Assembly (NCBI GenBank): GCA_017561825.1
Contig: JAFZBK010000035.1
Span: 1 to 42,384, forward strand
Reading direction: 5' to 3'
Source: Prevotella sp.
GTDB lineage: Bacteria > Bacteroidota > Bacteroidia > Bacteroidales > Bacteroidaceae
Length of the DNA: 42,384 bases
Shown here piece after piece: positions 1 through 42,384 of the stretch (positions are counted from its first letter, which is position 1; each line of letters opens with the position of its first letter). Position numbers and translations under genes: made by a program. A model generated the notes under the pieces. It saw only the letters and a list, made by a program, of their open reading frames with translations. It ran no database searches and was not told the DNA's origin.

Positions 1-171
1 AATGTCTTGTGCCGCAAGTTCAGTATCACTATCATTATAGCCTAAAGCGATAATTGCAGTAAGCCATTTCTCGATCAATACATGATTCGGATAGACGGTA
101 TCAATATCCCCATGACCAACTAACCTTTTATTAAGACTGTCTATAATAAGTCTTTTAACCTCTTCTTCCAT
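1..171 (-). CDS. Hypothetical protein, 3' end outside window
   Basis: The first 57 codons of a minus-strand gene start at an ATG at 171 and run off the left edge without a stop. The peptide begins MEEEVKRLIIDSLNKRLVG and has a charged, probably helical N-terminus. It lies 12 bp after the stop of the preceding small gene, so it is probably the last visible member of the WYL-exonuclease operon. I do not recognise the family, and no membrane segment or signal peptide is visible in this part. Confidence 0.55.
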   Translation of the reverse strand, partial: MEEEVKRLIIDSLNKRLVGHGDIDTVYPNHVLIEKWLTAIIALGYNDSDTELAAQDI

Positions 172-183
172 GGTTATATATTT

Positions 184-405
184 TTAATCTAGCTTCTCAA
201 AATCAAAATCATTGGCTGAGCAACATGCTTTCTTGTAATCAAACTGAAACATTCGCATGTACTGCTCTTTAATCTCTACAGCTCCGTTGTAGAACGGGGT
301 GGTGGTATGTGACCGTGTGGTCACAGTAATCGACATTTCAGGTGTGAGCACCTGTCCGTTAGTGCGCTTAATGCGCTTTGGGGTGATTCTAAACACTTTA
401 CTCAT
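184..405 (-). CDS. Small conserved-looking hypothetical protein
   Basis: A 73-residue protein starting MSKVFRITPKRIKRTNGQ and ending NDFDFEKLD. It is basic at the N-terminus, polar, with no membrane segment, and carries an adjacent Cys pair (KKACC). The frame stays open upstream to a TTG at 450, but the ATG codons at 417 and 405 are more plausible starts; I chose 405 because the following residues look like the start of a compact domain. It sits between two other minus-strand small genes and is probably co-transcribed with them. I recall similar short proteins in Bacteroides-type genomes but cannot give a function. Confidence 0.5.
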   Translation of the reverse strand: MSKVFRITPKRIKRTNGQVLTPEMSITVTTRSHTTTPFYNGAVEIKEQYMRMFQFDYKKACCSANDFDFEKLD

Positions 406-446
406 AGGTTTCGTCATTGATCTGTTGCAAAGATATGAAATAATTC

Positions 447-821
447 TCAAATTACCAATTTTCCAATGTTCACTTTGTAATCATCGAGCATCTTTTTCAC
501 TTCCTTTGCATTTAAAGTAGTGAGGTTCTCCAGTGACATATCCAAAAGATATTGAGCTGTCATCTGGCTTAGTCCAAGCTCTTTTGAGAGAGAATCCATA
601 GCAGCATCTTCACCTGTTGAGTTAGTCATTGTTTGAATAATAGTATCAAGGCTGTTATCTTCTTTCTCAAAGAGATTCACAAGTTCTTTGATAACCTTTC
701 CTTTGTTGGCGATAGCATCACATATCGCAGCAAAGTTCTCGTCTAACACTTCCTTAAAGTCTGTCTTAAACGAAAGAACTGATGCCCCATTTTTTGTTAC
801 TATTTTCATTTTCATTTTCAT
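447..821 (-). CDS. Hypothetical helical protein, third gene after the WYL regulator
   Basis: Encodes about 124 residues from the ATG at 821; in-frame ATGs at 815 and 809 (MKIVTKNGASV) are equally possible. After a short beta-like start the protein looks mostly helical and acidic, with alternating Lys/Glu and Leu, and no signal peptide. Upstream of the start the DNA is a slipped TTTTCA-type repeat. It lies 51 bp after the exonuclease gene on the same strand, so co-transcription is likely. I do not recognise the family. Confidence 0.5.
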   Translation of the reverse strand: MKMKMKIVTKNGASVLSFKTDFKEVLDENFAAICDAIANKGKVIKELVNLFEKEDNSLDTIIQTMTNSTGEDAAMDSLSKELGLSQMTAQYLLDMSLENLTTLNAKEVKKMLDDYKVNIGKLVI

Positions 822-872
822 AATTCTATTTCTATTTTTCTTCAATTGATGATGATAATGTATAGTGAATAA

Positions 873-1364
873 CTACAATATTTCTCTCGCTATCCAGGCA
901 CAAGCTTCTGCATCGGCGAGTGCGTGGTGATGGTTCTCCAGTTGATAGCCACAGGCGGCGGCAACGGTTTGTAGCTGATGGTTATCTAACTCAGGAAAGA
1001 CTCTACGCGAAACGCACAATGTATCGTAAAACTCATAGTCGGGGTAATCTATCTGATAAACGCGGAACACGGCTTTCAAGCAACCTTCGTCAAAGGGCTT
1101 GTTGTGAGCAACAAGAGGCAATCCTTCAATCAGAGGTTCTATCTGCGACCATACCTTGGGGAAGACTGGGGCATCATCCGTGTCCTGACAACAAAGACCG
1201 TGTACCTGACTGCACCAGTAGTTGTAGTAGTTCGGTTCTGGCTGGATGAGTGAGTAGAAAGAATCAACAATCTCTCCACCACGCACAATGACTATTCCAA
1301 CGGAACAAACCGAAGAACGCTCGTTGTTAGCTGTCTCAAAATCAATTGCTGCAAAATCCAACAT
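873..1364 (-). CDS. DnaQ-like 3'-5' exonuclease (DEDDh family)
   Basis: A 163-residue single-domain exonuclease of the DNA polymerase III epsilon type, expected to remove nucleotides from 3' ends using two metal ions. All four acidic positions and the general-base His are visible: D8 and E10 in DFETAN (Exo I), D92 in HNKPFDEG (Exo II), and H146 with D151 in HHALADAEA (Exo III). The open frame extends to 1430, but ATG 1364 places the Exo I motif eight residues in, as is usual, and lies 2 bp after the WYL stop, so the two genes are almost certainly one transcript. There is no polymerase or helicase domain. A DNA repair or nucleic-acid defence role is inferred from the WYL neighbour. Confidence 0.85.
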   Translation of the reverse strand: MLDFAAIDFETANNERSSVCSVGIVIVRGGEIVDSFYSLIQPEPNYYNYWCSQVHGLCCQDTDDAPVFPKVWSQIEPLIEGLPLVAHNKPFDEGCLKAVFRVYQIDYPDYEFYDTLCVSRRVFPELDNHQLQTVAAACGYQLENHHHALADAEACAWIAREIL

Positions 1365-1366
1365 GC

Positions 1367-2302
1367 TTAGTCCTCCTCGTATTTTTTCCACATTCTTTTT
1401 AACTTCCCTGCAATCTCCTGACGCAGCCATAGCGGTTCGAGCACTTCCATGTCCTCACCATTCCACAAAATTTCCTGAATAAAGTCATACTCAGGACAAA
1501 GCTTGTATTTGAAAATGCTGTACTCCTCCTTTCGTTCTATTTCTTCCTGTGACTCATGGAGCTTAAGATCACGGAGGTAGTTGGCCTGACCTGCCGACAC
1601 TTTCAACTTTACTTGTTCTGGCTTCTTGCCTTGATTGGCTATAATGCCGAAGCAGCCATCGAAGAACTTCTTTGGGCTCCAATCTTTGGGAATCTCAAAG
1701 GTTTCTTCCGTTTTGTGGAGATCATGAATGCGGTCAAGGGAATAGATACGCGGTCCTTTCTCAAAATAATAGGTATAAGTGCTGCGGGCAACTAAATACC
1801 ATCTTTGCCGAAACAGTTTTACGCAGTAGGGCTGTACGTCGAAGCTATTCTCCTCGTTCTTCCAATAACTGTGATAGGTAATGTTGATTACACGGTTTTC
1901 CTTCATCGCTTCGATGATGGGTTGCAGATACTCTTGTCCGGAAGGCACATATTCAAGCAGAATACGGTCTTTAATGCTCTGGCTATTTGCTATTGCATTG
2001 CTCACGCAGAACGTGTTGTATAGCCATGAGCGGAGTCCGTTCTTGCTGATGTCTTCCTCGTTCTCGATGTAGTAACGGTATTCACCACGGTTCTCATTGA
2101 CGATGTTGATACCGAACATGTCCCAAATGACATAACGCCAGTTGTCAAAAGTACGCTTGGGAATCTCCACACCTCTACTGATATCATCTTGGAGCCATCT
2201 TTCGTTCAGTTCCTTGAATGAGATCTTTCGCTTACGGTGGATGGTTTCTATTACCCAGACGTATTTGCTTATTAGGCTTTGTCCTCTATCGTTATTCACC
2301 AT
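1367..2302 (-). CDS. WYL-domain transcriptional regulator
   Basis: A 311-residue protein. Residues 1-75 form a winged-helix region (LISKYVWVIETIHRKRKIS, then FKELNERW). The centre holds the WYL module, with the signature in LFRQRWYLVAR and a following YSLDRIHDL strand; the C-terminus resembles the WCX extension. Such proteins bind DNA and sense a ligand, often nucleic acid or nucleotide, and frequently control phage-defence genes (BrxR/CapW types) or DNA-damage genes. Here the regulated gene is probably its own operon with the exonuclease 2 bp downstream. A TACTTTTG box sits at 2327-2320 just upstream of the start, and a promoter-repeat array lies farther upstream. Confidence 0.8.
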   Translation of the reverse strand: MVNNDRGQSLISKYVWVIETIHRKRKISFKELNERWLQDDISRGVEIPKRTFDNWRYVIWDMFGINIVNENRGEYRYYIENEEDISKNGLRSWLYNTFCVSNAIANSQSIKDRILLEYVPSGQEYLQPIIEAMKENRVINITYHSYWKNEENSFDVQPYCVKLFRQRWYLVARSTYTYYFEKGPRIYSLDRIHDLHKTEETFEIPKDWSPKKFFDGCFGIIANQGKKPEQVKLKVSAGQANYLRDLKLHESQEEIERKEEYSIFKYKLCPEYDFIQEILWNGEDMEVLEPLWLRQEIAGKLKRMWKKYEED

Positions 2303-2455
2303 ATTCTATGTTTTTTCGGCAAAAGTACACTAAGGGTACGCCAAACCGTGGCAGAGGTATGAGAAATTATCATTGATCTGAATGATTGGCGCAATCATGT
2401 CCTTTGCCTCTTGTTTTCGTAGGTCGTTAATAATTCAATAGTTTTATCTGATTGC

Positions 2456-2630
2456 AAAGATACGATTAAACGAGCACAATACAAAGGAAAACGAACTTTT
2501 TCTTTATATTGTCGAGTGCAAGTATCTTCGGCGTTAGCCAATGATACGATTAAGTGAGCGAAAAACCAAATTAAATAGTTTTTATTTGTTTATCCGAACG
2601 TGAGTATTTTCGGCGTTAGCCAATGATACG
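2456..2630 (-). promoter_or_regulatory. Tandem promoter-hairpin repeats facing the WYL gene (array A)
   Basis: Three minus-strand copies of an ~83-bp unit have -7 positions at 2463-2456 (TATCTTTG), 2546-2539 and 2628-2621 (both TATCATTG, so decayed). The first has a -33 TTTG at 2486-2483 with exactly 19 bases between; the second has TTTG at 2570-2567 with 20. The second and third -7 boxes lie in hairpins with arms such as 2522-2532 and 2537-2547. Only the gene-proximal copy matches TTTG-N19-TAnnTTTG fully. Confidence 0.6.
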
Positions 2631-2740
2631 AATAAAAACAATACAATAGAATAATCAGGGATGGAATTTTGTGTTGAGGCAAAGAAAACTGAGGTGTACT
2701 AATTTCGGTTGACAAAATTTGGATTCACAAAACTGGCACA

Positions 2741-2858
2741 ACATACACGGATTTCGCTGGAAACGCCTTTATATACGAGGGAAATGTGTGTTTTCAACAT
2801 ACACGGAACATACACCAACGTTCACTATAGGCCCTATAACATACACGCAACATACACC
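2741..2858 (+). repeat. Five direct ACATACAC iterons
   Basis: ACATACAC begins at 2741, 2797, 2808, 2839 and 2850. The last four form two pairs with 11 bp between starts, and the pairs are 42 bp apart. Four copies in opposite orientation lie at 3031-3137. No credible coding sequence uses this stretch. Confidence 0.8.
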
Positions 2859-2969
2859 GCCATTAGACTACTTGCGCATAGAAACTATGGCACTTTCACA
2901 TAGAAAGTAGGCTGATTACCACCTCTAACTAGGCCACTTACTTATAGCAACTAGTCTTCTTACTCGATA

Positions 2970-3006
2970 TTCCCACGTTGGGAACTATTTATTCCCACGT
3001 TGGGAA
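2970..3006. repeat. Two identical 15-bp palindromes, 22 bp apart
   Basis: TTCCCACGTTGGGAA occurs at 2970-2984 and 2992-3006. Each has 6-bp arms around CGT, which suits a dimeric DNA-binding protein. The 22-bp period puts both on the same face of the helix. They sit roughly midway between the direct and inverted ACATACAC groups. Confidence 0.75.
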
Positions 3007-3030
3007 CAAAAACACGTTAGTGAATCTCGC

Positions 3031-3137
3031 GTGTATGTTAGTGCCCGTATAGTGTATGTTGGTGTACCCTTAGTGTATGTTGATTTTCATAAAAATCCCT
3101 TTATTTATCGTGCTTTTCGGCATTTTCCGTGTATGTT
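3031..3137 (-). repeat. Four inverted ACATACAC iterons
   Basis: GTGTATGTT begins at 3031, 3052, 3073 and 3129, with spacings of 21, 21 and 56 bp. The outermost copy is 56 bp from its neighbour, the same distance as between the outermost direct copies at 2741 and 2797, so the arrangement is roughly mirrored around the palindromes at 2970-3006. Confidence 0.8.
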
Positions 3138-3236
3138 CGCGCGTTTTTCATTAATTCTTTTCTCAGGGATTCTGCGTTTTAACCCACCACCCCACCTAAT
3201 ATGCATGAAACGCCCATAAACAAAGGGGGAAATGAC

Positions 3237-3420
3237 AGGTGGGTTGGATGCTTTCAACCCACCTTGAACCCACCTGTTTTGTCATTTTGTGTTAAGGATC
3301 TGATGAATTACTGATGAGTAATGAGGTGGATAGGAGGTGGGTTGGAGGTGGGTTAAACAGTATCAACCCACCTCGCTGAAACGCTTTACACATCGATGTT
3401 TCAAGCAGTTTAGGTGGGTT
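3237..3420. repeat. AGGTGGGTT iterons in mirrored triplets
   Basis: AGGTGGGTT is on the plus strand at 3237, 3335, 3346 and 3412, and on the minus strand at 3256, 3267 and 3365. Spacing of starts is 19 then 11 in the first triplet and 11 then 19 in the second, an exact mirror arrangement. A partial copy is at 3181. Facing copies could also form hairpins. Confidence 0.8.
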
Positions 3421-3477
3421 GATGGGTTAAAATGTAAATAACTTCAATTTTATAACCTTTCAATTTTTCAATTCTAC

Positions 3478-3574
3478 ATCGATTGCATATCCATGCATCG
3501 ATTTGAATATAAATGCAGGGTGCCTTGTTCGCTTGGAGCGGGAACGTCATTCTCGAGGAGTGAGAACGTCATTC
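3478..3574. repeat. Near-palindrome and 22-bp-spaced direct repeat
   Basis: ATCGATTGCAT at 3478-3488 faces ATGCATCGAT at 3493-3502 with one base inserted. GAACGTCATTC occurs at 3542-3552 and 3564-3574, again 22 bp apart. These are the last motifs before the right copy of the 18-bp inverted repeat. The remainder of the 2303-3639 gap shows no gene to me. Confidence 0.6.
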
Positions 3575-3641
3575 ACTCCCTCAAAGTGCCATAGTTTCTA
3601 AACGCCTTTTTTTAGCATGCATAAGTATGCAAAACGATCAT

Positions 3642-3959
3642 GGTTTCACCGAAGGTACTTTCGTTAACTTCGTTTTCCTCTGTCCCGACTCGGCCAAACG
3701 TGCTAGCACGATGGCTCTCGCTGCTCCATCGGTTCGGAAATGAAAAGAAAAACAAGTTTTCCTTTTGCATTTCTCTCACTTATTTGTACCTTTGGTTTCA
3801 CCGAAGGTACTTTCACTCGAAAATTAAAAGAAAAGTAAACTTTCCTTTTGAATTTTACTCGTTTATCCGTACTTTGGCTTCGCCGAAAGTACTTCCGCTC
3901 GACAAAACAAAGAAAAACATATTTTCCTTTGGTTTTGTGCTCGCTTAATCGTACCTTTG
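3642..3959 (+). promoter_or_regulatory. Tandem promoter-hairpin repeats facing the Gfo/Idh gene (array B)
   Basis: Three plus-strand promoters: TTTG 3764-3767 with TACCTTTG 3787-3794 (19 bases between), TTTG 3847-3850 with a -7 box at 3870 one base short (TACTTTG, 19 between), and TTTG 3928-3931 with TACCTTTG 3952-3959 (20 between). The period is 82-83 bp. The first two -7 boxes are in the left arm of hairpins (for example GTACCTTTGG at 3786 with CCGAAGGTAC at 3801-3810). A broken extra unit with only the hairpin arm is at 3642-3664. Confidence 0.75.
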
Positions 3960-3964
3960 TCCCC

Positions 3965-4948
3965 ATGAAACTGATAAACTGGGGATTCATTGGTTGCGGC
4001 GAGGTGACCGAGAAGAAGTCGGGACCGGCCTTTAATGAGGTGACGGGATCGAAGGTGGTGGCGGTGATGAGTCGCACCGAACGTCGTGCCCGTTCCTATG
4101 CTGAGCGTCATCATGTACCGAAGTACTATACTGATGCCCAGGAACTGATTAACGATTCCGATGTGAACGCCATCTATGTGGCCACCCCTCCCAGCAGTCA
4201 TGCCACCTTCGCCATCATGGCCATGAAGGCAGGTAAACCTGTGTATGTGGAGAAACCGTTGGCGGCCAGCTACGATGAGTGCGTGCGCATCAACAGAGTA
4301 AGCGAGGAGACAGGCATGCCCTGCTTCGTGGCTTACTACCGTCGTTACCTGCCGTATTTCCAACGTGTGAAGGAGATTGTGAAGGGTGGGACAATAGGTA
4401 ATATCGTGAACGTGCAGATACGTTTCTCTGTTCCGCCACGCGACTTGGATTATACCTCGGAGGAAACACTGCCTTGGCGACTGCAACCTGCGATTTCCGG
4501 CGGTGGCTATTTCTATGACTTGGCTCCGCACCAGTTGGATCTGCTGCAGGATATCTTCGGCGTGATTACTGAGGCTGATGGCATCTGCGCCAACTGCGGT
4601 CATCTGTACAAGGCAGAAGACAGTGTGAGCGCATGCTTCCGCTTCGAGAGTGGCGTTCCCGGCAGTGGCTCCTGGTGTTTTGTAGGACACAAGTCGGCTC
4701 AGGAGGACTGCATCGAGATCATAGGTGAGCAAGGCACATTGAGTTTCTCCGTATATAACTACGACCCCATTCGTCTGGTAACCAGCGAGGGCGCTACAGA
4801 GATCGTTGTTCCCAACCCTCCGTATGTGCAGTTGCCGATTATCCGTTCTGTAATAGAGGACCTGCAAGGTATCGGTATCTGTACGGCAACAAGCGTGAGC
4901 GCTACGCCAGTGAACTGGGTGCTTGACAGGGTACTGGGGAAGTTCTGA
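3965..4948 (+). CDS. Gfo/Idh/MocA-family NAD(P)-dependent oxidoreductase
   Basis: A 327-residue protein of the glucose-fructose oxidoreductase / inositol dehydrogenase family. The N-terminal Rossmann fold opens INWGFIGCGEVTEKKSGPAF and the family catalytic-lysine motif is seen as YVEKPLAAS. The C-terminal alpha/beta half carries GGGYFYDLAPHQLDLL, matching the conserved HxxD region. Likely reaction: NAD(P)-linked oxidation or reduction of a sugar or cyclitol; the substrate cannot be read from sequence. The frame is open from 3848, but ATG 3965 gives the normal family N-terminus. This start is only 5 bases beyond the proximal -7 box, so transcripts from that promoter would be nearly leaderless. 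The DUF4421 gene follows after 19 bp. Confidence 0.85.
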   Translation: MKLINWGFIGCGEVTEKKSGPAFNEVTGSKVVAVMSRTERRARSYAERHHVPKYYTDAQELINDSDVNAIYVATPPSSHATFAIMAMKAGKPVYVEKPLAASYDECVRINRVSEETGMPCFVAYYRRYLPYFQRVKEIVKGGTIGNIVNVQIRFSVPPRDLDYTSEETLPWRLQPAISGGGYFYDLAPHQLDLLQDIFGVITEADGICANCGHLYKAEDSVSACFRFESGVPGSGSWCFVGHKSAQEDCIEIIGEQGTLSFSVYNYDPIRLVTSEGATEIVVPNPPYVQLPIIRSVIEDLQGIGICTATSVSATPVNWVLDRVLGKF

Positions 4949-4967
4949 CAGGAGGGCAAGAAGTAAT

Positions 4968-6122
4968 ATGCATAATAAGGTAAAATGGTTGTTGACGGGT
5001 TTGATGATGACGGTGATACAAGAGGTTACCGCCATGGATGACGTGGCCGATACGGTCATGTTCGTTTCTGAACCCTCTACCATGGAAGTGATGGCAAGCA
5101 AGGAGGATATTCCCCATAAGGTGGGAAACTTCTTTACTCGTTACTTCAAGGACTTCAACGAAATCGATACCACCTATATCGAACCGCAGCATTACAACTA
5201 TGCCGTGATGTTGCAGAACACCAATACCTACGAGACCTACCGCATCAGTAGTAAGTCGGGACAGTCGGTATCGTTTGCGCCTGAGATGACCTACCGCATC
5301 GGTCCGTATTTCGGATGGCGATGGATATTCCTCGGTTATACGTTTGATATCAGTCATTTCACCAGCGGACATAAGAAGAAGGAGTTCGACATCAGTCTGT
5401 ATAGTAACCTGATGAGTGTCGATCTCTACTACAGGAAAACGGGTAATGATTATAAGATCCGTAATATCGGACTGAATCATCAATATAAGACCATCCGTGA
5501 TGTGGATATCCCGTTCTCTGGATTGAATGTGGGAATCATCGGGTTCGACCTTTATTATATCTTTAACCACAAGAAGTTCTCGTATCCCGCGGCATTCAGT
5601 CAGAGTACTATTCAGCGACGCAGTTGCGGATCGGCACTGATGGGAATAGGCTATACGCGTCATAGCATCCATTTGGATTACGAGAAACTGCAAAATGCCA
5701 TGAACAACCTTCCCTCGGATATTGAGGCGAAATATGGTACCATTAAGCTTGATAGCGGTCTGATGTTCAATGAGGTAAAGTACAGGAACCTTGCGGTGTC
5801 AGGAGGTTATGCCTATAACTGGGTGTTCGCCCGCAACTGGCTGGCAGCCGCCAGTCTGTCGTTATCACTGGGCTATAAGCAGTCGGTGGGTGATCTGTGG
5901 CAATCTGGTAAGAACAGTATCCGTGATTTCTCGTTCAACACCATCTCCTTCGATGGTACAGGTCGCTTTGGCATCGTGTGGAACAACACACACTGGTTTG
6001 CAGGGATGAGTGCCATCATACATAGTTACAATTACCGCAAGACGCAGTTCTCTACGAACAATATTTTCGGTAGTCTGAACTTCTATGTGGGTCTGAACTT
6101 CAAGAGGAAGAGGGGACACTAA
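4968..6122 (+). CDS. DUF4421-type outer-membrane-like protein
   Basis: A 384-residue protein. The start at 4968 (MHNKVKWLLTGLMM) yields a signal peptide ending near residue 23. The rest has alternating aromatic/polar strands, for example IGPYFGWRWIFLGYTFDI and YRKTGNDYKIRNIG, as in the Bacteroidota family DUF4421, which I recognise by memory rather than by search. The pattern and terminal strand LNFYVGLNFKRKRG suggest a membrane beta barrel or an associated protein. It is the second gene of an apparent four-gene run (oxidoreductase, DUF4421, DUF1460, small barrel) that may have an envelope role. The function is unknown. Confidence 0.65.
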   Translation: MHNKVKWLLTGLMMTVIQEVTAMDDVADTVMFVSEPSTMEVMASKEDIPHKVGNFFTRYFKDFNEIDTTYIEPQHYNYAVMLQNTNTYETYRISSKSGQSVSFAPEMTYRIGPYFGWRWIFLGYTFDISHFTSGHKKKEFDISLYSNLMSVDLYYRKTGNDYKIRNIGLNHQYKTIRDVDIPFSGLNVGIIGFDLYYIFNHKKFSYPAAFSQSTIQRRSCGSALMGIGYTRHSIHLDYEKLQNAMNNLPSDIEAKYGTIKLDSGLMFNEVKYRNLAVSGGYAYNWVFARNWLAAASLSLSLGYKQSVGDLWQSGKNSIRDFSFNTISFDGTGRFGIVWNNTHWFAGMSAIIHSYNYRKTQFSTNNIFGSLNFYVGLNFKRKRGH

Positions 6123-6166
6123 TGGTGCAAGCACCAAAATAATAATTAATAATTAAGAATTTTGTG

Positions 6167-7009
6167 ATGAGAAGAGTATTGATTGCTTGTTTGTTGGGAA
6201 TAGTGCAATTGTCAGTGAGTGCACAGGTGCAGTATCTGCGAGAGGATAGTGTGCGGGTGATGCAACTGCTGGATGAGGCTCCCAGAAACGGGAACCTGTT
6301 GGTACACTTTGCCCGTCAGCTGAAAGAGATCCCTTATGTGGCACATACGTTGGAGCCCAACGATAAGGAGCGACTGATTATCAACCTTCGCGAACTCGAC
6401 TGTACCACAATGGTGGAGAACGCATTGGCACTGAGTTTGTGTGTTCGTGACAGTCTGTATTCCTTTGAGGCTTTCTGTCATATCCTGCAAAAGATCCGCT
6501 ATATCCAGGGTGATGAGCCAGCATACGTCAAACGTCTGCATTATTTCACTTCGTGGATCGAGGATAACACTGCGATGGGCTTCTGTCGTGAGATACAGTC
6601 GCCTAATCCACCATTCACAGCCCAGCAGACCATTCAGGTGAACTACATGACACAGCATCCTGATCTCTATCGGATGCTCAAGGTGAATCCGAGTGATATT
6701 CCAGGCATCCGTGAACAGGAGCAGGCAATAAACGGACGACAGTATCGTTATATACCACAGGAGCAGCTTACGAATACCGCCTTGCTGCGCCGCACGATTC
6801 ATGATGGGGATATCATCGCCATTATCACCACGATAGCAGGACTCGATACCCAGCATATCGGTATTGCCGTATGGCATGATGACGGTCTGCATCTGCTGAA
6901 TGCTTCCAGCATACATCATAAGGTGGTTGAGGAGCCGATGACGCTTCGGCAGTATCTCTTCCAGCATAAGACGATGCCGGGCATTCGTATTATCCGACCG
7001 AATATGTAA
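6167..7009 (+). CDS. DUF1460 family protein, NlpC/P60-like amidase
   Basis: A 280-residue exported protein. ATG 6167 gives MRRVLIACLLGIVQLSVSAQ, a clear signal peptide; a GTG at 6164 is possible but adds only one residue. The catalytic Cys is in RELDCTTMVENALAL and the His in TQHIGIAVWHDDG, the arrangement expected for DUF1460, which structures place among papain-like N-acetylmuramoyl-alanine amidase-type enzymes acting on peptidoglycan. The start is 44 bp after DUF4421. Peptidoglycan turnover or recycling in the periplasm is the likely role, inferred from the family. Confidence 0.75.
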   Translation: MRRVLIACLLGIVQLSVSAQVQYLREDSVRVMQLLDEAPRNGNLLVHFARQLKEIPYVAHTLEPNDKERLIINLRELDCTTMVENALALSLCVRDSLYSFEAFCHILQKIRYIQGDEPAYVKRLHYFTSWIEDNTAMGFCREIQSPNPPFTAQQTIQVNYMTQHPDLYRMLKVNPSDIPGIREQEQAINGRQYRYIPQEQLTNTALLRRTIHDGDIIAIITTIAGLDTQHIGIAVWHDDGLHLLNASSIHHKVVEEPMTLRQYLFQHKTMPGIRIIRPNM

Positions 7010-7042
7010 TTGTTTTCAAGTATAACTAATTATTGAGTAAAA

Positions 7043-7600
7043 ATGAAAAAAGAATTGAGAATCATTGTATTAGCAATGTTTAGTGTGATGGCACTCCAGG
7101 CGAGCGCCAAGTTCTATCCTGCTTACAAGAACGCACCTAAGATGCATATCGGTGCCAGGGCTGGTGTTACATTTTCGTATATGGATTACGGCAATGCTGA
7201 AGTATTGGCTGCTCCTTATGGAGGTTTTGCCATTGACTTCAAAGTAGCCAAGTTTCCACTTTATATCGAGACGGGTGCCTACTATATGGATAAGGGATGC
7301 AGATATGAAGGGGTATGGAATTCCAATTATGAGTTCACCGACCATAATCACTCTATTCTCACGCCTGCTGTTGCCAGTTATCATTTCTATATTGGTAAAA
7401 ACATGACCCTCCAGCCATTCACGGGATTCTATACCGCGTATGGTTTCGATTATGAGAAACTTGACTTCGGCCTTCGCGAGGGTGTTGCGTTTACATATAA
7501 CAATTTCTATACCAATATGGGAATCAATGCAGGATTGGTTGAGCAAGATGGTGATCAGGAACATGTCTCACTGTTCTTAACCGTTGGTGTGAATTTCTAA
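7043..7600 (+). CDS. Small outer-membrane beta-barrel protein
   Basis: A 185-residue protein with signal peptide MKKELRIIVLAMFSVMALQA and an Ala-Ser-Ala cleavage region. The mature part has about eight amphipathic strands with aromatic belts (IGARAGVTFSYMDYG, FPLYIETGAYYMDKG, LQPFTGFYTAYGFDYEKL) and ends in VSLFLTVGVNF, with the terminal Phe needed for Bam-dependent insertion. This matches the OMP_b-brl / PorT-like porin family of Bacteroidota. It is 33 bp downstream of the DUF1460 gene. The ligand or partner is unknown. Confidence 0.75.
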   Translation: MKKELRIIVLAMFSVMALQASAKFYPAYKNAPKMHIGARAGVTFSYMDYGNAEVLAAPYGGFAIDFKVAKFPLYIETGAYYMDKGCRYEGVWNSNYEFTDHNHSILTPAVASYHFYIGKNMTLQPFTGFYTAYGFDYEKLDFGLREGVAFTYNNFYTNMGINAGLVEQDGDQEHVSLFLTVGVNF

Positions 7601-7797
7601 CACAGAAGAGCGCTTTCAAGCGCATCAATAGATAGACACTAGGGACAGGTGAGTGACATCTAAGGGCCTCTGTCTGAAAAAGTATAATGAAAGATGTAGC
7701 ATTTTCGAGTTATGCATACTATAAATATAGAAAACTGAGGGTTGATGTATAATGGTTGATGCGATAATAAAGCCAAGAATAAAAACGTTATAGAAAT

Positions 7798-8913
7798 ATG
7801 AGTGACGAACAGAAATATATAATTGCAGGCTTGGATGAGTACATCCGCCAGGGTGAGCCACAGAAGCGCGAGCGTGGCGAAGCGTGGAAAGTGGCCATCG
7901 GCCTGCAGCAGGTTGACAGGCTTCAAACCTCTGAGTATCTGCTTGATACGGCAAAGCGCCACATTGAGGGTGATATCAGCATTGATGAGGCAAAGCAACT
8001 GATTGACTCATATTATAAGTCGGCAACAGGGCGCAAGGAGGTGGAAAGTGATCGCACGGAAGAGGCTGATAAGGTGGCAGCGCGTATCACGGAGTTGATA
8101 GAAGAAAAGACGTTCTCGTTTACGCCCGCACAGTTGATTTCGATCCATCGTCGATTGTTTGAAGGTATCTACAAGTTGGCAGGGCGCATTCGTGACTACA
8201 ACATAACGAAGAACGAATGGGTGCTTGGCGGTAAGACGGTATATTATGCCAGTGCTGACACCATCAGCGATACGCTGGCATACGACATGGGGCAGGAACG
8301 TGAGTTCAATTATGCCAACATGAATATCGATGAGGCCATCCGTCACCTGACTCGTTTCTGTGCAAACCTGTGGCAGATACATGCTTTCTGCGAGGGCAAC
8401 ACGAGAACGACGGCGGTATTCATGATCAAGTATCTGCGTACGCTGGGATTCAATGTCGTGAACGATGTGTTCGCTGAGAATTCCTGGTATTTCCGTAATG
8501 CATTAGTACGTGCTAACTACAGCGACCTAACGGCTGGTATTTCAGAGACGACGCTTTATCTGGAGCGGTTCTTCCGTAGCATGTTGCTGGGTGAAGAGCA
8601 CGACCTGAAGAACAGAATTATGCATGTAGATTGGGGAAAAGTTGCTGATGATATATCTGTTCAAAGTGCAAATAAGCCTTTCCAAAGTGCAAAATTGAGT
8701 GACGAACTGCCTCCAAAGTGCAAAAATTGCACTTTGGAAGAGGTTGCCGTGCTCCGCATCATTCAAGGGAATCGTTCGGTCACTCAAAAGGAAATAGCCG
8801 CTGCTATTGGTAAGTCCGAGCGAACTGTCAAGACAATAACCGTTGTTCTGCAGGAGAAACAGATTATCAAGCGAGTAAATGGTAAACGAGATGGTTATTG
8901 GGAATTTATGTAA
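7798..8913 (+). CDS. Fic/DOC family protein with C-terminal winged helix
   Basis: A 371-residue protein. Residues 28-75 (AIGLQQVDRLQTSEYLL, then IEGDISIDEAKQLID) resemble the VbhA-type antitoxin segment that occludes Fic active sites in cis, although a clean S/TxxxE motif is not obvious. The Fic core spans about 105-265, with the catalytic loop HAFCEGNTRTTAVF starting at H195. Compared with canonical HPFxxGNGRxxR, the second Gly is Thr and the final Arg is Ala; this variant recurs in Bacteroidota Fic proteins. Residues 315-371 form a helix-turn-helix (VTQKEIAAAIGKSERTVKT). Likely an AMP-transferase (or related NMP-transferase) toxin-like regulator with built-in inhibition, perhaps autoregulated through its HTH. 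Confidence 0.85.
   Translation: MSDEQKYIIAGLDEYIRQGEPQKRERGEAWKVAIGLQQVDRLQTSEYLLDTAKRHIEGDISIDEAKQLIDSYYKSATGRKEVESDRTEEADKVAARITELIEEKTFSFTPAQLISIHRRLFEGIYKLAGRIRDYNITKNEWVLGGKTVYYASADTISDTLAYDMGQEREFNYANMNIDEAIRHLTRFCANLWQIHAFCEGNTRTTAVFMIKYLRTLGFNVVNDVFAENSWYFRNALVRANYSDLTAGISETTLYLERFFRSMLLGEEHDLKNRIMHVDWGKVADDISVQSANKPFQSAKLSDELPPKCKNCTLEEVAVLRIIQGNRSVTQKEIAAAIGKSERTVKTITVVLQEKQIIKRVNGKRDGYWEFM
8662..8737. repeat. CAAAGTGCA repeats and 11-bp inverted repeat inside the Fic linker
   Basis: CAAAGTGCA starts at 8662, 8683 and 8714 (spacings 21 and 31 bp). The last copy belongs to a perfect hairpin, CCAAAGTGCAA at 8713-8723 and TTGCACTTTGG at 8727-8737 with a 3-base loop. All of it encodes the linker between the Fic core and the winged helix. 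Confidence 0.7.
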
Positions 8914-9018
8914 GCATTTCTTTGTTTTGCTGCTTCAAAATTTATCTGATTGATGAGTTTTGGCACGACTCAACAAATAAAAAGCAAGCATTTCTTTGTA
9001 TTCGCTGCTTCAAAATTT
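8912..9018 (+). repeat. ~32-bp direct repeat between fic and the pigment cluster
   Basis: AAGCATTTCTTTGT followed three or four bases later by GCTGCTTCAAAATTT occurs at 8912-8943 and again at 8986-9018. The first copy overlaps the fic stop codon; the second supplies the -33 TTTG of the first cluster promoter. It looks like a local duplication. Confidence 0.65.
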
Positions 9019-9129
9019 GGTTTTTCGCTCGTAAATTGTACCTTTGACTTCGTCGAAGGTACTTTCGCTCGACAAAACAAAGAAAAACAAGTTTTCCTTT
9101 GGTTTTGTGCTCGCTTATCCGTACCTTTG
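9016..9129 (+). promoter_or_regulatory. Two tandem promoters driving the pigment cluster (array C)
   Basis: TTTG 9016-9019 with TACCTTTG 9039-9046 (19 bases between) and TTTG 9098-9101 with TACCTTTG 9122-9129 (20 between). The -7 boxes are 83 bp apart. The first is in a hairpin, GTACCTTTGA at 9038 with TCGAAGGTAC at 9053-9062. The second gives a leader of about 15 bases before the SDR start at 9151. These are the only strong promoters I see for the 22-kb cluster. Confidence 0.8.
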
Positions 9130-9150
9130 CACATTATTTATAAAAGAGGT

Positions 9151-9879
9151 ATGAAATATGTGTTAGTGACAGGTGGCTCACGCGGCATCGGCAAGGCGAT
9201 TGCGCTGAGATTGGCACGCGAGGGAATGCCTGTAATCATCAACTATAGAAGTAATGAGGAGGCAGCACGTGCCACAGCTGAAGAGATTACGGAGGCTGGG
9301 GGCAAGGCGGAGCTGTTGCCCTTTGATGTGGCTGATCCGCAACAGATTGAAGCGGCCATTGAACAATGGGAGAATTCGCATCCCGATGATTATGTGTCGG
9401 TATTGGTGAATAATGCAGGAATCCGCAAGGATAACCTGATGATCTTCATGCAGAATGAAGAGTGGGAGCGCGTATTGGATACTACGCTTAATGGGTTCTT
9501 CTATATCACCCGCAGACTGCTGAAGAACATGTTGACTCATCGTGGCGGACGGATCATCAATATCACATCACTGTCGGGCATCAAAGGACTGCCAGGTCAG
9601 ACAAACTATTCTGCTGCCAAAGCGGCGGTAATTGGTGCCACGAAGGCATTGGCACAGGAAGTGGCACAACGAAAGGTGACGGTGAATGCCATTGCACCTG
9701 GGTTTATTGCAACTGATATGACTGAGGGTCTTGATGAGCAGGAACTAAAGAAACTCATCCCCATGGGAAGGTTTGGAAAACCTGAGGAGGTGGCGGCAGT
9801 AGCGGCTTTCCTTGCATCTGATGATGCGGCATATATCACCGGTCAGGTGATACAGGTGAATGGAGGACTTTATACCTGA
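9151..9879 (+). CDS. 3-oxoacyl-ACP reductase, FabG-type SDR (polyene ketoreductase)
   Basis: A 242-residue short-chain dehydrogenase. It has the NADPH-binding TGGSRGIGKAIA at residues 7-18, LVNNAGIRKDN, the Ser of NITSLSG and the catalytic pair in NYSAAKA, and closes with the FabG-like TGQVIQVNGGLYT. Expected role: reduction of the beta-keto group on the ACP-bound polyene during each extension cycle, as the reductase ApeQ does in the E. coli aryl-polyene pathway. ATG 9151 is chosen because it starts directly before the Rossmann strand; the open frame upstream translates the promoter repeats. It is the first gene of the cluster. Confidence 0.88.
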   Translation: MKYVLVTGGSRGIGKAIALRLAREGMPVIINYRSNEEAARATAEEITEAGGKAELLPFDVADPQQIEAAIEQWENSHPDDYVSVLVNNAGIRKDNLMIFMQNEEWERVLDTTLNGFFYITRRLLKNMLTHRGGRIINITSLSGIKGLPGQTNYSAAKAAVIGATKALAQEVAQRKVTVNAIAPGFIATDMTEGLDEQELKKLIPMGRFGKPEEVAAVAAFLASDDAAYITGQVIQVNGGLYT

Positions 9880-9910
9880 ATTGAAAATTGATAATTGATA
9901 ATTGACAATT
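9880..9910 (+). repeat. AATTGA-type slipped spacer repeat
   Basis: The 31-bp gap between the SDR and the first ketosynthase consists of iterated TTGATAATTGA / TTGACAATTG units. A longer version fills the gap before the first ACP gene (12826-12880). Confidence 0.6.
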
Positions 9911-11134
9911 GTGGAAAGAAGAGTTGTAGTGACCGGCATGGGCATCTGGTCGTGTCTGGGAACCAATCTGGAGGACGTAAAGACGTCGTTATATGAAGGT
10001 CGTTCGGGTATCGGTATTGAGCAGGAACGAATCACTTACGGATATCAGTCGGCCTTGACAGGTATCGTAGAGAAACCTGTGTTGAAAGGACTGCTGCATC
10101 GCAGACTCCGTGTGGGCTTGTCGGAAGAGGCGGAATATGCTTTCATGGCAGCCCGTGAGGCCTTTGCCAATGCAGGTATTGACGAAGAGTTCCTGATGAA
10201 GAACGAGATCGGTATCATCTTTGGTAACGATTCCTCTGCCAAGCCTGTGATTGAAGCGGCGAATATCATGGCAGAGAAACATGACTCCCAGTTGCTGGGT
10301 AGCGGACTGATCTTCCAGTCGATGAACTCCACCGTGAACATGAACCTAAGCGCCATCTTCCATCTGCGTGGCGTGAACTTCTCGGTGAGTTCGGCCTGCG
10401 CCAGCGGTAGTCATAGTATCGGTCTGGGCTATCTGCTCATCAAGCAAGGACTGCAGGACCGTGTGCTCTGCGGCGGTGCTCAGGAAACGAACTATTATTC
10501 CATGGCAACCTTCGATGCGCTGAATGCGTTCTCCAAGCGAATGGACGAACCCACGAAGGCCTCTCGTCCTTTTGATCGCGATCGCGACGGACTGATTCCC
10601 AGCGGTGGGGCGGCAGCACTGATGTTGGAAGATTACGAAAGTGCGGTAAAAAGAGGGGCTCCGATCATTGCTGAGATCTGTGGTTACGGTTTCTCATCGA
10701 ATGGAGGTGGTATATCGCAGCCCAGTGATGACGGTAGCGTCATTGCCATGACACGTGCCATGAAGGATGCTGGTATTGAGGCAGATCAGGTTGACTATGT
10801 GAACGCGCATGCTACTTCTACGCATCAAGGGGATATGTTTGAGGCCATTGCCCTCGACCGTCTGTTCAACGGTAAGCATGCACTGATCAGTTCCACAAAG
10901 TCGATGACGGGTCATGAGTGCTGGATGGCAGGAGCCAGTGAGGCGGTCTATTCCATCCTGATGATGCAGCATCACTTTGTGGCGCCGAACATCAACTTCG
11001 AGAATCCTGACGAGTACTCTGAGCCCTTGAACCTCGCCACGAAAACCATAGATACGGATCTACATACGGTACTGAGCAACTCCTTTGGTTTCGGAGGAAC
11101 GAACTCGGCACTGGTATTGAAAAGTGTTAACTAA
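9911..11134 (+). CDS. Beta-ketoacyl-ACP synthase (first KS of the cluster)
   Basis: A 407-residue FabF-type condensing enzyme. The Cys-His-His triad is intact: C163 in SVSSACASGSHS, H300 in NAHATSTHQGD, H335 in STKSMTGHECW, with the late glycine loop SFGFGGTNSALVL. It would carry out decarboxylative Claisen condensation of ACP-bound acyl and malonyl units. I chose the GTG at 9911 (MERRVVVTGMGIWS); a TTG at 9902 lies within the spacer repeat. As a standalone KS with all catalytic residues it probably works as a homodimer, comparable to ApeR in E. coli aryl-polyene synthesis; the exact step is inferred. Confidence 0.88.
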   Translation: MERRVVVTGMGIWSCLGTNLEDVKTSLYEGRSGIGIEQERITYGYQSALTGIVEKPVLKGLLHRRLRVGLSEEAEYAFMAAREAFANAGIDEEFLMKNEIGIIFGNDSSAKPVIEAANIMAEKHDSQLLGSGLIFQSMNSTVNMNLSAIFHLRGVNFSVSSACASGSHSIGLGYLLIKQGLQDRVLCGGAQETNYYSMATFDALNAFSKRMDEPTKASRPFDRDRDGLIPSGGAAALMLEDYESAVKRGAPIIAEICGYGFSSNGGGISQPSDDGSVIAMTRAMKDAGIEADQVDYVNAHATSTHQGDMFEAIALDRLFNGKHALISSTKSMTGHECWMAGASEAVYSILMMQHHFVAPNINFENPDEYSEPLNLATKTIDTDLHTVLSNSFGFGGTNSALVLKSVN

Positions 11135-11146
11135 AAAAGTAATATA

Positions 11147-11737
11147 ATGATGAAGAAATGGATGATTCTGGCATTACTGACGTTTGTTGCAACTGTCGGT
11201 TTTGCAAAAAAGAAATTGAATGTCAGTGTTGAATCTGGTGACATCACTGTTGTGTGTGAGAACGGGAAAACTGCATCGTTGGTGTTTAATTACGATGGGT
11301 TGATTATAGAAGGGAAACCTGCCCAAGAGTATCTTACCCATCAGAGTGCCGACCATTTGAAGGACTGGCCCGAAGATAACAAGAAAGTGGCAGCTTACTT
11401 CCTCGAAAAGTGGAACGAGAAGAACAAGGATGGTCTCCAACTTGTTGATGGTGCTAAGGCTGACTACAAGATGCAGATTCATGTCACATACCTGGATCTT
11501 GGCAGTGTGGCAGGTGCCATGTTCGGCTTGAAAAGAACCGATGGAGGATGTTTGGTAACTGCCACAATAACAATTAAAGATAACAAGGGAAAGACTCTTT
11601 GTAAGATAAAGGTTGATGAACTTAAGGGGCCGAGTACAAAGGCCTGGGATTTAGGAACCAATGAGGTGAACCGTCGTAAGTACGCTTACGAGAAGATGGG
11701 TAAACAGGTGATTGAATTAGCAAAAGATAAGAAATAA
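11147..11737 (+). CDS. Exported protein of unknown function in the pigment cluster
   Basis: A 196-residue protein with signal peptide MMKKWMILALLTFVATVGFA and a basic mature start (KKKLNVSVESG). It is predicted as a mixed alpha/beta periplasmic protein with repeated Lys-rich turns and no lipobox or membrane segment. Its position 12 bp after one KS and 1 bp before the methyltransferase shows it belongs to the operon. A role in handling the lipid-linked product outside the inner membrane is possible, but I do not recognise the family. The start could be either of two consecutive ATG codons. Confidence 0.7.
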   Translation: MMKKWMILALLTFVATVGFAKKKLNVSVESGDITVVCENGKTASLVFNYDGLIIEGKPAQEYLTHQSADHLKDWPEDNKKVAAYFLEKWNEKNKDGLQLVDGAKADYKMQIHVTYLDLGSVAGAMFGLKRTDGGCLVTATITIKDNKGKTLCKIKVDELKGPSTKAWDLGTNEVNRRKYAYEKMGKQVIELAKDKK

Positions 11738-11738
11738 G

Positions 11739-12839
11739 ATGAATCTTGCACCTGCCTTAGAAAAAGAATATACGAAGGAACATCTCTCCGCTCGTGATGC
11801 ACAACGACTGGCGGAGTATATCGCCTTCGGACCTATCATCTTTCAGGTTTCTCGCCTGATGGTCAAGTTCGGAATCCTGGAACTGTTGCGCAACAGCAAT
11901 GGTGGAATGACGGTGGAAGAGGTAGCCAAGAAGACGGAGCTGTCAGAATATGCTGTCAAGTGTCTTTTGGAGGCTTCGTTGACCATCGGAACCGTTCTTG
12001 TTGACAAGGATACCAATCGATACACGCTCTCCAAAACGGGCTGGTTCCTGATCAATGATCCTGCAACCCAAGTGAATATCGACTTCAACCACGACGTGAA
12101 CTACCTCGGCTTCTTCCATCTGGAGGAGGCACTGAAGGAGGGACGACCTGCTGGTTTGAAAGCATTGGGCGACTGGCCTACGATCTATGAAGGACTGTCG
12201 CAACTGAAGCCGCAGGTGCAGCGCAGCTGGTTTAACTTCGATCATTTCTATAGTGACAGCTCGTTCGATCAGGCCTTAGAGATCGTGTTTGCCCAGAAAC
12301 CCCGTACCTTGCTCGATGTGGGTGGTAATACGGGTCGTTGGGCGATGCGCTGTGTGAATCATGATGAGGAGGTGGAGGTAACCATTCTCGACCTGCCACA
12401 GCAGATAGATATGATGAGACGGGCAACACGAGGACTACCTGGTGCCTTGCGTATCCATGGCATCGGTATGAACCTGCTCGATCCCAACAATCAGTTCCCA
12501 ACCGACCAGCATTATGATGCCATCTGGATGAGTCAGTTCCTCGACTGCTTCAGCGAGGAAGAGGTGGTGAGTATTCTTTCACGGGCGGCAAAGATCATGG
12601 ACAAGGAGAGTAGACTGTATATCATGGAGACCTTGTGGGACCGTCAGAAATACGAACCTGCCGCATTCTGTCTTACACAGATCAGTCTGTATTTTACGGC
12701 TATGGCCAACGGAAACAGTAAGATGTTCCATTCTGATGACTTGATCCGACTGATTCACAAAGCGGGTCTGGAGGTGGAAACCATTCATGACTATTTAGGA
12801 CAAGGGCATAGTATTATTGAATTGAAAATTGAAAATTGA
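11739..12839 (+). CDS. SAM-dependent O-methyltransferase (AcrMT/hydroxyindole type)
   Basis: A 366-residue methyltransferase. The N-terminal ~110 residues form a winged-helix dimerisation domain (GGMTVEEVAKKTELSEYAVK). The SAM-binding motif is LLDVGGNTGRWA around residue 195, followed by acidic TILDLPQQ and the late motif LYIMETLWD. This architecture matches small-molecule O-methyltransferases related to plant caffeate and bacterial CrtF-like enzymes. Methylation of the phenolic head group or a polyene hydroxyl is likely. The last residues (IELKIEN) and the stop are encoded by AATTGA spacer repeats, suggesting the 3' end drifted into the spacer. Confidence 0.85.
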   Translation: MNLAPALEKEYTKEHLSARDAQRLAEYIAFGPIIFQVSRLMVKFGILELLRNSNGGMTVEEVAKKTELSEYAVKCLLEASLTIGTVLVDKDTNRYTLSKTGWFLINDPATQVNIDFNHDVNYLGFFHLEEALKEGRPAGLKALGDWPTIYEGLSQLKPQVQRSWFNFDHFYSDSSFDQALEIVFAQKPRTLLDVGGNTGRWAMRCVNHDEEVEVTILDLPQQIDMMRRATRGLPGALRIHGIGMNLLDPNNQFPTDQHYDAIWMSQFLDCFSEEEVVSILSRAAKIMDKESRLYIMETLWDRQKYEPAAFCLTQISLYFTAMANGNSKMFHSDDLIRLIHKAGLEVETIHDYLGQGHSIIELKIEN

Positions 12840-12880
12840 CAATTGAGAATTGAAAATTAAGAATTGATAATTATCATATT
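12826..12880 (+). repeat. AATTGA-type spacer repeat before the first ACP
   Basis: Iterated AATTGAAAATTGA / ATTGACAATTGA units run from within the methyltransferase stop region to the ACP start. Same sequence type as 9880-9910. Confidence 0.6.
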
Positions 12881-13126
12881 ATGACAAGAACAGAAATTGA
12901 AGAAAAGGTAAGAGAGTTTTTAATTGATGACCTGGAGATCGACGAGGAGAAGATTGCTCCTGAGGCATTGCTGAAAGACGACCTGGGTATCGACAGTCTT
13001 GACTTTGTGGATATCGTGGTGATCGTGGAGAAGAAGTTCGGCTTCAAGATCAAGCCCGAGGAGATGGCTGAGGTGAAGACCCTCACACAGTTCTGCGACT
13101 ATATCGAGCAGAAGACAAATAATTAG
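12881..13126 (+). CDS. Acyl carrier protein 1
   Basis: An 81-residue four-helix ACP, very acidic. The phosphopantetheine Ser is S39 in LGIDSLDFVD, the standard DSL motif. It would carry the growing aryl-polyene chain in the cytoplasm. A second ACP is encoded at 16584; two ACPs are also found in the E. coli aryl-polyene cluster (ApeE/ApeF). The 32-bp gap to the next gene is filled by a simple AAGCAAGA / GAGAAGTG repeat. Confidence 0.9.
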   Translation: MTRTEIEEKVREFLIDDLEIDEEKIAPEALLKDDLGIDSLDFVDIVVIVEKKFGFKIKPEEMAEVKTLTQFCDYIEQKTNN

Positions 13127-13158
13127 AAGCAAGAAGCAAGAGACAAGTGAGAAGTGAG

Positions 13159-14061
13159 ATGGAGCATAGTCAGTGGGAAGGCAAGACTGAGGGTACCACA
13201 TGGATGCACCGTACGCTGATACGGTCGTTCCGCTACCTGAACCTGCGTTTCGTCTATGCGGGGATGGCGGTGTTCGTGGTTCCTTTCTATATGCTGTTCT
13301 CCCATCAGGGCTATATCTCCATGTATCATTTCTTCCGTCAGCGGATGGGCTATTCTCCGATGAAGGCGTTCCGCTATGTCTATCTTAACCACTGTAAGTT
13401 CGGACAGATCATCCTCGACCGTTTTGCGGTCTATGCAGGAAAGCATTTCGATTTCGAGATTGAGAACTATGACTTGTTCCTCGATCTGTCGCACCAACAG
13501 GGGGGATTCATGATCCTGAGTTGTCATGTGGGTAACTACGAGATTGCCGGCTATGCTTTCAAAGCAAAGGAGAAACGTTACAATGCGCTCGTATTCTCCG
13601 GCGAGGCCGACACGGTGATGGAGAACCGCAACCGTCTGCTGTCGAAGAACAATATCAGGATGATTCCTGTGAAAGAGGATATGTCGCATCTGTACCTGAT
13701 GAACAATGCACTGAGCGATGGAGAGATCCTGAGTATTCCTGGTGACAGAATCTTCGGCTCGCCCCGTTCTGTGATGTGCGACTTCTTTGGTTCAAAGGCG
13801 AAGTTCCCATTGGGTCCCTATGCCGTAGCCATGAGTCATGAGGTACCTGTACTGGGCATCTTCGTCATGAAGGAGTCGGCATACCGCTATCATGTGTATA
13901 TCCGACCGCTATCTACCTCGCAGTTCCCGCAAGGGACCTCGCGGAAAGAAAAGGCCGCGCTTCTCGCCCAGCAGTATGCTCATGAGATGGAGGAGATAGT
14001 CAGGAAGTATCCCACCCAGTGGTTCAACTATTACGAGTTTTGGAATAACAATGAGATTTGA
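13159..14061 (+). CDS. LpxL/HtrB-like acyltransferase
   Basis: A 300-residue protein of the lipid A lauroyl/myristoyl acyltransferase fold. A hydrophobic stretch (FVYAGMAVFVVPFYMLF) anchors it near the N-terminus. The catalytic HX4E motif is H123-VGNY-E128 in LSCHVGNYEI, followed by SIPGDRIFGS and the terminal FNYYEFW block typical of the family. ATG 13159 is preferred to an upstream GTG at 13147 in the spacer repeat. Likely transfers the polyene acyl chain from ACP to a lipid or glycan acceptor at the inner membrane. The next gene starts 11 bp before its end. Confidence 0.82.
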   Translation: MEHSQWEGKTEGTTWMHRTLIRSFRYLNLRFVYAGMAVFVVPFYMLFSHQGYISMYHFFRQRMGYSPMKAFRYVYLNHCKFGQIILDRFAVYAGKHFDFEIENYDLFLDLSHQQGGFMILSCHVGNYEIAGYAFKAKEKRYNALVFSGEADTVMENRNRLLSKNNIRMIPVKEDMSHLYLMNNALSDGEILSIPGDRIFGSPRSVMCDFFGSKAKFPLGPYAVAMSHEVPVLGIFVMKESAYRYHVYIRPLSTSQFPQGTSRKEKAALLAQQYAHEMEEIVRKYPTQWFNYYEFWNNNEI

Positions 14062-14485
14062 GGATATTGACGTACATACGTTGCTGCCCCAACAGGAACC
14101 GTTCGTGATGATCGACCAGTTGCTTCATTTCGATGAGGTGACGACAACGACGCGCTTCACGGTGCGAGAGGATCATCTTTATGTAGAGAACGGTCGTCTG
14201 AATGCCTGTGCACTGATTGAGAACATTGCGCAGACCTGTGCGGCACGGATGGGCTATATCAATCACTATATCTACAAGAAAGAGGTACAATTAGGATTCA
14301 TCGGTTCCGTGAAGAACCTTGTGGTGAAACGTGTTCCTCTTTTAGGTGAAACCCTCACAACCACGATTATGGTCATGGAGGAGATCATGCAGCTGACGCT
14401 GGTTCAGGCAGAGATCAAAGTGGGGGAGGAGACTATCGTTACAGCGGAGATGAAAATCGCGCTGAGTGAGAAGACAGTGAAATGA
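14051..14485 (+). CDS. Hotdog-fold 3-hydroxyacyl-ACP dehydratase (ApeP-like)
   Basis: A 144-residue single hotdog domain. The start LLPQQEPFVMIDQLL corresponds to the PHRPPFLLID-type opening of FabZ/ApeP proteins. The helix CALIENIAQTCAARMGY carries the catalytic Glu equivalent of FabZ. It would remove water from the 3-hydroxyacyl-ACP to build each double bond, probably with the second hotdog enzyme at 20348, as ApeI and ApeP do together. It overlaps the acyltransferase by 11 bp and the thioesterase by 4 bp. Confidence 0.8.
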   Translation: MRFEDIDVHTLLPQQEPFVMIDQLLHFDEVTTTTRFTVREDHLYVENGRLNACALIENIAQTCAARMGYINHYIYKKEVQLGFIGSVKNLVVKRVPLLGETLTTTIMVMEEIMQLTLVQAEIKVGEETIVTAEMKIALSEKTVK

Positions 14486-14904
14486 GTATGGAATTGAAAG
14501 CATCCAAGGAGTTTGACATCCGGTTTAGTGAGGTCGATTCGATGAGTATCGTATGGCATGGAGCCTATCCGTTGTACTTTGAAGATGCCCGCGAGGCATT
14601 CGGCGAGAAGTACGACCTGGGTTATATGCGCATCTTTAACAGCGGGTACTATGCACCGCTGGTTGACTTGTCGTTCCAGTACAAAAAGCCGTTGCTCTAT
14701 GGTATGCACCCGAGAATAGATATCATCTACCGTCCTACGGAGGCCGCAAAGATCATCTTCGATTATGAGATCTATGATACGGAGGATGAATCACTGGTAG
14801 CTACAGGACGGAGTGTACAGGTATTCATGGACCGTGACTACCAGTTGGTATGGACGAATCCTGCTTTCTACGAGGAGTGGAAGCGTAAATGGAATGTGCT
14901 ATGA
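14482..14904 (+). CDS. Acyl-CoA/ACP thioesterase, 4HBT (YbgC) type
   Basis: A 140-residue hotdog thioesterase. The signature is RFSEVDSMSIVWHGAYPLYF, with the catalytic Asp of the 4-hydroxybenzoyl-CoA thioesterase family and the following His-Gly, then FEDAREAF. It may hydrolyse stalled acyl-ACP or release an intermediate; similar thioesterases occur in other aryl-polyene clusters. It overlaps both neighbours through ATGA junctions, so translation is probably coupled. Confidence 0.83.
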   Translation: MSMELKASKEFDIRFSEVDSMSIVWHGAYPLYFEDAREAFGEKYDLGYMRIFNSGYYAPLVDLSFQYKKPLLYGMHPRIDIIYRPTEAAKIIFDYEIYDTEDESLVATGRSVQVFMDRDYQLVWTNPAFYEEWKRKWNVL

Positions 14905-16568
14905 TTGTTAAGGTAGCAGATAGCATCATCTCACCCTTAGGTTGTTCTACAGAAGAGAACTACAGGGCGGTGAAAGAAGGGAAGTCGGCACTGCGACAGT
15001 ATCAGTGGCCGGATCTCCCTGAACCGTTCGTGGCTTCGCTCATCAATGACGGCGAAAGAGATGATGACCATACAACAACGCGTTTCGAGACTCTGGTCAT
15101 ACAAGTCATCCAGAACCTTATCCCTCAGTTATCGTTCGACCTCTCATCTCCTCGGGTGATCTTCATCCTGTCAACAACGAAAGGAAACGTGGACCTGCTG
15201 GAGAAGAATAATCAAAAGGATGCCACCTGCAGTGCTTATCCTGGAGATACCGCAAAGAAGATCGCGGAGCATTTCGGGAATCCTAACCGACCAATTGTCG
15301 TTTCCAATGCCTGTATATCAGGACTCTGTGCGCAGATTGCTGCGGTGCGGGCAATGGAAAGCGGACGGTACGACTATGCCGTCGTGGTGGGTGCAGATGT
15401 GCAGTCACGCTTCATCATCTCCGGATTTCAGTCGTTCAAGGCTTTATCCCCATCTCCCTGCAAGCCTTTCGATGCAGACCGGCAGGGATTGAACTTAGGT
15501 GAGGCCGCCGCAGCTATCGTCTATCAGCGAGTGGAGAACGTGCAGCCAGGACAATGGGTTGCTGGAAAAGGAGCGATCTGCAATGATGCGAACCATATCT
15601 CAGGACCGTCACGGACGGGTGAAGGTAGCTACAGGGCCTTGCGAACGGTATTGGAAGATGCCGACATGGAGAAAATCGCCTTCGTGAATGTTCATGGTAC
15701 TGCCACGATGTACAACGATGAGATGGAGAGTATCGCCATTGAAAGGGTAGGACTGATTGACAAACCCATAAATTCATTGAAAGGTTATTTCGGTCATACC
15801 TTAGGCGCAGCGGGTATCCTTGAAGTTATCCTCTCCATGCGAGCAATAGAGGATCATACCGTACTTGCCACTCGAGGATTCGAATCGTTAGGCGTGAGCA
15901 GACCAGTAAAGGTGTCTGCAGAACATCGCACTACGGACAAGGACTGTTTTGTGAAACTGCTTTCGGGCTTTGGCGGATGTAATGCGGCCATGCTGTTCAA
16001 AAGAGCTGGCGGTGTTCACGTCACGTCGCAAGTTACGATCTCGCCTGAAGAGGTGATCTTGAATGGGGAAAAACTCCAGACAACAGCACAAGGTGGTGCT
16101 TTGCTGACGGAACTGTATCGGGAACATATCAACGATTACCCGAAGTTCTTCAAGATGGACGAGCTGAGTAAACTGGGTTTTGTGGCTTCTGAACTGCTGT
16201 TGCAAAGCATCAACGACCGTCATATGGACAGCAGTGATCGGGCTATTATCTTGTTTAACCGTACGGGTTCGTTGTGTAACGACAGGAAATATCAGACAAC
16301 AATCAGTGACATAGACAATTTCTTCCCCAGTCCGTCACTCTTCGTTTATACCCTTCCGAACATCGTTACGGGTGAGATAGCAATAAGAAATAAGTATTAT
16401 GGTGAAACCTCCTTCTATGTCATTGACCACGATGATCCAGAACTGATTCGCGAAACGGCAGAGAATGCTCTCCGTCAGGGAACGGTTAACAGCGTGATCT
16501 GCGGATGGCTCGACTGCGAAGACCAAGACCACTTCATGGCAAGAATGGAAATCATAGAGAAACAATAA
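14901..16568 (+). CDS. Beta-ketoacyl synthase with C-terminal KS-like extension
   Basis: A 555-residue protein from ATG 14901, which shares an ATGA junction with the thioesterase. Residues 1-370 are a condensing enzyme with C138 in VVSNACISGLC, H265 in NVHGTATMYND and H299 in GYFGHTLGAAG. Residues ~370-555 are extra: they include SPSLFVYTLPNIVTGEIAIR, which resembles the Pfam ketoacyl-synt_2 (PF13723) region of chain-length-factor-like proteins. All KS catalytic residues are kept, so the extension probably modifies chain length or partner choice. This is the second of three KS proteins. Confidence 0.8.
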   Translation: MIVKVADSIISPLGCSTEENYRAVKEGKSALRQYQWPDLPEPFVASLINDGERDDDHTTTRFETLVIQVIQNLIPQLSFDLSSPRVIFILSTTKGNVDLLEKNNQKDATCSAYPGDTAKKIAEHFGNPNRPIVVSNACISGLCAQIAAVRAMESGRYDYAVVVGADVQSRFIISGFQSFKALSPSPCKPFDADRQGLNLGEAAAAIVYQRVENVQPGQWVAGKGAICNDANHISGPSRTGEGSYRALRTVLEDADMEKIAFVNVHGTATMYNDEMESIAIERVGLIDKPINSLKGYFGHTLGAAGILEVILSMRAIEDHTVLATRGFESLGVSRPVKVSAEHRTTDKDCFVKLLSGFGGCNAAMLFKRAGGVHVTSQVTISPEEVILNGEKLQTTAQGGALLTELYREHINDYPKFFKMDELSKLGFVASELLLQSINDRHMDSSDRAIILFNRTGSLCNDRKYQTTISDIDNFFPSPSLFVYTLPNIVTGEIAIRNKYYGETSFYVIDHDDPELIRETAENALRQGTVNSVICGWLDCEDQDHFMARMEIIEKQ

Positions 16569-16583
16569 ATGTAAACAATAAAC

Positions 16584-16841
16584 ATGGAATCAATTAAGAA
16601 AGAACTGAAAGAACAGATTATTGAAGCACTGAACTTGGAAGATATGCAGCCGGAGGACATCGACGATGCCGCTCCTCTCTTCGGAGAAGGACTGGGACTC
16701 GACTCCATCGATGCTCTTGAGTTGATCGTGCTGATGGAAAAGAACTATGGTATCAAAATCAAGGATCCTGCCCTCGGCAAGGAGATCTTCCGGTCGGTTG
16801 ACACCATGGCTGACTATGTAGTAGCAAACAGAACCAAATAG
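16584..16841 (+). CDS. Acyl carrier protein 2
   Basis: An 85-residue ACP with the attachment Ser S41 in GLGLDSIDALEL. Compared with ACP 1 it has DSI instead of DSL and a GEGLGLD loop like polyketide ACPs. Its position between two KS genes, 6 bp before the KS-CLF fusion, suggests it serves chain elongation; which ACP carries the starter is not shown by sequence. Confidence 0.9.
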   Translation: MESIKKELKEQIIEALNLEDMQPEDIDDAAPLFGEGLGLDSIDALELIVLMEKNYGIKIKDPALGKEIFRSVDTMADYVVANRTK

Positions 16842-16847
16842 TATTTC

Positions 16848-18950
16848 ATGGAAGTCTGGATAACAGGAGCCGGTATCATCTCCGCCATCGGTAATAACAA
16901 GACCGAGACGCTGGAGGCTTTGCAGAGCCATCGTTCTGGCATCGCACCTGTTCACTACCTCCAAACGGAGCATCAGGAACTGCCCGTAGGAGAGGTGAGG
17001 ATGAGCGATGAACAATTGAAGGACCTGCTGGGCATCCATGAGGAGCCGACTACCCGTACGGCATTGATGGGAATCATCGCCATGAAGGAGGCACTGCAGG
17101 AAGCAGAACTCTTGGTTGATGGTACCCGATTAGGACGGAAGATCGCAATGATCTCTGGTACTACCGTAGGGGGTATGGACAGAACCGAGCAGTATTATCT
17201 GGACATGTTCGACCATGACAAGCATCTGGAGTATATAGGAACACATGACTGTGGTGCTTCCACAGAGATGATGGCCGACTATTTCGGGGGGTTCGACATG
17301 GTAACAACGGTATCTACAGCCTGCTCATCCGCTGCCAATGCCATTGTTACTGGAGCAAACCTAATCCGTAGCGGTCAGTACGACATCGTTGTGGTGGGTG
17401 GCAGTGAGTGTCTTACCCGGTATCATCTGAACGGTTTCCGTACGCTGATGATCCTGGATCCGGAGCCTTGCAGACCCTTTGATGCCACGCGAGCAGGCCT
17501 CAACTTGGGTGAGGGTGCTTCCTTCCTGGTACTGGAGTCGGAGGCTTCTGCCCGACAAAGAGGAATTGCCTGTCAAGCTATCCTCTCAGGATATGGCAAT
17601 GCCTGTGATGCATTCCACCAGACGGCTTCTTCAGAACAAGGTGAAGGTGCTTTCCTGGCGATGCGAAAAGCATTGCAGATGGCCGATATACCGTCAGGTG
17701 AGATTCAGTATGTGAACGCTCATGGCACGGGAACGCCGAACAATGATGCCAGTGAGAGTCATGCCTTACTACGGATCTTTGGCACGACCATGCCAGCCGT
17801 ATCGTCAACAAAGGCATTCACGGGTCATACCACCAGTGCTTCAGGCTCCATTGAAGCCACGATTTGTCTGCTGGCCTTGCAGCATCAGTTCATTCCTGTG
17901 AACCTGAACTGGCGTCAGCCAATGGAGGACGGAATCGTTCCTTTTGTGGGTGAGCAACACCAATCCACAGGAACGTTACGTCATGTCATGTGTAACTCCT
18001 TCGGCTTTGGTGGTAATGATACTTCGTTCATTCTTTCGAGTAAGGAGGAAGGAGAAAGGAGTAAGGAGAAAGGAGGATGGAGTAAGGAGAGAATATATAT
18101 CCGTGCCGTAGCCCAGATTTCCATTCAACAGCCGCTGAGTGAAGAGTGGATGAAGAATCCTATCCATTATGATACGCCGTTTGCACAAGCTGTCGATCCC
18201 GACTTCCGCGAGTTCATGAATCCCATGCAGAGTAGAAGGATGGGGAAGGTATTAAGAAGAGCACTCGTTACGGCACTGCAGACATTGAAGGAATCTGGGA
18301 CTGATCAGCTGGATGCCATCATCATGGGTACAGGACTGGGTTGTCTGGAGAATACGGAACGCTTCCTCGATCAGATGTGTAGGGAAGGGGAGAGCTTATT
18401 GAAACCCACCTATTTCATGCAGTCAACGCATAACACCATCAGTTCGATGCTGGGAATCCAGTTGGGATGTCATGGCTATAACACCACCTATTCCCATCAG
18501 GAGCTGTCATTTGACAGTGCTTTGCTCGATGCTGTCACACAGATGCGGATGGGTTTGATAAAGAACGCACTGGTATGCGGTAATGACGAACTGACGTCAG
18601 CGGCATGTGCCGTCATTCAGAAAGCAGGACTCTTCGGACAACAAGGACAACCCGTAACGGGTGAGGGTTCTGTGTCCATGTTGCTGACAATTGATCCGGA
18701 AGGGGCGTTGTGCGAGATTACAAATATCTCTTTTGGTGATGATACGAATCAGAAAGGGTCGGTTTTCTCTGCACAGGAGTATTTTGGTGGCGGTTTCAAC
18801 TCGTCGGCCTTCAATGTCTATGCGGCTGTATGCTGTCTGAAAAAGGGAGTATTGCCCGATGGACAGTCGGTGGAGGAGCTGACAGTGAATAACCATACTC
18901 GCGGAGGACAAGTTTCACATATTCAATTAAGGAGGGTTTTATGCGACTGA
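16848..18950 (+). CDS. Ketosynthase fused to chain-length-factor-like domain (KS-CLF)
   Basis: A 700-residue protein made of two condensing-enzyme modules. Residues 1-397 form a complete KS: C159 in VSTACSSAAN, H292 in NAHGTGTPNND, H327 in AFTGHTTSASG, and SFGFGGNDTSFIL. Residues 398-414 are a Ser/Lys/Glu/Gly linker. Residues 415-700 match the ketoacyl-synt_2 type: MNPMQSRRMGKVLRRAL, then TYFMQSTHNTISSMLG. Where a KS would have Cys the sequence reads YSHQELS (Q551/E552), so this half is inactive like a CLF. In E. coli the equivalents, ApeO and ApeC, are separate subunits of a heterodimer. It overlaps the next gene by 10 bp. Confidence 0.85.
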   Translation: MEVWITGAGIISAIGNNKTETLEALQSHRSGIAPVHYLQTEHQELPVGEVRMSDEQLKDLLGIHEEPTTRTALMGIIAMKEALQEAELLVDGTRLGRKIAMISGTTVGGMDRTEQYYLDMFDHDKHLEYIGTHDCGASTEMMADYFGGFDMVTTVSTACSSAANAIVTGANLIRSGQYDIVVVGGSECLTRYHLNGFRTLMILDPEPCRPFDATRAGLNLGEGASFLVLESEASARQRGIACQAILSGYGNACDAFHQTASSEQGEGAFLAMRKALQMADIPSGEIQYVNAHGTGTPNNDASESHALLRIFGTTMPAVSSTKAFTGHTTSASGSIEATICLLALQHQFIPVNLNWRQPMEDGIVPFVGEQHQSTGTLRHVMCNSFGFGGNDTSFILSSKEEGERSKEKGGWSKERIYIRAVAQISIQQPLSEEWMKNPIHYDTPFAQAVDPDFREFMNPMQSRRMGKVLRRALVTALQTLKESGTDQLDAIIMGTGLGCLENTERFLDQMCREGESLLKPTYFMQSTHNTISSMLGIQLGCHGYNTTYSHQELSFDSALLDAVTQMRMGLIKNALVCGNDELTSAACAVIQKAGLFGQQGQPVTGEGSVSMLLTIDPEGALCEITNISFGDDTNQKGSVFSAQEYFGGGFNSSAFNVYAAVCCLKKGVLPDGQSVEELTVNNHTRGGQVSHIQLRRVLCD
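18038..18089 (+). repeat. 21-bp repeat encoding the KS-CLF linker
   Basis: GAGTAAGGAG occurs at 18038, 18059 and 18080, exactly 21 bp apart and in frame, giving SKEEGER, SKEKGGW and SKER. The intervening bases are GGAG/AAAGG variants. The purine-rich GAGTAAGGAG sequence is of the same slipped type as the spacer at 13127-13158. Confidence 0.8.
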
Positions 18951-19291
18951 TCATCTTATCCATTATCCAAAGTATCTTGCTGTGTGGCGGACAGGTGTTA
19001 TTGAAGTTCGCGCTAAACAAGATGGGAATGTTCTCATGGACGTCAGATTTCTTCGTCAGGAATCTCACCAACTGGTGGTTCCTGGGATGTGGTATCTGCT
19101 ATCTGGCAGCTACGGTACTGTGGATGTATATCGTGAAAAACTTCCCGTTCAGTATGGCATATCCCATGATATCCCTGAGTTATGTGTTCGGCATGATTGC
19201 CGCGATGTGGTTCTTCCACGAGCAGATCCCCCTTATCCGTTGGGTAGGCGTGTTCCTGATAATGAGTGGATGTGTTTTAATTGCTAAATGA
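18941..19291 (+). CDS. Small four-helix membrane protein, EamA/SMR-like
   Basis: A 116-residue integral membrane protein with four predicted transmembrane helices (about residues 3-21, 45-65, 70-90, 97-114). It starts LIILSIIQSILLCGGQVLLK and ends VFLIMSGCVLIAK, like the short drug/metabolite transporters EmrE and the ArnE/ArnF flippase subunits. In this setting a lipid-linked intermediate could be the substrate, flipped across the inner membrane; this is inferred. It overlaps the KS-CLF gene by 10 bp. Confidence 0.75.
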   Translation: MRLIILSIIQSILLCGGQVLLKFALNKMGMFSWTSDFFVRNLTNWWFLGCGICYLAATVLWMYIVKNFPFSMAYPMISLSYVFGMIAAMWFFHEQIPLIRWVGVFLIMSGCVLIAK

Positions 19292-19301
19292 GGAATGTGG
19301 A

Positions 19302-19958
19302 ATGAATATGAATAGAATGAGAATAAGAATGATCATATGGCTGATGATGGCAGGGATGTTTTCCTGCTTGTCATTACATGCCCAGACAAAGGTTCCTGCA
19401 GCCCAGGCAAAGACGATGATTGCCAAGATCAATGCTGCGGCAGCGAAGATCCATACAATACAGTGTGATTTCCAACAGACGAAATCCTTGTCATTCCTGA
19501 ACGACAAGATGGTTTCCAAAGGGGTGATGAGTTATGACCATACGGGGAAGTTGCGCTGGGAATACACGTCACCTTATAGTTATGTATTCATCATCAATAA
19601 CAACCGTGTGCATATCAAGACATCCAAGAACAGTAATACGATTGATATACGGTCGAGCCGACTGTTCCAAGGTATCGCCCGTGTGATGATGAACAGCGTG
19701 ACAGGAAAGAGTCTGGCCAACGACAGTGACTTCTCCGTAGAGATGTACACGGTGGGTGACGAATGGATGGCCTTGCTTACTCCGAAGGGAAAAGAGATGA
19801 AGGCGCTGTTCAAAACAATCCGTCTGCATTTTGACAAGACTCGTCAGATGGTGTCGAAAGTGGAGATGGTTGAGAAGAACGGTGATAACACAGTGATCCA
19901 ACTCACGCATGTCAAGACCAATGGAAAGATTGATGAGAAGACTTTTGCTATTCGTTAG
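19302..19958 (+). CDS. LolA-like periplasmic lipid/lipoprotein carrier
   Basis: A protein of about 218 residues with a signal peptide (IIWLMMAGMFSCLSLHAQ) and the LolA fold pattern: IQCDFQQTKSLSFLNDK, GKLRWEYTSPYSYVFIINNN and a C-terminal VEMVEKNGDNTVIQLTHV strand pair. LolA homologues occur in aryl-polyene and flexirubin clusters, where they probably carry the hydrophobic product or its lipid across the periplasm rather than lipoproteins. ATG 19302 is chosen; an in-frame ATG at 19308 and a TTG at 19281 are alternatives. Confidence 0.8.
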   Translation: MNMNRMRIRMIIWLMMAGMFSCLSLHAQTKVPAAQAKTMIAKINAAAAKIHTIQCDFQQTKSLSFLNDKMVSKGVMSYDHTGKLRWEYTSPYSYVFIINNNRVHIKTSKNSNTIDIRSSRLFQGIARVMMNSVTGKSLANDSDFSVEMYTVGDEWMALLTPKGKEMKALFKTIRLHFDKTRQMVSKVEMVEKNGDNTVIQLTHVKTNGKIDEKTFAIR

Positions 19959-20364
19959 TCTGATGACTGTCGTACAACTCCATGCCATCAACCTGGAGGG
20001 GAAACGACAGTATAATGTCATCATCGAGACAGGTAAGGCAAGTCTGTCGGGCATCTGTATCATCAAGACCGACGAGACGGGTAGCAAGGGAGCCATCGTG
20101 AATGAGTTCGGCATTCAAGCGCTCGACTTCACAGTGAGTGCTGGCCGTCGTAAGGTTCGATTGCATCATGTGGTCGATTTCCTGAACCGATGGTATATTA
20201 AGCGGGTACTGCGGAAAGACCTGCAGTATATATTCCGTAACATAGAATCAACAAGTGATCGCAACAGGGAACTGCGTGTGGAAGGTGATACCACCATCAT
20301 GCAAAACCGGAAGCATCATATCACATACACCTTTACAGAGATCCAAGATGAAACTGATCAATAA
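19933..20364 (+). CDS. Exported protein of unknown function in the pigment cluster
   Basis: A 143-residue protein from ATG 19933, with signal peptide MRRLLLFVSLMTVVQLHA. The mature part is basic and beta-rich: YNVIIETGKASLSGICIIK, then DETGSKGAIVNEFGIQALDF. It overlaps the LolA-like gene by 26 bp and the dehydratase gene by 17 bp, so it is translationally embedded in the operon. By position it could correspond to the small periplasmic or lipoprotein genes (for example DUF3261) of proteobacterial aryl-polyene clusters, but no lipobox is visible and I cannot assign a family. Confidence 0.65.
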   Translation: MRRLLLFVSLMTVVQLHAINLEGKRQYNVIIETGKASLSGICIIKTDETGSKGAIVNEFGIQALDFTVSAGRRKVRLHHVVDFLNRWYIKRVLRKDLQYIFRNIESTSDRNRELRVEGDTTIMQNRKHHITYTFTEIQDETDQ

Positions 20365-20698
20365 GATGTTCTCCATTATAAGTGAGGGGAAGACCGTCAT
20401 CATCGAACTGCATCCCGATCATCCCATCTACCAGGCGCACTTCCCGGGGAATCCCATTACGCCTGGTGTTTGCATCGTACAGATGATTACGGAGATACTG
20501 GAGAACAAGTTCAACTGTCAACTCGAACTGGAGAAGGTGACGAACCTGAAGTTCGTGCAACCACTTTCTCCCCACGAAACGCCGACAGTGGACATTCTTT
20601 TCAACTCCATCGTCCATGACGAAGGACGATATAAGGTGAAGGGAACAGTGTTCCATCACGAAACCATATTTACGAAATTCTCCATCATCTATCGATGA
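20348..20698 (+). CDS. Hotdog-fold dehydratase (ApeI/FabA-FabZ-like)
   Basis: A 116-residue hotdog protein. The core motif HFPGNPITPGVCIVQM corresponds to the GHFP-x-x-P-x-x-PGV signature. The residue where FabZ has its catalytic Glu is Gln here (VCIVQM), as in other ApeI-type proteins where this position is not the classical acid. It probably acts with the 14051 hotdog enzyme as a two-subunit dehydratase. ATG 20348 is chosen because it precedes the first domain strand (MKLINKMFSIIS); it ends with an ATGA overlap into the glycosyltransferase. Confidence 0.75.
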   Translation: MKLINKMFSIISEGKTVIIELHPDHPIYQAHFPGNPITPGVCIVQMITEILENKFNCQLELEKVTNLKFVQPLSPHETPTVDILFNSIVHDEGRYKVKGTVFHHETIFTKFSIIYR

Positions 20699-21465
20699 AC
20701 CAGACGAAAGAGATCATGAAGCAGCATCGTATCTGCGTGATTGTGCCGACGTACAATAACGCAACGACAGTCGTGAGTGTCGTCGAGAAGATTCTGCTCA
20801 TGACCGATGATGTTATCGTGGTTATCGATGGTTGTACGGATGATACACGGGAACGACTGGATGAAGCTCAGGTGAATGTGGTGCGTGTTGACTATCCTGA
20901 GAATCGTGGAAAAGGACACGCGCTGGTGGCAGGCTTCAAGAAGGCTTTGGAGATGAAGTATGACTATGCCATCACCATGGATGCTGACGGACAGCATAAG
21001 CCAGAGGATATCCCGGTTTTTGTGGAAACCCTACAGCAACATCCCGGTTCCCTGATTATCGGGGCACGCAACCTCCATCAGGAGAACATGCCACAAGGGA
21101 ATACCTTTGCCAACAAGTTCTCTAATTTCTGGTTCAAGATACAGACGGGTATTGCCTTGCAGGATACGCAGACGGGCTATCGTCTCTATCCGTTGCATCG
21201 ATTGTCTGGCCTGCGATGGATCACCTCACGCTATGAGGCTGAGCTGGAACTGCTCGTCTTTTCCGCTTGGGCGAATATCCCGATCCATTCGATTTCTGTT
21301 CATGTGTATTATCCTCCGAAGGGAGAACGCGTGAGTCATTTCCGTCCCTTTGCCGACTTCGCCCGTATCAGTATTCTGAATACGGTTCTTTGTTTCCTGG
21401 CCGTTTTTTATGGCTGGCCAAGACGAATCATTCATCAACTACTTCATCATGGTCAGGTTCTTTGA
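20695..21465 (+). CDS. Family 2 glycosyltransferase
   Basis: A 256-residue GT-A enzyme. The nucleotide-sugar site starts CVIVPTYNNATT, with VVIDGCTDDT and the metal-binding DADGQH. The C-terminus has a hydrophobic segment (SILNTVLCFLAVFYGWP) that would hold it at the inner membrane, as in dolichyl-phosphate-mannose-synthase-like enzymes. A sugar or sugar-phosphate is probably added to the lipid carrier or the pigment head. It overlaps the MMPL gene by 17 bp. Confidence 0.85.
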   Translation: MNQTKEIMKQHRICVIVPTYNNATTVVSVVEKILLMTDDVIVVIDGCTDDTRERLDEAQVNVVRVDYPENRGKGHALVAGFKKALEMKYDYAITMDADGQHKPEDIPVFVETLQQHPGSLIIGARNLHQENMPQGNTFANKFSNFWFKIQTGIALQDTQTGYRLYPLHRLSGLRWITSRYEAELELLVFSAWANIPIHSISVHVYYPPKGERVSHFRPFADFARISILNTVLCFLAVFYGWPRRIIHQLLHHGQVL

Positions 21466-24400
21466 GACGATATACGATTACCTGTCGGGGAAGCGTTGGC
21501 TTGTAACGGTCTTCCTCCTTCTATTCGTCGTGGGATGCGCCGTCCTTTCCCTTCGTATGCATCATGAAGAGGACATCGCGAAGTTCCTGCCGCAGAATGA
21601 GCAGAATGAGAAATATGCAGAAATCTACCAACGACTGACAAGACAGGATCAGATTGTTGTCGTTTTTTCATCAAGAGATACGGTTGATGTAGTGCCTGCC
21701 GATACGATAGGAGAGGCAATGGATTACTTCGGGGAAACTCTTCAGACGTTTGATAGTCTGCAGGTTATCAAGGATATGCAGATCAGAACGGATGAGTCGC
21801 AGATGCTGGAAGTGATGGATTTCATCGGTCAGAACGCCCCGTATTTTCTGCAGGAAGACGACTACCGAAGGATGGATTCCCTCTTACAGCAGTCGGACTA
21901 CATAGCGGAGCAAATGGCGGAGAACAAACAACTGCTGAACCTCCCTGCAGCTGGAGGCAGGATGGAAGGTATGCGACAGGATCCGCTCCGTCTTTTCTCA
22001 CCTTTATTAAGTAGGATGCAGCAGTTCCGGATGACCAGTTCGTTTGATGTCATCGACGGCTGTGTCTTCACCAACGACGGACGGAGCGCACTGGCCTTCC
22101 TTTCTTCTCCCTACGGCATGAGCGAGTCGGCACAGAATGCCGCTTTGCAGTCGATGCTCGACAGTGTGATGCAACGTACGGAACAGGAATATCCTTCCTT
22201 GAAGGTCTCTGCCATCGGTGCCCCATTGGTGGCAGCAGGGAATGCACGACAGATCAAGAAGGACAGTGTGCTGGCGGTATCGTTGGCTGTGGTCCTGATC
22301 TTGTTGCTGTTGGCTTTCCATTACAGACGACTGTCCGACCTGTGGTGGTTGGGTTGTTCCTTGGCATTTGGATGGCTCTTCGCGATGGCTGGGATGTCAC
22401 TTTTCCGCGACAGTGTATCCGTCATTGTATTAGGAATCGGTTCCGTGATCATCGGTATCGCGGTGAACTATCCGTTGCATTTCCTCGATCATCTCAGGGA
22501 AACGGCTGATACCCGACAGACACTTCGTGACATGGTGCCCCCGCTGCTGATAGGAAATATAACAACGGTGAGTGCTTTCCTGTGTCTGGTGTGGCTCGAT
22601 GCTGCAGCCATGCGCGACTTAGGTTGGTTTGGTTCCCTGATGCTCATAGGTACCATCTTGTTCGTATTGGTGTTCCTGCCCTTGTATGTAAGCAGGAAAA
22701 AGCCAGTCCGAAGCCTTCGGACTGAGAGTCCGCAAGCTTCGGACTGTGAGTCCGCACCGTTCGGACTGGGAGTTCGCACCAAGCGGACTACACTCCGCGC
22801 ACTCATCATCCTACTGATAACCGTCGTGTTGGGTTTCTTTAGTACGAAGACTTCCTTTGATTCCGATCTGCGGAACATCAATTACATGACTGACCAGCAA
22901 CAGGAGGATATGCAGTTGCTCTCTGCCGTAACCCGTGAAGCACCTGTCTATGTGGTGGCAGAAGGGAAGACGCTGGATGAGGCATTGAAGGAGAATGAGA
23001 CAACGGTCCTGCCGAAGATTCAAAGGATGCAGCAGGAAGGGAGTATCAAGAGTGTGAGTGGAACAGGATATTTCCTGCCGACGGAAGATGTTCAGGAAGA
23101 GCGGATCAGCAGGTGGAATCAGTTCTGGTCACAGCATGCCAAGACCGTTTCTGCGGAACTGAAGCGCCAGTGTGCCCTGCAAGGTTTCAACGAGCAGGCC
23201 TTCGCTCCGTTCTTCGAGATGATTCAAACGACGTATGAGCCGCAGTCATCATCCTATTTCGATCCCATCATCTCCCTGCTGAACGATACCTATATCATGA
23301 ATGATGAGACGACAGGGAAGGTGCAAGTAGTGAGCTACATCCAGACAGATGATGAGCAGACCGTGAAGAAGGTCGTTAACGACGCCCGTTCTGCCTACTC
23401 CTTCGCGTTCAGTCAGCAGGATATTGGTAACCAACTGGTACAGGTGCTGTCAGACAGCTTCAACTACATCGGCTTCGTTTGCGGATTCGTGGTGTTCTTC
23501 TTCCTGTGGATTTCCTTCGGTAGCATCGAACTCTCACTGATGTCGTTCCTGCCCTTGGCGGTGGGCTGGGTGTGGATCTTAGGATTGATGCACCTGCTGG
23601 GTATTCAGTTCAATATCGTGAATGTTATTCTTGCTACGTTTATCTTCGGACAAGGTGACGACTATACCATATTCATTACCGAAGGATTATTATATGAATA
23701 TACAACGGGGAAGAAACGACTGGCCTCCTACAAGCGGAGCGTAGCGCTATCTGCCATCCTCATGTTCATCGGTATCGGTACGCTGATCTTTGCCAAACAC
23801 CCTGCTTTGCGGTCGTTGGCCGAGATAACCATCATCGGTATGTTTACCGTGGTACTGATGGCTTACTACCTGCCACCGATGGTGTTCAGGTGGCTCACCA
23901 GAGGGAAACAGGCTCCTGAAGTCTCAACTCTGACATCTAAAGTCATCACCCAACCATTACCCATCACGTTGGGACGTTTCATGCGTTCCCTGTTCTCCAT
24001 CGTCTTCTTCCTGCTGATGATGTATCTGTTCATGCTTCCGTTCACGTGGTTGTATTTCCATATCGGTAAGAACACGGAAGAGAAGAAGCTGAAATATCAT
24101 CGACTCTTACAGAAGGTGTCCAACTTTGTCATCCATCGTGTGCCGGGAGTGAAGTTCTACATGGAGAATCGGGTAGGCGAGACCTTCGAAAAACCTGCCG
24201 TGGTGATCTGTAATCATCAGTCACACCTTGACCTGATGTGCTTGATGATGCTCACGCCGAGGATCGTTTTCCTTACAAACGACTGGGTTTGGCATAATCC
24301 GTTCTATGGCTTGGTGATCCATCAGGCGGAGTTCTATCCCGTGAGTGACGGCATTGAGGCGCATGTGGATCAATTGCGTTCGTTGTATGAACGGGGCTAT

Positions 24401-24754
24401 TCCATTGCGGTGTTCCCAGAGGGTACGCGCTCTGTCGATTGCTCCATCCAACGTTTCCATAAGGGTGCCTTCTATCTGGCCGAACAGTTGCAGGCGGATA
24501 TCCTGCCGATTGTTCTGCACGGGGCAGGACATGTATTGCCCAAGAAGGACTTCATGCTCCGTGAGGGGATGATTGATATGGAAGTGTTGGAGCGCATCCG
24601 ACTGGATGATCCGCGCTTCAGCAGTGATCTGCTGACTCGTACCAAGCAGATGCGGGCGTATTTCAAAGAGCATTATGCCGCGATGTGTGAGCGGATAGAG
24701 ACTGAGGATTACTGGAAATCGTACCAACGATATATAGAAAAGTACAAGATCTGA
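21449..24754 (+). CDS. MMPL/RND-type exporter fused to a PlsC-like acyltransferase
   Basis: A protein of about 1101 residues from ATG 21449. Residues 1-800 are an RND/MMPL exporter: TM1 (WLVTVFLLLFVVGCAVLSL), a periplasmic loop, a cluster of helices from 270, a second loop and a second helix cluster containing FGQGDDYTIFITEG. After another helix pair, residues ~915-1101 form a PlsC acyltransferase with H923-QSHL-D928 (NHQSHLDL), FPEGTRS and PIVLHGAGHV. It may acylate its own cargo or hand over lipid at the inner membrane; proteobacterial clusters encode exporter and acyltransferase separately. The cytoplasmic loop near residues 423-450 is encoded by a non-coding-type repeat. Confidence 0.85.
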   Translation: MVRFFETIYDYLSGKRWLVTVFLLLFVVGCAVLSLRMHHEEDIAKFLPQNEQNEKYAEIYQRLTRQDQIVVVFSSRDTVDVVPADTIGEAMDYFGETLQTFDSLQVIKDMQIRTDESQMLEVMDFIGQNAPYFLQEDDYRRMDSLLQQSDYIAEQMAENKQLLNLPAAGGRMEGMRQDPLRLFSPLLSRMQQFRMTSSFDVIDGCVFTNDGRSALAFLSSPYGMSESAQNAALQSMLDSVMQRTEQEYPSLKVSAIGAPLVAAGNARQIKKDSVLAVSLAVVLILLLLAFHYRRLSDLWWLGCSLAFGWLFAMAGMSLFRDSVSVIVLGIGSVIIGIAVNYPLHFLDHLRETADTRQTLRDMVPPLLIGNITTVSAFLCLVWLDAAAMRDLGWFGSLMLIGTILFVLVFLPLYVSRKKPVRSLRTESPQASDCESAPFGLGVRTKRTTLRALIILLITVVLGFFSTKTSFDSDLRNINYMTDQQQEDMQLLSAVTREAPVYVVAEGKTLDEALKENETTVLPKIQRMQQEGSIKSVSGTGYFLPTEDVQEERISRWNQFWSQHAKTVSAELKRQCALQGFNEQAFAPFFEMIQTTYEPQSSSYFDPIISLLNDTYIMNDETTGKVQVVSYIQTDDEQTVKKVVNDARSAYSFAFSQQDIGNQLVQVLSDSFNYIGFVCGFVVFFFLWISFGSIELSLMSFLPLAVGWVWILGLMHLLGIQFNIVNVILATFIFGQGDDYTIFITEGLLYEYTTGKKRLASYKRSVALSAILMFIGIGTLIFAKHPALRSLAEITIIGMFTVVLMAYYLPPMVFRWLTRGKQAPEVSTLTSKVITQPLPITLGRFMRSLFSIVFFLLMMYLFMLPFTWLYFHIGKNTEEKKLKYHRLLQKVSNFVIHRVPGVKFYMENRVGETFEKPAVVICNHQSHLDLMCLMMLTPRIVFLTNDWVWHNPFYGLVIHQAEFYPVSDGIEAHVDQLRSLYERGYSIAVFPEGTRSVDCSIQRFHKGAFYLAEQLQADILPIVLHGAGHVLPKKDFMLREGMIDMEVLERIRLDDPRFSSDLLTRTKQMRAYFKEHYAAMCERIETEDYWKSYQRYIEKYKI
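22716..22803 (+). repeat. 22-bp REP-like repeat inside the MMPL coding region
   Basis: Units beginning TTCGGACTG start at 22716, 22738 and 22760, with a degenerate fourth at 22782; the period is 22 bp. Each contains a small palindrome of GGACT and AGTCC arms around three bases. Since 22 is not a multiple of 3, successive copies are translated in different frames, giving an unrelated Ser/Arg-rich loop after VSRKKPVRS. Confidence 0.8.
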
Positions 24755-24766
24755 AAACGGTAGAAG

Positions 24767-26260
24767 ATGAAAAAGGTTGTCATCATAGGAAGCGGACTGG
24801 GCGGTCTTACCTGCGGTGTAATATTGGCGAAGAACGGTTATGACGTAACCATTCTTGAACAGGCCACGCAACTGGGAGGCTGTCTGCAGTGCTTCACCCG
24901 TCATGGCGTTCGTTTCGAGACCGGTATGCACTTCATCGGCAGTGCTGACAAGGATCAGACACTGGAGCGTTTCGCCCGTTATCTGGGAACATCGGAGCGC
25001 GTACGACTGAGTCGTCTGGATCCCAAAGGCTATGATGTCGTTTCCTTACAAGGTCAGCAGTTCCGTTTCGCCAACGGCAAGGAGGCGTTTATCGAAGAGA
25101 TGGCTGCATCCTTCCCAATGGAACGTGAGAACCTCTATCGTTATTTCAGTCTGGTGGAACAGGTGGCGAACGCCTCCTCTCTTCACAGTCTGCGACATGC
25201 TGAGAATGACCAGGCGCTGAACACGGAGTTCCAATTACGGAGCATTAATGAGGTACTTGACGAGGTGATCGGTGATCCCTTGCTGCGTCAGGTACTGGTA
25301 GGGAACCTTCCGCTCTACGCAGCCGAGAAGGACAAGACACCTTTCTCCACCCATGCCTTTATCATGGATTTCTACAACCAGAGTGCCTTCCGCATCATCG
25401 GCGGTAGTGACTCAATGGCAAAGGCATTGGCAGAGTCCTTGAAAGAGGAGGGAGGAAGAGTGATTACCCGACAGCGGGTGACGGAGATTGTATGTGATGA
25501 GATGAAAGCTGTGGGCGTGAAGACGGCAACAGATGACTATTACCCGGCGGATATCGTGATCTCCGACACGCATCCGGCACGTACGTTGGAGATGGTGACA
25601 TCTCCTTTGTTGCGACCTGCTTACCGCCATCGTATCACTTCTTTGCGTAACACTATCGGTGGTTTCTCCGTTTATCTGCATTTCAAACCGGAGGCAGTAC
25701 CATACATGAACTATAATTTCTACGGTTATTCTCAGTCGTCACCATGGAACTGCGAGCACTATGATGAGCAGTCATGGCCGAAAGGTTATCTCTACATGCA
25801 TTTCTGTCATCAGGAGAATCCCCGTTTTGCAGAGTCAGGCGTGATCTTGTCATACATGCATTATGATGAGGTGATGCGCTGGGAGGGAACAAAGGTTGGT
25901 CATCGAGGTGACGATTATGAACAGTTCAAGCAGCAGAAAGCGGAAAGACTGCTTGATGCGGTGGAGCGCGATTTCCCTGGTTTACGTGGGAAGATAGCCC
26001 ATGTCTATACCAGTACCCCGCTCACATACCGTGATTATACAGGAACAGAGCAGGGTTCAATGTATGGTATTGCCAAGGATATCACCATGGGACCGGCGGC
26101 ACGTGTACATCATCGTACCAAGATTCCCAATCTACTTCTCACAGGACAGAACGTTAATTCGCATGGTGTTCTTGGGGTGATGGTGGGAACAGTTGTCACC
26201 TGTAGCGAGTTAATCGGTTCGGAAACTATCTTCAATCAGATAAAAGCATGCAACGAGTAG
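24767..26260 (+). CDS. CrtI/retinol-saturase-like FAD oxidoreductase 1
   Basis: A 497-residue flavoprotein. The dinucleotide-binding motif is VVIIGSGLGGLTCGVILAKN at the N-terminus, followed by the acidic strand end TILEQATQLGGCLQCF. The C-terminal FAD motif is LLLTGQNVNSHGVLGV. The protein resembles phytoene desaturases and all-trans-retinol 13,14-reductases, which add or remove double bonds in polyenes. A role in adjusting unsaturation or the aromatic end is likely but not proven. It overlaps the next, related gene by 13 bp; the pair probably arose by duplication. Confidence 0.83.
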   Translation: MKKVVIIGSGLGGLTCGVILAKNGYDVTILEQATQLGGCLQCFTRHGVRFETGMHFIGSADKDQTLERFARYLGTSERVRLSRLDPKGYDVVSLQGQQFRFANGKEAFIEEMAASFPMERENLYRYFSLVEQVANASSLHSLRHAENDQALNTEFQLRSINEVLDEVIGDPLLRQVLVGNLPLYAAEKDKTPFSTHAFIMDFYNQSAFRIIGGSDSMAKALAESLKEEGGRVITRQRVTEIVCDEMKAVGVKTATDDYYPADIVISDTHPARTLEMVTSPLLRPAYRHRITSLRNTIGGFSVYLHFKPEAVPYMNYNFYGYSQSSPWNCEHYDEQSWPKGYLYMHFCHQENPRFAESGVILSYMHYDEVMRWEGTKVGHRGDDYEQFKQQKAERLLDAVERDFPGLRGKIAHVYTSTPLTYRDYTGTEQGSMYGIAKDITMGPAARVHHRTKIPNLLLTGQNVNSHGVLGVMVGTVVTCSELIGSETIFNQIKACNE

Positions 26261-27759
26261 CGATCATAGGAGGCGGATTGGGCGGTTTGTTTACTGGTGC
26301 CCTGCTGTCGAAGGAAGGATTTGAGGTGACGGTACTGGAGAAGAACCACACCTTAGGGGGAGGGTTGCAGACCTTCACCCGTCGTGGCATGCGCTTCGAG
26401 ACGGGCATGCATATCCTCGGCGGGATGCGGGAAGGAGGAAGTATCCGACGGATCTGCGACCACCTTGGGGTGAATCTCGTGCTTCGTCCGACGGATCCTG
26501 ACTGCATGGATGAGGTGACGTATCTCAGCGATGGAAAGACCTACCGTATTCCTGAAGGTCGTGAAGCGTTCGTGAACTACATGAGTCGTGAGTTCCCTCA
26601 TGAAGCCGCACAGATCAAAGCGTATGTGGATGCTGTCTATGCCTTGGCAGATGATGTGGATCTGTTCTGGTTGCGACGGGGAAAGGATCATCTCTTTGCC
26701 CATTCGGAGCAGTTCCTCTGGGCAGCGGATGAACTGATTGCGCATTACATTCATGATAAACGACTACAGGATCTGTTGGCATATATGAATCCGATGTATG
26801 GTGGCGTGGCCGGTCATACTCCTGCCTATATCCATGCATTGATCAATGTGCTGTACATCGAAGGACCGAGTCGTTTTGTAGGTGGCAGTCAGCAACTGGC
26901 GGATGCCTTGGCATCGGTTATCCGTTCTCATGGTGGAAAGGTACTTACAGATGCGGAGGTGACACACATCGACGTGACAGATCATCAGGTGGAGCAGGTT
27001 GTCTATAGGACACGAAATGGACAGTCATCTGTTCTCGCTCAGCAGGATTTGTACATCTCTGCCATTCATCCCGCTATCCTTATTCCACTTTGTACGGAAG
27101 GAGCATTCCCCAAATCGTATAGAACACGGATCAGTGAGATTCCCAATACCTATTCCGCCTTCACCTTATATATTATATTCAAGGAGAACAGTTTCCCTTA
27201 TATCAATCATACCTGCTATTTGCAGGATGATGATGGGATGGTGTGGCGGCATGGAGAATACATACCTGAGAACTGGCCGCAGGGCTTCATGTATATGACA
27301 CCAGCAGATTCCCTTACGGGTCAGACCTATGCCACGAAGATGATCATCAACTGTCTGATGCCTTTCTCGGTGGTACAGCAATGGGAGAACACCCATGTAG
27401 GTCATCGCGGGAAGGATTACGAAGCATGGAAGCAGCAGCATATCGAGAAGGTACTCAACAAGATGGAACAGCTCTATCCTGACTTCCGGCAGCAGGTGGA
27501 TTACGTGGAAGCATCTAGTCCGCTGACCATCCGCGACTACTATCATCAGCCTCAGGGGGCGCTCTATGGAATGCGGAAGGACTGCAAGAACATCATGCTT
27601 TCGCAGGTTCCTATCTATACGAAGGTGAAGAACTTGTTACTGACCGGACAGAACATCAACCTGCACGGTATCTGTGGGGTGCCTCTCACGGCTATCAATA
27701 CCGTGGAGGCGATTATTGGTGAGAATAAGATTGTTGATCAATTGACGAAGGATGAGTAG
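26248..27759 (+). CDS. CrtI/retinol-saturase-like FAD oxidoreductase 2
   Basis: A 503-residue paralogue of the preceding protein. The N-terminal motif is VAIIGGGLGGLFTGALLSKE, then VLEKNHTLGGGLQTFTRRG; the C-terminal motif is LLLTGQNINLHGICGV. Both keep the Gly-x-Gly-x-x-Gly pattern and a shared middle block (GHRGKDYEAWKQQ here, GHRGDDYEQFKQQ in the first), so both look active. It overlaps the secreted hydrolase gene by 8 bp. Different substrates or a heterodimer are possible. Confidence 0.83.
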   Translation: MQRVAIIGGGLGGLFTGALLSKEGFEVTVLEKNHTLGGGLQTFTRRGMRFETGMHILGGMREGGSIRRICDHLGVNLVLRPTDPDCMDEVTYLSDGKTYRIPEGREAFVNYMSREFPHEAAQIKAYVDAVYALADDVDLFWLRRGKDHLFAHSEQFLWAADELIAHYIHDKRLQDLLAYMNPMYGGVAGHTPAYIHALINVLYIEGPSRFVGGSQQLADALASVIRSHGGKVLTDAEVTHIDVTDHQVEQVVYRTRNGQSSVLAQQDLYISAIHPAILIPLCTEGAFPKSYRTRISEIPNTYSAFTLYIIFKENSFPYINHTCYLQDDDGMVWRHGEYIPENWPQGFMYMTPADSLTGQTYATKMIINCLMPFSVVQQWENTHVGHRGKDYEAWKQQHIEKVLNKMEQLYPDFRQQVDYVEASSPLTIRDYYHQPQGALYGMRKDCKNIMLSQVPIYTKVKNLLLTGQNINLHGICGVPLTAINTVEAIIGENKIVDQLTKDE

Positions 27760-28477
27760 GAGAATGGTTATATGGATCATGCTGTTTCTCTCTTGGTGTC
27801 TTACAATCGATGCGCAAGAGAAATCCGACACGGCCTTCATCGTCTGTCCTGGCGGTAGTTACTGCTGGCTTGATGTCAAGCATGAGGGCGATCCCACCGT
27901 TCAGGCACTCCAAGAAAAAGGCTACGATGCGTACCTGCTGCGCTACCGGGTGTCGGGAATCTTTGCACATGTCATGCACAGTCGACTGTTCTATCGTGGA
28001 CACCAGTATCCTGATGCGCTCGAAGATATCAGAAAGGCGATTCAGGAGGCTAGGAAGAACCATCGGGTGGTGGGTGTTATCGGCTATTCAGCAGGCGGTC
28101 ATCTGGCTCTGCTCAGTGCCATGGAGGATGGTCCTGACTTCGTCGCAGCCATCTATCCTGTGGTAACAATGCGAAAACCGTACGTCCATAAACGCAGTCG
28201 TAGGGGCTTGTTGGGCGAGTATCGCAAATACAATAAAACGATGCAAGATTCGTTATCTTTAGAGAGACGTGCGACTGAAATCAAAGTGCCTGTCTTCCTA
28301 CTGAACTGTAAAGACGATCCTGTGGTGGATTACCACCATTCAGTACTGATGGATTCCGCCCTGACAGCGGCGCATAAGGAGCATCTTTACTTGCAGTATG
28401 AGGAGGGAGGACATGGTTTCGGCGTTGGCAGACACGATTGGTTAAATAGGTTTTTGAAATGGATAAACAAGATATAG
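27752..28477 (+). CDS. Exported alpha/beta hydrolase
   Basis: A 241-residue protein with signal peptide (MVIWIMLFLSWCLTIDAQ; ATG 27752 or 27764). The catalytic triad is visible: Ser in IGYSAGGHLAL, Asp in NCKDDPVVDY and His in EEGGHGFGVG. The oxyanion-hole region CPGGSYCWL resembles the acetyl-xylan-esterase / BD-FAE-like esterases. A periplasmic esterase in this cluster could release or trim the acyl-linked polyene. It overlaps both neighbours. Confidence 0.8.
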   Translation: MSRRMVIWIMLFLSWCLTIDAQEKSDTAFIVCPGGSYCWLDVKHEGDPTVQALQEKGYDAYLLRYRVSGIFAHVMHSRLFYRGHQYPDALEDIRKAIQEARKNHRVVGVIGYSAGGHLALLSAMEDGPDFVAAIYPVVTMRKPYVHKRSRRGLLGEYRKYNKTMQDSLSLERRATEIKVPVFLLNCKDDPVVDYHHSVLMDSALTAAHKEHLYLQYEEGGHGFGVGRHDWLNRFLKWINKI

Positions 28478-29775
28478 AATATCAGTCACCGGAGGAGATC
28501 AAGGCGTTTCAGGAGGAGAAACTGCAGGACCTACTGCTTTACCTACAGGAGCATTCGCGCTATTACAAACGGATGTTCGAGAAATGTGAGATTGACATCC
28601 GGAAAATCAGACATATAGAGGATCTGGTGAAGATCCCGTTCACGGAGAAAAAAGATCTGCAACTCTTCAATGAGGACTTCCTCTGTTGTCCGAAAGAGAA
28701 GATTGTTGATTATATCACTACCAGTGGTACGCTGGGCGATCCTGTCACCTTCGGCTGTACGGAGAATGACCTCAGACGATTGGCGTTGAATGAGAAGAAG
28801 TCGTTTGAGTGTGCAGGACTGAAGCCCGGGAATATCCTCCAGTTGATGACGACACTTGATAAGCGTTTCATGGCAGGATTGGCGTATTTCCTGGGAATAC
28901 GTGAGTTGGGGGCAAGCATCATCCGTGTCGGTAACGGTATCCCGGAACTGCAGTGGGATACCATCCGTCGCATCCAGCCAGACACCATTCTCTGCGTGCC
29001 GTCGTTCATCCTACGACTGATTCAATATGCTGAGGAACATGGGATTGACTACCGTCATTCGTCGGTGAAACGGATCATTGGTATCGGTGAAGGACTGCGT
29101 GACCAGCAGTTCAACCTAAACCTCTTAGGGAGGAAAATCCATGAGAAATGGCCTGAAGTGCAACTGTTCGCCACATATAGCAGTACTGAAATGGGCGCCA
29201 CCTTCTCGGAGTGCCCGTTTGGTGTGGGTGGACATGTGCATCCTGAGCTGATCATTGTGGAGATTATCGGTGAGGATGATCTGCCTGTTGCTGATGGTGA
29301 GACAGGTGAGGTGGTGGTCACAACCCTAGGTGTAGAGGCCATGCCTTTGCTGCGCTTCCGTACCGGGGATGTCTGTGCTAAGGTGGTTGAGCCTTGTCCT
29401 TGCGGACGTAACAGCTACCGACTGACACCATTGGTAGGAAGGAAGAACAATATGATCAAGCTGAAAGGTACAACGCTTTATCCGCCAGCCATCAATGATG
29501 TGCTCGATAATACCGACTATATCGAGAACTATGTCATCTGCGTACAGGACTCAGAGAGCGGAACTGATGATGTGGTGGTGAAGGTAGGACTGAAACCGTC
29601 ATATGAACAGATGGCACCTAACACCATCATCAAGGACCTCAAAGACCGCTTCCGTGCCCGAATCCGGGTGGCTCCTCGTGTGGAGATCCTGCCCGTGAAG
29701 GAGATTGCCGGCATCAACCTCCCCGCAAAGAGTCGTAAACCGGTCAAGTTCATCGACCTACGTAGTCATTCTTAA
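28459..29775 (+). CDS. AMP-forming aryl acid ligase, PaaK-like
   Basis: A 438-residue adenylate-forming enzyme close to phenylacetate-CoA ligases. Motifs: phosphate-binding TTSGTLGDP (87-95), ATYSSTEMGATF, RFRTGDVC and a C-terminal lid GRKNNMIKLKGTTLYP. A Cys-rich loop CPCGRNSY is typical of PaaK-like proteins. It should activate an aromatic starter acid (for example 4-hydroxybenzoate or a cinnamate) as acyl-AMP and pass it to CoA or ACP, as proposed for ApeH. The aryl acid must come from elsewhere, because no gene making it is in the window. Confidence 0.85.
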   Translation: MDKQDIEYQSPEEIKAFQEEKLQDLLLYLQEHSRYYKRMFEKCEIDIRKIRHIEDLVKIPFTEKKDLQLFNEDFLCCPKEKIVDYITTSGTLGDPVTFGCTENDLRRLALNEKKSFECAGLKPGNILQLMTTLDKRFMAGLAYFLGIRELGASIIRVGNGIPELQWDTIRRIQPDTILCVPSFILRLIQYAEEHGIDYRHSSVKRIIGIGEGLRDQQFNLNLLGRKIHEKWPEVQLFATYSSTEMGATFSECPFGVGGHVHPELIIVEIIGEDDLPVADGETGEVVVTTLGVEAMPLLRFRTGDVCAKVVEPCPCGRNSYRLTPLVGRKNNMIKLKGTTLYPPAINDVLDNTDYIENYVICVQDSESGTDDVVVKVGLKPSYEQMAPNTIIKDLKDRFRARIRVAPRVEILPVKEIAGINLPAKSRKPVKFIDLRSHS

Positions 29776-29789
29776 TACAATCAGACAAG

Positions 29790-30929
29790 ATGCAACAATC
29801 CAAGTTCGACGATATCCGTCCGTATTACGATGAGGAGATCCCCGCGGCCATGAACCGTATTGTGAACAGTAATTTCATGGCTTTGCTCTCTTCGTATGTC
29901 TATCCCGACCGTCCGTTGGGGGAGGTTAAGCAGATGATGCTTAATTTCCGAACGATTCGCGACTTCCAACTGGAGGTGATGAAGAGCGTGAATGAACAGG
30001 TGATAGCGCGGAGCACGACGGATTTTACCTATCATGGTATTGAACTTCTTGACCGCAGCAAACCGTATCTCTTCGTGTCGAATCATCGTGATATTGTGCT
30101 TGACTCGTGTATGATGCAGTATATCCTGTATAAAAACGGTCATGAGACCACCCAGATCACTTTCGGCGCGAACCTGATGTCATCGCCTTTGGTGATTGAT
30201 ATCGGGAAGTCGAACAAGATGTTCCGTGTAGAACGGGGAGGGAACATGAAGGATTTCTACATGAGTTCATTGCACCTCTCTGAGTATATCCGGCATGTGA
30301 TTACGGAACAGAACGAATCGGTATGGATTGCACAACGCAACGGTAGAACAAAAGATGGTATAGATGCTACAGATCAGGGCATTATCAAGATGTTCTGTCT
30401 TAGTTGTCAGGATGATAAGATCAAGGCTTTGGATGATCTTCATATCATTCCTGTCTCCGTATCCTATGAGTGGGAATCGTGTGATATCCTCAAGGCTTTG
30501 GAGCTGTATGAGTCAAGAAACGCGAAGTACATCAAGAAGCCAGGCGAGGATCTCAACAGCATCCTCACGGGAATTGTACAACAGAAGGGTAGGGTGAACA
30601 TCTCCTTCTGTGAACCTGTAACACGCAATGACTTACTGCAGTTCAACAGCTGTACCAACAATGAGTATCACAAACGGGTGGCTGCATTGCTTGATGAACG
30701 GATTGTCAAAGCGTATCAGCTTACTCCCAACAACTATATTGCTCATGATCTGCGCTATGGACAACGTACATACGCTAGCTATTATACGAAGGAGGAAAAG
30801 GAAGCCTTCCTTACTTATATGGAGAAACTTAACGAGTTCGAAATCAGCGAACCTGATGTACTCAAGGATCTCTTCCTTGGTATCTATGCCAATCCCGTGG
30901 AACGAAAGAGAAGGATGAACGATGAGTGA
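29790..30929 (+). CDS. PlsC/PlsB-like lipid acyltransferase
   Basis: A 379-residue acyltransferase. Motif I reads SNHRDIVLDS, where the His and following Asp are separated by five residues rather than the classical four; an Asp also sits two after the His. RVERGGNMKDFY and VWIAQRNGRTKDG correspond to motifs II and III. Such proteins acylate glycerol-3-phosphate or a related acceptor. With the LpxL-like enzyme and the PlsC domain of the exporter this is the third acyltransferase domain in the cluster. It overlaps the next gene by 8 bp. Confidence 0.8.
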   Translation: MQQSKFDDIRPYYDEEIPAAMNRIVNSNFMALLSSYVYPDRPLGEVKQMMLNFRTIRDFQLEVMKSVNEQVIARSTTDFTYHGIELLDRSKPYLFVSNHRDIVLDSCMMQYILYKNGHETTQITFGANLMSSPLVIDIGKSNKMFRVERGGNMKDFYMSSLHLSEYIRHVITEQNESVWIAQRNGRTKDGIDATDQGIIKMFCLSCQDDKIKALDDLHIIPVSVSYEWESCDILKALELYESRNAKYIKKPGEDLNSILTGIVQQKGRVNISFCEPVTRNDLLQFNSCTNNEYHKRVAALLDERIVKAYQLTPNNYIAHDLRYGQRTYASYYTKEEKEAFLTYMEKLNEFEISEPDVLKDLFLGIYANPVERKRRMNDE

Positions 30930-31119
30930 TGGCTTGCAATACGTTGTTATAGGAGTGGTAGTGGCATTAGCCGTGATCTACATGGTGTGGCGAATCTATC
31001 ATATTATCCGTCATTCAAACGATCCTTGTTACGGTTGTGAAGGGTGTGCTTTGAAGGATATGAAACGAAAGGAGAAAGCAAAAAAGTGCCCTAAAAATTT
31101 GCAGGATACAAATAATTAG
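30922..31119 (+). CDS. FeoB-associated Cys-rich membrane protein
   Basis: A 65-residue protein with one transmembrane helix (YVVIGVVVALAVIYMVWRIY) followed by a Cys cluster (NDPCYGCEGCALKD and a later KKCPKN). It matches the FeoB_associated family (PF12669), whose function is unclear. There is no feoB nearby. It overlaps the acyltransferase by 8 bp, so it is the last gene of the pigment operon by position, and its 3' end contains the tRNA-Cys promoter. Confidence 0.75.
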   Translation: MSDGLQYVVIGVVVALAVIYMVWRIYHIIRHSNDPCYGCEGCALKDMKRKEKAKKCPKNLQDTNN

Positions 31120-31129
31120 CGTACCTTTG
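31098..31129 (+). promoter_or_regulatory. Promoter of tRNA-Cys
   Basis: TTTG 31098-31101 and TACCTTTG 31122-31129 with 20 bases between. The -33 element lies inside the final codons of the FeoB-associated gene. Transcription should begin about 10 bases before the tRNA. Confidence 0.75.
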
Positions 31130-31147
31130 CACTCGCTTAATAAGCAT

Positions 31148-31218
31148 GGTGCGTTAACAAAGCGGTTATGTGGTGGTCTGCAAAACCATATAGAGCAGTT
31201 CGACTCTGCTACGCACCT
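31148..31218 (+). tRNA. tRNA-Cys (anticodon GCA)
   Basis: The acceptor arms GGTGCGT (31148-31154) and ACGCACC (31211-31217) pair fully. The anticodon loop is CTGCAAA between GTGGT and ACCAT. The T-loop is GTTCGACTC. The discriminator base is T at 31218, as required by cysteinyl-tRNA synthetase. CCA is not encoded, which is normal for the phylum. Confidence 0.95.
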
Positions 31219-31229
31219 CATAGGGTATT

Positions 31230-31271
31230 TCGGAAGTGTCTGGTTTTAAGGCATTTCCGATTTTTGTTTTT
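31230..31271 (+). terminator. Rho-independent terminator of tRNA-Cys
   Basis: The arms TCGGAAGTG (31230-31238) and CATTTCCGA (31252-31260) pair with one G-T wobble and are followed by TTTTTGTTTTT. Confidence 0.75.
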
Positions 31272-31273
31272 AG

Positions 31274-31426
31274 GTGAATTTGATTTTTTGTAGCGCATTT
31301 GTAGCGCAAAAAGCTGAGACAATATCCCAGCTTAGTAACCCTACAGGTACAGTCCTCACGGATAAAACCTGCAATGCATTCAATTACTTCAAATATCGCC
31401 TGCATAAGTACGGCTTTCATTTATAA
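31274..31426 (+). pseudogene. Gene fragment, 50 codons, next to tRNA-Cys
   Basis: From a GTG at 31274 to TAA at 31424-31426 the frame reads VNLIFCSAFVAQKAETISQL and continues to the C-terminus FKYRLHKYGFHL. The composition looks protein-like, but there is no ATG and the frame is closed by TAG directly upstream, so it looks like the 3' end of a truncated gene. Its position just after the tRNA terminator fits an integration or excision scar. After it, 31427-31767 holds only a 7-bp hairpin (GACTTCC 31531-31537, GGAAGTC 31550-31556) and no gene that I can see. Confidence 0.35.
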
Positions 31427-31767
31427 GATATTCTTAATAATAATCAAATCTCATTAGTAATCTAAATAATCCTGATTACCAGAACAATCTGTGGCTCGTA
31501 GTTATGGCATTACATGCGCATCTCCTTACAGACTTCCCGTCTTTATACAGGAAGTCGCTCAGGAATCTCGTAATACCTGCCCTTTTATTGATTTTATTCT
31601 TCTTTTATATGATATTCCTTATAATAGATGATGTCACCTGCAAAGATACAGGATAAAGAAACGTCGATTTGTAATAATTAGTAAGTACGAACATTGATAT
31701 TAATCGTGCTCATGCAATGGAAGGCAGAAAAAGAGTGCCGAATCACTTCTGGATATCTTATACGTAA

Positions 31768-32262
31768 CTACCTGATGATTCTTGTCATTCTTACAGCCTC
31801 AGCCATTACATGGCTTTTTCTGGCTATAAAATGGCATTTTTCATAGAATGGCACGGCACTGTAACCATAATCTGGATCAACAAGTGCGTTGACGCTAAGA
31901 TACCTGCAATCTTGGTGCTCATTTCTTGCCTTGTCGTCAATCCACTGGATTATACTCTCTCCTATACCTGTATCACGCAGATCCTTCCTGACCGCTAAGT
32001 ATTCTATTTCCAGTGCATCGATAGCAAACCTACTTCCATCTGACTTTCTTAAATCAAGAGGCTTTTCCCTGATAGCTGTCATGGCAACAATAGAACCTTC
32101 TTCACGGATGATATAACTCTCCAGTTCCGGTATTCCGTCAATCTTGCCCTGTAGCTTATTATGGATAAAGTTATCCATCTCATCGATACCGCAATAAAAA
32201 TCAGAAAGAACAGACATATCATCCGTTCTTTCGTAAGTGAGAGTGTGTTGTTGTTTGCTCAT
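31768..32262 (-). CDS. GNAT-family N-acetyltransferase
   Basis: A 164-residue acetyltransferase from ATG 32262. The acetyl-CoA-binding motif A is EYLAVRKDLRDTGIGESII, with the RxxGxG pattern, followed by YLSVNALVD and the late FYEKCHFIARKS strand. The acceptor is unknown. It may be a free-standing metabolic GNAT or a tRNA/protein-acetylating toxin of the TacT/AtaT kind; the latter is suggested by the short upstream ORF ending 7 bp before its start, but that ORF does not resemble a known ribbon-helix-helix antitoxin. Confidence 0.75.
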   Translation of the reverse strand: MSKQQHTLTYERTDDMSVLSDFYCGIDEMDNFIHNKLQGKIDGIPELESYIIREEGSIVAMTAIREKPLDLRKSDGSRFAIDALEIEYLAVRKDLRDTGIGESIIQWIDDKARNEHQDCRYLSVNALVDPDYGYSAVPFYEKCHFIARKSHVMAEAVRMTRIIR

Positions 32263-32269
32263 ATTAGGG

Positions 32270-32389
32270 TTAAGCCTGCTTATCAGTCTTTTGATATTCA
32301 GGCTCACCATAGACGCTCTTGTATTCCTCGTACAGATCGTCTGCATACTTGCCTGTAATAACAGGATCTTTTTCCTCAATACCTAACAT
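32270..32389 (-). CDS. 39-residue ORF directly upstream of the GNAT gene
   Basis: ATG 32389 to TAA 32270 encodes a very acidic, tyrosine-rich peptide starting MLGIEEKDPVITGKYADDLY and ending QKTDKQA. It is the first ORF after a good minus-strand promoter, about 70 bases from its -7 box, and only 7 bp precede the GNAT start, so the two are co-transcribed. It may be a leader peptide, a minimal antitoxin or the C-terminal remnant of a longer antitoxin. No family is recognised. Confidence 0.5.
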   Translation of the reverse strand: MLGIEEKDPVITGKYADDLYEEYKSVYGEPEYQKTDKQA

Positions 32390-32457
32390 AATTGATTGCT
32401 TTCAGGTTTAACGTACTTAATTGATGAATTGATAGTTGTTTTGTTTCATTCGCGCTG

Positions 32458-32489
32458 CAAAGTTAGTAATTAATTAATTAACTTCCAAA
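32458..32489 (-). promoter_or_regulatory. Promoter of the 39-aa ORF / GNAT operon
   Basis: On the minus strand, TTTG at 32489-32486 and TAACTTTG at 32465-32458 have 20 bases between them, matching the Bacteroidota consensus. Confidence 0.7.
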
Positions 32490-32507
32490 TAATCCACCTA
32501 CTTTAAC

Positions 32508-32540
32508 CAGTTTTAAACCAGTTTTAAACTAGTTTTAAAC
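32508..32540. repeat. Three 11-bp repeats of (C/T)AGTTTTAAAC between divergent genes
   Basis: Copies begin at 32508, 32519 and 32530 with an exact 11-bp period. Each contains the near-palindrome GTTTTAAAC. They lie about 20 bp upstream of the GNAT -33 element and about 90 bp upstream of the M48 protease start, an operator-like position. Confidence 0.7.
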
Positions 32541-32590
32541 TGATTTCGATAAAAACCTTTCCATTCCTTGCAAGTTTGAAGAGGATTGTA

Positions 32591-32598
32591 TATATTTG
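32591..32598 (+). promoter_or_regulatory. Possible -7 box of the M48 protease gene
   Basis: TATATTTG matches TAnnTTTG 27 bases before the ATG at 32626. No TTTG lies 19-20 bases upstream; the nearest is at 32575, so the promoter is weak or needs an activator. Confidence 0.45.
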
Positions 32599-32625
32599 CA
32601 GTCGTAACTCTAACAAACAGTTTAT

Positions 32626-33603
32626 ATGATTAGGTTTATTATTGTATTAATTTTCTCAACTGTATCTACTTACTCAACGGCACAGACTTCATCCGTAAAG
32701 AAAATTATAAGGAAATACGATGCTCCTTATTTAAAAAGTGCGTTGACACGCGGATTCCCTACTGATTACTGGGATCATATCATAACAAATGACAAAAGGG
32801 TTATACAGTATAATGAAGCTGTGGAGAAAAATGACAAAGCTCTTGGAGAAGCACTGATGGTGCTAGCATATGCAGAGGACCATATAATTCCAGACAATAC
32901 GGTTACTGGGGATAAAACAGTTCTTTCCAAACTGATTGAAGATCTCGGTATAAGAAACCTTGCAGAAAAGAAGCCAATCAAAATTATCAAGGATGACGAG
33001 ATAAATGCCAGTATGGACTATACGGGGCAAATGAGGATCAACTCTGGCTGCTTTGACAAGCTTTCATACCAGGAACTACTTGCCGTATGTGCCCATGAAA
33101 TGGCTCATTATACATGTGTCCATGTCTTGTCAAGGGTATGGAAGACAGCCAAGAAACAAAAAAGAAACAGAATGTGGGCAGATATTGGTACAAGTCTTGC
33201 TGTCGGTGTAATGGCAGCCACTTCTGTATATGGTGGGTATAACGGACAGGATGTATCCCATTTCAACGATATTATTTCAAATGCTGATATTCTCTACAAT
33301 AGTGCTTACAGTTATTCTGATGATGCAACGATAAGATACAGGTATAGATACAACAGAGAAGAAGAGGTGGAAGCAGACATCATAGCCTACCGCTTTATGG
33401 AACAGATGGGATATGGCGGTGAGAATGTCCTTTCGTTACTCAAGAAACTTAAGTCTCTTTACGGTGATGAACCAGCTGGGAAATATGATGATCATCCGTC
33501 CATTTCGTCTCGTATTATGGTTATAACAGCATTATCCAACTTATATGAAGGAAATGGAATTGCAAAAAAGAAAATACCTTTATCCGACGATATTTATAAA
33601 TAA
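32626..33603 (+). CDS. M48-type zinc metalloprotease, exported
   Basis: A 325-residue protein with signal peptide (MIRFIIVLIFSTVSTYSTAQ). The zinc site HEMAH is at residues 157-161 (VCAHEMAHYTC), and the downstream third ligand is in the EEEVEAD block (245-251), the ExxxD pattern of M48. A moderately hydrophobic stretch (SLAVGVMAATSVYGG) may dip into a membrane. Likely periplasmic protein quality control, like BepA/YcaL. Codon use is more A/T-rich than in the pigment cluster, as for the GNAT gene, suggesting an accessory origin. The 172-bp gap to glyA holds only the glyA terminator. Confidence 0.8.
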   Translation: MIRFIIVLIFSTVSTYSTAQTSSVKKIIRKYDAPYLKSALTRGFPTDYWDHIITNDKRVIQYNEAVEKNDKALGEALMVLAYAEDHIIPDNTVTGDKTVLSKLIEDLGIRNLAEKKPIKIIKDDEINASMDYTGQMRINSGCFDKLSYQELLAVCAHEMAHYTCVHVLSRVWKTAKKQKRNRMWADIGTSLAVGVMAATSVYGGYNGQDVSHFNDIISNADILYNSAYSYSDDATIRYRYRYNREEEVEADIIAYRFMEQMGYGGENVLSLLKKLKSLYGDEPAGKYDDHPSISSRIMVITALSNLYEGNGIAKKKIPLSDDIYK

Positions 33604-33717
33604 ATATATGAAGTTCAGGAAATTTTAGAAAAATAGGAATCGTATTTTATCATTTTGTTTATACACCTTTTTTTGATATACGACTCTTTTATGGAAATAT
33701 CTGGCTGTTCATACCAT

Positions 33718-33748
33718 AAAAAAGCCTCCTGAAAGAATCAGGAGGCTT
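33718..33748 (-). terminator. Rho-independent terminator of glyA
   Basis: Perfect 11-bp arms AAGCCTCCTGA (33722-33732) and TCAGGAGGCTT (33738-33748) with a 5-base loop. On the minus strand the hairpin runs into six T residues. It may also stop read-through from the M48 gene. Confidence 0.85.
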
Positions 33749-33775
33749 ATATAGATGCTTATACCTTATTCTATA

Positions 33776-35056
33776 TTAATAGGCGAACAAAGGATAGTTC
33801 TTCATCGTGTCGTTCACCTTGGCACGTACCTTAGCGATTACCTCTTCGTTCTCGGGATCGTTCAGCACTTCCTCGATGAGCTCAGCAATCAATACCATCA
33901 GGTCTTCCTTGGCACCACGGGTAGTGATGGCAGGAGTACCTAAGCGCAGACCGCTGGTCTGGAAAGCGCTACGACTGTCGAACGGAACCATGTTCTTGTT
34001 CACGGTGATGTCGGCAGCAACCAACGCATTCTCAGCCACCTTACCGGTCAGGTCGGGATACTTCGAACGCAGGTCAACCAACATTGAGTGGTTGTCTGTA
34101 CCACCGCTCACGATGTGGAAGCCGCGCTTCACCAGCTCGTCTGCCAGTACCTTGGCATTCTTCTGCACCTGCTTAGCCCACTCCTTGAACTCAGGCTGCA
34201 GAGCCTCGCCAAAGGCAACAGCCTTGGCAGCGATGACATGCTCCAGCGGACCGCCCTGCTGTCCGGGGAAGACGGCAGAGTTCAGCAGCTGTGACATCTT
34301 CTTTACGACGCCCTTCGGAGTAGTATAACCCCAAGGATTGTCAAAGTCCTTACCCATCAGGATGATACCACCACGCGGACCGCGCAATGTCTTGTGGGTA
34401 GTGGAGGTTACGATGTGTGCATATTTCACGGGGTTGTCGAGAAGACCTGCAGCAATAAGTCCTGCAGGGTGAGCCATGTCGATCATCAGCAAGGCACCTA
34501 CCTTGTCGGCGATCTCACGCATACGCTTGTAGTCCCATTCACGACTGTAAGCACTACCACCACCGATAATCAGTTTGGGTTTGTGCTCGAGGGCCAGCTG
34601 CTCCATCTCATCATAATCCACACGACCCGTCTCTTTGTTGAGGTTATAACCGATAGGGTTGTACAGGATACCTGAGGTGTTCACATGAGAGCCGTGTGAA
34701 AGGTGACCGCCATGGTCGAGGTTCATACCCATGAAGGTGTCGCCGGGCTTCAGGACAGCCAGAAGAACAGCGGCATTGGCCTGTGCACCAGAGTGCGGCT
34801 GAACGTTGGCATATTCTGCACCGAACAGTTTGCAAACACGGTCGATGGCCAGTTGTTCAACCTGATCCACCACCTGGCAGCCACCATAGTAGCGCTTGCC
34901 GGGATAACCTTCAGCATACTTGTTCGTCAGGTAAGAGCCCATGGCCTCCATCACCTGGTCACTCACGAAGTTCTCACTGGCAATCAGCTCCATGCCTTTC
35001 AACTGACGCTGATGCTCTTTCTCAATCAACTCGAAAATCTCGTTGTCTCTTTTCAT
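33776..35056 (-). CDS. glyA: Serine hydroxymethyltransferase
   Basis: A 426-residue PLP enzyme that converts serine and tetrahydrofolate to glycine and methylene-tetrahydrofolate in the cytoplasm. The PLP lysine is K222 in [15 protein letters not shown]. Other family blocks are [44 protein letters not shown] and [13 protein letters not shown]. The length is normal and there is no defect. It is transcribed alone on the minus strand from two tandem promoter-hairpin repeats and ends at a strong terminator. Confidence 0.97.
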
Positions 35057-35108
35057 CTCTGTTGGGTGTTATTTAGTGATTCTCTTTACCTTATTAATAA
35101 TGTGGTTG

Positions 35109-35222
35109 CAAAGGTACGAATAAACGAGCAAAATGCAAAAGGAAAGTTTACTTTTCTTTTCATTTTCGAGTGAAAGTACTTTCGGCAGAGCCAAAGGTAC
35201 GAATAAGTGAGCAGAATGCAAA
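35109..35222 (-). promoter_or_regulatory. Two tandem promoter-hairpin repeats driving glyA (array D)
   Basis: On the minus strand, TTTG 35139-35136 with TACCTTTG 35116-35109 and TTTG 35222-35219 with TACCTTTG 35199-35192, each with exactly 19 bases between. The two are 83 bp apart. The distal -7 box is in a hairpin (minus strand GTACCTTTGGC and GCCGAAAGTAC). The unit is the same as in arrays A-C. Confidence 0.8.
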
Positions 35223-35265
35223 AGAAAAAACACGTATTTCTATTCCATTTTCGTTTTTTATTATT

Positions 35266-35273
35266 ATTTTTGC
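35266..35273 (+). promoter_or_regulatory. Possible -7 box for the MBL-GH51 pair
   Basis: TATTTTTG fits TAnnTTTG 47 bases before the ATG at 35321. A matching TTTG 19-20 bases upstream is not seen. Confidence 0.4.
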
Positions 35274-35320
35274 ATGATGAATGACGAAAGAAGATCATAA
35301 CATACATAATCGTTATAAAT

Positions 35321-36163
35321 ATGAAAGCTTACAGTATTTTGTCAGTATTTTTACTTGCCTTGATGTCCTATACGGTTAAGGCACAGGGAAACGATATTAA
35401 CAGTCGCGACCTTCGCGGCAAAGTGGTTTATCAGGATGATGAGGTCGTGTTCCGCCAGCTCGATGAGCACACTTGGATAGGTAACGGACATCGAGTATAT
35501 AACGAATCCCTCTATCTCGTAGAGGGTAACAACCGTGCCATTCTGATCGATGCAGGAACGTACATACCTGATCTGGATAAGATTGTGGCAAAGATTACAT
35601 CCATGCCTGTCACCATGATGCTCACCCATGCTCATGGCGACCATGCTGGTGGGGTAGGACCTTTCCCTGAGGTGTATCTGAATGCGGGTGACATGACGAT
35701 CGTTCCCAATAATATGCGTAACTACAAGGGGCAGATCAGGTATATTAATGATGGCCAAGTGATTGACCTTGGCGGACGTTTGATAGAGGTTATCTTTACT
35801 CCCGGTCATACCGCTGGAAGCACAACATTCTTTGACAAGGCAAATCATTACGGATTCAGTGGCGATGCGTTCGGTTCGACCAACCTGCTGGTGTTCACCA
35901 ATCTTTCTACCGTCATGTACACTGCCGAGAGAGTGGAGAACTATATGAAGAGAAATGATATACGTTTCCTCTTCCCTGGTCATTACAGCGGTGACAATCT
36001 GGAAACTCCCCAGCGTGTTACCGATATCAAGAATATATGCCGCGAGATACTGGACGGTGAACGCAAGCCTATTGTCAGCAATGGTAACAATGGGGGTAAT
36101 GACATGATGGTTGATGACAAGGGTGTCCGCATCAACTTCAGTAGTCGAACTGGAATGAAATAA
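35321..36163 (+). CDS. Exported MBL-fold metallo-hydrolase
   Basis: A 280-residue protein with signal peptide MKAYSILSVFLLALMSYTVK. The metallo-beta-lactamase signature H103-A-H105-G-D107-H108 follows MMLTHA, and further ligands are in FTPGHTAGST, SGDAFGST and LFPGHYSGD, so a complete di-metal site is present. The substrate is unknown; the family covers lactonases, phosphodiesterases and beta-lactamases. The GH51 gene follows after 24 bp, which may suggest a carbohydrate-linked ester or lactone substrate, only by association. Confidence 0.8.
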   Translation: MKAYSILSVFLLALMSYTVKAQGNDINSRDLRGKVVYQDDEVVFRQLDEHTWIGNGHRVYNESLYLVEGNNRAILIDAGTYIPDLDKIVAKITSMPVTMMLTHAHGDHAGGVGPFPEVYLNAGDMTIVPNNMRNYKGQIRYINDGQVIDLGGRLIEVIFTPGHTAGSTTFFDKANHYGFSGDAFGSTNLLVFTNLSTVMYTAERVENYMKRNDIRFLFPGHYSGDNLETPQRVTDIKNICREILDGERKPIVSNGNNGGNDMMVDDKGVRINFSSRTGMK

Positions 36164-36187
36164 TCATATTATAAGTATTATAAAGAA

Positions 36188-38212
36188 ATGAAAAGACTAA
36201 TCGTTTTGACTGTCTTTACGACAGTAACAATGGGGCTTTTTGCCCAGAAGCCAATGACCGCTCCTCCAGGGGGGAAACTCATCAGTGATGAATTAATCGG
36301 TATCTTCTTTGAGGATATCAGTAGCGCCGCTGATGGCGGTTTGTATGCAGAACTCGTACAGAACGGCTCTTTTGAGTACAGTCCTGCAGAGAAAGACGGC
36401 TGGGGACCAGGTACCGCATGGAAGATTGTGCGTCCGGGGCACTCGCTCGGTATGTTGCAGGTGCGGATGGACAATGGTCTAAATGCCAACAACCCTACTT
36501 ATATGCGTCTGCATACGGAGCGCGCCAAGGAATATTATGACTACCGGGGCTGGACGGGCTATGGTATCCAGAATGACGGATTCGACGGTATCAGCGTCAA
36601 GGCTGGCGAGAAATACGACTTCTCCTTCTTCCTACGCAACATCGGTGATCCCAAATCGGTTCGCGTAGCACTGGTAGCACAGCCTCAGGGTCGTGGCTTT
36701 GGCTTCGGACCCAGAGAACCCAAACTCCTGGCTGAGGCTAAGTTCGACGTCAACAACACCTCTTGGCAGAAGTACCAAGCCGTGCTGACACCCGACAGCA
36801 CTTGTCAGAATGCCGCTCTCCAGATCCTCGTGCTCAACACGGGCGATCTCGACATCGATATGGTGTCGCTGATGCCACAGGATACTTACAAAGGACATGG
36901 TCTTCGTAAGGATCTGGCTCAAGCTCTGGCCGATCTTCATCCGAAGTTCATGCGCTTCCCTGGCGGATGTGTGGTGCATGGTGGCGGTGACGGATTCTGG
37001 GATACCTATCGCTGGAAGACGACTATCGGTCCGAAGGAAGAGCGTCGTGGTTTGAAAAATACTTGGGGCTATCACCAGAGCATGGGATTAGGCTACTTTG
37101 AATATTTCCAGTTCTGTGAGGATCTGGGAATGCAGCCACTACCCATCTTGCCTTGTGGCGTATCATGCCAAGGAGCAAACGGTGGCTGGGGCATGAGAGA
37201 CCAGGCACAGGATGTCGTTCCTATGTCTGAAATGGACGAATGGGTGGCTGAGGCCATTGATCTTATCGCGTGGGCCAATGGTGATCCTGCCACCAATAAG
37301 TGGGCTAAGATGCGTGCCGATGCTGGTCATCCGAAACCCTTCGGTCTGAAATACCTCGGATTAGGAAATGAGGAGCGTATCTCACCTGAGTTCATCGAAC
37401 GCTTCAAATATATCTATGAAAGGGTAACAAAGGCCCATCCTGAGATAGTTATCGTAGGAACGGCAGGACCGGGCTCTCATCCGGGTAATCGTGATTTGGA
37501 GGCAGGTTGGAAACTTGCAGATGAGATTGGCATGCCCATCATCGACGAGCACTACTATGAGCCCAACACCTACTTCCTGAACAAGCGCCAGTACGACAAC
37601 TATCCCCGTGATCGTAAGACAAAGGTTTATCTCGGTGAGTATGCCGCTAAGGATAAGAAACTGATTGATGCTTTGGCAGAGGGTCTTTATCTGCTCCATG
37701 TGGAGCGTAACGGTGATGTGGTAGCAATGACCAGCTATGCACCGCTCTTCGCCAGGAAGAATGCCACTAACTGGAATCCCGACCTGATCTATTTCGATAA
37801 TGAACGACCGTTCCTGACCTGCAGCTATTATGTGCAGCAGTTCTTCGGACAGAGTAGCGGACAGTATTATTATGGTGATTGTGTGACCTTTGAGGGCGAT
37901 GCTGAAGGTGTTCAGCAACCTGTTGAGAATACACCGTACGGACAGTCGGTTGTGCTCAATGCCAAGACACGTCAATTGTTCGTAAAGATCTGTAATGCAG
38001 GTGCAGAAGCCAAGAAGGCAAAGGTTGACCTTAGTCGTTTCAAGAGCATGAAGAAGATGATGACAAAGACTGTCTTAACAGGACAGCCGGAGGATGAAAA
38101 CAACTACGATCAGCAGCCGATTGCTCCAAAGAGCGAGAGCATCAAGGCACAGAAAAAGATGACGCTCGACATTGCACCATACTCCTTCGTTATGCTACAG
38201 GTCGCTTTGTAA
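36188..38212 (+). CDS. GH51 alpha-L-arabinofuranosidase
   Basis: A 674-residue exported glycoside hydrolase (signal peptide MKRLIVLTVFTTVTMGLFAQ). Residues ~25-240 hold the N-terminal strands with a CBM4_9-like jelly roll (YTGY-type SVKAGEKYDFSFFLRN). The catalytic barrel has the acid/base E395 in GLGNEERISPEF and the nucleophile E484 in YLGEYAAKD. The C-terminal arabinofuranosidase domain ends in the strand MTLDIAPYSFVMLQVAL. It removes arabinofuranosyl side chains from plant arabinan or arabinoxylan. No SusC/SusD pair is in the window. Confidence 0.9.
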   Translation: MKRLIVLTVFTTVTMGLFAQKPMTAPPGGKLISDELIGIFFEDISSAADGGLYAELVQNGSFEYSPAEKDGWGPGTAWKIVRPGHSLGMLQVRMDNGLNANNPTYMRLHTERAKEYYDYRGWTGYGIQNDGFDGISVKAGEKYDFSFFLRNIGDPKSVRVALVAQPQGRGFGFGPREPKLLAEAKFDVNNTSWQKYQAVLTPDSTCQNAALQILVLNTGDLDIDMVSLMPQDTYKGHGLRKDLAQALADLHPKFMRFPGGCVVHGGGDGFWDTYRWKTTIGPKEERRGLKNTWGYHQSMGLGYFEYFQFCEDLGMQPLPILPCGVSCQGANGGWGMRDQAQDVVPMSEMDEWVAEAIDLIAWANGDPATNKWAKMRADAGHPKPFGLKYLGLGNEERISPEFIERFKYIYERVTKAHPEIVIVGTAGPGSHPGNRDLEAGWKLADEIGMPIIDEHYYEPNTYFLNKRQYDNYPRDRKTKVYLGEYAAKDKKLIDALAEGLYLLHVERNGDVVAMTSYAPLFARKNATNWNPDLIYFDNERPFLTCSYYVQQFFGQSSGQYYYGDCVTFEGDAEGVQQPVENTPYGQSVVLNAKTRQLFVKICNAGAEAKKAKVDLSRFKSMKKMMTKTVLTGQPEDENNYDQQPIAPKSESIKAQKKMTLDIAPYSFVMLQVAL

Positions 38213-38235
38213 CAATATTGTTTGGCATTATAAAC

Positions 38236-38269
38236 AATAAGGTGGAGCTCAAACGAGTTCCACCTTATT
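38236..38269. terminator. Shared hairpin between convergent GH51 and pyrI
   Basis: The 15-bp arms AATAAGGTGGAGCTC (38236-38250) and GAGTTCCACCTTATT (38255-38269) pair with one G-T wobble around an AAAC loop. The right arm encodes the last residues of PyrI (NKVELV). Downstream T-runs are poor, so termination efficiency is uncertain on both strands. Confidence 0.55.
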
Positions 38270-38707
38270 GATATCTTGCTCCTTGTCACAATAGTGGCAC
38301 TTCAAGATTCCCTGTTCCTTATCGATGACATGGAATACCGTGTCCATCGGCTCGTTATTGGTGATGCACTTGGGATTGTTGCATTTCACGATACCCTTAA
38401 TCTCGTCAGGTGTCTCCACCGTTTTCTTCTCCACTACTTCGTAGTCACGAATGATGTTCAGAATTACATTTGGTGCCACGACGGAAAGACGTGAGATCTC
38501 GTCATCAGTGAAGAACTTGTCGCTGACTTTGATAATTCCCTTATTACCCACCTTTTGGGAAGGATAGTTAATACCGATAGTAACAGGCGTATTGATGTCA
38601 AATAGTCCTAAAAGACTTGCCACCTGGTAGGTCTTGCTTGCTGGTATGTGGTCAATGACGGTGCCGTGCTCAATGGCGGCAACCAGTCGTTCTTTCTTAT
38701 TCATCAT
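38249..38707 (-). CDS. pyrI: Aspartate carbamoyltransferase regulatory subunit
   Basis: A 152-residue regulatory chain. The N-terminal nucleotide-binding domain includes [12 protein letters not shown] and the C-terminal zinc domain has the four Cys ligands C109, C114, C137 and C140 (VKCNNPKC and KCHYC). It confers CTP/ATP control on PyrB and links catalytic trimers. The start overlaps the pyrB stop by an ATGA junction, so translation is coupled. The final codons form half of a hairpin shared with the convergent GH51 gene. Confidence 0.95.
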
Positions 38708-39648
38708 ATAATCGTTTTATCGTTCTTAACTTCGTCTAATGTGATACCCAACACATCGCAGATAATAGCCTCACGGGCATACAAACCGTTCTGTGCCTGC
38801 TGGATATAATAGGCATGAGGGTTGTCGTCAACATCGTAGGCAATCTCATTCACTCGGGGTAGGGGATGGAGAATCCTCATGTTGGGTTTGGTGTTGCCGA
38901 GCATGTCGGCGCGGAGGATATACACATTCTTTACCCGTTCATATTCCATGAGGTCGGAGAAGCGTTCTTTCTGCACACGGGTCATATAGATAATGTCTGC
39001 ATCTGCAATCACTTTTTCGTTGAAGGCTGTATGCTCCTGAAACTTGATGCCGTGTTCCTTGCAATAGATCTTGTACTCATTGGGCATGGCCAGCTCCTTA
39101 GGAGCGATGAAATGGAAGGTGGGATTGAAATGACGCATCGCCATGATGAGGGAGTGTACGGTACGTCCGTATTTAAGATCACCGACCAGATAAATGTTCA
39201 GGTTCTCCAATGTCCCCTGTGTCTGATAGATGGTATAGAGGTCGAGCATGCACTGCGAAGGATGCTGATGAGCACCATCACCTGCATTGATGATGGGTAT
39301 CGGTGCAATCTCGCTGGCATACTGGGCAGCACCTTCGATATAGTGACGCATAGCGATAACATCAGCATAATTACTTACCATAAGAATTGTATCTTTCAGG
39401 GTCTCACCCTTCGTACCGCTGGTAACCTTGGGGTCGGCAAAACCAATGACTCTTGCACCAAGACGGTTGGCGGCAGTTTCAAAACTCAGACGGGTACGGG
39501 TGGATGGCTCAAAGAAAAGGGTGGCCACAACCTTACCCTTGAGAATCTCACGGTTGGGGTGTTTTTCGAACTCTTGCGCCATCTCTATCATATAGAGGAT
39601 TTTCTCTTTGGAGAGGTCGGCAATGGTTACAAAATTACGTTTTTCCAT
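38704..39648 (-). CDS. pyrB: Aspartate carbamoyltransferase catalytic subunit
   Basis: A 314-residue enzyme of pyrimidine synthesis joining carbamoyl phosphate and aspartate. The carbamoyl-phosphate site [13 protein letters not shown] (S49-TRTR), the lid [14 protein letters not shown], the HQHPSQ-like block [13 protein letters not shown] and the aspartate-loop [11 protein letters not shown] are all present. The length is normal. It is first in the pyrBI operon. No consensus -7 box is obvious upstream (39649-39710), so the promoter cannot be placed with confidence. Confidence 0.97.
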
Positions 39649-39733
39649 CGATGTAGCGTATTATATTTCCATTTTCGACCGCTAAGTTACGCATTATTTT
39701 CGATTTATGAGGGATATTTTCAAAGATTTATTG

Positions 39734-39741
39734 TATTTTTG
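39734..39741 (+). promoter_or_regulatory. Possible -7 box of the PBP gene
   Basis: TATTTTTG matches TAnnTTTG 22 bases before the ATG at 39764. The -33 position does not contain TTTG. Confidence 0.4.
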
Positions 39742-39763
39742 CAGAAAATTCTATAATGTAGTC

Positions 39764-42064
39764 ATGAGAAAAGCATTCATCAAGTTCCTTTGGGGCGCAC
39801 TGATAAGTGTGTTTGCCCTGATTATTATCGCCTTCATCGCCATATGGAACGGTTGGGTAGGCTATATGCCTGACATGGAAGATTTGCAGAACCCGATCAG
39901 TCGTTCAGCATCTCAGGTGTTCTCGGCTGATGGGAAAGTGATGGGTACATGGAATGCATCACGCGAGAATCGTATCATGGTTGATTACAATAAGCTCTCG
40001 CCAGATTTGGTGCGTGCACTCGTGGCAACAGAGGATGAACGTTTCTATGAGCATTCGGGTATTGACTTCATCGCACTCGGTCGAGCCATCGTAAAACGTG
40101 GATTGATGGGACAGGCAAGTGCAGGTGGTGGTAGTACAATCACCCAGCAGTTGGCAAAGCAGCTTTATTCGGAGAAGGCGAAGAGCACGTTGGAGCGTAT
40201 TTTCCAGAAACCCATCGAATGGGTGATTGCCATCAAACTGGAACGTAACTTTACGAAAGAGGAAATCGTAGCGATGTATCTGAACTATTTCGATTTCCTG
40301 CATAACGCGGTGGGAATCAAGACCGCCTCTAATACCTATTTCAATAAGGAACCGAAAGAGTTGACCCTGGAAGAGTCGGCCACACTGATAGGAATGTGCA
40401 AGAATCCTTCTTTCTTCAATCCCGTGAGATACCCCGAACGTTGTACGGAACGTCGTAATGTGGTTCTGGCACAGATGGTGAAATTGGGATATCTCTCGCA
40501 GGCAGCCTATGATTCTACTCGAACGAAACCGATTACACTGAACTTCCATCGCACAGATCATAAGGATGGCGTGGCAACTTATTTCCGCGAGTTCTTACGA
40601 CAGTATATGATGGCAGAGAAGCCAGATATGAAGAATTATCCTTCTTGGAACCGCAACCAGTATATGATTGATTCTTCCGCATGGGTGAATGATCCGTTGT
40701 ATGGATGGTGTAATAAGCATAGGAAGAAAAATGGAGAGACGTATAGTATCTATACCGACGGACTGAAGATCTTCACAACCATCGACACTCGTATGCAGAA
40801 GTATGCAGAAGAAGCGGTCTATAAGCATGTGGCAAAATACCTTCAGCCTGCTTTCAACAAAGAGAACAAGACAAAGGCTAATGCTCCTTTCTCAAGTGCC
40901 CTTACGGCAAAAGAGGTGAAGAGTATCCTGAATAGGAGTATGTTACAGAGTGAGCGTTACCGTGTGTTGAAGGCTTCGGGAGCATCCGATGAGGAGATTC
41001 GTGAGAATTTCCGTACTCCAGTGGAAATGTCGGTCTTCTCCTATGCTGGCGAGAAAGACACGGTGATGTCGCCTATGGACTCTATCCGTTATATCAAGAA
41101 GTTCCTCAGATCAGGATTTGTTAGCATGGATCCGCATACAGGTGCTGTAAAGGCTTATGTGGGTGGACTCGATTATGAGCATTTTACCTATGATATGGCA
41201 TTTATGGGACGCCGTCAGGTGGGATCAACAACTAAGCCGTACTTATATGCCTTGTCCATGGAGAACGGACTGAATCCTTGTGATGTGGCACCAAACGTTC
41301 AGCGTAGTTATGGTAACTGGACACCAAGAAACGGTAGTAGAGCCCGCTATGGTCAGATGGTGACGCTGAAATGGGGACTCGCACAGTCGAACAACTGGAT
41401 ATCTGCTTACCTGATGAGTAGAATCAATCCTCAGGACTTCCTGAACATCCTTCACTTATTTGGAATCAATACACCAGGAATCGAACCGAGTATTGTTCTT
41501 TGTCTCGGTCCTAATGAGGTGAGCGTAGGAGAGATGGTAAGTGCCTATACAACCTTCGCGAATCATGGTATTCACTGTGCTCCACTCTTTGTAACCAAGA
41601 TTGAGGATAATGAGGGAAATGTGCTCGCTGAGTTCCAACCACGTGTCAATGAGGTTATCAGTGAAGAGAGTGCCAACAAGATGCTCGTGATGCTGAAAGG
41701 AGTTATCGACGGAGGAACAGGTAGTCGTATGCGCTATAAGTATGAGATCGACTGTGAGATGGGTGGAAAGACGGGTACAACTAACCGTAATTCCGATGCC
41801 TGGTTCATGGGATTCACACCCTCTTTGGTCAGTGGCTGTTGGGTTGGTGGCGAAGACAGGGATATCCATTTCGATTCTACCAATATGGGACAGGGTGCTA
41901 ACATGGCACTACCCATCTGGGCCTATTATATGAAAAAGGTGTTTGCTGACAGATCACTCGGATATGATCCCAAGGAGAAATTTGACATTCCTGAAGGATA
42001 TAATCCTTGTGCATCTAAAGCAGATGAATTTGGACTCAATGGTATAGAAGAAGTTTACGAGTAG
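39764..42064 (+). CDS. Class A penicillin-binding protein (PBP1A-type)
   Basis: A 766-residue bifunctional peptidoglycan synthase. One N-terminal anchor (LISVFALIIIAFIAIW) precedes the GT51 transglycosylase with EDERFYEHSGID (catalytic Glu about 90) and GGGSTITQQLAKQL. The transpeptidase has S488-TT-K491 in QVGSTTKPY, SNN in LAQSNNWIS and K669-T-G in GGKTGTTNRN. All catalytic positions are intact, so it should polymerise and cross-link glycan on the periplasmic side. ATG 39764 is chosen over the open frame from 39707 because it gives a normal short cytoplasmic tail (MRKAFIKFLWG). Confidence 0.95.
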   Translation: MRKAFIKFLWGALISVFALIIIAFIAIWNGWVGYMPDMEDLQNPISRSASQVFSADGKVMGTWNASRENRIMVDYNKLSPDLVRALVATEDERFYEHSGIDFIALGRAIVKRGLMGQASAGGGSTITQQLAKQLYSEKAKSTLERIFQKPIEWVIAIKLERNFTKEEIVAMYLNYFDFLHNAVGIKTASNTYFNKEPKELTLEESATLIGMCKNPSFFNPVRYPERCTERRNVVLAQMVKLGYLSQAAYDSTRTKPITLNFHRTDHKDGVATYFREFLRQYMMAEKPDMKNYPSWNRNQYMIDSSAWVNDPLYGWCNKHRKKNGETYSIYTDGLKIFTTIDTRMQKYAEEAVYKHVAKYLQPAFNKENKTKANAPFSSALTAKEVKSILNRSMLQSERYRVLKASGASDEEIRENFRTPVEMSVFSYAGEKDTVMSPMDSIRYIKKFLRSGFVSMDPHTGAVKAYVGGLDYEHFTYDMAFMGRRQVGSTTKPYLYALSMENGLNPCDVAPNVQRSYGNWTPRNGSRARYGQMVTLKWGLAQSNNWISAYLMSRINPQDFLNILHLFGINTPGIEPSIVLCLGPNEVSVGEMVSAYTTFANHGIHCAPLFVTKIEDNEGNVLAEFQPRVNEVISEESANKMLVMLKGVIDGGTGSRMRYKYEIDCEMGGKTGTTNRNSDAWFMGFTPSLVSGCWVGGEDRDIHFDSTNMGQGANMALPIWAYYMKKVFADRSLGYDPKEKFDIPEGYNPCASKADEFGLNGIEEVYE

Positions 42065-42191
42065 CCTATATATAATAAGGTGTAATCTTTGTGGAATATT
42101 GAATGGAAGATCGGTAAGAATATCGGTTTCTTGATTTTTGTCAATAATTTCGATTTTCTTCGTATTTCTTTGAAAAAAGTACCGTGATTAT

Positions 42192-42222
42192 TTTGCAGGT
42201 TCAGAAATTTGTCGTACCTTTG
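42192..42222 (+). promoter_or_regulatory. Strong consensus promoter, probably of an rRNA operon
   Basis: TTTG 42192-42195 and TACCTTTG 42215-42222 with exactly 19 bases between. No coding start follows in the remaining 160 bases. Confidence 0.75.
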
Positions 42223-42384
42223 CATCCGCTTTCGCACTAAAATTTGTGTCGGAGGCGTTAGGATAGCTCTTTGAAATGCTTACATAGACAGAGAAGTAGT
42301 ACGAGAAGCGGTTGCCGTTTCCGAAGTTGTTTTGGGAATGGCATCCGGGTTATACGAACCGTCAATTATGACAATGTCAGATTG
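42223..42384 (+). other. Probable rRNA operon leader, continues outside window
   Basis: The transcribed stretch after the promoter has no ORF. GCTCTTTGAAAT at 42266-42277 resembles the boxA antitermination element (E. coli TGCTCTTTAACA) and similar sequences ahead of 16S genes in Bacteroidota. The 16S gene itself is not in the window, so this is an inference. Upstream, 42065-42180 contains no gene or clear terminator. Confidence 0.5.

Follow-up and report, generated by a model that had tools for sequence, protein, structure and literature searches.

The window, which is the whole stretch of 42,384 nucleotides of the Prevotella sp. contig JAFZBK010000035.1 that was analysed, contains a region crowded with repeated motifs in the gap between two divergent genes, one for a WYL-domain regulator and the other for a Gfo/Idh/MocA oxidoreductase. 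The features of this region are listed in Table 1. The region is gene-free as originally predicted: no open reading frame (ORF) of at least 80 aa is present between 2303 and 3639. A 102-aa ORF at 3640-3948 on the right flank is dropped by the codon-usage caller. ACATACAC is found in five direct copies, which start at 2741, 2797, 2808, 2839 and 2850, and in four inverted copies, which start at 3031, 3052, 3073 and 3129. It is found 11 times in the whole window, where 1.38 copies are expected. AGGTGGGTT is found seven times within 3237-3412 with spacings of 19/11 and 11/19, and eight times in the whole window (0.21 expected). TTCCCACGTTGGGAA (at 2970 and 2992) and GAACGTCATTC (at 3542 and 3564) are each found twice, 22 bp apart, where 0 and 0.04 copies are expected, respectively. 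None of 100 shuffles reaches the observed count for any of these motifs. The motifs are thus positioned and numbered as first noted, and all of them occur far above chance.

Table 1. Repeats of the mosaic region, the neighbouring genes, and an array inside a gene elsewhere in the window
Feature	Position	Strand	Remarks
WYL-domain gene (regulator)	1367-2302	minus	left neighbour
Two repeats, 82 bp apart, outer left flank	2455-2640		inverted relative to right flank; 2455-2533 pairs with 3881-3959 (80%)
a element, 419 bp, AAAAC (type-1 end) to GTTTT (type-2 end)	2729-3147		alignment of 46 half-arrays
Type-1 arm of a	2741-2857	plus	sites start at 2741, 2797, 2808, 2818 (degenerate, ACGTTCAC), 2839, 2850
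e units, CATAGAAACTA type	2870-2953	plus	start at 2870, 2892, 2936 (22 and 44 bp apart); found by repeat search; e units also at other loci of this genome
b units, TTCCCA-N3-TGGGAA, two copies 22 bp apart	2968-3007	plus	similar arrays in other genomes of the genus
Type-2 arm of a	3020-3136	minus	minus-strand sites start at 3136, 3080, 3069 (degenerate), 3059, 3038, 3027 (degenerate)
c element, 256 bp	3177-3432		35-bp terminal inverted repeats (86%); seven AGGTGGGTT, mirrored
d units with GAACGTCATTC, two copies 22 bp apart	3528-3574	plus	
Lone inverted e-like unit	3583-3605	minus	91% complementary to 2874-2896
Three repeats, 83 and 82 bp apart	3734-3962		beside the start of the oxidoreductase gene
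Gfo/Idh/MocA oxidoreductase gene	ORF open from 3848, ATG 3965	plus	right neighbour
Four 22-bp units, AGTCCG-N7-CGGACT type, in frame	22705-22792	plus	inside the MMPL-family ORF 21410-24754, outside the mosaic region

The original prediction missed the 22-bp e family and the inverted 82-bp repeats of the two flanks. The arrays e and b are located inside the a element between its arms, and the c element and the 22-bp pair d come after it. The right-hand set of 82-bp repeats ends just before the oxidoreductase gene, in a TAnnTTTG-like box. The flanking 82-bp repeats may be duplicated promoters, and recombination between the inverted sets could invert the mosaic. The statement that all of the motifs are phased by 11 or 21-22 bp is overstated, because distances of 56, 31, 19, 47 and 68 bp are also present. 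The spacings of 56/11/31/11 and 21/21/56, which were first described for ACATACAC, are explained by three degenerate sites of this motif.

Both arms of the a element face inward, and each of them consists of six ACATACAC-type sites at offsets of 0/56/67/77/98/109. These offsets are recovered from the 46 aligned half-arrays of this and related genomes. Three of the twelve sites in the window are degenerate, such that the type-1 arm contains five exact sites and one degenerate site, and the type-2 arm contains four and two. Conservation of the half-arrays is 1.84 bits in the site columns, 1.11 bits in the spacers and 0.47 bits outside, although the value for the sites is raised by the selection of arms with at least three exact sites. 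This result supports better conservation of the sites than of the spacers in the ACATACAC arms, as would be expected for protein-bound arrays. The outermost well conserved stretch is an AAAA run located 9 to 12 bp beyond site 1, and the neighbouring C (−8) shows weak conservation. The a element is therefore placed at 2729-3147, with this run as its putative outer edge.

The type-1 arm is paired with a non-type-1 arm in 18 of the 19 two-armed copies, where type 2 means nothing more than an arm that fails the type-1 test, and where some copies are orthologous and so not independent. The far spacers of the paired arms show 428 mismatches, as compared with 322 in permuted pairs (P 0.0002). These two results indicate that the a element has two unlike ends. 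The inner spacers of the paired arms agree more than those of permuted pairs (P 0.02 for the 13 copies outside this genome and P 0.10 for all 19 copies), which hints at conversion between the arms or at a hairpin function. The core of the a element recurs as a unit, with unlike arms and with six sites at fixed offsets. The distance from the first to the last exact site is 469 bp or less in the listed copies, which leaves no room for a transposase gene inside them. Six of the listed copies are overlapped by ORFs of 82-108 aa, and a 419-aa ORF starts inside one arm (L084).

The stretch is a mosaic of several dispersed repeat families, not a one-off control site. This genome contains 90 matches to the region, whole or in pieces. 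A search for the motifs elsewhere in the genome, as proposed with the original prediction, finds that the families recur at other loci, in combinations such as b alone, e with b and c, c alone, and c beside a. More copies of the c element are present in L009, L014 and L015, and parts of it in L016 and L024. L042 contains four copies of AACGTCATT, which is related to d, 22 bp apart. At least four ACATACAC sites are present at ten loci of this genome, the window included, several of which are at contig ends, and more copies are present in relatives. This copy number argues against the proposal that the region is an origin, a centromere or partition site or a single recombination locus. The contigs C43, C24, C54 and C62 of G000 (L010, L012, L016 and L019) end in or near a elements, probably because the repeats break assemblies.

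A pattern scan of genome contigs gives 24 stretches, 22 of which come from four other assemblies with Prevotella or Bacteroidetes in the title (nine in RUG047, 11 in RGIG9694 from yak omasum, and one each in Tb.RUG.501 and RUG11690). One further stretch, in Bacteroidales RUG152, has a different arrangement, and a single Actinotignum stretch is taken for chance. When 299 genomes of the genus are sampled and two candidates are scored per genome, 61 genomes match the region. Both arms are matched in three of them (this genome, G195 and G110). Weak matches within the type-2 arm are found in G018, G167, G183 and G277, suggesting that divergent a-like elements may be more widespread. The other matching genomes contain b units, among the matches listed. 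The proposed search of plasmids gives no match to the motifs, and neither phages nor viral contigs (one pattern scan) contain a match to the element. An autonomous parent is not detected in one pattern scan each of genome contigs and viral contigs, and no candidate transposase gene is seen linked to the arms.

The 32 clusters of a that were examined, orthologues counted separately, are located in 14 tandem, 9 divergent and 3 convergent gaps (26 placed), with six more at contig edges, as compared with 30 tandem, 17 divergent and 11 convergent gaps in the sampled intergenic control. The lack of a clear bias in orientation argues against a promoter or terminator role. Consensus scans of the region give one promoter-like site against a shuffle mean of 4.0, and two terminator-like sites, a b unit and the type-2 end, against a shuffle mean of 1.5 (sd 1.6). 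A promoter or terminator role is rejected on the orientation and on these counts.

For six of the ten a-type loci that were fetched from G315, a counterpart of the a type is present at the equivalent position in G316, and some are partial (L135, L137). Positions are shared by L133, L125 and the window, by L134 and L123, by L130 and L119, by L129 and L120, and by L137 and L127. Copies at the same place in two genomes indicate inheritance, not movement. Absence of the arrangement in close relatives, which had been named as a finding against the original prediction, is observed in part: two relatives contain an a element at the locus of the window, but with the order of the arms reversed and without c and d. 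No homologue of the left gene of the window is found beside this element in the two relatives at E 1e-15. Many copies of a are preceded on the type-1 side by a 22-bp family, g (CATAGGTATTGGAGTCTAAAAC), which is absent in the window. A foldback-like GGCGGAGGAATTC and its inverse are present at about 3300-3500 of L026 and 2900-3100 of L031, where relatives contain an a element.

At one orthologous locus, the matched flanks are 1084 bp apart in G315, which contains the element there, and are separated by 57 and 30 bp in G316 and G000, respectively; G317 contains 462 bp of other sequence. At a second locus, the gap from flank to flank is 936 bp in G316 versus 221 bp in G317. The presence of an orthologous gap without the element in two other genomes, together with the separate occurrence of the motif families, argues against a unique control site. 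No target-site duplication is readable at the orthologous gaps with and without the element, because whole intergenic regions are exchanged between orthologous loci and the edges are blurred. The flanks of L124 are not matched in any of four genomes at E 1e-60; one flank of L128 is matched in G317, and parts of that flank in G316 and G000. In 11 orthologous locus pairs, alignment gaps represent recognisable g, b or a units in five of eight cases at 22 bp, two of two at 44 bp, one of three at 11 bp and two of four at 10 bp, and lengths of 6-8 bp are more frequent, at 16 of 54 gaps. From one genome to another, the loci vary in whether they are present, in how they are oriented and in the number of whole units.

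The helical phasing common to unrelated motifs, on which the original prediction was based, is real and extends beyond the window. A lag scan that is blind to the motifs was applied to 1,103,923 bp from 26 genomes of the genus for periods of 10-60. It gives 59 arrays, 21 of which have a period of exactly 22 bp and are spread over 13 of the 26 genomes. Four arrays have a period of 21 bp, two of 23 bp and none of 20 bp, and seven arrays each have periods of 41 and 44 bp. Eighteen of the 26 genomes are represented by one stretch each, all from contigs of the acyltransferase genes; the G000 stretch L162 is included as a fetched orthologue, and the window and L283/L284, which were fetched for b hits, are left out. 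The scan of six genomes from other families (522,209 bp, sampled unequally at 16 to 160 kb) gives 10 arrays, none with a period of 22 bp and one each with periods of 21, 23 and 44 bp. Base-shuffled sequence of the genus gives no arrays. At equal rates, the probability that none of the 21 arrays falls in the smaller sample is ~3e-4, and that of the per-genome counts (13 of 26 versus 0 of 6) is ~0.03, both calculated by hand. A looser analysis with TRF, in which the window is included and arrays based on 7 bp are dropped, gives 24 of 94 arrays at 22 bp in eight genomes of the genus versus one of 28 in other families. Before the 7-bp arrays are dropped, the G000 sample contains 11 TRF arrays of 20-23 bp. 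The unselected stretches of this genome contain one 22-bp array in the strict lag scan.

The 22-bp units are diverse in sequence. A perfect 7-bp dyad (shuffle p ≤0.05) is present in eight of the 21 arrays and in four of the 38 arrays with other periods, two of these four having a 44-bp period. Twenty of the 21 arrays are located outside open frames of at least 150 aa. These results show that, among the genomes of the genus that were sampled, tandem arrays have a period of 22 bp more often than any other period, with sequences that are unrelated and partly dyad-symmetric. One 22-bp family, TTGGGTATAGGCGAACGATCGT, is common to two genomes (L166, 9771-9833, and L118, about 5160-5220) and is once near an a element. 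The seven arrays with a 41-bp period are located in L179, L180, L246, L248 and L249 (G016 and G092). In the open-licence literature, where absence is not absence from print, no paper was found on 22-bp arrays in Prevotella or with a motif string of the region.

Arrays are also present inside genes. Membrane acyltransferases (PF01757) of three genomes contain an in-frame b array of 66 bp, which consists of three units and is located in one loop. This array, which is not part of the window region, shows an RPE-like trait, as it is an in-frame palindromic insert that is absent in homologues. The best lag in the loop is 22 bp in seven of 33 aligned rows (32 loci), which represent six loci or genomes, L096 (789-1874), L055/L205, L056, L206, L204 and L207, and the repeated sequences of L204 and L207 are other than b. 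The remaining 26 rows do not have 22 bp as the best lag; one row is truncated there and one has a 27-bp lag at similar strength. The MMPL-family gene of the window contains four in-frame units (Table 1), and its nearest relative (74% identical) has a 22-bp array of another sequence at the corresponding site. The comparison at this site covers the 17 of 30 fetched loci that were recovered, the window included, and 14 of these rows have no tandem repeat and one has a 36-bp lag.

The region is probably a mosaic of dispersed, non-coding, mobile-like repeats between divergent genes, in which the a element is a MITE-like passenger and the 22-bp arrays turn over by units. Like a MITE, the a element is small (~420 bp) and non-coding, and has many dispersed copies. 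The ends of Tn7, Mu and IS21 are distinct on the left and right, and each contains several phased, inward binding sites. The a element resembles them in its distinct multi-site ends, with unlike arms in 18 of 19 copies and six fixed offsets, but differs from them in that no transposase, autonomous element or target-site duplication is found for it. By analogy with these ends, the arms are putative binding arrays for a transposase that would be supplied in trans, and the a element would enclose and exchange minisatellite-like 22-bp arrays as a passenger. Slippage or unequal recombination may add whole units to the arrays or remove them, and a bound protein or enzyme that reads DNA in two-turn steps may keep the 22-bp period. 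A unit of two helical turns would suit a protein that reads both unit ends on one face of the DNA.

Porphyromonas gingivalis, the host of BrickBuilt, also belongs to the Bacteroidales. BrickBuilt is the nearest published relative found; it seems by analogy to work alike, but the a element is not a member of it. BrickBuilt is an intergenic MITE with 19 copies in one strain, in which tandem 23-nt units are located between a distinct leader and tail, no transposase remnant is described inside, and some locations are common to P. gulae (PMC4596501). Its leader and tail are described there as non-repetitive, with 12-nt IS5-like inverted ends of the GAGACC type, and tandem repeats of 41, 23 and 22 nt are mentioned for P. 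gingivalis W83 (PMC4596501). The likeness lies in intergenic, multi-copy elements in which short tandem units are enclosed by distinct ends. The 41- and 22-nt repeats may be compared with the lag scan of the genus, in which 22 bp ranks first and 41 bp is tied with 44 bp for second. The differences are that each arm of the a element is a six-site array with fixed offsets, that one element contains several unrelated unit families, that the unit is 22 bp instead of 23 nt, and that the ends are AAAA...TTTT, not of the GAGACC type. The Rickettsia palindromic elements are palindromic repeats in frame in protein genes (PMC3733652). The in-frame palindromic repeats in the acyltransferase and MMPL genes resemble them. 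The arrays differ from them in that they are tandem at 22 bp, are nearly all outside frames of at least 150 aa (20 of 21), and differ at the same gene loop between genomes.

The arms and the 22-bp arrays may instead be host sites for chromosome organisation or regulation, which bind proteins and are kept by selection, and which are not selfish. The two-turn period common to unrelated sequences, the better conservation of the sites than of the spacers, and the conservation of several loci between genomes are consistent with this explanation. It is nevertheless unlikely, because the clusters are not clearly biased to divergent or convergent gaps, copies are missing at orthologous loci, one and the same gene loop contains different repeated sequences in different genomes, and, in the 299 genomes, both arms are matched in three and the type-2 arm weakly in four more. 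The platform for cooperative proteins that was originally proposed thus keeps some ground, in that the phasing extends past the window and the site columns are the more conserved, but its forms as an origin, a centromere or a single recombination locus do not.

Alternatively, a and c may be transcribed foldbacks that act as RNA structures or as single-strand hairpins. The regions 2720-3145 and 3170-3440 are each predicted to fold strongly as a single long hairpin (-148.8 kcal/mol, z -9.95, and -119.6 kcal/mol, z -9.73, respectively), dyads are present in eight of the 21 22-bp arrays, and the inner spacers of the arms agree somewhat, as described above. In contrast, the far spacers match less than permuted pairs, so that compensatory pairing is not seen there, the orientation of the clusters is not clearly biased, and the four Rfam matches of the region (E up to 1) are all far under the gathering scores. 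This explanation is therefore improbable, and structured RNA is rejected as a candidate because the strong folds are accompanied neither by compensatory pairing of the far spacers nor by an Rfam match near the gathering score.

A REP/BIME system driven by a REP-associated tyrosine transposase (RAYT) is very improbable. REP/BIMEs are mosaics of palindromic units that are mostly extragenic and species-specific and form hybrid clusters, and BIMEs contain REPs in alternating orientation (PMC2817692). The region resembles them as a mosaic of short, partly palindromic, mostly extragenic units that differ between genomes, and the carrier genome G318 has six matches to Y1 transposases. However, the units of the region are tandem at 22 bp, and a Y1 match is absent in three of the five carrier genomes (G315, G316 and G317) and single and weak (24.2 bits) in G000. 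A RAYT is rejected as the driver for the three genomes that have no Y1 match.

A replication origin, a centromere-like site or a partition site, for which the iteron-like arrays at 11 and 21-22 bp, the change in the sign of the GC skew at ~4 kb and the divergence of the flanking genes may be cited, is the least probable explanation, because the repeats are multi-copy and dispersed without a plasmid match, are absent at an orthologous locus in other genomes, and are flanked by genes for a WYL regulator and an oxidoreductase, not by replication or partition genes. The GC-skew check proposed originally does give a sign change, from -0.068 and -0.025 in the first and second steps of 2 kb to +0.085 in the next. 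This change does not count against an origin, but it is also expected from a switch from minus-strand to plus-strand genes. An origin, a centromere or an ICE site is rejected on the copy number and the missing orthologous copy.

The mosaic of dispersed, mobile-like repeats is thus the preferred reading, and a wider one may be added to it tentatively. The 22-bp phased arrays may form a genus-wide system, in which a dedicated protein or copying enzyme would fix the period, while the sequence, which is often a dyad, would be free to vary from species to species, even within a single gene loop. In this case, the a element would be a family of modules with two protein-binding ends, between which such arrays are packaged. 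If the 22-bp ruler applies genus-wide, a factor measures two helical turns when repeats are built or kept in a common gut and rumen genus, and the arrays would mould the DNA between genes, insert peptides into membrane proteins and interrupt assemblies at contig ends. Arms and arrays alike would then be concrete DNA baits for finding the factor that sets the period.
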